This document shows, piece by piece, positions 1 to 64,000 of a stretch of 64,000 bases of DNA. The notes under the pieces were generated by a model. It did not search any database. It worked only from the letters and a program-made list of their open reading frames with translations, and had not been told where the DNA came from. Position 1 is the first letter of the stretch; each line of letters starts with the position of its first letter. Source of the DNA: Chromatiaceae bacterium (lineage in GTDB: Bacteria > Pseudomonadota > Gammaproteobacteria > Chromatiales > Chromatiaceae); NCBI GenBank assembly GCA_022340805.1, contig JAJDNF010000072.1:1-64000 (forward strand), in the 5' to 3' direction. A program made the position numbers and the translations under genes.

Positions 1-8
1 GGCCATCC

Positions 9-117
9 GGTGCATTACGGCCTGCGCCTAATGCACCCCACGGCTTGCAGGAACAGCCACCGATCCAGCCCACACCATGCCTGTCCGTAGGGTGCAATGA
101 GCGACGCGAATTGCACC
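9..117. repeat. Two REP-like palindromes (9-38 and 91-117) related to the repeats at 29.3-29.5 kb
   Basis: GGTGCATTAcggcctgcgccTAATGCACC and GGTGCAATgagcgacgcgaATTGCACC; the same core recurs at 29297-29326 and 29440-29470. Confidence 0.65.
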
Positions 118-202
118 AAGTCCGCCATTATCCTGAATACGACATGACGGCCTATCCTGCACGGCACCCAGGCGATTCACCGGCAGGCCGCTGCGCGCCG
201 GC

Positions 203-1505
<1,303 letters not shown>

Positions 1506-1613
1506 TCAGTATGTCGTTAGCGGGCGATGGTAACACCGCAGCGCCGCGACTGACGCAGCACCGGGCAGAATGAACCCGCCCCGCAGGTCCGTGTGGACCC
1601 GCCGATCACGCGC

Positions 1614-2756
1614 TCACAGCCCCATCTTTTCGAAGAAGCCCTTTACGCTGTCGACCCAGGAATGTGCGTTCGGACTGTGTTGACGCCCGCCGCCCTGCAA
1701 CGACTCATCCAGCTGGCGCAGCAGCCCACGCTGCTGCTCGGTGAGCTTCACCGGGGTCTCGACCACGACACGGCAGATCAGGTCACCCTGCGGCCCGCCC
1801 CTTACCGGCTTCACGCCCTTGCCTCGCATGCGGAACATCTTGCCGGTCTGGGTGCCCTCCGGAATCCGGAGCTTGACCTTGCCGCCTAGCGTCGGCACCT
1901 CCAGTTCGCCACCGAGCGCCGCAGTGGTGAAGGCGATCGGCACCTCGCAATACAGGTGACTGTCGTCACGGCTGAAGATCGGGTGTTCGCGAACATGCAC
2001 CTGGACATACAGATCGCCGGCCGGACCACCGCTGTCGCTGGCCTCGCCCTCGCCGGCCAGGCGAATCCGGTCGCCGGTGTCGACGCCCGGCGGCACCTTG
2101 ACCGAAAGGGTCTTGGTCTCCTGGACACGCCCCTGGCCACGGCAGGCGCCGCAGGGGTCTTCGATCACCGAGCCACGGCCATGACAGGTCGGGCAGGCCT
2201 GTTGCACCGAGAAGAAGCCCTGCTGCATGCGTACCTGACCGGCACCATGACAGGTCGAACAGGTCTTCGGCGAGGTTCCCTTCTTGGCCCCTGAGCCGCC
2301 GCAACTGTCGCACATTGCCCAGGTCGGCACCTTGATCTTGACGCTGGTGCCGGCCACCGCGTCCTCGAGACTAAGATCCAGGTTATAGCGCAGGTCGGCG
2401 CCGCGCTGCACACGTGCACCGCCGGCGCCGCGCGCGCCGCCGAAGATGTCACCGAACACATCGCCGAAGATATCGCTGAAGCTCGCCCCGCCTCCGCCGA
2501 ATCCGCGTCCGCCACCCATCGAGGGATCAACACCGGCGTGCCCGAACTGGTCGTAGGCGGCACGCTTCTGCGCGTCCGACAACACCTCGTAGGCCTCCTT
2601 GGCCTGCTTGAAGGTCTTCTCCGCCTCACCCGCCTGTTCCCCGGTGTTGCGGTCTGGATGGTGTTTCATCGCCAGCCGGCGATAGGCCTTCTTGATCTCG
2701 GCCTCGCTGGCATTTTTCGCCACGCCGAGGACTTCGTAGTAATCGCGCTTAGACAT
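1614..2756 (-). CDS. dnaJ: Chaperone DnaJ
   Basis: [18 protein letters not shown]-domain with HPD, G/F region, four CxxCxGxG zinc repeats; start placed at MSKRDYY rather than the track's upstream Met. Confidence 0.97.
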
Positions 2757-2835
2757 CAGACTTCCCAAAATGGAAAACCGCCAAAGACGCAAAGGACGTG
2801 AAGTTGTTCACTTACGCCCCGCGACCCCGGCGGCT

Positions 2836-2855
2836 CGGGAGGACCTTTCCTCCCG
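2836..2855. other. Intergenic hairpin between dnaK and dnaJ
   Basis: cgggaggacctttcctcccg inverted repeat; no U-tract. Confidence 0.4.
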
Positions 2856-2928
2856 ATGACAATCGCCACTCGGCAACCGCGACGACCTGCCGGCGGGCAG
2901 TTCGTCGCGGCCGCTGTGGTTATGCTTT

Positions 2929-4884
2929 TTACTTACCGTCTTTGACCTCTTCGAACTCGGCATCGACGACGTCGTCATCGGCCTTGCCCGACTCGGCACC
3001 GGCCGACCCGGCAGCCCCGGCAGCACCGGCGGCGCCTGCCGCCCCCGCGGCCTCACCACCGCCCTGCTGCGCGTACATGCGCTCGGCCATCTTGCCGGAT
3101 GCCTCGGCCAGGGCCTTGGTCTTGGCCTCGATGGCGTCCTTGTCGGAACCCTTCATGGCCTCTTCGAGTTCGGCAATCGCCTTCTCGATCGCCTCTTTCT
3201 CACCGGCCTCGAGCTTGTCGTCGCCCATCTCCTGCATCGACTTGCGGGTCGCGTGGATCATGCCGTCCGCCTGGTTGCGCGCATTGACCACCTCGTGGAA
3301 CTTCTTGTCCTCGTCGGCATGCGCCTCAGCGTCCTTCACCATCTTTTCGATCTCGTCTTCCGAGAGACCGGAAGAGGCGGTGATGCGGATCGAGGTGTGC
3401 TTGCCGGTCGCCTTGTCCTTGGCCGATACGTGCAGGATACCGTTCGCGTCGATGTCGAAGCTGACCTCGATCTGCGGTACACCGCGTGGCGCCGGCGGGA
3501 TGTCGCCGAGGTCGAAGCGTCCCAGCGACTTGTTGGCCGAGGCCTGCTCACGCTCACCCTGGAGTACGTGGACGGTGACCGCGGTCTGGTTGTCGTCCGC
3601 GGTCGAGAACGTCTGCGAGGCATTGGTCGGGATCGTGGTGTTCTTCTCGATCAGCTTGGTCATCACGCCGCCCAGGGTCTCGATGCCCAGCGACAGCGGG
3701 GTCACGTCGAGCAGCAGCACGTCCTTGACCTGGCCACCGAGCACGCCGCCCTGGATGGCTGCGCCGACCGCGACCGCCTCATCCGGGTTGACGTCCTTGC
3801 GCGGTGCCTTGCCGAAGAACTTCTCGACCAGCTCCTGCACCTTGGGCATGCGCGTCTGGCCGCCGACCAGGATCACGTCGTCGATGTCCGAGGCCGATAC
3901 GCCGGCGTCTTTCATCGCGATCTTGCACGGCTCCAGGGTACGCTGCACCAGCTCGTCGACCAGCGACTCGAGCTTGGCCCGGGTCAGCTTGATGTTCATG
4001 TGCTTCGGACCGCTCGCATCGGCCGTGATGTACGGAAGATTGATGTCGGTCTGCTGGCTGCTCGACAGCTCGATCTTGGCCTTCTCGGCCGATTCCTTCA
4101 GGCGCTGCAGCGCCAGCGGGTCCTTCTTCAGATCGACGCCCTGGTCCTTCTTGAATTCGGACACCAGGAAATCGATGATCCGCATATCGAAGTCTTCGCC
4201 GCCGAGGAAGGTGTCACCATTGGTCGACAGCACCTCGAACTGGTGCTCACCGTCCACCTCGGCGACCTCGATGATCGATACGTCGAAGGTGCCGCCACCC
4301 AGGTCGTACACGGCCAGCTTCTTGTCGCCCTTGGACTTGTCCAGACCATAGGCGAGCGCCGCCGCGGTCGGCTCGTTGATGATGCGCTTGACGTCCAGGC
4401 CGGCAATGCGTCCGGCATCCTTGGTCGCCTGGCGCTGCGAATCGTTGAAGTAGGCCGGCACAGTGATTACCGCCTCGGTGACCGTCTCACCCAGGTAATC
4501 CTCTGCGGTCTTCTTCATCTTCTGCAGCACCTTGGCCGAGATCTCCGGCGGCGCCATCTTGGTGCCGTTCACCTCGACCCAGGCGTCGCCGTTGTCCGCC
4601 TTGACGATCTTGTACGGCACCATGTCGATGTCCTTGTCAACGACCTTGTCGCCGAAACGGCGGCCGATCAGGCGCTTGATCGCGTACAGGGTGTTGTGCG
4701 GATTGGTCACCGCCTGGCGCTTGGCGCTCTGCCCGACCAGTACCTCGCCATCGCTGGTATAGGCGATGATCGACGGCGTGGTGCGATCGCCCTCGCTGTT
4801 CTCGATGACCTTGGCCTTGCCGCCTTCCATGACCGCAACACACGAGTTGGTGGTGCCGAGGTCGATACCGATGATCTTGCCCAT
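2929..4884 (-). CDS. dnaK: Chaperone DnaK (Hsp70)
   Basis: [22 protein letters not shown], typical Hsp70 motifs, C-terminal [13 protein letters not shown]. Confidence 0.98.
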
Positions 4885-4928
4885 GATGATTAATCTCCGA
4901 TTCAGGAATTCTTTGGAAGCTGTTGCCC

Positions 4929-4956
4929 AGATAGGGCTTTTTTTTGCATTTTCAAG
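4929..4956 (-). promoter_or_regulatory. Candidate sigma32 (RpoH) promoter of dnaK
   Basis: Minus strand CTTGAAA-N13-CCCTATCT, close to CTTGAAA-N(11-16)-CCCCATNT, ~45-70 nt upstream of the dnaK ATG. Confidence 0.75.
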
Positions 4957-4972
4957 ACAGTTGGCGAATCTT

Positions 4973-5584
4973 TCACGGCCCCGGGTTGGCTGCCTGTGAG
5001 ACCAGGACCATCGCCGGGCGCACCAGCCGGCCGTTCAGCGTGTAGCCCTTCTGCACCACCGCCACGACCGTGTTCGGCGGCACGTCGGCACGCGGCTGCA
5101 TCGACATCGCCTGGTGGAACTCCGGGTTGAACGGCTGGTTGATCGGGTCGATCTGCTCGACACCGAACTTGGCCATCGCGTCGCCGAGCATCTTCAGCGT
5201 GAGTTCGGTGCCCTCGCGCAGCTTGTTTACGTCTGCAGCCGGGTCCTGGGCCGCATTGTGGCCGAGCTCGAGGCTGTCCCGGACGCCGAGCAGTTCGGCG
5301 ACGAACTTGTCCAGCGCGAACTTGTGCGCATTCTCCAGGTCGCGGGCATGGCGCTTCTTCAGGTTGTCGAGCTCGGCATGTGCGCGCACCATCTGCTGGA
5401 AGTGCTCATCGGCCTTGGCGCGCGCCTGTTCCAACAGCTTGCTCAGGTCGCCCGCCGAGTGCTCGGCGATCCCGCTGTCGACCTCCATCTCGGCGGCGCC
5501 CTCTTCGAAGGTCGCCGCGTCGGCGCCTGCGTTGACCTCTTCCCGTTCGTTCTGCCGCGCAGACGGATCCTGCTGTTCAGTCAT
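4973..5584 (-). CDS. grpE: Nucleotide exchange factor GrpE
   Basis: GrpE coiled coil and C-terminal [17 protein letters not shown]; between hrcA and dnaK. Confidence 0.95.
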
Positions 5585-5663
5585 CAAAACCTCGCACAAG
5601 CCTTTGAATTGTGGATATTTAATCCCGTCAGGAACATTCCGTTCCCGGGTGCTTTGCGAGCCT

Positions 5664-5691
5664 ATATGGGGGCGCCTGCAGGGATTACAAG
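5664..5691 (-). promoter_or_regulatory. Candidate sigma32 (RpoH) promoter of grpE
   Basis: Minus strand CTTGTAA-N13-CCCCATAT in the hrcA-grpE intergenic region. Confidence 0.75.
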
Positions 5692-5717
5692 CGCACAGCG
5701 TGCAAATCGCGGCGGAA

Positions 5718-6779
5718 TCAGCGCGAGGCCAGTGCGCTGCCCAGGATCTTCGCGGTGATGTCGACGATCGGGATGACCCGGTCGTAGGCGATCCGGGTCG
5801 GACCGATTACACCGAGCACCCCGACCACCTCCGAGTCGATCTCGTAGGGCGCGGTGATCACCGAGCAGTCCTTGAGCGTGCTGTAGCCGGACTCCTCGCC
5901 GATGAAGATCTGAACCCCGTCGGCCTCGAGGCTGCGGTCGAGCAGATGCAGGATCTCCTGCTTCTCGGTGAAGGCATTGAACAGCGACCTCAGGCTGTCC
6001 ATCTGGGCCAGCTCATCGAAGTCCATCAGGTTGGTCTGACCCGCGACCACGAAGTCGCCGAGCTCGTCCGAACCCGGGTCCTCCACGCCGAAGGCTGCGC
6101 TGGCAACCTCCAGGGCCTGCACCATCAGCGCGTCCAGGTGGCGCCTGGTCTCCTGCATCTCGCGCACGACCAGCCGGCGGATACCCGCCAGGTCGTTGCC
6201 GGCGTAGTGACCCGTGATGTAGTTGCTGAGCTGCTCGAGTTCGCTGCGGTTGAACACCCGCGAGGTCTCGATGATGCGGTTGTAGACCTCGCCCGCCGAG
6301 GTCACGATCACGGTCAGCACGCGCACGTCCGACAACGGCACGAATTCGATCTGCTTGACCCTGACCTGGTTATGCTTGGGTACCATCACCACGCCGGCCA
6401 GGTGGGTGAGATTCGACAGCAGGCGCGAGGCCGAGTCGACCAGGCCCGACGCGGCGCCGCGCGTATCCAGCTGCCGTTCCAGCTGGCGCAGCATGGTCTT
6501 GTCGAGCGGCTTGAGCGACAACAGCGAATCGACAAAAAGCCGGTACCCGGACACCGTCGGTATCCGCCCGGCCGAGGTGTGCGGCGAGGCGACGAACCCC
6601 AGGTCCTCCAGGTCGGCCATCACGTTGCGGATGGTCGCCGGGCTCAGGTCCAGGCCGGCATCCTTGGCCAGGGTGCGCGATCCGACCGGCTGACCGTCGC
6701 GGATATAGCGCTCGATCAACACCTTCAGGAAGTGCTGCGCACGCTCGCTGATCGCTTTATCGAGGCTGCTCGCCGTCAC
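5718..6779 (-). CDS. hrcA: Heat-inducible transcription repressor HrcA
   Basis: N-terminal winged helix (RYIRDGQPVGSRTLAKDAGLDLSPATIRNVMADLEDLGFV..PHTSAGRIPT), synteny with grpE-dnaK-dnaJ. Confidence 0.95.
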   Translation of the reverse strand: MTASSLDKAISERAQHFLKVLIERYIRDGQPVGSRTLAKDAGLDLSPATIRNVMADLEDLGFVASPHTSAGRIPTVSGYRLFVDSLLSLKPLDKTMLRQLERQLDTRGAASGLVDSASRLLSNLTHLAGVVMVPKHNQVRVKQIEFVPLSDVRVLTVIVTSAGEVYNRIIETSRVFNRSELEQLSNYITGHYAGNDLAGIRRLVVREMQETRRHLDALMVQALEVASAAFGVEDPGSDELGDFVVAGQTNLMDFDELAQMDSLRSLFNAFTEKQEILHLLDRSLEADGVQIFIGEESGYSTLKDCSVITAPYEIDSEVVGVLGVIGPTRIAYDRVIPIVDITAKILGSALASR

Positions 6780-6848
6780 TTGTTGCTACCGCCGGTTCCA
6801 AGGCCTGTACACAGAGTAGACCCTAGGCCAGGCTCAGGGTTCGAATTG

Positions 6849-6878
6849 ATTATGTGGAGGCAGTTTTTGGGGTGTCAA
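6849..6878 (-). promoter_or_regulatory. Candidate sigma70 promoter of hrcA
   Basis: Minus strand TTGACA-N18-CATAAT. Confidence 0.5.
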
Positions 6879-6965
6879 GGAAGCCTTCCGCGGCGCCCTT
6901 GGCGCCTGCGGTGACGCGTGCTAGTTTGCGGGCTGACCCCGGAACCGGCGAAACAGCAGAAAATC

Positions 6966-7847
6966 GTGAATTCAGCGGCCACCCCCTTTCGGCGTATCGC
7001 GGTGATTGCCAAGCCGGACGCCGCCGGACACCTGAAATCGACCCTGCACAAGCTGCGCGAGGTCCTTGATCGGCGCGGCCTGAGCATGCTGCCGGACCCG
7101 CGCACTGCCAGCCTGCTAGACCAGGGACAGGGAATCCCGATCGAGGACCTGGCCTGCAGCTGCGACCTGGCGGTGGTGGTCGGAGGCGACGGCACCCTGC
7201 TCAGCGCGGCACGCCAGATGGCCGACCGCAGTGTCCCGTTGCTCGGCGTGAACCTCGGTCGCCTGGGATTCCTGGTCGACGTGAACCCAAGCGACATCGG
7301 CGAGACCCTGTCGGCCGTGCTCGACGGCCACTATCACGAAGAGCAACGCTTCCTGCTCAGCGCGCAGATCGGCAAGCAGCCGCCCACCCTGGCGTTCAAC
7401 GATGTCGTCCTGCACAAGTGGAACATCGCCCGCATGATCGAGTTCGAGACCTGGATCGGCGGGCGCTTCATCTATACCCAGCGCTCCGACGGCCTGATCG
7501 TCTCCACCCCGACCGGTTCGACCGCCTACGCGCTGTCCGGTGGCGGCCCGCTGTTGACCCCGGGCCTGGATGCCATCGCGCTGGTGCCGATCTGTCCGCA
7601 CACCTTGAGTAACCGGCCGATCGTCGTGCGAGCCGACAGCGAGATCGAGATATCGGTATGCGGGCACACCGACCCGAAGGACGTTCGTATCACCTGCGAT
7701 GGCGCGACCAGCCTGACGATCGACGACGGCGACAAGCTGAACATCTGCCGGCACCCGACGCGGGTGCGCCTGCTGCACCCGGTCGGTCACGACCATTTCG
7801 AGGTGTTGCGTGCCAAACTCGGCTGGGGCGAACTGCCGAAGAACTGA
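6966..7847 (+). CDS. nadK: NAD kinase
   Basis: VVVGGDGTLLSAARQ GGDG motif and SPTGSTAYALSGGGPLL; GTG start proposed at 6966 (track ORF opens at 6918). Confidence 0.93.
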   Translation: MNSAATPFRRIAVIAKPDAAGHLKSTLHKLREVLDRRGLSMLPDPRTASLLDQGQGIPIEDLACSCDLAVVVGGDGTLLSAARQMADRSVPLLGVNLGRLGFLVDVNPSDIGETLSAVLDGHYHEEQRFLLSAQIGKQPPTLAFNDVVLHKWNIARMIEFETWIGGRFIYTQRSDGLIVSTPTGSTAYALSGGGPLLTPGLDAIALVPICPHTLSNRPIVVRADSEIEISVCGHTDPKDVRITCDGATSLTIDDGDKLNICRHPTRVRLLHPVGHDHFEVLRAKLGWGELPKN

Positions 7848-7915
7848 GCCGGACCGATCGTGCGTTGCCCCTCGACCATCCCACCACCCCACAGCACAGC
7901 CACTGGGTGTACTGC

Positions 7916-9595
7916 ATGTTGAGCCGTATTACCGTTAGCAACCTGGTCATCGTGCGCAGCCTGGACCTGGCGCTGCGACCGGGCATGACCGCGCTGACCG
8001 GCGAGACCGGCGCCGGCAAGTCGATCCTGATCGACGCGCTGGGTCTCGCGCTCGGCGACAAGGCCGACAACGGCATGATCCGTGCCGGCGCGGACAAGGC
8101 CGAGGTCAGCGTCAGCTTCGAACTGCACGACGATTCGCCGGCGCACGAGTGGCTGGCCCAGCACGATCTAGCCGCCGACGGTGACTGCCTGCTGCGCCGC
8201 GTGCTGGTGCGTGACGGGCGCAGCCGCGCCTACATCAACGGCATTGCCTCGCCACAGGGCCTGCTGCGCGAACTCGGCGAACTGCTGATCGACATCCATG
8301 GTCAGCATGCCCACCAATCGCTGCTGCGACCGGCCGCGCAGCGCCAGTTGCTGGACGAGTTTGCCGGGCTGCGTGACGCTGTACGCGAGGTCGCGCAGCT
8401 GTTCCAGGCATGGCGCCGGTCGCAGGACGAGTGCGCGGCCCTCAGACAGGCCGGCGAGGATCGCGCCAACCGTCTGGACTACCTGAGCTTCCAGATCAGC
8501 GAACTGGATGGACTGGCCTGCGAACCCGATGCGCTGCACGAACTGGAGGCCGAACACGCACGCCTGGCGCATGCCGAACGCCTGCTCGGTGAAAGCAGCG
8601 CCGTGCTGGCGCTGCTGAGCGACGCAGAGCCCTCTCTGCAGCAGTCGCTGAACCACGCCACGCATGTGCTGGCCGAATTGAGTGAACTCGACCCCGGCCT
8701 GGGCGAGGTGCGCGAACTGCTCGAGAGCGCCGGCATACAGCTCGACGAGGCGGCTGCGGCCTTGCGCCACTACCAGGACCGGGTCGAGCTGGACCCGCAG
8801 CGCCTGCAACAGGTCGACGGGCAGCTTGCCCGTCTGCACGATGCCGCGCGCAAGCACCGGGTGAAGCCCGAGGCGCTTGCGGACCTGCTCGCCGGCCTGC
8901 GCGCCGAGGCGGAACAGCTCGAGAATGCGGACAGCAGCCTGCTCAGACTGCAGCGCGCCACGCAGGAGCGCGAGGCGGCCTACCTGGACGCGGCGCGGCG
9001 GCTCAGCGGTGCGCGCAGCGAGGCCGCGCAGACGCTGTCACACCGGGTCACCGAGAGCATGCAGCAACTCGGCATGCGTGGCGGCAGTTTCCGCGTAGCC
9101 TGTGATGCCGAGCCGGACAAGGCGACCGCGCATGGTCTCGACCGGGTCAGCTACCGGGTGGCCACCAATCCGGGCCAGCCCGAGGCGGCGCTGGGCGATG
9201 TCGCGTCGGGCGGCGAATTGTCGCGCATCAGCCTGGCGATTCAGGTCGCCACCGCCAACTGCGGCAGCGTAGCGACGCTGATCTTCGACGAGGTCGACGT
9301 CGGCATCGGCGGCGCCGTGGCCGAGATCGTCGGCCAGCTGCTGCGCCGTCTCGGCGTGGACCGCCAGGTGCTGTGCGTCACCCACCTGCCGCAGGTCGCA
9401 TCGCAGGCACACCAGCAACTGCGCGTGCACAAGCTGACCGATGGCAAGACCACCGAGACCCGCATCGACACGCTCGACGAGCGCGCGCGGATCGACGAGA
9501 TCGCGCGCATGCTGGGCGGCGTGGATATCACCGAACAGACCCGGCGGCACGCCGACGAGATGATCCGTCTCGCGCAGAAGCTGTCGGCGTCGTAG
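7916..9595 (+). CDS. recN: DNA repair protein RecN
   Basis: MLSRITVSNLVIVRSLDLALRPGMTALTGETGAGKSILIDALGLALG Walker A, C-terminal signature and DEVDVGIGG Walker B. Confidence 0.95.
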   Translation: MLSRITVSNLVIVRSLDLALRPGMTALTGETGAGKSILIDALGLALGDKADNGMIRAGADKAEVSVSFELHDDSPAHEWLAQHDLAADGDCLLRRVLVRDGRSRAYINGIASPQGLLRELGELLIDIHGQHAHQSLLRPAAQRQLLDEFAGLRDAVREVAQLFQAWRRSQDECAALRQAGEDRANRLDYLSFQISELDGLACEPDALHELEAEHARLAHAERLLGESSAVLALLSDAEPSLQQSLNHATHVLAELSELDPGLGEVRELLESAGIQLDEAAAALRHYQDRVELDPQRLQQVDGQLARLHDAARKHRVKPEALADLLAGLRAEAEQLENADSSLLRLQRATQEREAAYLDAARRLSGARSEAAQTLSHRVTESMQQLGMRGGSFRVACDAEPDKATAHGLDRVSYRVATNPGQPEAALGDVASGGELSRISLAIQVATANCGSVATLIFDEVDVGIGGAVAEIVGQLLRRLGVDRQVLCVTHLPQVASQAHQQLRVHKLTDGKTTETRIDTLDERARIDEIARMLGGVDITEQTRRHADEMIRLAQKLSAS

Positions 9596-9605
9596 CGCTG
9601 GCGCC

Positions 9606-12269
9606 ATGTCGCACCCGTCACCGGCGCCCGCCATGCCATCCCAGAAGCCCGAGATCCTCGCCCCTGCCGGCGGCCGGGCACAGCTCGACGCCGCGGTCTG
9701 GGCCGGTGCCGACGCGGTGTACTTCGGCCTCGACAGCGGTCTGAACGCGCGCGTGCGCGCGACCTCGTTCCACGCCGACGAGTTGGCATCGACCATGGAC
9801 TACCTGCACGAGCGCGGCGTGCGCGGCTACCTCACGCTGAACACGCTGGTGTTCGACGAGGAGCTGCAGCGCGCCGAACAGCTCGTGCGGATGGCCGCGC
9901 TGGCCGGCGTCGACGCGCTAATCGTGCAGGACCTCGGCCTGGTGCAATTGGCGCACGCGGTCGCGCCCGCGCTGCCGATCCATGCCAGCACCCAGATGTC
10001 GATCACCGACGGCGGCGGGGCGGCCCTTGCGCGTGACCTGGGTGTCAGCCGCGTGGTGATCGGCAGAGAGCTGTCGACCGACGAGATTGCACGCGTGGTA
10101 CGCGAAAGTGATGTCGAGATCGAGGCCTTCGTGCATGGCGCGCTGTGCGTGAGCTACAGCGGTCAGTGCTTCTCCAGCGAGGCCTGGGGTGGACGCTCGG
10201 CCAATCGTGGCCAGTGTGCGCAGGCCTGTCGTCTGCCCTACGGCCTTGTGGTCGACGGGGAGCTGCATGACCAGGGCGATCTCCGCTACCTGCTCTCGCC
10301 GCAGGACCTGATGGCCCTCGAGCAGCTACCGCGCCTGATCCGCGCCGGGATCCGCTCGTTCAAGATCGAGGGACGCCTCAAGGGACCGGAGTACGTGCTG
10401 ACCACGGTCAGCGCCTACCGCGCGGCTCTAGATCAGATCTGGGCCGAGCTGAGTGCCGGTCGTGAGGTAGCCGACACGCGCCGCCTCGACAGCGCGCAGC
10501 GCCGCCGCCTCGCCCAGGTCTTCTCGCGCGGCCAGCACGCCGACGCCGACGGCCTGACACCCGGCTTCCTCGACGGCCCCGGACACCAGTCGCTGGTGAT
10601 AGGGCGCAGCCCGCGCCACCGCGGCGTGTTCGTCGGCACGGTCAGCGAGACCGGCGGACGCGGCATCCGCACGCGCCTGCAGGGTCCGGTGAGGCGCGGC
10701 GACGGACTGGTGTTCGACCGCGGCCGCCCGGAAGAGCGCGAGGTCGGCGGCAATCTGTATCAGATCGTCGATTCACGGGGCGAATCGCCCGACGGCGAGG
10801 TCGACCGGGGCCAGGTCGAACTGATGTTCGGGCCGGACTTCGCGCACCGCCAGGTCCATGTCGGCGACCTGATCTGGCGCACCCGTGACAGCTCTCAGGA
10901 CGGCGGCACACGACTCGACCCTGCACTCGCGGCGCGCCAGGTGATGCTCGATGTGGATGTGTCCGGTGGTCGCGGGACGACACTGCTCGTCACCCTGCGC
11001 GATCACGACGGACATGCGGTGAGTGTCGAGAGTGCATCGACGCTCGAGCCAGCCACCGGCGCCCCGCTCGACGCGGCCAAGATCCGCAAGGCGATCGGCC
11101 AGTTCGGCGATACACCGTTTGCGATCGACAGTCTCAGCGTTGCGCTCGACCAGGCCGACGGCGGGCTATTCCTGCCGCTGGGTGAGGTCAAGGCGGCAAG
11201 GCGCGCAGCGGTCGAGCAGCTGCTGGCCGCGCGCCGCGCCCATCGGCGCGCACAGGGACTCGCCGGCGACAGCGTCCTGCCCCGCCTGCTGCCGACGCCC
11301 GCACCGCCGGCGACCCGGCGGGCGGCGACGATCAGCCTGCTGTGTCGCAGCAGCGCACAGGTCGAGGCCGCACTGGCGATCGATGGCATCGGCGAGATCG
11401 TCCTCGACTTTCTCGAGGTGCACGGCCTGAAAGAGGCATGCCAATCGGTCCGCAGGGCCGGCCGGCGCCTGGTCGTGGCGACACCGCGGGTGTTCAAGCC
11501 CGGCGAGCAACGCCTGTGGCGTTATTACTGCCGACTGGCACCGGATGCGCTGCTGGTGCGTTCGGCCGGGCTGTTGTGGCAGCTACGCGAACTGGGCGGC
11601 CGTGGTGCGCTGCTCGATGACGGCGAAACGCGCATCCCCTCGGTGCACGGCGACTTCTCGCTGAACGCGGCCAACGTCCTGGGCGTGCGCCAGCTGTTGA
11701 ACCTTGGCCTGGAACGGCTGGCCGTGACGCATGACCTGAACGGCGCACAGATCGCCGCATTGGCGCGTGCCCTGCCGGACGAGCAGCGCGCACGCATCGA
11801 GGTGATCGCCCACCATCACCTGCCGATCTTCCACACCGAGTACTGTGTGTTCGCGCGCTTCCTGTCGAACGGCAACAGTTACCGCGACTGTGGTCGCCCG
11901 TGCGAGACCCACAGCCTGCATCTGCGCGACCCGAACGGCGCGGATCACCTGGTGCAGGCGGACATCGGCTGTCGCAACACGGTGTTCAATGCCGCGGCTC
12001 AGTCGGCCGGGCCGCTGCTCGCGGATCTGCACGGGTCGGGCATCACGCTATATCGGATCGAACTGGTCGACGAGCCGGCCCGGGAGGTCGCCGGGATCGT
12101 AGCGGCCTACCGTGCGGTCCTGGATGGCCGCGGCAGTCACCGGGAACTGTGGGCACAGCTGTCCCGGGTACCGGACGCCAACGGCCGGCCACAGGGCGTG
12201 GGCCTCGGCTCGCTGACGGTACGTCTGGAGACGCCGCGTGGGCGGCTGAAGAAACCGACCGCCCGCTAG
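9606..12269 (+). CDS. rlhA: Peptidase U32 family protein, RlhA/YegQ-like (23S rRNA hydroxylation)
   Basis: PEILAPAGGRAQLDAAVWAGADAVYFGL, SYSGQCFSSEAWGGRSANRGQCAQACRLPY, 887 aa two-part architecture. Confidence 0.82.
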   Translation: MSHPSPAPAMPSQKPEILAPAGGRAQLDAAVWAGADAVYFGLDSGLNARVRATSFHADELASTMDYLHERGVRGYLTLNTLVFDEELQRAEQLVRMAALAGVDALIVQDLGLVQLAHAVAPALPIHASTQMSITDGGGAALARDLGVSRVVIGRELSTDEIARVVRESDVEIEAFVHGALCVSYSGQCFSSEAWGGRSANRGQCAQACRLPYGLVVDGELHDQGDLRYLLSPQDLMALEQLPRLIRAGIRSFKIEGRLKGPEYVLTTVSAYRAALDQIWAELSAGREVADTRRLDSAQRRRLAQVFSRGQHADADGLTPGFLDGPGHQSLVIGRSPRHRGVFVGTVSETGGRGIRTRLQGPVRRGDGLVFDRGRPEEREVGGNLYQIVDSRGESPDGEVDRGQVELMFGPDFAHRQVHVGDLIWRTRDSSQDGGTRLDPALAARQVMLDVDVSGGRGTTLLVTLRDHDGHAVSVESASTLEPATGAPLDAAKIRKAIGQFGDTPFAIDSLSVALDQADGGLFLPLGEVKAARRAAVEQLLAARRAHRRAQGLAGDSVLPRLLPTPAPPATRRAATISLLCRSSAQVEAALAIDGIGEIVLDFLEVHGLKEACQSVRRAGRRLVVATPRVFKPGEQRLWRYYCRLAPDALLVRSAGLLWQLRELGGRGALLDDGETRIPSVHGDFSLNAANVLGVRQLLNLGLERLAVTHDLNGAQIAALARALPDEQRARIEVIAHHHLPIFHTEYCVFARFLSNGNSYRDCGRPCETHSLHLRDPNGADHLVQADIGCRNTVFNAAAQSAGPLLADLHGSGITLYRIELVDEPAREVAGIVAAYRAVLDGRGSHRELWAQLSRVPDANGRPQGVGLGSLTVRLETPRGRLKKPTAR

Positions 12270-12348
12270 CCTGCGGGTCAGGTGGCTGCCCGGCGCCATC
12301 CATCGCCACGGGCAGCCTCAGTGTATCGCGCAGGTCCGGGTTACCGGC

Positions 12349-12906
12349 TCAATGCGCGGCCGCGGCCACCCTGCCGGCTTCGAAATCGGCCAGTGCGGCG
12401 CGGAACCAGTCGGCATGCTGCGCCTCGGAGTCGACGACCCGCTGGTAGACCTCGGCCTCCCTCAGGTCACCGCGCGCCTGCGCCTGATCACGGAAGCGCG
12501 GGTAGATATCGCGGTACTCGCGTTCCTCGACCGAGATCGCGACGCGCAGGGCCTTCTCGACCACGCCGTCCGGGTTCATCGCGATCAGCGCGTCGCAGTT
12601 GGCCTGGATCGTGGTCAGTGCGTCGACCGCGCGCTGGGTATCTTCCCCGCGTTCCGGGACGCCAATGTCTTCGTACAGCTCACGCAGCCAGACCGCATGC
12701 AGCTTTTCCTCGCCGGCCACCTTCATGAACAGCGTGGCGAGCTGCGGATAGCCGGCCGACTTGGCCCAGCGCGCGAACTCCGGGTACATGATCTGGTTTT
12801 CGTATTCCTCGACATCGACGAACGACTCGGCCGTGCGGACCGCGTCCGGCGACGACTGCGCCGCGGCGAAGCATTGGAAAATCATCTCTTCGGTAATCTC
12901 AGACAT
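12349..12906 (-). CDS. Rubrerythrin-like diiron protein lacking a rubredoxin domain
   Basis: Ferritin-like helices with EEKLH and SEAQH (ExxH) motifs; no CxxC pairs; start at MSEITEEM. Confidence 0.8.
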   Translation of the reverse strand: MSEITEEMIFQCFAAAQSSPDAVRTAESFVDVEEYENQIMYPEFARWAKSAGYPQLATLFMKVAGEEKLHAVWLRELYEDIGVPERGEDTQRAVDALTTIQANCDALIAMNPDGVVEKALRVAISVEEREYRDIYPRFRDQAQARGDLREAEVYQRVVDSEAQHADWFRAALADFEAGRVAAAAH

Positions 12907-13207
12907 TTGCGTCTCTCTCCTCCAAGTGAAAACACCCTGCAATGGGCCAATCGCCCGTCGCTCGGAATAGTCTAGCCGTCCACGGTCCGACAATCAGCAG
13001 CGACTGTCCAGCTTTGCACGCGGCAGCCGCGCGCCAAACCTCAACAGCCGCCGGCCAAGCAACGATCTGCGGTGCAGCATGCGGCCCCGCCCCGGATCGC
13101 ACAACGCCGCGAAGCCTCGCATTGGCGGTCGAGCCGCTGCCCCTCGCCCAGGCCAAAGACCTGGACCGGGGTGGCACCCCGGTGCGGCAGGCCCGAGCCG
13201 ACCACGG

Positions 13208-14008
13208 TCAGCACTCGGCCTTGATCAACAACCTGCCGGTATTGCGCTTGGGCTCGGGCTGCGCGTCTTCGCGAAGCGACTTTGCCGCCTCGCCGCCCAG
13301 ACCAAGGTCCAGCCCGAGGCCGAGCGGGTCCGCCGACTGCGGCGGCGGCGCGGACTCGCCGCCTGGTGCGACGTCCAGAACATCCGCGCTGCCAAGGCCG
13401 AGGCCCAGACCGAGGCCCAGCTCATCGGCGCCGGCCGATCCTGTCTCATCCGGTCGGGCCTGCGCCGCAGTGCCTTTTACCTGCAGTCCCGCATCGGCGA
13501 CGTAGTCACCGGCGAAGAAACAGGCCACCGCCTGGTATCTGGCCCGGGCAACGGGATCCATCTCGGCCACCCCGGCACTCTGCGGGTCGTTGAGATAGGC
13601 CTGCCAATAGTTGAACCCGCCGAGCAGCGCATAGGCATCGCGATCCACGAGACGCAGCAGCAGCGCCGCCTGTGCGGCATGCGCAGTGCCATTCGAATAG
13701 ATCACCAGCCTGCGGCCCTGCGGCAGGGTCGCCAGCGAGGCATCCGACAGCAGCGCGGATAGCGGGACATGGCGCGCATCGCGGATATGGCCCGCCGCAA
13801 AATCGGCGGCCTCGCGGATATCGATGAGTTCGTAGTCCCGCTGGTCCTTGATAATCCAGTCGGACAGCTCGGCGACCGTGACGTGATCCTGCTCCGCGGC
13901 GATGGTCTTGGCCAGCGCGGCCGCCTTCCCCGCAATGCCTACCTGCGGCGGCTCGGTGCAGCCGCTCAGCAGGCCGGCGAGCGACAGTGCCAACAACACC
14001 ATTTTCAT
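13208..14008 (-). CDS. Secreted rhodanese-fold protein, active-site Cys replaced, low-complexity LGLGLG tail
   Basis: Signal peptide/lipobox (LSGCTEPP), rhodanese motifs YELIDIREAADFAAGHI..HVPLS, active-site loop VIYSNGTAHAAQ (Ser for Cys), GL-rich C-terminus. Confidence 0.8.
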   Translation of the reverse strand: MKMVLLALSLAGLLSGCTEPPQVGIAGKAAALAKTIAAEQDHVTVAELSDWIIKDQRDYELIDIREAADFAAGHIRDARHVPLSALLSDASLATLPQGRRLVIYSNGTAHAAQAALLLRLVDRDAYALLGGFNYWQAYLNDPQSAGVAEMDPVARARYQAVACFFAGDYVADAGLQVKGTAAQARPDETGSAGADELGLGLGLGLGSADVLDVAPGGESAPPPQSADPLGLGLDLGLGGEAAKSLREDAQPEPKRNTGRLLIKAEC

Positions 14009-14021
14009 AGGCCTTTTCCCC

Positions 14022-15047
14022 TCACTGCATGAGCCGCTGCAACAACTGCGGATCGAACTGGAGCGCGTAATCCGTCCAGGTGCTTGCCTGGCCGATGTCC
14101 ACCATCAGATAACGCAACATGAAACCGCCGTACACAACCAGCACCCCGGCGACCAGGCCAAGACCCCGATAACCGCGCAGGCCGGCGAGCTCAAACACGA
14201 TCGGTACCAGCAGGCCCGGCAACACGAACCACAGCCAGAAGGGCGCGGTGTACGGTCCTCCGGTCACCAGCGCCAGCGCATCCATGTGTTGTGCAGCGCC
14301 GGTAGCGAGGTTGATCAGGAACAGCGCGATCAGCACCAGCTCAACAGCGATCAGCGCCATATCGGTGATCTCGAAAAAATGCCGCTCCTGCGGATGAGCA
14401 CCCGCCAGAATAGGCAGGACCGCCGCGGTAGACATTCCGGAGACCAGGAACAGCGGCCCGAGGATGCCGGAATTCCAGAACGGCCTGGCGCTGAACGCAC
14501 TCAGCAGCACACCCGTGTAGATACCCAGGCCAACGGCCAGCGGAATCACCAGCCACGCAATCAGCCGGCGCCGATGCTCGCACAGGCTGAGGATCACGGC
14601 GCCGCCGGGGATCCTTTCCACCAGCCCGGCCAGCGTCGGATAGCCGGTGCGCAGCGTGGACAGCGTCTGTACGAGCATCAGCGGATAGATCAGCACCAGC
14701 ACCCAGGCACCCCACGACATCGGTGAGCTGGGCTCGAAGCTGGTGTAGAAGCGGAACACATGCAGCTTGTACTCCAGGTCCAGGAACAGCGTCGTCATGC
14801 CCAGCGACAGCACGACCGGGGCCCACAGCGCAAACCGGTTATGCGCGAACGCCAGCGCATTCTCCCTGCGGCCCAGCACGGCCCAGGCCGCGAACAGCAT
14901 GATACCGGCCGCCATACCGCCCAGAAACAGATAGAAGGCGATCTCCCAGGTCCAGATGCCGAGCGACGGATCCACCTTCGGGTTGTAACGCGCGGTTACC
15001 AAGACTTCCTCGATCATGCCCGGTTCCTCACAGCAGGTAATAGACAT
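14022..15047 (-). CDS. NrfD/PsrC-type polytopic membrane subunit of a molybdoenzyme
   Basis: WEIAFYLFLGGMAAGIMLFAAW, multi-TM, adjacent to PsrB- and PsrA-like genes. Confidence 0.87.
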   Translation of the reverse strand: MSITCCEEPGMIEEVLVTARYNPKVDPSLGIWTWEIAFYLFLGGMAAGIMLFAAWAVLGRRENALAFAHNRFALWAPVVLSLGMTTLFLDLEYKLHVFRFYTSFEPSSPMSWGAWVLVLIYPLMLVQTLSTLRTGYPTLAGLVERIPGGAVILSLCEHRRRLIAWLVIPLAVGLGIYTGVLLSAFSARPFWNSGILGPLFLVSGMSTAAVLPILAGAHPQERHFFEITDMALIAVELVLIALFLINLATGAAQHMDALALVTGGPYTAPFWLWFVLPGLLVPIVFELAGLRGYRGLGLVAGVLVVYGGFMLRYLMVDIGQASTWTDYALQFDPQLLQRLMQ

Positions 15048-15570
15048 GCGGGTCGTTGCCGGTCTCCGGCATCAACGTCTTGTAGCGGCGCTCGCGCAAC
15101 AGCCGGCTGACGATGCTGTCGCGATCGTCGAGGATGCCGAAATGCATGCAGCGCGTCGGACAGGTCGAGACACAGGCCGGATCAAGGCCCCGGTCGACGC
15201 GGTGATGACAGAAGGTGCACTTATCCACGTAGCCTTCCGGGTGCATGATCAGCCGTGCGTCATACGGACAGGCGGCGATACAGGCCTTGCAGCCGGTACA
15301 CTTTTCCGCGGCCACCAGCACGATGTTGGTGTCCTTCCAGTAATGGCTCGCCCCGGTCGGACAGTTGGTCACGCAGGTGGCATGCCCGCAGTGGTTACAG
15401 CGCTCGGAGCGGAACTCGGTCTCAAGATTCGGGTACTCGCCGCGGGTGGCCTCCACCACCCAGTCGCGGTTCAGCCCGGCCGGCACCTTGTTCTCGTTCT
15501 TGCAGGCCACCACGCAATCGCCACAGCCGATGCAGGTGCGGGTGTCGATGACCATCGCATAGGTCGTCAT
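15028..15570 (-). CDS. 4Fe-4S ferredoxin-type electron transfer subunit (PsrB-like)
   Basis: CIGCGDCVVACKNEN, CNHCGHATCVTNCPTGA, CTGCKACIAACPYDAR, CTFCHHR: four clusters. Confidence 0.92.
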   Translation of the reverse strand: MTTYAMVIDTRTCIGCGDCVVACKNENKVPAGLNRDWVVEATRGEYPNLETEFRSERCNHCGHATCVTNCPTGASHYWKDTNIVLVAAEKCTGCKACIAACPYDARLIMHPEGYVDKCTFCHHRVDRGLDPACVSTCPTRCMHFGILDDRDSIVSRLLRERRYKTLMPETGNDPHVYYLL

Positions 15571-15571
15571 G

Positions 15572-17761
15572 TCAGCTCACCTCGCCGGCCTTTACCAAAG
15601 TGACGAAACTCGCACGCATGCCGGTACCGCCCATGACCGGATCCAGCTTCACGTTGTGCATCAGGCCCGCATCGTCCGCCCCGACGCCGCGCGCCAGCCG
15701 CTGGCGCTGATCGGTGTGGCCGAAGCCATGCACCATGAACACCGAATCCGGCCGGATGCGCTGGGTCACGCGTACGCGCACCCGGTTGCTGCGCGTGCCC
15801 TCGGGATTCTGCAGCCGGACATAGTCGCCGTTGCCGACACCCAGACCGGCCGCTGCGGCCGGATGCACCCAGACGGCGTTCTCCGGCATCAGCTCGAACA
15901 GTTGCGGATTATTGATCGTGCGGCCAAAGGTATGCGCCGGCGCGCGCCCGTAGTTCAGATGGTAGTACCCCTCGGGCGGGCGATCCGGCGGCGTATAGCG
16001 GGGCAACGGGTCCTGGCCGATGTCCGCCAGCAGACTGGAATAGAGTTCGATCTTGCCGCTGGGGGTCTTGAACCTGAGCGGGTTGTCAGCATCGAGGTAG
16101 ACGGCGCCCTTGCGGGGAAAACGCTTGACCCCGAGCGTCTGCATCTCGGCGAGCGAAGAGCCGACCTGCTTGAGCTGCCAGTCGAGCACCTCCTGGTAAT
16201 CCTGCCAGGGGAAATACTCACCCAGGCCCAGTCGCTCCGCGATACCCTTGGCAATCCACCAGGCCGGCCTGGTTTCATGTGCGGGCTCGAAGGCCGGCAT
16301 GCGCAACGCAAGCGTGGGCGTGCGCTCCGGCTTGTTGCGCAGGTCGTCGTAGCGTTCGAGGTAGGTGCATTCGGGCAGCACGACGTCGGCATAGCCGGTG
16401 ATCTCCGCCGGCATGGTGTCGACCACGACCATCAGCTCGAGCGACTGCGCCGCGGCCTCGATCTGCTCGACACCACCCGGCAGTGTCATCGGCAGGTTGG
16501 TGGCGTACACGAACCAGCCCTTGAAAAAGGCATCCTTGCCTACCGAGTGCTCGACCAGCTTGTTGCTGATGCCGGTACTGACCAGCGGGTATTCCGCCTG
16601 CACGACGGCCTTCCAGTCGCTGGCCGGCTTGGGCGGCTTGGGTGCAGGGTACTCCGGCAGGTCCACCTTCTCCTGGTTATAGAAGCCGCCCGGACGGCCC
16701 CATGAACCGAGCAGCGCGTTGAGGATCGCGATCGCCCGGCAGCGCTGGGTGTCGTCACCGTACCAGGTCACGTGACGACCGGGATGGACCAGCGTGGCCG
16801 GCGCCGCGCGTGCCATTGCGCGCGCGGTCTCGCGGATGCTGGATGGCTCGAGGCCGGTCTCCAGGTACGCCCACTCCGGGTTGAACGCCTGCACGTGGCG
16901 GGCCAGTTGCCCGAACCCGGTGCAGTGCCGGGCCACGTACTCGCGGTCGTACAGATCTTCGTTGATCAGCACGTTCATCCACGCCAGCAGCAGGGCCATG
17001 TCGGTGCCCGGCTTGATCGCCAGCCAGTGCGCCGACTTCGAGGCCGCCACCGAGAAGCGCGGGTCCACGGTGATCAGCGTGGCGCCGCTGTCCAGGGCCT
17101 TGGCCAGGGTCTGCACCTGGCTGTTGTGCAGATTCTCGCCGATGTGCGATCCGATCAGTACGATGCACCTCGAATGGGCCATGTCGGTGCGGTCCGGCGA
17201 GCCGACGCCCTCGCCGAAGGTCAGGCCGAAGGCCGTCTCGCGTGGGCCACGGCACTGCGCAAAGGAGGGATGGGCATAGGCATCCGAACCGAAGGCCTGC
17301 AGCATGCGGCGCAAATGCTCGCCGCCGTCGCCGTGCGAAAACAGCGCCATGCGGTCGCTGCCGTGCTGCTCGCCGATGGCCTTCATCCGGCGCGCGATAA
17401 AGTCGAAGGCCTCGTCCCAGGACACCGGCCTGAAGCGCTGACCGCCGCCCTCATCCACCCTGAGCAGTGGCTGACGCAGACGGTCGGGATCGACATAGGC
17501 GCCGATGCCGGCGCTGCCACGGGTACACAGACGACCCTCGCAATGCGGGTCGTCGGGATGGCCCACCACCTTCCACGGTCTGCCGTCCTCCTGGTACAGC
17601 GTACCGGCACACTGCCAAAAGCACAGGTTGCAGACTGTAGGGCTGCCGGTCACCACGCCGCTGCCCGGTAGCGGCCTGGCTGCGCAGCCGCCCAGCAGCG
17701 TCGGCATTGCACCGGCCGCACCGAGCGCGGCGGAGATCTTGAGGAACTCGCGTCGATTCAT
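15572..17761 (-). CDS. Tat-exported molybdopterin oxidoreductase, PsrA/PhsA-like
   Basis: MNRREFLKISAALGAAGA Tat signal, CNLCFWQCAG..CTRGSAG 4Fe-4S motif, FAQCRGPRETAF (candidate Cys Mo ligand), C-terminal molybdopterin dinucleotide-binding domain. Confidence 0.88.
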   Translation of the reverse strand: MNRREFLKISAALGAAGAMPTLLGGCAARPLPGSGVVTGSPTVCNLCFWQCAGTLYQEDGRPWKVVGHPDDPHCEGRLCTRGSAGIGAYVDPDRLRQPLLRVDEGGGQRFRPVSWDEAFDFIARRMKAIGEQHGSDRMALFSHGDGGEHLRRMLQAFGSDAYAHPSFAQCRGPRETAFGLTFGEGVGSPDRTDMAHSRCIVLIGSHIGENLHNSQVQTLAKALDSGATLITVDPRFSVAASKSAHWLAIKPGTDMALLLAWMNVLINEDLYDREYVARHCTGFGQLARHVQAFNPEWAYLETGLEPSSIRETARAMARAAPATLVHPGRHVTWYGDDTQRCRAIAILNALLGSWGRPGGFYNQEKVDLPEYPAPKPPKPASDWKAVVQAEYPLVSTGISNKLVEHSVGKDAFFKGWFVYATNLPMTLPGGVEQIEAAAQSLELMVVVDTMPAEITGYADVVLPECTYLERYDDLRNKPERTPTLALRMPAFEPAHETRPAWWIAKGIAERLGLGEYFPWQDYQEVLDWQLKQVGSSLAEMQTLGVKRFPRKGAVYLDADNPLRFKTPSGKIELYSSLLADIGQDPLPRYTPPDRPPEGYYHLNYGRAPAHTFGRTINNPQLFELMPENAVWVHPAAAAGLGVGNGDYVRLQNPEGTRSNRVRVRVTQRIRPDSVFMVHGFGHTDQRQRLARGVGADDAGLMHNVKLDPVMGGTGMRASFVTLVKAGEVS

Positions 17762-17776
17762 CGCTGCCGCGATCCT

Positions 17777-19066
17777 TCAGAGCTTGTAGTTGCCGTCTTT
17801 GCCAATGCTGACGGTTTCGTTCAGATAGCGGTTCTTTATACCCATCCCGTTCAACGTCTGATGCGCCATCTCCGCACGAATCCCGTTGGCGCAATAGACG
17901 AGGATCTCTTGATCCCTGGGCAACTCGGCCGCGGCGTCCTCGAGCTTTTCCAGCGGGACATGACGTGCCCCGGCGATCTTGCCCGCGGCCACCTCCTGGT
18001 CGCTGCGCACGTCGATGACGAGTACCGCATCACCAGCCTGCTGCAACGCCATGAACTCCTCAGGCGCGATGGCGCCCGGGGCGAGCTTTTTCTCGAACAC
18101 GATCTGCGCGGCCGCGGGCCCACTTTCGGTCGGCAGCCCCGCGGTCTGCCAGGCGGCAAAGCCGTCTTTCAGCACGGTGGTATTGGCATAGCCCCAGCTG
18201 CGCAGTTCCTTGTATGCGAGCAGCGCGTCCTTCGAGGTATGGCTATCCGCATAGACGATCACCGGCGCACGCAGATCCGAGACGCCTGGCAGCTGGGCGA
18301 CCGTCTGCTGATCGATGAAACGCCGGGTCATGGCCTGCAGCTCGGTGGTCGGCATGGCCACGGCGCCCTGGATATGCGCGCGGTCGCTGTCCGCCTTGCC
18401 GCGCACGTCGAGGATCACGTGCTGCGGATCCAGGTTTTTGGCCAGCCACGACGCCTCGGCATGCACCGGCAGCTTGGCCTTCTTCCAACCCGGCAGGCCG
18501 GCCTGGAATCCCTTGAGATGGGTATAACCGGCCTCCTGCGCCTTCTTGACCGCCACCCCGGTGAACGGACAGGTGGGACCACCGCAGTAGAATACCAGCA
18601 GGACGTTCTTGTCCTGCGGCAGCTTGGCGAGAAAGTCCTGGTCCTTCGGGAACGCCGACTGTGCGCCGGGAATGTGCCCTTCTCCGAAGCGCTTCGCAGG
18701 GCGCGCGTCGTACAGCTGGTAGGGTTCGGCCCCGGTCATGACCGCCAGCAGCTCCCTGACATCGATCTCGACGCCCGGCGGCAGACCGAACACGATCTTC
18801 TTGATGCTGCCGGCCGGCTGGCCAGGCTCGCGTTGCACCTCGATCAGATCGGGCGGACCGAGATCCTCGAGGCCCGAGGCACCGTCATAGCGGGTGCCGG
18901 CATTGGTGCGCACCACCACCTTGCTCACCGCACCACCCTCGCCACCGACCTCGATCTGAATCGTGCCCGCCTGCTGCGAAACGGCGGCGATGCGCCCTTT
19001 GAGCGTTTCCGCCTGCGCCACACCAACCAGCGCGACCAGTGAAACCAAGAAAACCAGCCTTTTCAT
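17777..19066 (-). CDS. Secreted protein with three rhodanese domains
   Basis: Signal peptide MKRLVFLVSLVALVGVAQA; loops VFYCGGPTCPFT, VIVYADSHTSKD (no Cys), LVYCANGIRAEM. Confidence 0.87.
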   Translation of the reverse strand: MKRLVFLVSLVALVGVAQAETLKGRIAAVSQQAGTIQIEVGGEGGAVSKVVVRTNAGTRYDGASGLEDLGPPDLIEVQREPGQPAGSIKKIVFGLPPGVEIDVRELLAVMTGAEPYQLYDARPAKRFGEGHIPGAQSAFPKDQDFLAKLPQDKNVLLVFYCGGPTCPFTGVAVKKAQEAGYTHLKGFQAGLPGWKKAKLPVHAEASWLAKNLDPQHVILDVRGKADSDRAHIQGAVAMPTTELQAMTRRFIDQQTVAQLPGVSDLRAPVIVYADSHTSKDALLAYKELRSWGYANTTVLKDGFAAWQTAGLPTESGPAAAQIVFEKKLAPGAIAPEEFMALQQAGDAVLVIDVRSDQEVAAGKIAGARHVPLEKLEDAAAELPRDQEILVYCANGIRAEMAHQTLNGMGIKNRYLNETVSIGKDGNYKL

Positions 19067-19140
19067 TTCCGTCTCCAAAATTTTGCTGCCCACGCGCAGC
19101 TGATCCAACTAACCGGTCAGACAAACCTCGCCCGGTACAG

Positions 19141-19161
19141 CCAGCCTGAGCTGCCGGCTGG
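19141..19161. other. Intergenic hairpin inside the minus-strand redox operon
   Basis: CCAGCCtgagctgccGGCTGG. Confidence 0.35.
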
Positions 19162-19273
19162 ATACCCGAGCCGTCCGCTTCCACCGACCCTCGTCTGCCG
19201 GCTCGGTCTGGGCTGCCGCGGCGCCCGGGATCATCGTGCCGGCGCGACCGCATTCGCCCGCTGCGGCGCCGTA

Positions 19274-20521
19274 TCAGGCATCATCGTGCGTCACTTCCCG
19301 ATGCGCCTTCTCGCGCAGGAAGCTGCATTGTACCGGCAGCGCGGCCTTGGCCAGCAGCGTGAACAGTAGCAGGCCGATTGCCCAGATCCCCAACGAGACC
19401 ATGATCTCTGTCGCACTGGGCGCGTACTCGTAGATCTCGCCGATCGGCGTCGGCACGAATGCCGGGATGACCAGACCCATGCCCTTCTCTATCCATACGC
19501 CCACCACGGTCAACACGAAGGCGATGTTCATATACACCGGATGGGTGCGCAGCGGGTGGATCATCAGGATCAGCAGCGCGACCGCCAGCAGCAGCACGGC
19601 CGTCCATATCCAGGGTGTCAGCGCGGTATGCCCGTCGAGTCCGAAGAACAGGTAGCGCGCCGAGGCGGCATGCTCGCCCTCGTTGTAGAAGTCGGTAAAC
19701 AGCTCGGCCAGCACGAAGAACAGTGTGACCTGCAGTGCAATCGCGGCGACCAGCGCCAGATGGTCGATCACGCTCTGCCGAATCGGGTAGTCGCTGACCC
19801 GGCGGATGATCTGCAGACCGATCGCCATCAGTGCCGGCCCCGAGGCAAATGCCGAGGCGATGAATCGGGGCGCGAGCAAGGCATTGTGCCAATACGGGCG
19901 TGCCGAGTTCGCGGAGTACAGGAAGGCCGTGACGGTATGGATCGAGATCGCCCAGAAGATCGCCAGCAGCACCCAGGGGAAGTAGCGCGACGCATTCGGT
20001 TCCTTGCCCTGGTAATGGTTGTACACGATATAGAACGAGATCCCGAAGTTGAGCAGCAGATAACCGTTCAGCACGATCACGTCCCAGGCCAGCATGGATT
20101 CGGGGAAGTTGAAGCGGCCGATGAATGGAATCAGGTGCCAGAAGCGGTCGGGGCGCCCGAGATCCACGACCACGAACAGTATCGCCATGGCCACGGCCCC
20201 GATCGCCATGGTGTCACCCATCAGGACCACGTCTTTGATGTCCTTGCGATTAAAGATGTAGGCCGGCACGACCAGCATCACCGCGGCCGCGGCCACGCCG
20301 ACCAGAAAGGTGAAATTAGAGATATAGAATCCCCAGGAGACCTGGTTGCTCATGTTGGTGACCAACAGGCCGTCGCGCAGCTGCAGGTAGTAGTGCCATC
20401 CACCCAGCACGATCAGCACCAGCAGCAGCGCAAGCCAGGCCCAATACAGCAGACCACCGCGGAACATGTGCCCGAGGCCATTCAACACGAACCCAAACAG
20501 ACCCGACCTGCTGTCACTCAT
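19274..20521 (-). CDS. NrfD-family polytopic membrane protein (second copy)
   Basis: ~10 hydrophobic segments, NQVSWGFYISNFTFLVGVAAAAVML, overlaps the ferredoxin gene by 8 nt. Confidence 0.87.
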   Translation of the reverse strand: MSDSRSGLFGFVLNGLGHMFRGGLLYWAWLALLLVLIVLGGWHYYLQLRDGLLVTNMSNQVSWGFYISNFTFLVGVAAAAVMLVVPAYIFNRKDIKDVVLMGDTMAIGAVAMAILFVVVDLGRPDRFWHLIPFIGRFNFPESMLAWDVIVLNGYLLLNFGISFYIVYNHYQGKEPNASRYFPWVLLAIFWAISIHTVTAFLYSANSARPYWHNALLAPRFIASAFASGPALMAIGLQIIRRVSDYPIRQSVIDHLALVAAIALQVTLFFVLAELFTDFYNEGEHAASARYLFFGLDGHTALTPWIWTAVLLLAVALLILMIHPLRTHPVYMNIAFVLTVVGVWIEKGMGLVIPAFVPTPIGEIYEYAPSATEIMVSLGIWAIGLLLFTLLAKAALPVQCSFLREKAHREVTHDDA

Positions 20522-21449
20522 CGCGGAAGTACCAGAATTTCGGCTCAGTACCCAGGTCTTCCTTCAGGCGAAACACCGCCTTGTGCTCCAGCACATAGCG
20601 GATCTCGCTGTCCGGGTCGAGCAGGTTGCCGAAGATCCTGGCCCCGGTCGGGCAGGCCTCCTGGCACGCGGGCTGCCGCCCCTTGCGGGTGCGCTGCACG
20701 CAGAAGTGGCACTTTTCCACCACGCCGCGCGGACGTGGACGGTTGCCCAGGTAGTGGGTGTCCGGATTCAGCCCGGCGCTCGTCAGGTCCGGGTGGCCCC
20801 AGTTGAAATGCCGCGCCTGGTAGGGACAGGCCGTCATGCAGTAGCGGCAACCGATGCACCAGTCGTAGTCGACGACCACGATGCCGTCCGGCTCAGTCCA
20901 GGTGGCCTCGACCGGACAGGCCTTCACGCACGGCGGGTTGTCGCACTGCATGCACTGCATTGGCAGGTAGTATTTGCCCTCGACCGGGACCTGCTCGTGA
21001 TCGTAGTAGTGGTCGCCGTGGCGCAGATCGGTGCTGTCGCGGTCCATCTCGATGACCCGGATGTACTGGGTGTCGCTGCTCAGGTTGTTTTCCCGTGCGC
21101 AGGCATGCACGCAGTCACGGTAACCGCGACACTTCGACACGTTGATCGCATAACCGAATATCACACCCTCCTGCGCCGGCGTGTTGTCGACGCGGATATC
21201 CACGCCGTAGCGGCGTTTCGCCTTGCGTTCGATGCGCTCGATGGTCGCGCGTATCTCGGCCTCGGTCATGCGCTGGTAGTGCTGCTGGAAGAAATCGGCA
21301 AACGCATCCGACAAGGTACTGCCACCCCATGCCCCGCCGTTCACCGCCAGTGCGCCAGCCCCGGTGGCCAACGCCACGCCCTGCAGAAAGCGGCGCCGCG
21401 CCATGTCGCCGATCGCCGGGTCGTCGTTCTGATCGTCAGGATTTTTCAT
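20514..21449 (-). CDS. Tat-exported four-cluster ferredoxin subunit
   Basis: Tat signal MARRRFLQGVALATGAGALAV; CRGYRDCVHACARE, CMQCDNPPCVKACPVEA, CIGCRYCMTACPYQAR, CHFCVQRTRKGRQPACQEACPTGA; start re-placed at 21449. Confidence 0.88.
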   Translation of the reverse strand: MKNPDDQNDDPAIGDMARRRFLQGVALATGAGALAVNGGAWGGSTLSDAFADFFQQHYQRMTEAEIRATIERIERKAKRRYGVDIRVDNTPAQEGVIFGYAINVSKCRGYRDCVHACARENNLSSDTQYIRVIEMDRDSTDLRHGDHYYDHEQVPVEGKYYLPMQCMQCDNPPCVKACPVEATWTEPDGIVVVDYDWCIGCRYCMTACPYQARHFNWGHPDLTSAGLNPDTHYLGNRPRPRGVVEKCHFCVQRTRKGRQPACQEACPTGARIFGNLLDPDSEIRYVLEHKAVFRLKEDLGTEPKFWYFRDE

Positions 21450-22293
21450 CCGCCGCCTGCTCCGCTGGGTTGGTCTGCGGGTCGCCCGTATGCTGCCCAG
21501 AGCCTGCCGCCTGCGTCTCCCGATGGGCGCGCTGCCATACCGATTCATAACCGTGAACCTTGGGCCTTTCGGTATCGTGCGCGACCCAGTGCGCAGGCCG
21601 CTCCAGGCCCATGCGCACCGGCGGCCCCGGCTGCGGCGCGCGGGCCTTGATGCCCGGCCGGTGCTGGTAATGACAGGCGGTGCAGTTGAATACCTGGCGC
21701 CTGCCCTGCCAGTTGGCCGCGCGCTTGCCGTGTGCGCCATATGCCCAGTCGCGCGCCTGATCCACATGACATTGGCTGCACAGCAGGTAGGCATCGCCGA
21801 ATTCCAGCTTCTCACCGGTCAGCGTCTTCAACCCACCTGAGCCGCTCAGGTCATGGCAGGTAAAACACCAGAACTTGCCCTTGCCGTGCAGGCCGTGCTG
21901 CAGCTCGAAGTTGTCGTGCGGCTTCTTGAGGTGGCGCGGCCGCGGATCGCTCAGTACCCATTGATGACAACTGGAGCAGGGGTGCATGCCGGGATCGCGC
22001 TGACTGGGGATGACCTCGAACGGCGGCACGCCCGAGAACACGGCGTAGGCCCGGCGTGCGGGTGCATCGAAGTCGGGCATTGCGGTCTCCCCTACCCGCG
22101 GCACGACGGCCGCAACGGGCGCCTTGGAGATCCCCGCGCGCTTGGTAACCGGCGTATCGTCCAGGCCGGTGAAACCACTCCAGTCCCAGTCGGCGGTGGG
22201 CGGCGCACCCTGCTGCTCGACCGCCCTGGCCACCCCACACGGGGCGACGGCCAGGACGGTCAGCAGTGCGAGCAGTCGTGACGGCCAGGTCAA
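21436..22293 (-). CDS. Tetraheme c-type cytochrome
   Basis: Signal peptide and four CXXCH: CSSCH, CFTCH, CSQCH, CTACH. Confidence 0.87.
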   Translation of the reverse strand: MTWPSRLLALLTVLAVAPCGVARAVEQQGAPPTADWDWSGFTGLDDTPVTKRAGISKAPVAAVVPRVGETAMPDFDAPARRAYAVFSGVPPFEVIPSQRDPGMHPCSSCHQWVLSDPRPRHLKKPHDNFELQHGLHGKGKFWCFTCHDLSGSGGLKTLTGEKLEFGDAYLLCSQCHVDQARDWAYGAHGKRAANWQGRRQVFNCTACHYQHRPGIKARAPQPGPPVRMGLERPAHWVAHDTERPKVHGYESVWQRAHRETQAAGSGQHTGDPQTNPAEQAADEKS

Positions 22294-22338
22294 GGCGTCA
22301 CCCCGTCGACTAGCTGCCCAGGGATCGTAGCTTGGGGG

Positions 22339-23601
22339 TCACAGCCTGACCTCGGCCGAGGCCACCAGTCGTGGCGTCAGCAGTTCATCCGGCAGCTTGC
22401 CCTTCATGTTCGCCTTGATCGGCGGCAGCAACAGGTCGTACAGCGCCTCGGCCCTGACGATGCTTGTGCCCGGCTGGAGCGGGATGTCGTACTCGAGGGT
22501 GCGCACCTCGTTGGGCTTCAGACGCGTATCCGACAGCACCTGGGTTGCCTTGGGCGGCGAGGTCGGTTTGCCCGCCTCGTCACCCAGGGTGTACCAGAAG
22601 GCCGCCTTCGGGTCGTCCTTGATCGGGTGCACCTGGTAGTTCTTCCACAGCATCTGGCCATCCTTGTCGTAGGTCGCGACGCGGATGAAGAAGTTGCGGA
22701 ACGGCGCACCGGTCGGATAGGCATGCGGCAGGCGATTGCGCACGGTCAAGGTGACCTTCATCGTGTCGCCTTCGCGCTTGGTGTCCATGCTCATCGCGAT
22801 GCCGCGCGTGATCATCTTGGCGTCATGGCCGCCGGCCATGCGGTGATCAGGGATGCTGACTGTTTCCCCGGGGACGATCTGACCGTCCTTGAGCTTGGGT
22901 ACCGTCACGATCGACATATGACAGGCCTGGCAGCTGACGAAATTCTTGCCAGTGCGGTACTCGTTGCCGGTGCGGCACAGCGGCGTGCCATGCGGGTTGC
23001 TGCGCTTTTCGTGGCAGCCCATGCAGGCGTCGTTGCTCTTGAACAGTTCCGACTTGTTGCCCTGCATCGGCACCGGGTGATGCACCGGCGTCGGCCATTT
23101 CGCATCTTCCGGGGTCCGCTCGGTCGTGTAGCTGATGCCCGAGGGGCCATACAGGCTCGCGGTATCCATCTCGTAGGCGTCGGTGCCATACAGCGGCTTG
23201 CCGTCTGCGCTGTCGGTTCCCTTGAACGCACTGAACGAATGGCAGGTCGTGCAGCCGACGCCCTGCGCATAGGCCTGCTTGGCGTCGAGCTTGGTCTTGC
23301 CCTCCATCGCCGCGACCGGGGCATGGCACTTCAGGCACACCGGATATTTCCCGTTGCCCGCCTTGACACCCTCCTGGGTCGGATCACCCACCACGTTCTT
23401 GTAGAAGGCACCGTGGATCGGATCCCTTACTGCGGAGCTGTTGGCGTGCATCGATCCGGACCACTGCACATAGATCTCCTCGTGGCACTTCATACAAGAT
23501 GTCGGATCGACATGCTGGACCGGCTCTGCGGCACCCGCCGTGGAGAGGTAACAAAATGTGGCCGAGCAAATGCCCGCCATCCAACGAAAGACTGGCGACA
23601 T
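22339..23601 (-). CDS. Pentaheme c-type cytochrome, cytochrome c-554-like N-terminus
   Basis: Signal peptide; CMKCHEEIYVQWSGSMHANS, CLKCH, CTTCH, CMGCH, CQACH. Confidence 0.87.
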   Translation of the reverse strand: MSPVFRWMAGICSATFCYLSTAGAAEPVQHVDPTSCMKCHEEIYVQWSGSMHANSSAVRDPIHGAFYKNVVGDPTQEGVKAGNGKYPVCLKCHAPVAAMEGKTKLDAKQAYAQGVGCTTCHSFSAFKGTDSADGKPLYGTDAYEMDTASLYGPSGISYTTERTPEDAKWPTPVHHPVPMQGNKSELFKSNDACMGCHEKRSNPHGTPLCRTGNEYRTGKNFVSCQACHMSIVTVPKLKDGQIVPGETVSIPDHRMAGGHDAKMITRGIAMSMDTKREGDTMKVTLTVRNRLPHAYPTGAPFRNFFIRVATYDKDGQMLWKNYQVHPIKDDPKAAFWYTLGDEAGKPTSPPKATQVLSDTRLKPNEVRTLEYDIPLQPGTSIVRAEALYDLLLPPIKANMKGKLPDELLTPRLVASAEVRL

Positions 23602-23709
23602 GTGAATCTCCTTTGGTTTGGCGCTTTTTCTTTATTAGGTGCCGTGCGAAAAACCACGACCGTTTATTTCTATTTTTGCAATCCAAGCACAATGGGCAAA
23701 CGGATGCTT

Positions 23710-23815
23710 TGATCTGGGTTAAAGAGCAAAGCACGCTGCATCGCATTGCAGCAGCCAGCTGCGCCAAACGCGGATCATCGCCAACGGACGCCCTGATCTA
23801 AGTTAAATTGCAAAG
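23710..23815. promoter_or_regulatory. Two direct-repeat FNR/Crp-family-like boxes between divergent redox operons
   Basis: TGATCTggGTTAAAgagCAAAG (23710-23731) and TGATCTaaGTTAAAttgCAAAG (23794-23815); the first is preceded by T, giving TTGATCTGGGTTAA. Confidence 0.5.
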
Positions 23816-23967
23816 TGAGCTTCATAGTCGTTCGGCAGCCACCGGCTCAAAAAGCGCATCGTCGACAGACATTGAACACCGGCTCGAGGAAATACCCAGG
23901 CTCCGATTGACCTGGAACATAACAACCGCATTGCTCGCTTGGAGCGCCGAGTTAGGCGAGTTAGTCT

Positions 23968-26874
23968 TTGGTTATGTGGTTGTATTCATGTTTTATTGGT
24001 CTAACGGTGCTGTTATCAGCGGCGGTTTCCGCGACCGAATTGCAGGACCCCTGGCAGCATGTCCCCAAACGGGGCCCACATACCGACCACAGCACCTTCT
24101 ACAGGGGGTCGTTCAAGGATGGCCCTTCCGTGACCCGCGCCTGCCTCGAATGCCACCCAAAGGCCGCCAAGGACATCATGCAGACCGCGCACTGGACCCT
24201 GCTCAGTGACGAGGTGCAGGTCCCCGGGCATGAACAGCCGGTGCGCATCGGCAAGCGCAATCTGATCAATAACTTCTGCATCGGCATCAAGTCCAACTGG
24301 CCAGGCTGCACCAGCTGCCACATCGGCTTCGGCTGGAAAGACGACACCTTCGACCTCAACGATGAAAGCCTGGTCGACTGCCTGGTCTGCCATGATCGCA
24401 GCGGCACGTACCACAAGGATGCCGGGGATGCTGGGCTGCCGGCAGCGGATGTCGATCTGCTCGCGGTGGCCAAGAGCGTCGGTCTCCCGACACGCGGCAA
24501 TTGCGGCGCCTGCCACTTCACAGCGGGCGGCGGCAACGCAGTGAAGCACGGCGACCTCGACGAGAGCCTGCTGTTCCCGAGTCCCGAGATCGACGTGCAT
24601 ATGGGCAGGCTCGGGTTTCAGTGCATCGACTGTCATCAGGCCGAAGACCACCTGCCCCCCGGGCGCCTGCTCACGGTAAGTGTGGACGACAAGAACCGCC
24701 TGGAATGCACGCAGTGCCACCAGGGCGGCGCGATTCACAAGGACCGTCGCATCGATGGCCATACCGATCGCGTAGCCTGCCAGACCTGCCACATCCCGCT
24801 GATGTCGGTGAAGGAAGGCACCAAGATGAGCTGGGACTGGTCGCAGGCCGGCCAGGATCTGCCGATCACCAACGAACACCTGTATCTGAAGATCAAGGGC
24901 CGTTTTACCTGGGTGAAGGGCGCCCAGCCGGAATACGCCTGGTACAACGGCACCGGCAGGCGTTACCTCCTCGGTGACAAGATCGACCCCGAAAAGGTCA
25001 CCGAGATCGCCGCGCCGCAGGGCGACCGCAATGACGAGAAGGCGAAGATCTTCCCGTTCAAGATCCACCGCGGCAGGCAGGCCTACGATACGCAATACCG
25101 GCATTTCATCCTGCCGCATGTGTTTGGCGAAAAGGGCTTCTGGACGCAATTCGACTGGGACGATGCGTTGCGCATCGGCTCCGAGGTCAGCGGTCTGCCA
25201 TTCAGCGGCAAATACGACTTTGCGCCGACCGAGATGTACCTGCCGCAGAACCACATGGTGGTGGCCAAGGAAAAGGCGTTGCAGTGCCCTGACTGCCATG
25301 GTGAGGGGGGACGCATGAACTGGACCGCGCTGGGCTATGCCGGCGACCCGGTCGTTCGCAGCACGCTCGCGCATGAGCCCATTCCACTGCTCGACGCAGA
25401 CGGCGAACTGGTTTACGACTCGGGCGGCCCGCTGTCCACGGCGATGACCTGCAGCCAGTGCCACGAAATCGAGGACGACGCGTTTGTTGCCACCCACGCC
25501 TACCACTCGACGGTCAAGGCCGCGGAGCTGACCGCGGAACGGCGCGTACTGATGCAGCAGGGCCCGCGGCTGCCTGACGACGAAGATCAGCAGATGAACT
25601 GCTTTCTGTGCCACCTCGCCAGGCCGAATATCGCCGAATGGCAGGACGCGATCAGCACAGGCAAGCCGGAATGGGCGGTGTCTGCGACCCTGATCGGCAG
25701 CGGGATGCTGCAGCGTTCACCGGAGGGATATGCGTGGAATCCCGATATCGTCGAAGACGACATGGTGCAGGTGTCCATGGCCTACCCAGGGCCATCACAA
25801 TGCGGCAATTGCCATGGCCTGGTACATACGGACAAGACACCACTGGTGATGGAACTCGGCTCGGACAAGAACTGGGGCACCGAGACGACCGGCCAGATCT
25901 TTTCCGCGCAGCCGATGCGTGTGTCGGGACTCAATTTCAGCGACAAAGACCAGCTCGGCCGCGCCTGGGACCTGCACGCGCAGCGCCTGGTCGAGTGCCG
26001 CGATTGTCATTACGCCAAGACACCGCCGGCCCACCTGCTCGGCGGCGATGCCGAGGCGCCCCAGACCTCTGCGGTTGAGGGACTGCGCAGCTGTAACAGC
26101 TGCCACACCGGGATGCAGGGGCACGACTGGCTCCCCGAACAACAGAAGCATTTTGCCGCAGTGGCCTGCGAATCCTGCCATGTGCCGCAGATCCATCTGC
26201 CGGCTCGCAAACAGGTCGACGCCAGTGTCGTTACGCCGACCGGAGACTATGTGCTGCGCTATCGGGGCCTCGAGCAGGGTCAGGCAGACGACCTGGCGCA
26301 TGCCTACTCCACTGGCTACCGGCCCCTGCTGCTGAAGAGGCCCGGTGCGGATGGCGCAGCGCGGTTTGCGCCAATGAATCTGGTCAGCCGCTGGTACTGG
26401 CTCGATGCCGACAGCCAAACAGAGGTCGACAAGGAACTGCTCAAGCGTGTCTGGCTGGTCGATGGGGACTATCGTCCGCAAATCATCGCAGCCTTTGACA
26501 GCAACCAGGACCGCACCCTGGACGAGTCCGAGTTGCGCCTGGACAGCGAGTCGAAGGTCGAGCTGATCCGCGCCCTGCTGATCGAACAGGGCGTGAGCGA
26601 GCCGGTGCTGCAGGCCGAGATCCGCGCGTTCCATCTGCATCACAGCGTAGCCCTCGACGAGGCGACCCGTGATTGCCAGCGGTGTCACAACGACAGCAAG
26701 GACGTCGTTTTCGATCTGGCCGACTATCTGCCTGGCGGCGTCCTGCCGAGTGTCTTTAACGGGGTTTCCGAATCGTTGAAGAGCCAGTGGCGGCTGTCCG
26801 CTGACGGCAGCCTGAAACTGGTGCAGCCGAGACCGCTTGCCAAGACCCCGGTGAAAACGAAGGAGAAGCCCTGA
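23968..26874 (+). CDS. Pentadecaheme c-type cytochrome: OTR-like octaheme domain fused to a 7-heme domain with EF-hand-like loop
   Basis: 15 CXXCH motifs; GKRNLINNFCIGIKSNWPGCTSCHIGFGWKDDTFDLNDESLVDCLVCHDRSGTYHK resembles the octaheme tetrathionate reductase family; DSNQDRTLDESE EF-hand-like loop. Confidence 0.87.
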   Translation: MVMWLYSCFIGLTVLLSAAVSATELQDPWQHVPKRGPHTDHSTFYRGSFKDGPSVTRACLECHPKAAKDIMQTAHWTLLSDEVQVPGHEQPVRIGKRNLINNFCIGIKSNWPGCTSCHIGFGWKDDTFDLNDESLVDCLVCHDRSGTYHKDAGDAGLPAADVDLLAVAKSVGLPTRGNCGACHFTAGGGNAVKHGDLDESLLFPSPEIDVHMGRLGFQCIDCHQAEDHLPPGRLLTVSVDDKNRLECTQCHQGGAIHKDRRIDGHTDRVACQTCHIPLMSVKEGTKMSWDWSQAGQDLPITNEHLYLKIKGRFTWVKGAQPEYAWYNGTGRRYLLGDKIDPEKVTEIAAPQGDRNDEKAKIFPFKIHRGRQAYDTQYRHFILPHVFGEKGFWTQFDWDDALRIGSEVSGLPFSGKYDFAPTEMYLPQNHMVVAKEKALQCPDCHGEGGRMNWTALGYAGDPVVRSTLAHEPIPLLDADGELVYDSGGPLSTAMTCSQCHEIEDDAFVATHAYHSTVKAAELTAERRVLMQQGPRLPDDEDQQMNCFLCHLARPNIAEWQDAISTGKPEWAVSATLIGSGMLQRSPEGYAWNPDIVEDDMVQVSMAYPGPSQCGNCHGLVHTDKTPLVMELGSDKNWGTETTGQIFSAQPMRVSGLNFSDKDQLGRAWDLHAQRLVECRDCHYAKTPPAHLLGGDAEAPQTSAVEGLRSCNSCHTGMQGHDWLPEQQKHFAAVACESCHVPQIHLPARKQVDASVVTPTGDYVLRYRGLEQGQADDLAHAYSTGYRPLLLKRPGADGAARFAPMNLVSRWYWLDADSQTEVDKELLKRVWLVDGDYRPQIIAAFDSNQDRTLDESELRLDSESKVELIRALLIEQGVSEPVLQAEIRAFHLHHSVALDEATRDCQRCHNDSKDVVFDLADYLPGGVLPSVFNGVSESLKSQWRLSADGSLKLVQPRPLAKTPVKTKEKP

Positions 26875-26876
26875 CC

Positions 26877-27416
26877 ATGTCGCCACGACGCCCGTCGGAA
26901 CGCTACTGGAATCCGTACCTTGCCGGAACGCTGTTGGGCATTCTGCTGTTCCTGACATTCTTCTTGACCGGTCATGGACTGGGATCTTCCGGTGGCATCG
27001 ATCGTATCGTGGTCGCGCTGGAGGATCTGGTGGTGCCACGCCACGTGGACACCACGCCCTACCTGGCCGCAATGGCCGGCGGCGAACGCAACCCGCTGGA
27101 TCACTGGGTCGTATGGCAGGTGGTGGGCATCCTGGCTGGGGGATTCGTGTCCGGCTGGCTGCACGGCAGGGTGCGCGTTGAAACGCGCCACGGCCCACGC
27201 ATCACCGCGCGGACACGCTGGGGCATGGCCTTCTTTGGCGGCATCCTGATGGGCTATGGCGCACGCATGGCGCGCGGCTGCACGTCGGGGCAGGCGCTCA
27301 GTGGCGGGGCGGTCCTGTCGGTGGGCAGCTACGCCTTCTGGCTGGCGGTATTCGTCGGGGGCTTTCTGCTCGCCCGGTTCGTGAGACGCCTGTGGCAGCC
27401 GGGAGGGTCCGCGTGA
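26877..27416 (+). CDS. YeeE/YedE-family membrane protein (sulfur transport-like), first half
   Basis: GILMGYGARMARGCTSGQALSGGAVLSVGSYAFW signature, multi-TM. Confidence 0.82.
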   Translation: MSPRRPSERYWNPYLAGTLLGILLFLTFFLTGHGLGSSGGIDRIVVALEDLVVPRHVDTTPYLAAMAGGERNPLDHWVVWQVVGILAGGFVSGWLHGRVRVETRHGPRITARTRWGMAFFGGILMGYGARMARGCTSGQALSGGAVLSVGSYAFWLAVFVGGFLLARFVRRLWQPGGSA

Positions 27417-28012
27417 TGGGCCCCTTGGAACTCACTGCAATGGTCGGCGAGGTCGGCGCCTGGATCGTCTATCTGCTGATCGGCTTCGCGTTCGGCTTCA
27501 TCCTCGAGTCCGCGGGATTCGGTGATTCGCGGCGCCTCGCCGCGCAGTTCTACTGGCGCGACCTGTCGGTCATGCAGGTGATGTTCACCGGGATCATGGT
27601 GGCGATGGTGCTGATCTTCTGGGCGACCGCGCTGGGCTGGCTCGATTACGAGGAGGTCTGGGTCAACCCGACCTATGTCTGGCCGGGCATTGTCGGTGGG
27701 CTGATCATGGGCGCAGGCTTCATCTTCGGTGGCTTCTGCCCCGGAACCTCGCTGGTCGGCGCCGCGACCCTGAAACTGGATGCGATCTGGTTCGTGGCCG
27801 GGGCCGCTGTGGGCATCCATGGCTTCGGCGAGACGGTCGCGTTGTTCAACGATTTCTGGCATTCGAGCTTTCTCGGGCGGCTGACGCTGCAGGACTGGCT
27901 GGGACTGCCGACCGGTGTCGTGGTCCTCGGGCTGGTGAGTATCGGGATCGTGGTGCTGTGGGCTGCAGAGCTTCTGCGCCGACGCCTGTATGGTGACGCC
28001 GATGAAGGCTAG
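27416..28012 (+). CDS. YeeE/YedE-family membrane protein, second half
   Basis: LIMGAGFIFGGFCPGTSLVGAATLKLDA; ATG overlaps the stop codon of the upstream gene. Confidence 0.82.
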   Translation: MGPLELTAMVGEVGAWIVYLLIGFAFGFILESAGFGDSRRLAAQFYWRDLSVMQVMFTGIMVAMVLIFWATALGWLDYEEVWVNPTYVWPGIVGGLIMGAGFIFGGFCPGTSLVGAATLKLDAIWFVAGAAVGIHGFGETVALFNDFWHSSFLGRLTLQDWLGLPTGVVVLGLVSIGIVVLWAAELLRRRLYGDADEG

Positions 28013-28643
28013 CCGTCTGCACGCCCTGGGCGCCGCGGTGCTGCTGCTGGCAGCGGCCGCGCTGGCCTGGCACGGGCAGCCCACACCGAGCGAAAAATGG
28101 CGATTTCTAGCCGCGCAGCTCGAACCCAGGCTGACCGAACGACAGGTCTATATCGATCCGGCCGAACTGATGGGCCTGATGCATGATGACTATGTCGACC
28201 TGTTCATCATCGACCTGCGCGACGAGCGCGACTGGAACCTGTTCCACCTGTGGGGCGCCGAGCGCATCCCGCCGCAGGCGCTGTCCGCTCACTGGAAGCG
28301 CTTTGCGAACCTGGGCGAAAACGGCGTGATCGTTTTTGTCGGCAACGATGAGGCCATTGCGACCGATGCATGGAAACAGGCCATGGCCGCCGCATCCAGA
28401 CCCAACGCCTATATCCTCGCCGGCGGCATCAATCGCTGGCTGCGCGAATTCTCGCCGGACAGCGACGCCAATGCGCCGCCTGCCGCTGGCGTCCCCGACG
28501 AGAACCTGCGCTTCCCGTTGAAATGGGCCCTCGGTGCGCGCCATCCTGCCTCGCTGCCCGACCCGCATCAGACGGGGACGCACAGTTTCACCAGGAAAGT
28601 GAGGCTGCAGAAGCGCGTCGTGAAAAAAGGCGGTTGCGGCTGA
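28002..28643 (+). CDS. Secreted rhodanese-fold protein lacking the active-site Cys
   Basis: LFIIDLRDERDWNLFHLWGAERIPP..VIVFVGNDEAIATDAW..AYILAGGINRWL; C-terminal KKGGCG. Confidence 0.78.
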   Translation: MKASRLHALGAAVLLLAAAALAWHGQPTPSEKWRFLAAQLEPRLTERQVYIDPAELMGLMHDDYVDLFIIDLRDERDWNLFHLWGAERIPPQALSAHWKRFANLGENGVIVFVGNDEAIATDAWKQAMAAASRPNAYILAGGINRWLREFSPDSDANAPPAAGVPDENLRFPLKWALGARHPASLPDPHQTGTHSFTRKVRLQKRVVKKGGCG

Positions 28644-28681
28644 CAGCCGGCCGCTATCTGCAAACACTGCGAAGGCGTAAT

Positions 28682-28695
28682 TTGATACCGGTCAA
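28682..28695. promoter_or_regulatory. FNR/ANR-like box upstream of the tetraheme cytochrome
   Basis: TTGATACCGGTCAA, ~127 nt upstream of the proposed ATG at 28822. Confidence 0.6.
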
Positions 28696-28821
28696 GCAGA
28701 GCCGGCTATCACTTTTCCTTGGCCGTGTTCTCGTGTAGAAATGATCGCTATGGAACGATACTCAGATCACCGGGACGGTGTTGAGGTCGGATTCTCTGGC
28801 TGTTCAAAATGGAGAAAGACG

Positions 28822-29208
28822 ATGCCTGGTTTCAAATCGATGCTAATCAGCCTGATGCTGCTACCGCTGCTGGTCAATGCGGCGGACACGGTTCCAGCCG
28901 ACAAGGCGGTAATTCAATTTCAGACGAAGACGGGTGTCATCACCTTCAACCACGAATTGCACGCCACGCTGCGCACCAGTCAATGCGAGAGCTGCCATCA
29001 CACCCACGAGGCCGGCAAGCCCTTCCAGAAGTGTGAAGATTGTCATAAAGCCAAAGATACACCGGTGGCAGGCCTCTCAGTGGTCGCACCCAAGAGCTCA
29101 AAGGCCTATCACGTGAAGTGCAAGGGTTGTCACGAATACACGCTCAAAGAGCTGGACAAGCCGGCCGGACCAACGAAATGCAAGCTCTGCCATATCAAGG
29201 CTGAATGA
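28822..29208 (+). CDS. Small tetraheme cytochrome c (class III c3/c7-like)
   Basis: Signal peptide MPGFKSMLISLMLLPLLVNA; CESCHHTH, CEDCH, CKGCH, CKLCH. Confidence 0.88.
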   Translation: MPGFKSMLISLMLLPLLVNAADTVPADKAVIQFQTKTGVITFNHELHATLRTSQCESCHHTHEAGKPFQKCEDCHKAKDTPVAGLSVVAPKSSKAYHVKCKGCHEYTLKELDKPAGPTKCKLCHIKAE

Positions 29209-29254
29209 CCCCGACGCTCGGCACCGGCGTCAACGGCCGGCGGACGCGTTTCCC

Positions 29255-29278
29255 GACCCCGCCCCGGCGGGGTCTTTT
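29255..29278 (+). terminator. Rho-independent terminator after the tetraheme cytochrome
   Basis: gaccccgccccggcggggtctttt hairpin plus T-tract. Confidence 0.75.
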
Positions 29279-29290
29279 GGTTCTGGAACT

Positions 29291-29378
29291 CACGTAGGGT
29301 GCATTGGGCGCGAACCGTAATGCACCGGCTTGCGGTGGTGTGCGGTGCAATACGCTTCGCTATCGCACCCTGCGGTCA
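29291..29378. repeat. REP/MITE-like 88-nt repeat, copy 1
   Basis: cacgtagggtgcattgggcg...tatcgcaccctgcggtca; contains palindromes GGTGCATT..AATGCACC and GGTGCAATA..TATCGCACC. Confidence 0.8.
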
Positions 29379-29434
29379 GGTTTTCATCATCTAGCTTGCC
29401 GTCCGGTACCGGTCGGCGCTGCGGCGATTCGACC

Positions 29435-29522
29435 CACGTAGGGTGCATTGGGCGCAAGCCATAATGCACCGGCTTGCGTTGGTGTGCGGTGCAATACGCT
29501 TCGCTATGGCACCCTGCGGTCA
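29435..29522. repeat. REP/MITE-like 88-nt repeat, copy 2
   Basis: Near-identical direct repeat of 29291-29378, same length, offset 144 nt. Confidence 0.8.
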
Positions 29523-29571
29523 TCGTGGGGACGTGCGAGGCGATGCCCCGTTAAAGGCAGCGCCCCCCATA

Positions 29572-32500
29572 CTAGCCGCTGTCCGCCAGTTCCTGCTCCA
29601 GGCGCTTGTGCAGCTGTTTCGGCGAACCGGTCCGGCGCGCCAGAAGGTCATAGGCGACCGGGACGATGAACAACGTGAACAGCGTTGCGGCCAGCACGCC
29701 ATACAGGATCACGGTACCGATCACCGCCCGTGTCTCGGCGCCCGCGCCACTCGACAGTAACAGCGGCACAGAGCCGGCCGCGGTGGTGATGCCGGTCATC
29801 ACGATCGGGCGGAAGCGAACCCGGGCCGCCTCGATCAGCGCGGCATGGAAGTCCTGCCCCGCATCGCGCAGCTGGTTGGCGAATTCCACGATCAGGATGC
29901 CGTTCTTGGCGGCGAGCCCGACCAGCATGATCAGGCCGATCTGGCTGTACAGGTTGAGTGAATAACCGCTGAGGTACAGGCCGAGCAGCGCACCCGCCAT
30001 CGCCAGCGGCACGGTGAGCATGATGACCAGCGGGTGCACCCAGCTCTCGAATTGCGCGGCCAGCACCAGGAACACGATCAGCGCACCGAGCGCGAGCACG
30101 AACGCGATCGACTGACCGGTCGCCTTGAAGTCCTGTGACTGTCCCTTGTAGTCGACAATGACCTTGCCCGGCAGGTTCTCCTCGACCAACCCGTCCAGGT
30201 AGTCGAGCGCATCGCCCAGCGCCAGGCCATCGGCCAGGTTGGCCTCGATCGTAATCGCGCGAACCCTGTTGTAGCGGTTCAACTTGACCGAGTCCGCGAC
30301 CTCCTCCAGCGTCACCAGGTTGGCCAGCGGAATCAGCTGGCCGCTGCGCTGCGAGCGGACGTACAGGTTGGACAGATCGCTGGGCGTCTGTTGGTCATCG
30401 CGTTCACCCTCGACGATCACGTCGTATTCCTCGCCCTCCTCGATAAAGGTGGTGACGCGCCGCGAACCCAGCATGGTCTCGAGCGTGCGGCCAATATCCC
30501 CGACCGTAACGCCCAGGTCCGCCGCACGGTCATAGTCGATCTTGACCTGCAGCTGCGGCTTGGTCTCCTTGTAATCCCAGTCCAGGCCCTCCAGACCCGG
30601 GTTCGAGGCCTCGATCTTGTCGACCAGCAGGTCGCGCCACTGGGTCAGCTCTGCATAGGTGCCGCCGCCGATCACGAACTGGACCGGTTTCTGGATACGC
30701 TTGCCGAAGCCCTGACGCATCACCGGGAACGCACGCACGCCCGGGAGGTCGGCGAGGCGCTTGCTGATGTCGTCCATGATCTCCCAGGCCGGGCGGCGCT
30801 TGTCCCAGTCGTCCAGCACGTTGATCACGATACCGCTGTTGAAGATCGAGAAATTGCTGAAGGTGCGCGGCGCACGTACCAGCAGGCGCGTGATCTCGCC
30901 CTTCTCGACCAGCGGCATCAGGCGCCGCTCGATCTCGTCCATGTACCCCTTCATGTAGTCGTAGGTTGCCCCCTCGGGGCCATTGACCAGCACGAAGAAC
31001 GCGCCACGGTCCTCTTTCGGTGCATATTCGCTGGGGATGTTCTGCAGCAGCCAATAGCTGCCGGCGAGGATGCCGACAAAGATCAGGCCAATGAGCCACT
31101 TGTGGCGCAGTGCGCCGCGCAGCATCCACAGATAACCGTCACGAATCCGGTTGAAGCCCAGGTCCACTGCATGCGACAGGCGCGCCTTGCCGTGCTCCTG
31201 AGGCAGGATCTGCGAGGCCAGCATCGGCGACAGCGACAAGGCCACGAAGCTGGAGAAACCGACCGCGGCCGCCATGGTCAGCGCGAACTCGCCGAACAGC
31301 CGGCCGACGTCGCCCTGCAGGAACGCGATCGGCACGAATACTGCCACCAGTACCACGGTGGTCGCGATCACCGCGAACGCCACCTGGCGGGTCCCTCTGA
31401 AGGTCGCGACCAGGCGCGTCTCGCCGTACTGCTCCATCCTGCGATGAATGTTCTCGAGGACGACGATCGCGTCGTCCACGACCAAGCCGATCGCCAGCAC
31501 CAGGGCCAGCAGCGTGAGGATGTTGATCGAGAAACCCAGCATCCACAGCACCAGGAAGGTTGCAATCAGCGACACCGGCACCGTAACCGCCGGCACCAGC
31601 GTGGCGCGGGCGCTGCCCAGGAATATGAAGATCACGAAAACCACCAGCATGATCGCGATCCCCAGCGTCTTGTACACCTCGGCGATCGCCCCCTTGACGA
31701 ACACCGAGGTGTCGTAGCTCTGCTTGATCTCCATTCCCTGGGGCAGGCTGGCGTTGACCCGGTCCATCTCGGCCTTGGCCGCATCGGCGACCATGATGGT
31801 GTTGGCGGTCGACTGCTTGATGATGCCGATGCCGACCATCGGGACACCATTGCCACGGAAGAAGGTGCGGGTCTCTTCGGCGCCCTTGGCGACCCGCGCG
31901 ACATCGCCGAGCCTCACTAGGTAGCCGTCTGCGCCACGCGCCAGGACGAGCTGAGCGAAATCCTCGGCGCTGTGGAAGTGGCGTGCCACGCGCACCGTGA
32001 ACTGGCGATCGACCGAGTCGATGCTGCCCGCCGGAAGCTCGAGGTTCTCGGCACGCAGTGCATTCTCTACGTCGCTAACCGAAAGTTCGCGCGCGGCCAG
32101 CTCCTTGCGGTCGAGCCAGATCCGCATCGCAAAGGTCTGCCCACCGCCTACCCGCACCCGCGCCACGCCGTCCAGCACCGAGAAGCGGTCGACCAGGTAG
32201 CGGCGCGCATAGTCGGACAACTCGGGAACGCTCATGCGGTCACTGACCAGATTGAGCCACATGATCACGTCTTCGTTGCTGTCGACCTTCTGGATCTCCG
32301 GCGGCTCGGCCTCATCGGGCAGTTCGTCCAGGACCGTGGAGACGCGATCGCGGATGTCGTTGGCAGCGCCGTCGATATCGCGATCGACGTTGAACTCGAC
32401 CGTGATACCCGAGCGGCCGTCTTCGCTGGTGGACTCGATGTACCGGATACCCTCGATGCCGGAGATCCTGTCCTCGATGACCTGGGTGATGCGGCTCTCG

Positions 32501-32676
32501 ACGACGTTGGCCGCAGCGCCGCGATACAGGGTCTCTATCGAAACCACCGGCGGATCGATATCCGGATACTCGCGCAACGGCAGGCGGTCGAACGCGACCA
32601 GGCCGAAGGCGACCAGCAGCAGCGACAGGACCGAGGCGAAGACCGGCCGGGTGACTGACAGGTCGGACAGGATCAT
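29572..32676 (-). CDS. RND-family multidrug efflux permease (AcrB/HAE1-like)
   Basis: 1034 aa, MILSDLSVTRPVFASVLSLLLVAFGLVAFDRLPLREYPDIDPPVVSI, GLVVDDAIVVLENIHRRME. Confidence 0.94.
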   Translation of the reverse strand: MILSDLSVTRPVFASVLSLLLVAFGLVAFDRLPLREYPDIDPPVVSIETLYRGAAANVVESRITQVIEDRISGIEGIRYIESTSEDGRSGITVEFNVDRDIDGAANDIRDRVSTVLDELPDEAEPPEIQKVDSNEDVIMWLNLVSDRMSVPELSDYARRYLVDRFSVLDGVARVRVGGGQTFAMRIWLDRKELAARELSVSDVENALRAENLELPAGSIDSVDRQFTVRVARHFHSAEDFAQLVLARGADGYLVRLGDVARVAKGAEETRTFFRGNGVPMVGIGIIKQSTANTIMVADAAKAEMDRVNASLPQGMEIKQSYDTSVFVKGAIAEVYKTLGIAIMLVVFVIFIFLGSARATLVPAVTVPVSLIATFLVLWMLGFSINILTLLALVLAIGLVVDDAIVVLENIHRRMEQYGETRLVATFRGTRQVAFAVIATTVVLVAVFVPIAFLQGDVGRLFGEFALTMAAAVGFSSFVALSLSPMLASQILPQEHGKARLSHAVDLGFNRIRDGYLWMLRGALRHKWLIGLIFVGILAGSYWLLQNIPSEYAPKEDRGAFFVLVNGPEGATYDYMKGYMDEIERRLMPLVEKGEITRLLVRAPRTFSNFSIFNSGIVINVLDDWDKRRPAWEIMDDISKRLADLPGVRAFPVMRQGFGKRIQKPVQFVIGGGTYAELTQWRDLLVDKIEASNPGLEGLDWDYKETKPQLQVKIDYDRAADLGVTVGDIGRTLETMLGSRRVTTFIEEGEEYDVIVEGERDDQQTPSDLSNLYVRSQRSGQLIPLANLVTLEEVADSVKLNRYNRVRAITIEANLADGLALGDALDYLDGLVEENLPGKVIVDYKGQSQDFKATGQSIAFVLALGALIVFLVLAAQFESWVHPLVIMLTVPLAMAGALLGLYLSGYSLNLYSQIGLIMLVGLAAKNGILIVEFANQLRDAGQDFHAALIEAARVRFRPIVMTGITTAAGSVPLLLSSGAGAETRAVIGTVILYGVLAATLFTLFIVPVAYDLLARRTGSPKQLHKRLEQELADSG

Positions 32677-33782
32677 GGCCTGCTCTCGCCAACGACGGTC
32701 CGCGGTTTCGCCTTGAGCAGTTCGTCGAGCGGCTGTCCACCGGCATCCACCGCCTGCACACTGACCTGCTGGCCTGGACGTACCCGCAGCGTGCCGTGGG
32801 TAATCACCAGCTCGCCCTGCTCGAGGCCGTGCAGTACCTCTACCTCCCCCGCCCGGCGCGAGCCGATCTCGATCTGGCGCTTGACGGCTTTATAGGACCC
32901 CTCAGCCGGTTCCGCGACCAGCACGAACTGGTCGCGCCCCATCGGCATCAGCGCCGCCTCCGGGATCAGCAGGGTCTGGCGTGAGTCCTTGCTCAGGGTC
33001 ACCTGCATCAGGATCCCCGGCTTGAGCAGACGCTCCGGATTTGCAACCATCACCCGCACCAGCAGCGACCGTGTAACCGGATCTACCCGGCTGTCTATGC
33101 TGCGGACCTCGCCGCTAAAGCGGCGATCGCCGAATACACGCGTCGTCGCCGTGACCGGCATGCCCGGTGCCAGGCCGGCCAGGTAGACACTCGGCACGGC
33201 CAGGTCGAGCTTCATGACCGTGTCGTCGTCGAGCGTGGTGATCAGGTCGCCCGGCTCGACCAGCGCGCCGACACTGATATTGCGCAGTCCGACGACACCG
33301 GCAAAAGGCGCCTTGATCAACCGATCCGACAGGCGCGATTCGATAGCCACCAGCCGGGCGCGTGCTGTTTCCAACTCACGCCCGCGTTCGTCGAGCAGCG
33401 ACTTCGCGGCGGTGCCCTGCGTGGCCAGTGACTGGACCCGCCGATACTGGCGCTCGGCCTCGTTGACCAGCGCACGCGCCTCGGTCAACTGCGCGTGCTC
33501 CTCGGCGCTGGTCATCTCGGCCAACACCTGGCCGGCCTCGACCCGGTCGCCGTCCTCGAAATGCAGCATGCTGATCGTCTCGGTGACCGACGCGCTGAGC
33601 GCGACCGACTCGTTGGCACGCAGGGTGCCGAGTGCCTCGATAGGGTCCTCGAAGGGTGCCGATTTGACCGCGGCAACGATCACCGGCGGCGGCGCGGCGG
33701 CCAAGGCCGCGCTCGACAGGAGCCAGACGCACAGCACGCACCAGCGGCTGTTGATATTGAAACCGATCGACCTCTGTCTCAC
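32673..33782 (-). CDS. RND periplasmic adaptor (membrane fusion protein)
   Basis: Signal peptide, lipoyl/hairpin and beta-barrel motifs; stop overlaps permease start; GTG start proposed at 33782. Confidence 0.88.
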   Translation of the reverse strand: MRQRSIGFNINSRWCVLCVWLLSSAALAAAPPPVIVAAVKSAPFEDPIEALGTLRANESVALSASVTETISMLHFEDGDRVEAGQVLAEMTSAEEHAQLTEARALVNEAERQYRRVQSLATQGTAAKSLLDERGRELETARARLVAIESRLSDRLIKAPFAGVVGLRNISVGALVEPGDLITTLDDDTVMKLDLAVPSVYLAGLAPGMPVTATTRVFGDRRFSGEVRSIDSRVDPVTRSLLVRVMVANPERLLKPGILMQVTLSKDSRQTLLIPEAALMPMGRDQFVLVAEPAEGSYKAVKRQIEIGSRRAGEVEVLHGLEQGELVITHGTLRVRPGQQVSVQAVDAGGQPLDELLKAKPRTVVGESRP

Positions 33783-34051
33783 GCTTGCCCCACCTCGCCC
33801 GAACCGATATGTCGTGATCGCGCACCGTAGCACGCCCGGCAAGCGACACGTCGATTCCACACGCCGCGCGGGCACTTGTTAACCGGGCAAATGCCGGGGA
33901 AAAGAAACAGGGCCGACGCGCGCCCACGTCGGCCCCACCAAGCGAAGCACCGGGATGTCCAGGATCGCCTTATTCACAGCCTCCCAAGGAGATCGCCGGG
34001 CAGGCGCAAGCGCGGGGCCACGCCACCGCGCCCTGCGACGACTGGAAGGGA

Positions 34052-34474
34052 TTACTCGACCGTGATCGTGATCTTGTCGGACATCACCGGCGGCTCGTGC
34101 GGGACGTGATTCTGGTCCCCCATGATCAGCTGCAGCGTGTGCTGGCCCGGCGCGAGCTGGACCGTGGTCTCGGTCTGCCCACCACCGAAGTGCTTGTGGT
34201 GATCGTCGGCTGGCAGCGGCATACCGGCCGGCGGTACGCCGTCCAGGTCGATCAGCAGATGATGATGACCGGTGTTGGGTTTGTCGACACCGGCGGGCGC
34301 GACGCCCATCCCGGACAGCCCGAACTTCACCGTGACCGGACTGCTGACCACCGCACCGTCGGCGGGCGAGATGATGTACACGCGGGCGCCGGCAGGTGCC
34401 GGGGTTGCCGCGTTGACTGCCGCCGTGAGGAAAACACCGAACATGGCCGTAGATAGGACTGCTTTGAATGACAC
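34052..34474 (-). CDS. DUF4399-like secreted protein
   Basis: ARVYIISPADGAVVSSPVTVKFGLSGMGVAPAG..NTGHHHLLID..HKHFGGGQTETTVQLAPGQHTLQL. Confidence 0.8.
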   Translation of the reverse strand: MSFKAVLSTAMFGVFLTAAVNAATPAPAGARVYIISPADGAVVSSPVTVKFGLSGMGVAPAGVDKPNTGHHHLLIDLDGVPPAGMPLPADDHHKHFGGGQTETTVQLAPGQHTLQLIMGDQNHVPHEPPVMSDKITITVE

Positions 34475-34892
34475 GCTTCACCCCCGTTGTTGACCGAGTC
34501 GCCGCAGCGCGTCTGGCTGCCGCATACCCGAGTTGAGAATCCGCACCCGCCTGCCACACGAAACCCCGGGATAGCCCTGCAGCCGATCAAGCTCGCAGGT
34601 GCGGTACCCAGGTAAGCCGTGGCTACCCACCGTGCTCCTCCGGCAGTGTAGATAACGTGGCGATGGCCATTGTCTGCAGTAAACAGGGTCATTAATCAGA
34701 TAACACATTAATATACGTCTACATATTATTGATTTATCGATTTTTTTCTGCACGACAATCCATTCCACCTGGCCCCAATTACCCTACTTTGCACATCCCT
34801 GGCGCTCGCGGATTTCGGTGCTACGCTTGCCTGATATCAAGAACGAGGCGCGAGCGGCGGTAATCGACAAGCGCCCATTTTGCGGAGTGAAG

Positions 34893-35090
34893 ATGAAGGA
34901 CACAGGCAAACATGCGGAGTCGGCGGAGCTGCTCGAACGCATCAGTGCCATGTCGCGCGGCAGAAAGATCGTACTGGTGGTCTTTCTCATCTGGGCGGTC
35001 CAGGCCATTCCGAAGTGGACCGCCGCGATCATGGCCGATGGCGAGACCTCGGCCGCCATCATGACCCTGTTCATCACACCGCGCGCCTAG
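34893..35090 (+). CDS. Hypothetical 65-aa single-TM protein
   Basis: RBS-like ggagtgaag before ATG at 34893; one hydrophobic helix KIVLVVFLIWAVQAI. Confidence 0.4.
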   Translation: MKDTGKHAESAELLERISAMSRGRKIVLVVFLIWAVQAIPKWTAAIMADGETSAAIMTLFITPRA

Positions 35091-35278
35091 CCTAGCCGTC
35101 AAACCAGCCTGCGGCACCGGGCGTGTGCGATTACCAGCGCTGCCTTGCCAGCGACTCGGCCACGACCCCGGACTGTGCAGTGCGGGATCGTAGTCGTGCC
35201 GCGCGGCCCTCTCCGACCGGAGCCTCAGCTCGATTACCCCCGACCGCACCAGACGGCGGCGCGACACCGCCGACCGCG

Positions 35279-38134
35279 TCAGACGAGATGGTGCTCGTCG
35301 GTGTCCTCCAGACGTTCACCCGGATCCTCGACCCGGGCGCTGGACAACGCGGTATCGATCAACGCGTTCTGCTGTGCACGATGCAGGTCTGCATGTCCGC
35401 AGGCGGGCGATGCGGAGGGCGCACGGCCGGCATAGCCGAGTGTCTGCCCGGCCCCCGTCAGCACCCGCAGGTGGTGCTGGATCTGGTACCAGGCACCCTG
35501 GTTACGCGGCTCTTCCTGGCACCAGACGATCTCGTTGGCGGCGGTATAGGCCGCCAGGTGTTCGCCCAGACGACGTCTCGGGAAGGGATAGAGTTGTTCG
35601 ACGCGCAGCACGGCGATATCCGTGATGGCGCGCCTGCGGCGTTCCGCCAGCAGGTCGAAGTACACCTTGCCGCTGCACAGCACGATGCGCCGCACCTGCG
35701 CGGCGTCCAATTCGTCGACCTCCGGCTGCACCGGCGCCAGCGCCCCGCCGACAAACGCATCGAGCGACGACTTGGACAACGGGTGACGCAGCAGGCTCTT
35801 CGGCGTCATCACGATCAACGGGCGTCGGAAACGCCGCTTGATCTGGTCGCGCAGCAGGTGGAAGAACTGCGCCGGCGTCGACGGCACCCAGACGCGCATA
35901 TTGAGCTCGGCGCACAGCTGCAGGTAACGCTCGAGCCGCGCCGAGGAGTGTTCCGGCCCCTGCCCCTCGAAGCCATGCGGCAGGAACAAGGTCAGCTGGC
36001 ACAGCCTGCCCCACTTCAGATAACCGCTGGCGATGAACTGATCGATCACCATCTGGGCGCCGTTGGCGAAGTCGCCAAACTGCGCCTCCCAGATCACCAG
36101 CGTATTCGGCATCGAGGTCGCATAGCCGTATTCGAAGCCGAGCACGGCAAGCTCCGACAACAGCGAGTTGACCACCTCGAAACGCGGCTGGTCGTCAGAC
36201 AGGTGCTGCAGCGGGATGTAGCTCTCGTAGCTGCTCTGGTCGTGAAACGCGGCATGCCGGTGCGCAAAGGTGCCGCGTATCGAATCCTGGCCCGACAACC
36301 TGACCGCATAGCCTTCGTCCAGCAGTGTCGCGTAGGCCAGCGTCTCCGCCATGCCCCAATCCAGCGGCACCTCGCCGGCCAGCATCCGTCGGCGCTCGTC
36401 GACGACCCGGGCGACGCCGCGCTGCAGATCGAAGCCTTCCGGCAACTGCACGGCCCTGTCGCCGAGCCGGCGTAATCGCTCCAGCGGGACACGGGTGTCC
36501 ACCACCTCACCGGGCCTGGCGTTGAGAAACTGCTCCCAGTGGGCCTCGTAGCCGGTGCGCGAGCCGTGCAGGAATTCGCGCACCACCACCTTGCCCTGTT
36601 CCAGCGAGGCCAGATAGGCCTGGCGCATTGCCTCCGGCTGGTCCGGCGCCAGCAGCCCCTCGCCGACCAGGCGGTTCGCGTATTGGGTGCGCGTGGTCTG
36701 CATGCTGCGGATACGCTGATACATCTCCGGCTGCGTCATCATCGGCTCGTCGGCCTCGTTGTGCCCCTGGCGTCGATAACAGACCAGGTCGATGACGACG
36801 TCGTTGTGGAAGGTCATGCGGTAGTCGAGCGCCAGACGGGTAACGAACAGTACCGCGTCCGGGTCATCGCCGTTGACGTGGAAGATCGGCGCCTGGATCA
36901 GCTTGGCGACCTCGGTGCAGTACAGCGTCGAGCGCGCCTCCTGCGGCCGGCTGGTGGTGAAGCCGATCTGGTTGTTGACCACGACATGGATGGTGCCACC
37001 CGTGCCATAGGCTGGCGTCTTGGAGAGGTTCAGCGTCTCGGTCACCACTCCCTGCCCGATAAAGGCCGCATCACCGTGCACGATCACCGGCAGAACCAGG
37101 TCGGTGGCATCTTCCGGATGCCGGTCCTGGCGCGCCCGGCATCCGCCCTGCACCACCGGTGCAATGATCTCCAGGTGCGAGGGGTTGAACGCCAGCGACA
37201 GGTGCACCGGTCCACCCGAGGTCTGGATGTTCGAATAGAAGCCCTGGTGATATTTCACGTCCCCGGACATGCTGCGCAGGTCCGGCTCGTTTCTGCCTTC
37301 GAACTCGGAAAACAGTTCGCTCGGCGCCTTGCCGAGCAGGTTGACCAGCACATTGAGGCGCCCGCGGTGCGCCATACCGACCACGATATCGGTGATCCCG
37401 CGCTTGCCGCCGCCCTGCACGATCTCGTCCAATAGCGGGATCAGCGAATCCGCGCCTTCCAGCGAGAAGCGCTTCTGCCCGACATAGCGGCGGTGCAGGT
37501 ACTGTTCGAAACCCTCTGCGGCACTCAGGTCGCGCAGCGTATCGATGCGGATCGCCGCCGAATGCTGCTCGGCCCAGCGCCCGTGGGTCGACTCCAGGTG
37601 CTGCTCAATCCAGCGCCGCTCATCGGACGCCGAGACATGCATGTGTTCGCAGGCCACCGTTCCGCAGTACACGCGTTCGAGAATATCGATGACCTCGTGC
37701 AGTGGGCGTGCCCGCTCGGCATCCACGGACACGACGTTGACCGGCTGCCGCAGCGCGGCATCGTCGAGTCCGTAGTACATCGGGTCGAGCTCTTTGGGGC
37801 GTCGCCTTTCCATCAATTCGAGCGGATCGATGTCGGCATACAGGTGACCGAGCATCCGATAGGCCAGGATCAGGCGTTCGATCCCCGACATCGGCTCGCT
37901 CGGAACCCCGCGGATATTGAACACACCTCCGGGTTCCTGAACCGGCAGAGAACTCTCGGCACCGTGTTCGAAACCGAAGAAAAAGCTACGCCACTCGGGC
38001 GCCACGCTGTCCGGTGACTCCTGAAACGCCTCGTACAACTGGTCGATATATTCGGCGTTGGCGCCGCTGAATCCGGAAGAGCGCCGCTGGCTGCGCAGCG
38101 ATTTGTTGATCTTGTTATCCGGTGATCTAGGCAT
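35279..38134 (-). CDS. sucA: 2-oxoglutarate dehydrogenase E1 component
   Basis: SGANAEYIDQLYEAFQESPDSVAPEWRSFFFGFE, GMAHRGRLNVLVNLLGK, ThDP motif regions. Confidence 0.96.
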   Translation of the reverse strand: MPRSPDNKINKSLRSQRRSSGFSGANAEYIDQLYEAFQESPDSVAPEWRSFFFGFEHGAESSLPVQEPGGVFNIRGVPSEPMSGIERLILAYRMLGHLYADIDPLELMERRRPKELDPMYYGLDDAALRQPVNVVSVDAERARPLHEVIDILERVYCGTVACEHMHVSASDERRWIEQHLESTHGRWAEQHSAAIRIDTLRDLSAAEGFEQYLHRRYVGQKRFSLEGADSLIPLLDEIVQGGGKRGITDIVVGMAHRGRLNVLVNLLGKAPSELFSEFEGRNEPDLRSMSGDVKYHQGFYSNIQTSGGPVHLSLAFNPSHLEIIAPVVQGGCRARQDRHPEDATDLVLPVIVHGDAAFIGQGVVTETLNLSKTPAYGTGGTIHVVVNNQIGFTTSRPQEARSTLYCTEVAKLIQAPIFHVNGDDPDAVLFVTRLALDYRMTFHNDVVIDLVCYRRQGHNEADEPMMTQPEMYQRIRSMQTTRTQYANRLVGEGLLAPDQPEAMRQAYLASLEQGKVVVREFLHGSRTGYEAHWEQFLNARPGEVVDTRVPLERLRRLGDRAVQLPEGFDLQRGVARVVDERRRMLAGEVPLDWGMAETLAYATLLDEGYAVRLSGQDSIRGTFAHRHAAFHDQSSYESYIPLQHLSDDQPRFEVVNSLLSELAVLGFEYGYATSMPNTLVIWEAQFGDFANGAQMVIDQFIASGYLKWGRLCQLTLFLPHGFEGQGPEHSSARLERYLQLCAELNMRVWVPSTPAQFFHLLRDQIKRRFRRPLIVMTPKSLLRHPLSKSSLDAFVGGALAPVQPEVDELDAAQVRRIVLCSGKVYFDLLAERRRRAITDIAVLRVEQLYPFPRRRLGEHLAAYTAANEIVWCQEEPRNQGAWYQIQHHLRVLTGAGQTLGYAGRAPSASPACGHADLHRAQQNALIDTALSSARVEDPGERLEDTDEHHLV

Positions 38135-38542
38135 GCAGAACCCTATCCTTGTCAACACATCTGGCAAAGCGAACGGGGATCTGGCCTGAGCGCGAGCCGG
38201 TAGGGGGGATGCGCCATCGAGCGCCTCAGATCAGTCCCCATGCACGGCGGCCAAACGGCCGGCTGCATGCGCATCCTGTGATGCGCGCCGGTGCATTGTG
38301 AAGCAAACCCCGGCGACGAAAAAGGGGCATCCTGATGACGGTCAGCGAGTCGGGTCAGAGGCAGTCATCGCACGTGCCTGATCAAAACCATCTCGGCACC
38401 GCCGGGGATTGTCTCGTGACAGAGGGCTCGACCATCTTCCACACTTCGGCCCACTCTCGACCGCGCCACGCTGCGGACAGGCACATGGACATGCAACGCA
38501 TGGCGCATGCCCCGCGCTGCGATCATGGCATGCGCGACCCGC

Positions 38543-38953
38543 TCACGAGGCCGCACAGCGAATGTCACGCAACTGCCGCGGCACCGGCAGCCCAACGACG
38601 TCTATGCCGCGCACCAGAGTATTGACCAACACCGCTACGAACGGGCAACCGGCCGATAGACAACGCCGCAGCAATGCCAGCAACAGCGAATTCCCGGCCA
38701 TCGTGAGGTCCAACGCCATGAACCCCAATGATCCGACCAGCAGGCCGGGCACCGGGTCGGCGAGCAGGCTGCCCACCAGAACGCCGTACAGCAGCGGCAC
38801 CATCCTGATGATGAAACGACCGCTGGCCTCGCTGGTGTCGCGTGACATCTCGTGGGTGTAATGCACGTGCTGTTCTTCGTGCACTCTGCGCGCTACGGCC
38901 CGCCGGTCGCTTACCGCCGGGTCGTCTTGATCGCGTCTGTGATCGGCATGCAT
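38543..38953 (-). CDS. Small membrane protein with HEEQHxHYxHE motif (paralog A)
   Basis: 136 aa, collinear homology to 40569..40985. Confidence 0.75.
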   Translation of the reverse strand: MHADHRRDQDDPAVSDRRAVARRVHEEQHVHYTHEMSRDTSEASGRFIIRMVPLLYGVLVGSLLADPVPGLLVGSLGFMALDLTMAGNSLLLALLRRCLSAGCPFVAVLVNTLVRGIDVVGLPVPRQLRDIRCAAS

Positions 38954-39299
38954 GGCGTCACCGTTGTTGGAAATTACTGAAGACGGTTGTCAACGTGAGG
39001 TACCCGGGGCGCACCGGCAGATTCCCCCTGGACACCTGTCATTTTGCCGTGCACAAACCACGCCGGTTTTGGCGATCACCACGCAACGCTATGAAATGAT
39101 TGCGAAAGCGACACCGAAAAGCGGACCCCTGCCGATCCTGCGTGCCAGACCTTCGCACCATGTCTGATCAGGCGTGCTCACCCTGGGCCCAATCGGGGTG
39201 CGTGCGATTGCGCGGGATGCGCGGCCACCCTTCACCGCAGCGACACGGCGATGCCGCCAACACCTGTCCGGCAGCATCGAGAACGAGTACGCGCGGTGT

Positions 39300-40031
39300 C
39301 TAACTCAGCAGGCCGAACCACTCAAGCAGGCCCGGCAACAGCACGGCGCTGAAGAACGCCGAAAGCGCCATCGCGAGCCCCGAAAATGCACCCATCTCAG
39401 GGCTGATCTGGAACGCGCGTGCAGTACCTATACCGTGCGCCGTGATCCCCATCGCAATCCCCTTCACGCTGTCGTCGTGAATGCGCAGCAGTTTGAACAG
39501 CCCGCCGGCGATCACGGCACCCAGGATGCCGGTGGCGACGACCAGCACCGCGGTCAGCGACGGCAGGCCGCCGATCTTTTCCGAGATACCCATCGCCACC
39601 GGGGCGGTAACCGACTTGGGTGCGAGCGAGATCTGCGTCTGCAGACTCGCCCCCAGCTGCCGCGCGATGATGACCGAACTCAGCGCACCGATACTGATGC
39701 CGGTGAACACCGCCAGCGAGACCGGCAACCACAGCCGCTTCAGTTTCGGCAGCTGGCGATACAGTGGGATCGCCAGGGCCACGGTGGCCGGGCCGAGGAG
39801 GAAATGCACGAACTGGGCACCCTCGAAATAGGCCTGGTAGGAGATATCGGTCAGCAGCAGGAAGCCGATCAACAGGGTCACCGCGGTTACCACCGGGTGC
39901 AGCAGCGGACTGGCGTTCGCATAGATGTACACCCGGTGCGCCAGGCTATAGGCCACCAGGGTCACGGTCAGCCCCAGCAACGGCGACGCGGACAGATACA
40001 CCCATATGGTCGCGAGTCCGGCCTCAGGCAT
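39300..40031 (-). CDS. lrgB: LrgB/CidB family protein
   Basis: SVTAPVAMGISEKIGGLPSLTAVLVVATGILGAVIAG, GIAMGITAHGIGTARAFQ. Confidence 0.88.
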   Translation of the reverse strand: MPEAGLATIWVYLSASPLLGLTVTLVAYSLAHRVYIYANASPLLHPVVTAVTLLIGFLLLTDISYQAYFEGAQFVHFLLGPATVALAIPLYRQLPKLKRLWLPVSLAVFTGISIGALSSVIIARQLGASLQTQISLAPKSVTAPVAMGISEKIGGLPSLTAVLVVATGILGAVIAGGLFKLLRIHDDSVKGIAMGITAHGIGTARAFQISPEMGAFSGLAMALSAFFSAVLLPGLLEWFGLLS

Positions 40032-40392
40032 CGCCGCCGCCTCTGTTGGCCACGAGGTGTTTCACACCCAACATCACGCCGGCCGTCGCGGCCATCGTGA
40101 TGACGGTGCTCAGGACCAGCGACACCCCGATCGGCAGCCACTCGCTGGCGATCCTGTGGAAGTGCACGATCATGCCGACACCGGCCGGGACAAACAGTAA
40201 CGACAGATGACTCAGCAGGCCGCTCGATGCCGTATCCATCGATTCCGTCGGCCCACCGCGCAGCAGCAGGGTCAGGAACAGCAACAGCATCCCGAGCACC
40301 GGGCCGGGGACAGACAGCTGCAGAAAATGCACGCTTATCTCGCCGAGCAGTTGGTAGACGAGCAGGATCGCGAGTCCGTTGATGAGTCTCAT
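40024..40392 (-). CDS. lrgA: LrgA/CidA family protein
   Basis: LRLINGLAILLVYQLLGEISVHFLQLSVPGPVLGMLLLFLTLLL, LFVPAGVGMIVHF. Confidence 0.88.
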   Translation of the reverse strand: MRLINGLAILLVYQLLGEISVHFLQLSVPGPVLGMLLLFLTLLLRGGPTESMDTASSGLLSHLSLLFVPAGVGMIVHFHRIASEWLPIGVSLVLSTVITMAATAGVMLGVKHLVANRGGGDA

Positions 40393-40568
40393 GCCGCTAT
40401 CTCCCGATCAGCGGCGCAGCGACACCGGGCGATATCGTCGTGAGAATGCGATGCACCGGGATCATGATGGACAGCATAGCCGCTATGTCGCGTCACGGCT
40501 GACGCCGCGCGTGCCGCGCGTTCAGGGTAAGGTCGCCGCGGCGCCGGGCGCCGCGGACATGCGGGAAT

Positions 40569-40985
40569 CTATTCCGAGACGCCGCAGCGCATCCCGCGCA
40601 GCGCCGATGGTGCGGTCAGACCAATGGCAGCGATCACCGCCGCCAGGCCGTGCGCCAACACCGCGATCACCGGGCAGGCAACGGTTGCCGGTCTCTGCAA
40701 CAGGGGTCGAAACAACGAACGCTGGCCCATCGCGAGATCGGTGCCGAGCATCACCGCGCCACCGACCGCCAGACCGGCGGCCAGGTCGTGGAACAGCGCA
40801 CCCGCGAGGAAACCGTAGAGCAGCGGCACCGTACGCACGATCGCCCGCCCGGAGGCCTCCTTGTCATCGTCGCTCAGCTCATGTGAATAGTGAGCATGCT
40901 GCTCCTCGTGAGACCTGTCCGACGGCTCCTCGGTCTCATCTATCGGTTGCACAATCAGCTCGTCTGTATCGCGTTCGTAGTTCAT
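40569..40985 (-). CDS. Small membrane protein with HEEQHxHYxHE motif (paralog B)
   Basis: 138 aa, aggtgag RBS, homologous to 38543..38953. Confidence 0.78.
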   Translation of the reverse strand: MNYERDTDELIVQPIDETEEPSDRSHEEQHAHYSHELSDDDKEASGRAIVRTVPLLYGFLAGALFHDLAAGLAVGGAVMLGTDLAMGQRSLFRPLLQRPATVACPVIAVLAHGLAAVIAAIGLTAPSALRGMRCGVSE

Positions 40986-41227
40986 ACACTCACCTTAACG
41001 ATAAACATCTCTGGTGACAGTTATCGCCCGATTGGTCGACGTCTGGAGGTGCCGGTACGACACCTGAGACAGCGATTCCTACCCGGCCGCTCCTGGGTTG
41101 ATTTCGCGGCAGAGTTTGATATGTACAGTATATTATTATTTGCTTATTTACAAGCCCAAAAGCGAACAATTCGGCGCTGCCCTGCCAAACCCGGGGATGC
41201 ACATCCATGTAGCACCCTGATCGAATA

Positions 41228-41250
41228 ACCCCGGCCACCGGGCCGGGGTC
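41228..41250 (-). terminator. Possible terminator hairpin of acnB
   Basis: accccggccaccgggccggggt downstream of the acnB stop; weak U-tract. Confidence 0.4.
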
Positions 41251-41278
41251 ATCATGCGTGCGAACGCCTCGGTCGCGA

Positions 41279-43882
41279 TCACATCGCCAGTTTCAACACC
41301 ACTTCCTGGCCTCGCCGGGCCGACTCGACGAACTCAGGCATCTTGTCGAAGTTCAGGTAGCGGTAGATCTCCGGCGCCATGCTGTCGATCTTGGTTGCGT
41401 ACTGCATGTACTCCGCGACCGTCGGCAGCCTGCCCATGACCGCAGCCACCGCGGCCAGCTCGGCCGACGCAAGGAACACATCGGCCCCCTGACCAAGGCG
41501 GTTCGGGAAATTGCGCGTCGAGGTCGAGACCGCGGTCGAGTTGGCCGCGATGCGCGCCTGGTTGCCCATGCACAGCGAGCAACCCGGCATCTCGGTGCGT
41601 GCGCCGGCGCTGGCAAACAGGAAGTAGTAGCCTTCCTCCATCAGCTGCTGCTCGTCCATCTTGGTCGGCGGGGCGATCCACAAACGGGTCGGGATCACCC
41701 CACCCGCGGCCTCCAGCAGCTTGCCGGCCGCGCGGAAGTGGCCAATGTTGGTCATGCACGAACCGATGAACACCTCGTCGATCTTCCGACCGGCAACCTC
41801 GGACAGCGGTTTCACGTCGTCCGGATCGTTCGGGCAGGCCAGCAGCGGCTCGGTGATCTCGGACATGTTGATCTCGATCACCTCGGCATACTCGGCGTCT
41901 GCATCGGCGCGCATCAGGCCCGGATCGGCCAGCCACGCCTCCATCGCACGCGCGCGACGCTCGAGCGTGCGCTGGTCTTCGTAGCCGTTGTCGATCATCC
42001 AGCGCAGCATCACGATGTTGGAGCGCAGATACTCGGCCACCGACGCTTCCGACAGCTCGATGGTGCAACCGCCGGCCGAGCGTTCGGCCGAGGCGTCGGA
42101 CAACTCGAACGCCTGCTCCACAGTCAGGTTCGGGAGACCCTGGATCTCAAGGATCCGACCGTTGTAGACGTTCTTCTTACCCTTCTTCTCGATCGTCAGC
42201 AGGCCGCGCTGGATCGCCGCATAAGGGATCGCATTGACCAGGTCACGCAACGTGATACCGGGCTGCATCTCGCCAGTGAACTTGACCAGTACCGACTCCG
42301 GCATATCCAGCGGGATCACACCGAGCGCCGCGCCAAACGCGACCAGGCCAGAGCCGGCCGGGAACGAGATGCCAAGCGGGAAGCGGGTGTGCGAATCGCC
42401 GCCGGTGCCGACCTGATCGGGCAGCAGCATGCGGTTGAGCCAGCTATGGATGATGCCGTCACCCGGACGCAGCGAGACGCCGCCGCGGGTCTGGATGAAG
42501 TCCGGCAGGGTGTGCTGGGTGTTGATGTCGACCGGTTTAGGATAGGCCGCGGTGTGGCAGAACGACTGCATCACCAGGTCGGCAGAGAAGCCCAGGCAGG
42601 CCAGCTCCTTGAGTTCATCACGGGTCATCGGGCCGGTGGTGTCCTGGCTGCCGACCGTGCTCATGCGCGGCTCGCAATAGGTCCCGGGGCGGATACCGGC
42701 GACGCCGCAGGCCTTGCCGACCATCTTCTGTGCCAGGGTGTAGCCTTTGCCGCTGTCTTGCGGATCGACCGGACGACGGAACACGTCGCTGTGACCAAGA
42801 CCGAGCGACTCGCGTGCCTTCTCGGTCAGACTGCGGCCGATGATCAGCGGGATGCGGCCACCGGCCTTGACCTCGTCGAGAATGACATCGGTCTTCAGTT
42901 CGAACTCGGCGATGACTTCGCCGGACTCGTTCTCGATCCTGCCCGCATACGGCTTCAGCACGATCACATCGCCCATGGCCAGGTTCTCGACCGGGCACTC
43001 GATCGGCAGTGCACCGGAGTCTTCGACGGTATTGAAAAAGATCGGCGCAATCTTGCCGCCGAGCACCACGCCACCGGCGCGCTTGTTCGGCACGAACGGG
43101 ATATCGTTACCCATGTGCCACAGCACCGAGTTGGTCGCCGACTTACGCGACGAGCCGGTGCCGACCACGTCACCCACGTAGGCCAGCGGCAGGCCTTTTG
43201 CCTGCAGTGCCTCGATCGCGCTGATCGGACCGACCTTGCCGGCATCATCGGGTGTGATGCCGTCACGCGCGTTCTTCAGCATCGCCAGCGCATGCAGTGG
43301 GATGTCGGGACGCGACCAGGCGTCCTGGGCCGGCGACAGGTCGTCGGTGTTGGTCTCGCCGGTCACCTTGAATACCGTCAGCTTGATCTCGGCCGGCACG
43401 TCCTGCTTGCGGGTGAACCACTCGGCGTCGGCCCACGACTGCACCACCGCCTTGGCGTGCGTGTTGCCGGCCTTGGCCTTTTCCTCGACGTCGTGGAAGG
43501 CATCGAACATCAGCAGCGTGAACTTGAGCTGTGTGGCGGCCAGTTCACCCAGTTCGCCGTCGTCGAGCAAATCGATCAACGGCTGGATGTTGTACCCACC
43601 GAGCATGGTGCCGAGCAGCTCGACCGCCTTGCGCCTGTCGACCAACGGCGATGCCGCCTCACCCTTGGCCAGCGCAGCCAGGAAGCCGGCCTTCACGTAG
43701 GCCGCCTCGTCGACGCCGGGCGGCACCCGATTGGTCAGCAGATCGACCAGCGCATCCCCCTCGCCCGCCGGCGGTTCCTTGAGCAATGCCACCAGCTCGT
43801 TCACCTGCTCGGCATTCAGCGGCAGCGGCGGAATCCCCTGGGTGGCGCGTTCTTCGGCGTGTTTACGATAGGCTTCGAGCAT
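41279..43882 (-). CDS. acnB: Bifunctional aconitate hydratase 2 / 2-methylisocitrate dehydratase
   Basis: [51 protein letters not shown], 867 aa. Confidence 0.97.
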
Positions 43883-44067
43883 GTGTTCACCTCATTCGCT
43901 GATGCACGGGCGGCAGTTCCGAGTCTGGATCGCCGCGTTGCGCACGGTGGTTAAAACCCTGTCGATTACCCGACCCTTGGCGCCTGACAGGCATTGGGTC
44001 GGGCCATCCTGCAGGCTTCGTGCGGCGCAACATAGCAAAGGAATATACATACGTATAATGGATACTT

Positions 44068-44093
44068 TGCATAAATAACATGCTATTTTTGCA
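44068..44093. promoter_or_regulatory. Candidate operator between acnB and lysR
   Basis: TGCATAAATA-acatgc-TATTTTTGCA (9/10 symmetric). Confidence 0.45.
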
Positions 44094-44129
44094 TGGCCGG
44101 CACACATCGGTCGTTAGGAGTCGCCACGA

Positions 44130-45005
44130 ATGGATCTGACCCTGCTGCGCTCCTTCCTGGCCGTCGCCGAGAGCGGCGCGATCACCGAGGCCGCCGAGCG
44201 CATCGGCATCACCCAGCCTGCGCTGTCGCGCCGCATCCAGCAGCTCGAGGAGCATCTGGGCGTCGAGTTGCTGGTGCGCGGGCGCAAAGGCGTACTGCTG
44301 ACCGAGATGGGACGCCTGGTCCAGTCCGACGCGCAGGGCATCGTCGCGCGCTACGCGCAGATGCGCGAGACGGTCTCCAGTCACCAGCGCCTCGAGGGCG
44401 GCAGCGTGCGCATCGGCGGGGGGGCCACCGCGGTGTCGTTCATCCTGCCGGAGGCGATCGCGGCCTTTCAGCTCGCGCACCCGCAGGTGCGCTTCCAGAT
44501 GCGCGAGGCAGGCAGCAGCGAGATCGCCGACGACGTGGTGGCGGGCCACCTCGAGCTCGGCGTGGTCACGCTGCCGGTGCGCGATCGTGAACTCGACGTG
44601 ACCCCGCTGACCACAGACCGCATCGTGCTGGTCGCGCGCAACGACCATCCGCTCGCCCGACGGCGCCGGGTGCGCATCCAGGACCTGTCGGAGCAGTCGT
44701 TCGTCGCATTCGAGGCCGGCAGCGCGCTGCGCCAGATCATCGACGGCAAGCTGCGCGAGGCCGGAGTGGATGTCAACGTGGTGATGGAGTTGCGCTCGAT
44801 CCCGGCGATCCTGCGCATGGTATCGACCACCGGCAACCTGGCGTTTGTCAGCCGGCTCGGGATGGAGCAGCAGAGCGACGTCGCCGAGGTGGCCGTCCAG
44901 GGTCTGCGTATAGAGCGCCGGCTGGCCGTGATCGCGCGTCGCGGCGCCGTGCTTTCGCCTGCCGCACAGGCCTTCACCAAGCGCCTGCAGAGCCTGCACC
45001 GCTGA
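44130..45005 (+). CDS. LysR-family transcriptional regulator
   Basis: MDLTLLRSFLAVAESGAITEAAERIGITQPALSRRIQQLEEHLGVELLVR HTH, 291 aa. Confidence 0.93.
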   Translation: MDLTLLRSFLAVAESGAITEAAERIGITQPALSRRIQQLEEHLGVELLVRGRKGVLLTEMGRLVQSDAQGIVARYAQMRETVSSHQRLEGGSVRIGGGATAVSFILPEAIAAFQLAHPQVRFQMREAGSSEIADDVVAGHLELGVVTLPVRDRELDVTPLTTDRIVLVARNDHPLARRRRVRIQDLSEQSFVAFEAGSALRQIIDGKLREAGVDVNVVMELRSIPAILRMVSTTGNLAFVSRLGMEQQSDVAEVAVQGLRIERRLAVIARRGAVLSPAAQAFTKRLQSLHR

Positions 45006-45151
45006 AGGGAAAGGCGTAATATCCTCGCCTCGGCTGTCGGCCCGGAATGTTCACTATTAAGCGGTTTAATACCCGATAAGTTGACAGCCTTTTTGCATAA
45101 CCAGAAGAATGACCGACTAATTCTTATAAAACCGTTCCCGGAGGAGGATCC

Positions 45152-47098
<1,947 letters not shown>

Positions 47099-47162
47099 CG
47101 GTAATGCCTGTGGCGACAGGCAGCCGGCCCGCTTACCGTGTCGCAGGAACCGACGGATGATG

Positions 47163-47189
47163 AACCCGGCCTTGCGCCGGGTTTTTTTA
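47163..47189 (+). terminator. Rho-independent terminator of acs
   Basis: aacccggccttgcgccgggttttttt. Confidence 0.88.
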
Positions 47190-47229
47190 TCCGCCGGACC
47201 ACCGCGATTGCCGCGTGGTACCGCGGATA

Positions 47230-48012
47230 TCAGCCGCGCAGCTTGAAGCTGATCGGCACCGAAATGGGCCACTCGTCGCGGCCCAGGCGACCCGGGATAG
47301 GCCTGAACGGCGTGACCCGGCGCAGGGTCTTCAGCGCGGCCTCGTCGAGGCGGGGCGATCCCGACGACTCCATTACCTGCAGGTCGGTCAGTTCGCCGTT
47401 GCGTTGGATCACGAAATGAACGACGACCAGGCCCTCTTCACCCAGGCGGCGTGAGGCTCGCGGATAGAACTTGCTGCGATTGATCTGCGCCGCCAGCGCG
47501 GCGAGATAGTGCTGTCTCTCCTCGACAGCGACCGCGACCGGCAGCGGCCGATCGGCAACGACCGGTGCGACCGCCACCGGTGCGGCGGCGGCCACCGGCC
47601 GCTCCACCGGCCTGACCGGATCAACCGGCCTGGGCTTGTTCGCCTTTGCCTTCGCGACCTTTTTGACCACCGGAGGGGGTCTTGGCTCGGCGGCCTTCTT
47701 GGCCACCGGTGGGGGTTCGACCGGCTTGACCAGCGGGGGCGGATCGACAGGCTCGGGCTCGGGTTCAGGCACCGCCTCGACCGGTTCCGGGGGTGGCTCG
47801 GGTACCACCGGTGCAGGCAGCCGCTCGACTTCCGGGCGCACCTCGGGGGCCGGCGGCGGTGGCTGAAAGGCTGACAGATTCAGGGTCAGTGGTCGCGGCT
47901 GTTCAACCGCGGGGATCGGTTCCCGTGACACCTGGGTAAAGGCGGCTACAACTGCGGCGTGCAGCACCCCGGAAACCAGCAGACCAAGACGCAGCGACGA
48001 CATCGGCGTCAC
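47230..48012 (-). CDS. tonB: TonB energy-transducing protein
   Basis: N-terminal TM, Pro/Val/Glu-rich spacer, C-terminal RLGEEGLVVVHFVIQRNGELTDLQVMESSGSPRLDEAALKTLRRVTPFRPIP. Confidence 0.93.
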   Translation of the reverse strand: MTPMSSLRLGLLVSGVLHAAVVAAFTQVSREPIPAVEQPRPLTLNLSAFQPPPPAPEVRPEVERLPAPVVPEPPPEPVEAVPEPEPEPVDPPPLVKPVEPPPVAKKAAEPRPPPVVKKVAKAKANKPRPVDPVRPVERPVAAAAPVAVAPVVADRPLPVAVAVEERQHYLAALAAQINRSKFYPRASRRLGEEGLVVVHFVIQRNGELTDLQVMESSGSPRLDEAALKTLRRVTPFRPIPGRLGRDEWPISVPISFKLRG

Positions 48013-48389
48013 CCCGCCTCGCGCCGGGTAACGATCGAGACGTTTTCCAGCCCACGCGCCTTCAACAGGTCGACCACCGCGACAAAGTGACGAAACGCCG
48101 CGGCCTCGTCCACACGCAGCATCAACTGCCTGTCGGCGCCCAAGCCGGTAAGCGCCTCGGCGAGCAGATCGAGGTCCACTGCCTGCTCGGCGAGGTACAG
48201 CTGCCCTGCGCTATCGATCGTGATCTCCAGCGCAGGACCGGTCGGCAACGGTTCGGCCTGCGACGCACCCGGCAGTGACACCGGGATCTTGCCCTGCGCC
48301 ACGAAGGTCGCAGTGGTCAGCACCACCGCGAGCAACACCAGCATGACGTCGATGAACGGGATGACGTTGATCTGCGACAGCGGCTTCAT
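48009..48389 (-). CDS. exbD: ExbD/TolR family biopolymer transporter
   Basis: INVIPFIDVMLVLLAVVLTTATFVAQGKIPVSLP. Confidence 0.93.
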   Translation of the reverse strand: MKPLSQINVIPFIDVMLVLLAVVLTTATFVAQGKIPVSLPGASQAEPLPTGPALEITIDSAGQLYLAEQAVDLDLLAEALTGLGADRQLMLRVDEAAAFRHFVAVVDLLKARGLENVSIVTRREAG

Positions 48390-48865
48390 GGTTTCAGCCG
48401 CAGCGCGGTCCAGCGTGCGGTCAGGACATCGACCCGTCGCACCAGACCGTTGTAGATAAGCGTGGCCGGGATGGCGACGAACAGACCGGCGGCGGTGGCC
48501 TTCAGCGCAAGGGCGAGGCCAAGCATGACCGCGGACGCGGAGAGTTCGCTACCCGTGGACAGGTCGTGGAAGGTGATCAATATGCCCAGCACCGTCCCCA
48601 GCAGGCCGATGTAGGGGGCGATCGATGCAATCGAGGCGATCACGGTCAGGTGCCGGGTCAACGCCACATCCAGGCCGGGGCGATCGATGAAATCGGCCAA
48701 CTCAACGCGGGCGAAATACAACACGCGCTCAATCGCGTAAGCAAACAGCCAGAAGCTCATGAACCCGAGGATGCCGAACACCGTGACGTCCAGGTAGTCC
48801 TTGAGCAGGACCATCGTCATGGGCTGACTAAACCAGGTGGTATCCATGTACCTGGCCACCTGCAC
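48386..48865 (-). CDS. exbB: ExbB/TolQ/MotA family proton channel
   Basis: IASIAPYIGLLGTVLGILITFHDLS..GLALALKATAAGLFVAIPATLIYN. Confidence 0.93.
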   Translation of the reverse strand: MQVARYMDTTWFSQPMTMVLLKDYLDVTVFGILGFMSFWLFAYAIERVLYFARVELADFIDRPGLDVALTRHLTVIASIASIAPYIGLLGTVLGILITFHDLSTGSELSASAVMLGLALALKATAAGLFVAIPATLIYNGLVRRVDVLTARWTALRLKP

Positions 48866-49060
48866 TGTACCCGGCCCGGTCGCCGTGCCGGGTTGCGATT
48901 ATCGCTTCGGGGCACCCGGCAGTGGAGTGACCCCCATCCCGCCGCCTGCCCGCCCATGGCGTGCAATGCAGCTGTTTCGTGAACCGTTCAAACATCGACC
49001 ATCCTCCTTCATCTCTGCAAGGCGCCCTCTCGGCTACAGCGGCGCGCGTTGGGGAGTAGC

Positions 49061-49089
49061 GGCAACGCCGGCTGTGTGCCGGCGCTGCC
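49061..49089. terminator. Hairpin immediately 3' of the TonB receptor gene
   Basis: GGCAACGCCGGCtgtgtGCCGGCGcTGCC; no T-tract. Confidence 0.4.
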
Positions 49090-49101
49090 CATTCGGCTTG
49101 C

Positions 49102-51372
49102 TCAGAAACTGACGTTCACCCCGGCATAGATCGAACGCCCCATTCCGGGAACCGCGATGCCCCAAGGTATACCGTTGATCTGCATAGTCGAACCCTGACC
49201 GGTGTAGGCCCCACCTGTCGGGAGAGAGTAAGACGTGTCAAACAGGTTCTCGACCCCGAAATCGACCCGCACCTGCTTCCAGGTGTGGCTCGCACGCAGG
49301 TTGACCAGGGTATAACCGGCCGTCTCGATCTCGTTGCGCACCGCCGAGAGATCATCCTTGCGGTCCACCATCACGACCTCGACGCCGTTACTCCAGCCAC
49401 CCAGATCGTGGGTCAGCGTGACCTTGGCGTTGAGCGGCATGATGTTGTAGAGACCGTCGCCGGTGTCACGGTTCTCACCGTCGGTGTAGCTCAGCAGCCC
49501 CTGCACACCCCAGACACCCCATTGGTTGCTCGCCAGCGGCGCACGCGCGGAGACATCGATGCCGTACAGACGGGCCGACTGGTTCTCATACTGCAGGACA
49601 TTGAACTGGTCGGGCTGCCAGCCCGGCCGCTTCGCCGCGTCGATGTAGTCGGTCACGTGCGTGTAGTAAGGCGTGGCCTTGAGCTCCCAGACACGACCAC
49701 TCGCGTGCCAGTCGAAGGTCGCGGAAACCGTGTGCGCCTTCTCCGGATCGAGATCGACATCGCCCACATAGCCGTTGCCGTCGCCGACGAAGTTGTTCAT
49801 GGTCGCCGCCATCGGCCAGCTGGACCAGGTATAGCGCTCGTAGAGATTCGGCGAGCGGACCTTGCGCGCAAAGCCGAACTCGACGTCCAGGTTGGCATCG
49901 TGCGTATAGCGCATCAGCGCCGTCACGTCGACATTGTCATCAGTCTTGCTGCGGTCGCTCGCGTTGAACGCCGCCGCCTCGGCGATCTGATCACCGGGTG
50001 CCGGGGCTGTCGTCTTGTAGCCATGCACATCGCCGGCATTGGTCTTCACATTTTCATACCGCATGCCCAGCAGGCTCACCCACTGCTCATTCAGCTGGGC
50101 CTCCCACTCGGTGAACAGCGCCGCCCGGTCGCGTTCACCCTCGTTGATGTTCTGGAAGGTCCCGGGCCACATGCCGCCGCCGGATGGGAGCCAGTAGTCC
50201 TCGAGCCGGTAGCGCTGGTACTCACCACCTACGCGCAGCACGTCATCGTCAGACAGTGCGATATCGGTCTTGAGTGTTGCGCCCGTGGTCTTGCCCTCGC
50301 TCTTCATCGGCATGCCGGAGGCGCAGCTCATGAAGCCGACCGGCGAACATGGCGTACCCACCTCGGGCGCTGCGGGGGGCTGTGACAGCGGGCCGTACCA
50401 GAAACGCTTGTCGTCGCCGAAGTCCATCTCATGATCGACCTTGTCGTAGTACGCAGTGGCCTCGAGCGTGCCCCAGTCCAATGCGCCGGCGTAGCCCAGA
50501 TTGATCCGCTTCTGCTCATTGTCGGTCAGGTCCATGCGCTGATTCGGATAGAGCTGATAGGGCATCTTCTGGTAGCCCAGCTTCGCCGTGAACAGGTCCC
50601 CACCGGCCTTCAGCGCCATCCCCAGCGTGTGGTTCTGGGTCTCGTAGGCGGTAGAGCCCACCTCGTCCAGCGGCAGGGTATGCCCGGGGCGACCGGTCGC
50701 CGTCGTGGTCTTGAAATCACCCCCGGCCGTGTAGTTGTCGGCCTGGCTCCAGGAGCCACTGTAGTTGATGTTGAATGCTTCGGTAGCAAAGGTGGCAGCG
50801 GCATTTCCGCCATACGCGTCGTTGTTGCTGCGATAGAAGGCGCCAAGCTCACCCCTGGTGAGACGGTCTTGCCCCGGAGCTGCAAACGCCGGCGCGGGCG
50901 TGTCTGCGATGATGGTGCCACCGATGCTGTCGCCACCGATGCTGACCGGCGTAATGCCGGCGAACACCTGCAGGGTACCGACATTGCTCGGGTCGATGTA
51001 CGACAGCGGCGGATTCATGTGATTCGGGCAGGAGGCGATCAGGTCCATGCCGTCGACCTTGATGCGCAGCCGGTCGTCCGCCAGGCCGTGGATCGACGGC
51101 AGGCTCGAGACGCCGCCGGCGTTGTTCAGGCTGAGCCCCGGGACATCCCGCAGCAGGCTCGCGGAATCGCTGGTGGCCGGCCGGAGGAACCGCAGGGTCT
51201 CGGCAGCGACCGTAGATGCGCCAAGAGCCGCTGCCTCGTCGGCCTGCGCCTCGACCGTGATCGGCCCCAGGAGTGTCTCCTGGGCGATCACCGCCTGTGC
51301 CAAGGGGACCAGCGCGATGGCCAGTGTGAGCCGACTCCGTCGGAACGATTGGGGTGCATGGTGCAAATTCAT
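49102..51372 (-). CDS. TonB-dependent copper receptor, OprC/NosA-like
   Basis: Plug MDLIASCPNHMNPPLSYIDPSNVGTLQVFAGITPVSIGGDSIGGTI; barrel KVDHEMDFGDDKRFW; C-terminal SIYAGVNVSF; start at MNLHHAPQ. Confidence 0.88.
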   Translation of the reverse strand: MNLHHAPQSFRRSRLTLAIALVPLAQAVIAQETLLGPITVEAQADEAAALGASTVAAETLRFLRPATSDSASLLRDVPGLSLNNAGGVSSLPSIHGLADDRLRIKVDGMDLIASCPNHMNPPLSYIDPSNVGTLQVFAGITPVSIGGDSIGGTIIADTPAPAFAAPGQDRLTRGELGAFYRSNNDAYGGNAAATFATEAFNINYSGSWSQADNYTAGGDFKTTTATGRPGHTLPLDEVGSTAYETQNHTLGMALKAGGDLFTAKLGYQKMPYQLYPNQRMDLTDNEQKRINLGYAGALDWGTLEATAYYDKVDHEMDFGDDKRFWYGPLSQPPAAPEVGTPCSPVGFMSCASGMPMKSEGKTTGATLKTDIALSDDDVLRVGGEYQRYRLEDYWLPSGGGMWPGTFQNINEGERDRAALFTEWEAQLNEQWVSLLGMRYENVKTNAGDVHGYKTTAPAPGDQIAEAAAFNASDRSKTDDNVDVTALMRYTHDANLDVEFGFARKVRSPNLYERYTWSSWPMAATMNNFVGDGNGYVGDVDLDPEKAHTVSATFDWHASGRVWELKATPYYTHVTDYIDAAKRPGWQPDQFNVLQYENQSARLYGIDVSARAPLASNQWGVWGVQGLLSYTDGENRDTGDGLYNIMPLNAKVTLTHDLGGWSNGVEVVMVDRKDDLSAVRNEIETAGYTLVNLRASHTWKQVRVDFGVENLFDTSYSLPTGGAYTGQGSTMQINGIPWGIAVPGMGRSIYAGVNVSF

Positions 51373-51506
51373 CTGTAGTGTCCTGAAGTATCTGCAATGG
51401 TTCGCACCGCGAACCATCACGCCTCTTCGCAAGACAGGCGCACCGCACAAACGTCGCGGTTCATCTGCCGGCGAAAACGGCAATTAAGGGCGAGATTGGA
51501 AAGACT

Positions 51507-51923
51507 TCAGGAGAACTGTGGTGGCGCGCGGGTCGAATAGGCGGAGAAATGCAGCGAGCGATGGGTGCGCCCGGCGGCCTGGTCCAGCAGCCCGATGGAG
51601 TACAGCGAGACACACGGTGGCGCGGGCGGCTGTGATATCTGCGCGGCACCTGCCATCTGGTAAAGCTTCAGCGCAGCGCAGTGTTCGGTGTCCGTGTTGT
51701 CCGCCGGCTGCGGCAGGTCGAGGCTGACCAGCTTCGAGCCCTTGAGGGTACAGACGACAACCTGCTGACCCTTACCGTCGTGGGTCACGAGCGGCGTCAC
51801 CAGGTAGGCCAGGACGGGTTGCAGCAGAAAGCCGACGATCAGCACCCAGACGGTTGCCGATCGCCTCGACCGTGCACCGAGGTGCCAGTCATCCTTGTGT
51901 GAAATGCCGCGTCCCATATCCAA
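51507..51923 (-). CDS. DUF2946-like small secreted/membrane protein
   Basis: One N-terminal TM, HCAALK motif, ending STRAPPQFS, adjacent to the copper receptor. Confidence 0.5.
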   Translation of the reverse strand: MDMGRGISHKDDWHLGARSRRSATVWVLIVGFLLQPVLAYLVTPLVTHDGKGQQVVVCTLKGSKLVSLDLPQPADNTDTEHCAALKLYQMAGAAQISQPPAPPCVSLYSIGLLDQAAGRTHRSLHFSAYSTRAPPQFS

Positions 51924-52039
51924 GCATCTAATGTCCGTTGTCGCTGCAGCAGCGCCCGATGCGGATTCCCTGCATGAGACTGCTGCGCCGGGGGCCTGAT
52001 TCTGCAGGTGAATACTAACCGGCTCAAGCCCATTCTGAC

Positions 52040-52053
52040 TTGACCCCGGTTAA
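52040..52053. promoter_or_regulatory. FNR/Crp-family-like box upstream of the copper receptor unit
   Basis: TTGACCCCGGTTAA, ~117 nt upstream of the 51923 start. Confidence 0.4.
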
Positions 52054-52128
52054 GTCGCCCGAACGGATCGCCCCGCGGGCCGGGCCGTCAGGACTCGACT
52101 GACAGCTGGATTTCAGCGCTCGGGAAAC

Positions 52129-52152
52129 AAAAAACCCCGCCTGGGCGGGGTT
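52129..52152 (-). terminator. Rho-independent terminator of the sulfur-globule-like gene
   Basis: Minus strand aaccccgcccaggcggggttttttg. Confidence 0.8.
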
Positions 52153-52174
52153 CTCTGCACTTGCTTCAACCGGA

Positions 52175-52810
52175 TCAGTTGAAGGTGAAGTTGTCGCGCA
52201 TGATGGTCGGTGCGCGGCGGGCGTTCTTCTCGAACTCGTCGCCGACATCGATCGGGTTAGGAATGTCGATCGACGGTGCCTTCCAGCCCGGGGGTACACG
52301 ACCCATGCGATGCGGGGCGTTCATCATGTCGTCCCATGCATCGGACATACCCTCTTTCGGGTCCCAGGGATTCACCCATGCCTCGGGACCACGGCCCCAG
52401 ACCTGGCGACGCATCGGGTTGAAGCTGTCCGGGCGTGACATGTCAAAACTCTGCATGAACGGCACACCGCGCATCGGGCTGCCACCGCTGAACGGACCAC
52501 CGCCACCACCGAACGGGCCACCGCCGTTGAACGGACCGCCACCACCGAACGGGCCACCGCCGTATCCGCCACCGTAAGGTGCGCCACCGTACGGGCCACC
52601 ACCGTACGGCGCGCCGCCATACGGAGCGCGGGCGTAAGGCGCACCGCCATAACCGCCGCCGTAAGGACCGCCGGCATAGGGCGCGGGCGCATAAGCGGAC
52701 TGCGGGCCATAGGGAACGGCGCCGGGGGCTGGGGCTGCATCGTCGGCCGCGACTACTACCTGGCCACCGGCCAGCAGCATGGATGCGACCAAAACACGGA
52801 AAATTGCCAT
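52175..52810 (-). CDS. Secreted Gly/Pro/Tyr-rich repeat protein, sulfur-globule-protein-like
   Basis: Signal peptide MAIFRVLVASMLLAGGQVVVAAD, (GGAPYGGGPYGG)n repeats, conserved-looking C-terminus WVNPWDPKEGMSDAWDDMMNAPHRMGRVPPGWKAPSIDIPNPIDVGDEFEKNAR; aaggag RBS before ATG at 52810. Confidence 0.65.
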   Translation of the reverse strand: MAIFRVLVASMLLAGGQVVVAADDAAPAPGAVPYGPQSAYAPAPYAGGPYGGGYGGAPYARAPYGGAPYGGGPYGGAPYGGGYGGGPFGGGGPFNGGGPFGGGGGPFSGGSPMRGVPFMQSFDMSRPDSFNPMRRQVWGRGPEAWVNPWDPKEGMSDAWDDMMNAPHRMGRVPPGWKAPSIDIPNPIDVGDEFEKNARRAPTIMRDNFTFN

Positions 52811-53005
52811 CAAGATCTCCTTAGATGTTGTATCTTGCTTTACGCAGCGCACCGCGCCGGACAGACAAGTATAGTACCTTTGCTCATGGGAACTGCGCAG
52901 CGTCCAGCATGCTGTATGGGACCGATCGGGCCCCATCCCTGAGCGTTTCGTAACGTCCATTAGTGTATGCTAAATTAGTTTCCGAAACAAGCTGATAAAT
53001 TCTTT

Positions 53006-54193
53006 TTATCCGAATTCCAGTCCCCGGGCGAGGTCATCGCGGATATCGTCGAGGCCCTCCAGGCCGACCGCAACCCGCAGCAAGCCCTCGCGGATACCGG
53101 CCTGCTCGCGCTGCGCGGCGCTCAGGCGACCATGCGTGGTGCTGGCCGGATGGGTGATGGTTGTCTTGGTGTCGCCAAGATTCGCGGTTATCGACAACAT
53201 GCGCGTGGCGTCGATCACCCGCCAGGCCGCCTCACGCCCGCCCTCGACCTCGAAGGCGACAATACCGCCGGGCATCTTCTGCTGCGACCGTGCCAATGCG
53301 TGCTGCGGATGCGTGGCCAGGCCTGGGTAGTGAACCCGGCTGACCCCGGGATGCGTCGCCAGCCACTCGGCCAGGCGCTGCGCATTCGACGAATGCGCCT
53401 GCATGCGCAGTGACAAGGTCTCCAGGCCCTTCAGAAAGATCCATGCGGCAAACGGGCTCATCGTCGGACCGGCCGTGCGCAACACGCCGAACACATCTTC
53501 ACCGACACGCTTGCGGTCCCCCACCACGGCACCACCGACCGCCCTGCCCTGGCCGTCCAGATACTTGGTGGCAGAGTGGATGACGATATCTGCACCGAGC
53601 TCCAGCGGGCGTTGCAGGACCGGCGTGCAGAAACAGTTGTCGACCACCAGCACGCTGTTGTTGGCATGTGCGAGCTCGGCCAGCGCACGGATGTCGCCGA
53701 GTTCGATCAGCGGGTTGGACGGCGTCTCGACGAACAGCATCCGCGTGTCGGGCGTGATCCGCCGCTGCCAGTCGTGCAGGTCGCTTAGGTCGGCATAATC
53801 GGTCGCAATCCCGAAGCGCGCCAGGTACTTGTCGAACAGCATCGTGGTGCTGCCGAAGATGCTGCGTGAACTGACGATGTGATCGCCCTGCTGCAACAGC
53901 CCCATGCAGGTCGCGAGGATCGCGGACATGCCCGAGGCCGTGGCCACGCAGGCCGCGCCGCCCTCCATCGCCGCCAGGCGCTCCTCGAACGCGCGCACCG
54001 TCGGGTTGGTGAAGCGGGAATAGATGTTGCCGTCACTGGTACCGGCAAACCGTGCCGCGGCCTCGGCCGCGCTGTTGAACACGAAGCTCGAGGTGGCAAA
54101 TATCGGCTCGCTGTGTTCGCCCTCAGCGGTCCGATGGTGGCCGATACGAATGCCAAGGGTCTCGAGTGCCCAATCGTTTCCGTCGTCGTTCAC
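53006..54193 (-). CDS. metZ: O-succinylhomoserine sulfhydrylase
   Basis: Cys/Met metabolism PLP enzyme, SATKYLDGQGRAVGGAVVG lysine motif; GTG start at VNDDGNDWALETLGIR; adjacent to purF. Confidence 0.88.
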   Translation of the reverse strand: MNDDGNDWALETLGIRIGHHRTAEGEHSEPIFATSSFVFNSAAEAAARFAGTSDGNIYSRFTNPTVRAFEERLAAMEGGAACVATASGMSAILATCMGLLQQGDHIVSSRSIFGSTTMLFDKYLARFGIATDYADLSDLHDWQRRITPDTRMLFVETPSNPLIELGDIRALAELAHANNSVLVVDNCFCTPVLQRPLELGADIVIHSATKYLDGQGRAVGGAVVGDRKRVGEDVFGVLRTAGPTMSPFAAWIFLKGLETLSLRMQAHSSNAQRLAEWLATHPGVSRVHYPGLATHPQHALARSQQKMPGGIVAFEVEGGREAAWRVIDATRMLSITANLGDTKTTITHPASTTHGRLSAAQREQAGIREGLLRVAVGLEGLDDIRDDLARGLEFG

Positions 54194-54405
54194 GCTGCCA
54201 CCTCTGGCCACCAGATGATTCACGAGGGGCCCGAAAAACCGAAAACCCGCCCGGCCCGACCGGCCAAAGCAGGTTTCACCTCGCTTTAGCGGCATTTTTA
54301 TAGCGCCCGCAATCTGAACCAAATCGGCGCTGTGGCGCAGACTAATCAGCAGTCATGCGCGCGTCAACCCGGCGGCCCTGCAGCGCATGGTGCAGGCCAC
54401 TGCCG

Positions 54406-55926
54406 TCAACGGTCGTTGTGCACACCGATCTCGGAGGCGCATCGGATATTGTCGCGCAGCGTGATGGCCTCGTCGTTGCGATCGGCCTCGAGGCGCTCGA
54501 GGTACGCCGGGGTGATGTCCCCGGTGACGTATTCACCATTGAACACCGAGGTGTCGAAGCGGTGCACGGCGGTCTTGCCCTTCTTGCCGACCGCATCGAT
54601 CAGGTCGTCCAGATCCTGGTAGATCAGTCCATCGGCACCGATCCAGTCACACACCTCCTGCTCGGTGCGCCCGTGCGCTATCAACTCGGACGCGGCCGGC
54701 ATGTCGATACCATAGACGTTCGGGTACCTTACCGGTGGTGCCGCAGAGGCGAAATAGACCTTGCTCGCACCGGCATCCCGAGCCATCTCCACGATCTGGC
54801 GCGAGGTCGTCCCGCGGACGATGGAGTCGTCGACCAGCAGGACGCTCTTGCCTTTGAACTCGACGTCGATCGGGTTGAGCTTCTGACGTACCGACTTCCT
54901 GCGCGCGGTCTGGCCGGGCATGATGAAGGTCCGGCCGATATAGCGGTTCTTGATGAAACCCTCGGTAAACCGAATATTCAGCTCATGCGCCAGGCTCATC
55001 GCCGAGGTGCGGCTGGTGTCGGGAATCGGGATCACCACATCGATCTTGTCCCTGCCGAGGACACGATCGATCTTCCTGGCCAGTTTCTTGCCCATGCGCA
55101 GACGCGCCTTGTGCACGAAAATGTCGTCGATGATCGAGTCCGGTCTGGCAAAGTAGACGAACTCGAAGATACACGGACTGCGCTGCGGATTCTCGGCGCA
55201 CTGTCGCGAATGCAGCTTGCCGTCATCGGTAAAGATGACCGCCTCGCCAGGCTCGACATCGCGTACCCGGTCGAAATCCAGCGTATCCAGGGCCACGCTT
55301 TCCGAGGCCACCATCATCTCCGGCCCCTGCCCGCTGTCTCGCACGCCGAACACCAACGGCCGGATGCCGTTCGGGTCACGGAACCCGACCACCCCGTAAC
55401 CCGGGATCATCGCGACCGCCGCATAACCGCCACGGCAGCGCCGGTGCACCCCGGCGACCGCACGGAACACGTCGTTCTCATCGAATGAAAGGTTGCTGGT
55501 CTCCGCGCCCAGTTCGTGGGCAAAGACATTCAGCAGGATCTCGGAATCCGAGTCCGTGTTGATGTGCCTGCGGTCTTCGCGGAACAGATCGCGCTGCAGC
55601 TCTTCGGCGTTGGTCAGATTGCCGTTATGCGCCAGGCAGATGCCATACGGCGAGTTGACATAGAAAGGCTGGGCCTCCGCCGAGGACGAACAGCCGGCGG
55701 TCGGGTAGCGCACGTGCGCGATGCCCATGTTGCCCGGCAGATTGATCATGTGCTGATTGTCGAACACATCGCGCGCCAGGCCATTGGCCTTGCGCAGATG
55801 CAGCCGACCGTTCTGACAGGTCATGATGCCGGCAGCATCCTGCCCGCGGTGCTGCAGCACCATCAGTGCGTCATACAGGGACTGGTTGACCGGCGATGTC
55901 CCGACGATTCCTACAACTCCGCACAT
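54406..55926 (-). CDS. purF: Amidophosphoribosyltransferase
   Basis: [56 protein letters not shown]. Confidence 0.97.
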
Positions 55927-55956
55927 CTCGCACTAGCCCCCAAATCAGCCGCGCCG

Positions 55957-56451
55957 CTACGCGGCATAACGGAAACGCTCGGCAAACTCCGGCGGCAGAA
56001 GATCACGCAGCCAGAACGCCAATTCCTCGAAGTAACCGACCAGGCTGGAATCCAACCACCAACTCTCTTCCGGCAACGGAGTCAGACCGGCCAACAATAC
56101 CAGCACGGCGACCAACAATACCCCGCGCGCGGCACCAAAAACCATCCCGATCAACCGGTCGGTGCCCGACATCCCGGTGCGCTCCACCAGCTGGATGATC
56201 AGGTAGTTGACCAATCCACCCACCGTCAGGGTCGTGATCATCAGCACCGCAAACGCAATCCCGAGGCGCGCGGTCGGCGATCCGATCCATGCCCGCATCG
56301 GCACCTCGAGATCGCGGAAGAAGCTCCAGCTGACCCAGAATGCCAGCACCCAGATCGCCAGTGAGAACGCCTCGCGCACGAACCCCCGCGCCAGGCTGAT
56401 CAGTGCAGACAGCAGGATGATGCCGAGCATCAGGATATCCAGCCAGGCCAC
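55957..56451 (-). CDS. cvpA: CvpA family protein
   Basis: MAWLDILMLGIILLSALISLARGFVREAFSLAIWVLAF; upstream of purF. Confidence 0.93.
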   Translation of the reverse strand: MAWLDILMLGIILLSALISLARGFVREAFSLAIWVLAFWVSWSFFRDLEVPMRAWIGSPTARLGIAFAVLMITTLTVGGLVNYLIIQLVERTGMSGTDRLIGMVFGAARGVLLVAVLVLLAGLTPLPEESWWLDSSLVGYFEELAFWLRDLLPPEFAERFRYAA

Positions 56452-56519
56452 GGTTCAGGCTGCCCCCGGCATACGGCGGGATTCTAACAAACACGGGGGC
56501 AAGACCCGGCGACGTTTCA

Positions 56520-57095
56520 TCAAGGATACTGCTGGACCTGCGCCTTGGTCCCGGCGATCTCGCTGACCTTGTCCACCATGCCATCGGCCTCTGCGCGCTC
56601 GACCACCGGCCCGACCCTGACGCGGTAGAAACGCTTGCCCTTGATATCGACCAGTTCTGGATCCGCTGTGGGCAGTTTCGCCTCGCGCAGCCTGGCAACC
56701 AGCTTCTCGGCATTCTCCTTGCTGGACAGGCTTGCCGCCTGCACGACCCAGGCCGTGAGTCCGGTACGCGGCTTGGCGGGTTGCTCGGGCGCCGGCGCGA
56801 CCACCGCTGCTGGCGCCGGAGCGGATGTCGCCGGCGGGACCCGGGCGGTAACCGGTGGCGGTTGCGCGACCACCACCTCGGGCGCGGGCTCACGCGGCGC
56901 CAGCGGAGTGACCGCTGGCACCTCGTCGCGCAGCATGTCAGAGGCGAAATCCTGCGCCGGCGGCTGCATCGGCAGCGGCGGCAGCGGCGGTGGCCGCGAG
57001 GGCGGATCCTCGAACAGCATCGGCACGAAGATCACCGCCAGTGAGGCCAGTACCGCGGCCCCGATCAAACGCCTTTTCAGCCCCTCGTCCATCAC
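56520..57095 (-). CDS. SPOR-domain protein (DedD-like)
   Basis: LKRRLIGAAVLASLAVIFVPMLFEDP, C-terminal SPOR WVVQAASLSSKENAEKLVARLREAKLP. Confidence 0.88.
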   Translation of the reverse strand: MMDEGLKRRLIGAAVLASLAVIFVPMLFEDPPSRPPPLPPLPMQPPAQDFASDMLRDEVPAVTPLAPREPAPEVVVAQPPPVTARVPPATSAPAPAAVVAPAPEQPAKPRTGLTAWVVQAASLSSKENAEKLVARLREAKLPTADPELVDIKGKRFYRVRVGPVVERAEADGMVDKVSEIAGTKAQVQQYP

Positions 57096-57134
57096 TCGCC
57101 TGCCGTGTGGAAAGCCACAATTATACGCATGCCT

Positions 57135-58424
57135 TCAGACTTTCGCCGGGTCGGACGCAGCGTCCAGGCACTGCATCGCCGCCCCCACGGTCAGAAAGGA
57201 GCCGAAGATCACCACTACGTCGTCCCGGCCGGCATGCGCCGCAATCTCACTGATTGCCCGTTCCATCGAGGCCATGGTCTCGATCGGCGTGTCACCAAGC
57301 GCCGGCCGCAGCTGCCCGGCGAGTTGTTCGGCGGACTGGCCGCGCGACTCGCCGGCAAGATCGAGCACGTACCAGATATCGAAGCGCCCTGCCAGCGCAC
57401 GCGCCACGCCGGCGGCATCCTTGTCGGCCAACATACCGCACACCGCGATCCTGCGCCCCGGGGTGAACCAATCGCCAAGCATGTCGCTCAACACCTCGGC
57501 GGCCTGCGGATTGTGCGCCACATCCAGCACCCAGCTCGGGCGCCCCGGGCGGACCTCGAAGCGCCCGGCGACCCTTGCCGAAAGCAGCCCTGCGCGCACC
57601 GCGCGCTGATCCACCGGCAGCCGCTCTGCGACACAGCCGAGCGCCATCAGTACACCCGCCGCATTCTCGACCTGGATCCGGCCGCGCATCCCCGGCAGCG
57701 GCAACGCATGCCTCACCAGGTCGTTGGACAGCAGATCCCAGGCCTGCGCATGCACCTCGATCCGGTAATCCTCGCCGGCGACCAGCAGGCCGGCATTGAT
57801 CTGCCGTGCGTGGGCACGCACGCTGGCGGGGATTGCGCGGCCGGAAAACACCACCGGCCGACCAGTCCGCATGATCCCGGCCTTCTCACGGCCGATAGCC
57901 TCCAGGTCGCTGCCCAACCAGTCCTGGTGATCCAGGCCGATGCCGGTGATCAACGCGACGTCGGGATCGATCAGGTTGACCGCGTCCAGGCGGCCGCCCA
58001 GGCCAACCTCGAGGACCACCGCATCGAGTTCGGCCTCGGCAAAAATGCACAGCGCCGCCAGGGTGCCGAACTCGAAATAGGTCAGCGGCACGTCACCGCG
58101 CGACTGGTCGATGCGCTCGAATACCGCACACAGCGTCGCATCGTCGACGACCACCTGGTCGACCCGAATGCGCTCGTTGTAACGGATCAGATGCGGCGAG
58201 GTATAGCAGCCTGTGCGGTAGCCAGCGGCCTGCAGGATCGCCTCTGCAAATGCCACGCTGGAACCTTTGCCGTTGGTCCCGGCCACCGTGATGACAGTGC
58301 CACCCAGCGGCGGTGCACCGAGCCGGTTCCACACGGTGCGCACGCGCTCGAGACCAAGAGCGATGGCCGTGGGACTCAGACCGGCCTGCCAGTCCAGCCA
58401 GGCAGCCAGCGTCCGGAATCTCAT
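57135..58424 (-). CDS. folC: Bifunctional folylpolyglutamate/dihydrofolate synthase
   Basis: VITVAGTNGKGSSVAFAEAIL, VLEVGLGGRLDAVN, HNPQAAEVL. Confidence 0.95.
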   Translation of the reverse strand: MRFRTLAAWLDWQAGLSPTAIALGLERVRTVWNRLGAPPLGGTVITVAGTNGKGSSVAFAEAILQAAGYRTGCYTSPHLIRYNERIRVDQVVVDDATLCAVFERIDQSRGDVPLTYFEFGTLAALCIFAEAELDAVVLEVGLGGRLDAVNLIDPDVALITGIGLDHQDWLGSDLEAIGREKAGIMRTGRPVVFSGRAIPASVRAHARQINAGLLVAGEDYRIEVHAQAWDLLSNDLVRHALPLPGMRGRIQVENAAGVLMALGCVAERLPVDQRAVRAGLLSARVAGRFEVRPGRPSWVLDVAHNPQAAEVLSDMLGDWFTPGRRIAVCGMLADKDAAGVARALAGRFDIWYVLDLAGESRGQSAEQLAGQLRPALGDTPIETMASMERAISEIAAHAGRDDVVVIFGSFLTVGAAMQCLDAASDPAKV

Positions 58425-58439
58425 GAGATTACGACGGCG

Positions 58440-59300
<861 letters not shown>

Positions 59301-59347
59301 GCGTATCCCCGTTCGCTGCTTTGCGAGATTCTAGCAGACCGAGCTGC

Positions 59348-60154
59348 TCAATCCGCGTCCATCGCGGTGCGCATCTCGCTCAGCAGCGCCTTGATCTCGG
59401 CGACCGCTTTTTGCACGTCGTCCGGGTTCGCCTCGATCCGCGAAACCAGCGCACTGCCAACCACGACCGCATCGGCAAACCCGGCCATCGCGGCGGCGGT
59501 CGTGGCATCCTTGATCCCGAAACCGACCCCGACCGGCAGATCGGTACAGCTGCGAATCTCGGCCAACTTGGCCCGCACGCTGTCGAGCGACAGGTTGCCG
59601 GCCCCGGTGACGCCTTTCAGCGACACGTAGTACACGAAGCCGCTCGCGGTCGCGGTGATGCGCTCGATCCGGGCACGGTTGCTGGTCGGGGCAAGCAGGA
59701 AGATCGGGTCGATGCCGTTCGACTTCATCGCCGGGACGAAGGTCGCCGCCTCTTCGGGCGGGATATCGACCGTCAGCACGCCGTCGACACCCGCCTCCGC
59801 GGCGGCTTCGGCAAAGGTCTCGTAGCCCATCGCCTCGAGCGGATTCAGATACCCCATCAGCACCACCGGGGTCGCCTGGTCGGTCTCGCGGAACCTGCGC
59901 ACCATGTCGATCACGTCGTGCAGCGCGATGTGGTGGCGCAGGGCCCGCTCGCTGGCACGCTGGATCACCGGGCCGTCGGCCATCGGATCAGAGAACGGTA
60001 CGCCCAGCTCGATGATATCTGCGCCGGCCTCGACCATCGCGTGCATCAACGGCAGCGTTGTCGCCGGATCCGGGTCGCCGGCGGTTACAAAAGGAATCAG
60101 GGCCTGGCGGCCCTGATCGCGCAGCGCGGAGAAAACCGCGGCGATCCGACTCAT
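59348..60154 (-). CDS. trpA: Tryptophan synthase alpha subunit
   Basis: [44 protein letters not shown]; start 60154 overlaps trpB stop. Confidence 0.96.
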
Positions 60155-61377
60155 ATCTTCATTCCCTCGCGTGCTGCCACGGTGTGCATGTCTTTGTCTC
60201 CACGCCCGGACAGGTTGACCAGCAGGATCTGCTCCCGGTCCATCGTCGGCGCCATCTTGATGGCCTGGGCGATCGCGTGGCTGGACTCCAGTGCCGGAAT
60301 GATCCCCTCGGTACGGGTCAAGCGATGGAAGGCCTGCAGCGCCTCGCCGTCGGTGACCGCCACATAGTTGGCGCGCCCGCTGTCCTTCAGCCAGGCATGC
60401 TCGGGGCCGACCCCCGGGTAGTCCAGCCCGGCAGAGATCGAGTGCGTTTCGATGATCTGGCCGTCCCTGTCCTCCATCAGATAGGTACGATTGCCGTGCA
60501 GCACGCCCGGGGTTCCGGCACACAGCGGTGCCGCGTGGTGGCCGGTCTCCAGGCCGTCACCGGCCGCCTCGACACCATAGAGCGCCACGCCCCGATCCTC
60601 CAGGAACGGGAAGAACAGGCCGATCGCATTCGACCCGCCGCCGACACAGGCAAGCAGCGCATCCGGCAGACGCCCGGTCATCGCCAGCATCTGTTCGCGC
60701 GCCTCGCGCCCGATAACCGCCTGGAAATCACGCACCATCGCCGGATAGGGATGCGGGCCGGCCACGGTGCCGATGATGTAGAAGGTGTCGTCGACATTGC
60801 TGACCCAATCGCGCATCGCCTCGTTGAGTGCGTCCTTGAGCGTCTTGGAACCCGACGCGACCGAGCGCACCTCGGCACCGAGCAGGCGCATGCGGTAGAC
60901 GTTGGCCTCCTGGCGGGCCACGTCGACCTCACCCATGTAGACGACGCATTCGAGGCCCAGCCGGGCGGCGACGGTGGCCGTCGCCACGCCGTGCTGACCG
61001 GCGCCGGTTTCGGCGATGATTCGCGTCTTGCCCATGCGCTTGGCGAGCAGTGCCTGACCGACCGTGTTGTTGATCTTGTGCGCACCGGTGTGGTTCAGGT
61101 CCTCGCGCTTGAGATAGATCTGTGCGCCACCGAGCTCACGACTGAGCCGCTCGGCGTGATAGATCGGCGAGGGTCTGCCCACATAGTGCTGCAGGTCCGC
61201 GTCCAGCTCGGCGAGGAACTCCGGGTCGCTCAGGTAGCGCTCATACGCCACGCGCAGCTCGTCGAGCGGCTCCATCAGCGTCTCGGCCACGAATATGCCG
61301 CCGTAGGGACCGAAATGCCCGTGCTCGTCCGGCAGATCTGTCAGGCGGATCTCATTGTTCTGCACGTCGTACCTCAT
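60151..61377 (-). CDS. trpB: Tryptophan synthase beta subunit
   Basis: [41 protein letters not shown]. Confidence 0.97.
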
Positions 61378-61975
61378 CGATAAATGCCTTGATCTTGTCC
61401 GCGTCCTTGATGCCCTTGTCGCGCTCGACGCCGCCGCTGACATCGACCGCATAGGGGCGCAGGCGACGCACCGCCGCGCCCACGTTCGAGGCATCCAGCC
61501 CCCCGGCCAGCACGATGTGTGCGGCCAGCTCCGCCGGAATGCGGTCCCAGTCGAAGGTCTCGCCGGTGCCGCCGGGGGTACCGGGGCGATAGGCGTCCAA
61601 CAGCAGTCCGCGAGCCGCCGCGAACTGCGCCCGGACCGCGACCGGGTCGGTGTCCGGCCTCATCTGTACGGCGCGGATCCACGGACGGCGGTGCTGCACG
61701 CAGTATTCCGGCTGCTCCTGTCCGTGGAACTGCAATAGGTCGACAGCGACCTCATCCACGACGCGCGCGACCAGCGCCGGTTCGGCGTCTACGAACAGGC
61801 CCACGGTCGTGACGAATGGTGGCAGCCGGCGTGCAATGGCCGCTGCCTGGACGACGCTGACATGGCGCGGACTGGGCTCGTAGAATACGAAACCGATCGC
61901 ATCGGCGCCATGCTCGACGGCGGCCAGGGCATCCTGCTCGCGGGTGATGCCGCAGATTTTAACCCGGGTTCGCAT
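61352..61975 (-). CDS. trpF: Phosphoribosylanthranilate isomerase
   Basis: [35 protein letters not shown]. Confidence 0.96.
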
Positions 61976-62042
61976 GCGGCCGCATTATGACCCAAATCGG
62001 CGCCGATATAACTCAATCCTGGCAGCGGTTTGTCCGCGTCAG

Positions 62043-62843
62043 TCACTCGCCGGCAGGCACCACCGGAACCGCTGGCGGTGGCGGGATCGCGAACCGCGCC
62101 GGATACCAGACGCGCTCGAAGTACAGCCCATCCGGCGGCGCAGTCACCCCGCCGAGCCTGCGGTCGCGCTGGGCCAGCACCTGTGACGCCCATTCGGGCG
62201 GGCGCTCGTGGCGCCCGATCGCCATCAGCACGCCGGCAATATTGCGGATCATATGGTGCAGAAAGGCATTCGCGTGCACCCGCAGCTCGATCAGCTCGCC
62301 GTGCCGTGCGACGCTCAGCCGGTGCAGCGTGCGCACCGGGCTCTTGGCCTGGCAGCCCATTGCCCGGTAACTGGAGAAGTCGTGCGTACCGATCAGGGCC
62401 TGGCCGGCCAGGTGCATCACCTCGGCGTCCAGCGGGCGGTGTTCCCAGGTCGCGCGCCGTGCCAGCAGGCTGCTGCGCGTCGGCCGGTTGAGGATCAGGT
62501 AGCGATAGCTGCGCGACTCGGCCGAGAAGCGCGCGTGGAACTGCTCATCGACGATCTTTGCCCAGCTGACCGCGACCGTGGGCGGCAGATTGACGTTGGC
62601 CCCGAGGATCCAGTTGCGCGGCGCGCGCCTGGCCTCGCTGTCGAAGTGCACGACCTGGCCGAGCGCATGCACACCGGTATCGGTACGCCCGGCACAGACC
62701 ACCCGCACCGGATGCGCCGCCACCCTGGCCAATGCCGACTCCACGGCCCCCTGGACCGTTTGCAGTTCGTGGCGCTGCAGTTGCCAGCCCTTGAAGGCGC
62801 TGCCGTCGTATTCGATACCGAGTGCGATTCGCATAAACGACAA
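62043..62843 (-). CDS. truA: tRNA pseudouridine synthase A
   Basis: IEYDGSAFKGWQLQ, CAGRTDTGVHALGQVVHFDS. Confidence 0.96.
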   Translation of the reverse strand: MSFMRIALGIEYDGSAFKGWQLQRHELQTVQGAVESALARVAAHPVRVVCAGRTDTGVHALGQVVHFDSEARRAPRNWILGANVNLPPTVAVSWAKIVDEQFHARFSAESRSYRYLILNRPTRSSLLARRATWEHRPLDAEVMHLAGQALIGTHDFSSYRAMGCQAKSPVRTLHRLSVARHGELIELRVHANAFLHHMIRNIAGVLMAIGRHERPPEWASQVLAQRDRRLGGVTAPPDGLYFERVWYPARFAIPPPPAVPVVPAGE

Positions 62844-62864
62844 GGACGCCTGGCGGCGTCCTTT
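62841..62864. terminator. Possible hairpin between fimV and truA
   Basis: aaggacgcctggcggcgtcctttc; weak U-tract. Confidence 0.35.
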
Positions 62865-62891
62865 CGCGTCATACCGCCGGGGCCCGGCGCC

Positions 62892-64000
62892 TCATCCGAG
62901 CCGTTGCAGCAGCTGCTCGGCATCGCCGCGCTGCCCGTCGTTGCCCTCGACCACCACCTCTTCGAGGATGCTGCGCGCACCGTCGTCGTCGCCCATATCG
63001 ACATAGGCACGCGCCAGGTCCAGCTTGGTCGCCACCTCGTCCTCACCGGCAGGTTCATCCAGTCCCTGTGGCTGATCGAGACCGATCAGCTCGGAAAGTT
63101 CATCGCCGTCCTCGGCGGTATCGAACACCCTGTCCAGATTGAGCGGCTGGTCGAGCCCGTCGGGCGACACCCCACGGTCCTCCGCCACCAGGCCGAGGGT
63201 GCTCGGGGCGTCCACGGCCCTGACCTCAGCGGACGCGTCCAGGTCGGAATCGAACGCCGACAGGTCGCTCAGCTCATCCAGCTGCGCCTGCAGCTCGTCG
63301 GCGCTGAAACCGGAATCCAGGTTGATCAGGGAATCGTCCTGGTCCACCGCCGCCTCGGCCTCGGCCATCATCGTGTCGAGATCCAGCGAGTCGGGACCCA
63401 GGTCGTCGGCCTGGGCCTGGCCGGCCGCCTCGACGCCCTTTTCCACCTCCGGCAACTCGAAATCCATGGACCCGAGTTCGTCCATCGGAATGGCCTCCGG
63501 CAGCGCCAGTTCCGGCACCGCTGCAAGCTCCGAGGTATCCTCCAGATCGAGGGTAATCGAGACCTCGGACGGCGCCTCCAGGTCGTTTGCCAAACCCTCC
63601 GGTTCGTCGTAGGCCGCGGTCAGCTCGGACAGTTCGAGGTCATCCAGCGACAAGGTATCGTCGTCTGCGGCCGCCAGCGCCGTCACATCTTCCGTATCGA
63701 ATGCACCGTCGGTCTCGCTCTTCGCAAACAGCGGGTTCTCGGCTGCCAGTTCGCGTCCCATGTCCTTGGCCCGAGCCCAGGCTTCCGGGTCCACCGAATC
63801 CTGGCCGGCATCCACCATCTCCTGGGCGAGCGCCGAGAAGGCATCGCCGTTGCGGGTCGCGTAATGCACCTCGAGCAGCTTGTGCTTCAATGCCAGGCGG
63901 TCCGGGTCGCGGCCCAATGCCTGACGCAGCAGTTCCTGGGCCTGCTGGTAGCGGCCATAGGCGATGTACACATCCGCCTCGGATACCGGATCGACCTCGC
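62892..64000 (-). CDS. fimV: FimV-like protein, C-terminal part (5' end outside the window)
   Basis: Acidic Asp/Glu/Leu-rich region, TPR-like AYGRYQQAQELLRQALGRDPDRLALKHKLLEVHYATRN, C-terminal KLDLARAYVDMGDDDGARSILEEVVVEGNDGQRGDAEQLL. Confidence 0.85.
   Translation of the reverse strand, partial: EVDPVSEADVYIAYGRYQQAQELLRQALGRDPDRLALKHKLLEVHYATRNGDAFSALAQEMVDAGQDSVDPEAWARAKDMGRELAAENPLFAKSETDGAFDTEDVTALAAADDDTLSLDDLELSELTAAYDEPEGLANDLEAPSEVSITLDLEDTSELAAVPELALPEAIPMDELGSMDFELPEVEKGVEAAGQAQADDLGPDSLDLDTMMAEAEAAVDQDDSLINLDSGFSADELQAQLDELSDLSAFDSDLDASAEVRAVDAPSTLGLVAEDRGVSPDGLDQPLNLDRVFDTAEDGDELSELIGLDQPQGLDEPAGEDEVATKLDLARAYVDMGDDDGARSILEEVVVEGNDGQRGDAEQLLQRLG

Follow-up and report, generated by a model that had tools for sequence, protein, structure and literature searches.

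A fifteen-heme cytochrome that appears to join an octaheme tetrathionate reductase to a seven-heme relative without the catalytic heme

The window analysed in this study, that is, the whole stretch of 64,000 nucleotides, carries on its forward strand an uninterrupted open reading frame of 968 codons (23968-26874, no internal stop) with exactly 15 CXXCH heme motifs. Eight of these lie in the N-terminal half, at residues 59, 114, 138, 179, 219, 247, 271 and 440, and the others in the C-terminal half, at residues 495, 545, 612, 677, 709, 734 and 903, so that the motif count and the open frame bear out the single 968-residue, 15-heme protein of the original prediction. With a GC3 of 0.81 over the N half and 0.79 over the C half, the two appear to be coding in a single frame. 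The gene, which we describe as a fused cytochrome consisting of an octaheme tetrathionate reductase (OTR) module and a seven-heme OTR-like module, starts at TTG 23968 or at the in-frame ATG two codons further, at 23974. By inspection of the sequence, a signal peptide is predicted at residues 3-22 (23974..24033, forward strand). The segment LLSAAVSA/TEL makes it plausible, as had been claimed, despite the minor oddity that the basic n-region is missing, with no Lys or Arg in it. The product is plausibly a secreted protein. In the L045 orthologue, a lipobox-like TIAAC replaces the signal peptide found in the window protein.

The N module with hemes 1-8 (24040..25359, forward strand) is recognized by TIGR04315, by PF11783 and by a phmmer comparison with 1SP3, the S. 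oneidensis protein SO4144. Residues 39-457 match the whole TIGR04315 profile of tetrathionate reductase family octaheme cytochromes (positions 1-440) at 568.6 bits, well above the curated cut-off of 375 bits. The PF11783 match reaches 200 bits and leaves the C half unmatched, while the 1SP3 match extends over 423 residues at E=3.7e-145. All eight CXXCH hemes of the module keep the OTR spacing, and the earlier reading of these hemes as OTR stands on both the TIGR04315 score and the 1SP3 alignment. The motif of heme 2, the catalytic heme in OTR, is CTSCH at 24307..24321 on the forward strand, placed by alignment to 1SP3, and has no counterpart in the C module. Lys193, within GGGNAVKHGD (24544..24546, forward strand), aligns to chain position K153 of 1SP3, the lysine that ligates the active-site heme 2 on its distal side. 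Like H194 and the CTSCH motif of heme 2, K193 is invariant in the 20 OTR sequences collected, and it is the predicted equivalent of K153. An alternative candidate, K150, was dropped, as this position is Arg in some OTRs whereas K193 is invariant. The N module is, by every sequence test run, a bona fide and complete OTR.

The C module with hemes 9-15 (25360..26871, forward strand) had been thought to lie outside the OTR architecture, a view that our profile and profile-profile comparisons do not sustain. The C half alone gives 34.9 bits against TIGR04315 (positions 178-254) and 28.3 bits against TIGR04314, the model of MmcA, far under the respective cut-offs of 375 and 250. However, when an alignment of 20 OTRs was compared with one of eight C modules, the two profiles aligned end to end over 391 columns with E=4.5e-15 and a score of 119.6, which is above all 40 shuffle controls, in which the non-heme columns were shuffled and the CXXCH columns kept (mean 65, maximum 94.7). 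The alignment pairs heme 9 with OTR heme 1 and hemes 10, 11, 12, 13, 14 and 15 with hemes 3, 4, 5, 6, 7 and 8, respectively. The gap of 169 residues between hemes 7 and 8 recurs exactly between hemes 14 and 15, and the spacing of hemes 12-13-14 is 32 and 25 residues versus 28 and 24 for hemes 5-6-7. A second comparison was made with a family of cytochromes of 946-997 residues (L069-L075) with an eight-heme OTR-like core and scored 199 against the C modules (control maximum 63.8). Heme 2 faces a gap in both alignments. A first, shallow comparison had paired heme 10 with OTR heme 2, and this was replaced by heme 3 in the deeper ones. The latter pairing is preferred because heme 2 is still present in the intermediate eight-heme family, whose heme 3 motif NDCLMCH resembles MNCFLCH of heme 10.

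Members of the intermediate family come from several genera, some of them in the window's family, bear a long C-terminal extension and in some cases have C-x4-CH as heme 1; their matches to the NCBIfam models are weak, the best being TIGR04315 at 28-44 bits.

When all CXXCH columns were masked in shallow alignments of 5 and 6 sequences, the profile-profile signal was gone. For this reason, the claim of homology between the two halves rests on the deeper alignments with CXXCH-preserving shuffles, and once the CXXCH columns are set aside this homology is weak. A C-module profile search of the PDB returned nothing but a chance-level NrfA match (E 0.43). AlphaFold2 models, of the C module from 6 sequences and of the full-length protein, had mean pLDDT values of 42.5 and 32.7, both under usable confidence. 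As judged from the deeper alignments, the C module is a diverged module of the OTR superfamily that has lost exactly the catalytic heme 2 and kept the seven non-catalytic hemes, and we hold this anatomy and homology of the fused protein, as predicted from its sequence, with high confidence.

Between hemes 14 and 15 lies an EF-hand-type loop, DSNQDRTLDESE, at residues 844-855 (26497..26532, forward strand), just where a canonical-looking loop had been pointed out. A D-x-[DN]-x-[DGNS] loop with Glu at position 12 is kept in seven of the eight C modules compared, namely six fused ones and the split L061 (DIDRDGVVGAAE), and is absent from that of L062. The Pfam-type model PF00036 matches two members weakly (E 0.004-0.009, under its cut-off). 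The loop likely binds calcium, and Ca2+ held before heme 15 would probably rigidify the C module.

Downstream of the fused gene and on the same strand are two half sulfur transporters, a YedE type at 26877..27416 and a YeeE type at 27392..28012 (both PF04143), followed by an exported rhodanese (27990..28643, PF00581), which is conserved beside fused and split forms of the gene, and by a tetraheme c3-type cytochrome (28822..29208, also delimited as 28741-29208; PF02085). This cytochrome has a 69% identical counterpart in L042 and is a candidate electron carrier for the cluster. The rhodaneses of the window and of L061 both end in GGCG, and in the genomes with the split form a further gene fusion of the cluster joins the YeeE half and rhodanese (L061 11998-13296, L062 6352-7617). 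Upstream, all on the reverse strand, are a divergently transcribed pentaheme c554-like cytochrome (22339..23601), 44% identical to proteins beside OTR in L088 and L089, a tetraheme cytochrome (21436..22293), a DsrO-like 4Fe-4S subunit (20514..21815; 195.9 bits, cut-off 200) and the NrfD-type quinone-interacting membrane subunit DsrP (19274..20521; 398.1 bits, cut-off 350). Since the DsrO-like match begins near residue 210, the true start of this gene is probably further downstream. Pentaheme relatives in the window's family adjoin stand-alone OTRs. Stand-alone OTRs of the same genus (L003/L067 and L090) adjoin a 10-heme cytochrome, a pairing that is independent of the fusion. Further along the reverse strand, 13208-17761 and 17777-19108 encode a PhsA-like molybdopterin enzyme (466.6 bits, under the cut-off) with Fe-S and NrfD-type subunits, a rhodanese and a three-domain rhodanese, which form a second sulfur redox complex near the fused gene.

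The cluster varies among the fused loci. In L042 it carries on with a DmsE-type decaheme cytochrome (283.9 bits, cut-off 192.2) and an MtrB/PioB barrel (449 bits, cut-off 240), in L046 both are upstream of the fused gene, and L044 and L043 have the MtrB barrel and the decaheme beside it, respectively. No such pair is present next to the fused gene within the window, where the c3-type tetraheme comes directly after the rhodanese, while in L042 the decaheme and MtrB lie in between. This pair may have disappeared from the cluster in the window lineage. An MtrCAB-type cluster is found on another contig of the window genome. On contig 71 (L065, 7240-15621), an MtrB barrel, a DmsE-type decaheme and two 10-heme putative lipoproteins adjoin one another, and the one lipoprotein tested matches OmcA/MtrC, which marks L065 as an extracellular electron transfer cluster. 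Contig 84 (L066, 3229-3867) holds an MtrB/PioB-like fragment covering profile positions 458-662, with no adjacent decaheme, possibly a gene remnant. The host genome also carries DsrA and SoxB, and in view of these it most likely belongs to a sulfur oxidiser.

The reading frame might in principle have been produced by an assembly or sequencing error that joined two genes, and the occurrence of the split arrangement in other genomes could be taken in favour of such an artefact. A same-genus genome, however, has a 964-residue, 15-heme orthologue that is 63% identical and is followed by the identical gene order, and a genome scan added the complete 15-heme orthologues L044, L045 and L046 as well as two truncated genes, L043 and L029. 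(L002 and L042 are evidently one and the same contig.) There are thus four further complete gammaproteobacterial MAG genes besides the window gene, or five complete 15-heme fused genes in independent assemblies, and GC3 is uniform across the junction. Because complete orthologues exist in other MAGs, the fusion is not an assembly join; an artefact is already refuted by them, and we give it virtually no weight. That the fusion is real and rare, both of which had been implied, agrees with the genome samples and the papers searched. C-module relatives above the E 1e-15 level were found in 3 of 210 sampled whole genomes of the order, strong matches in a sample of the phylum were confined to the window genome and two split-form genomes, and in the open-licence literature neither the OTR-heptaheme fusion nor the split pair was found to be described. 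The fusion is therefore a rare but real one, in uncultured sulfur bacteria.

In two other gammaproteobacterial families the two halves are encoded by adjacent genes. In L062 and L061 the gene after the OTR gene encodes the seven-heme module on its own and continues into a b-type cytochrome (PF01292, cytochrome b561), the best NCBIfam relative of which is the thiosulfate reductase cytochrome b subunit (149.5 bits, cut-off 204), and the YedE, YeeE and rhodanese genes come after it, as in the window. The L061-type split pair occurs in two more genomes. A phylogeny of fused versus stand-alone forms, which had also been suggested, gathers every fused N module into a single clade (98/96) that groups with the split OTRs (98/97), and the C-module tree has a matching shape with weaker support (85/78). 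The fused clade with its split relatives suggests that, as far as the data go, two neighbouring genes were joined once, and the trees are consistent with a conserved fusion of single origin.

Taken together, we consider it fairly probable that the fused protein is an OTR-type sulfur-oxyanion reductase joined to its own electron-delivery cytochrome. Of the two parts of this proposal, the C module quite probably acts as a built-in wire, a role that had been anticipated and that draws support, by analogy, from the MmcA precedent and from the stand-alone version tied to cytochrome b. For reductive sulfur-oxyanion chemistry at the N module, we see the chances as evenly balanced. In the proposed mechanism, electrons would enter the seven-heme module and travel along the OTR hemes as far as heme 2. 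They would come from the quinol pool via cytochrome b where the genes are split, and from periplasmic c3/NrfD-type partners or a DmsE-MtrB conduit where they are fused. The sulfur oxyanion that heme 2 would then reduce to thiosulfate is most likely tetrathionate or a related polythionate, and the thiosulfate would be imported by the YeeE/YedE pair and handled by rhodanese. Only as a tentative suggestion, the fused protein may sit on the outer surface, where electrons from DmsE-MtrB would flow to the seven-heme module and polythionates or solid-phase sulfur would be reduced outside the cell; if true, this would parallel extracellular DMSO respiration, but with hemes as the only cofactors.

The substrate and the direction of electron flow are where other explanations have to be weighed. 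In vitro reduction of tetrathionate and of nitrite has been reported for a Beggiatoaceae relative of OTR (PMC6449678), and the in vivo function of OTR has been called cryptic even for the type protein (PMC11024163). Tetrathionate cannot be separated from nitrite or hydroxylamine on the basis of sequence, and since OTRs reduce both nitrogen compounds in vitro (PMC11024163, PMC6449678), one of them could be the true substrate. The genomic surroundings speak against a nitrogen-oxide enzyme, as the neighbours common to fused and split loci are the sulfur genes YedE/YeeE and rhodanese, the window has PhsA-like and DsrOP-like genes, and no nitrogen gene was seen beside the loci examined; we regard this explanation as very doubtful. 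A DsrAB/SoxB host could equally drive the system oxidatively, in which case the OTR module would draw electrons from thiosulfate or some other reduced sulfur compound by oxidising it, and the C module would export them to c-type carriers or an MtrAB conduit. SoxB and DsrA do constitute a sulfur-oxidiser set, the decaheme and MtrB barrel in the fused loci L042 and L046 and the MtrCAB genes elsewhere in the window genome could accept such electrons, and YeeE-like transporters serve sulfur oxidation too (PMC11582611). Nevertheless, the biochemically tested OTRs reduce tetrathionate and nitrite (PMC11024163, PMC6449678), and the link of the split form to a thiosulfate-reductase-like cytochrome b is typical of quinol-driven reductases, so oxidative use seems unlikely to us.

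Catalysis itself could also be questioned, for the whole fused protein might be a non-enzymatic surface or periplasmic electron conduit like MmcA of Methanosarcina, a seven-heme OTR relative without heme 2 and its Lys that acts in vivo as an electron conduit (PMC11024163). The association with DmsE/MtrB in several loci and the lipobox-like N terminus of the L045 protein would suit this explanation. The heme 2 site, however, is strictly kept together with its Lys in the N module and lost from the C module, which argues that catalysis is under selection, and a purely conducting role for the whole protein is quite unlikely. We retain the reductase with a built-in electron-delivery module as our working proposal. 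Its interest lies in the pairing on one chain of an enzyme module with a relative lacking only the catalytic heme, a natural experiment in which the contribution of heme 2 and the role of the other seven hemes are directly comparable, and it also provides the OTR family, which is poorly understood, with a concrete sulfur-transport gene context.

The relation of the fused protein to known systems can be summarized as follows. With OTR proper, as represented by SO4144, 1SP3 and TIGR04315, it shares, in its N module, the full profile and the whole set of eight hemes together with the Lys of heme 2, but OTR proper stops after heme 8, whereas the window enzyme adds the seven-heme module with an EF-hand loop. 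The likeness to MmcA, which was compared only through the TIGR04314 profile and the published description, is that the C module, too, has seven hemes arranged as in OTR and is missing both heme 2 and its Lys, the published hallmark of MmcA. MmcA differs in being archaeal and in an Rnf context, while the C module is bacterial, OTR-fused, furnished with the EF-hand loop and surrounded by sulfur genes. Against the two models, the split C module of L061 scores higher as MmcA than as OTR (44.3 versus 30.4 bits), and the fused C modules lean the opposite way, as the window scores given above illustrate. The heme 2 losses in MmcA and in the C module may represent one event or two; the C module brings an MmcA-type loss of the catalytic heme into the bacteria. 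The DmsEF(AB) and MtrAB conduits resemble the fused loci L042 and L046 in having a decaheme and an MtrB/PioB barrel, here beside the fused gene. They differ in that a multiheme OTR fusion would here take the terminal place of molybdenum DmsA or MtrC, and in that the adjacent pair is missing in the window. The split OTR and 7-heme/cytochrome b561 pairs (L061, L062 and L091) have both modules in the same order and the same YedE/YeeE/rhodanese cluster, and depart from the fused form in using two genes and in that the seven-heme protein bears a membrane cytochrome b. This stand-alone protein is the best clue to the role of the seven hemes, which would be in quinol chemistry, and the split form thereby names a quinol-type cytochrome b as the likely electron source.
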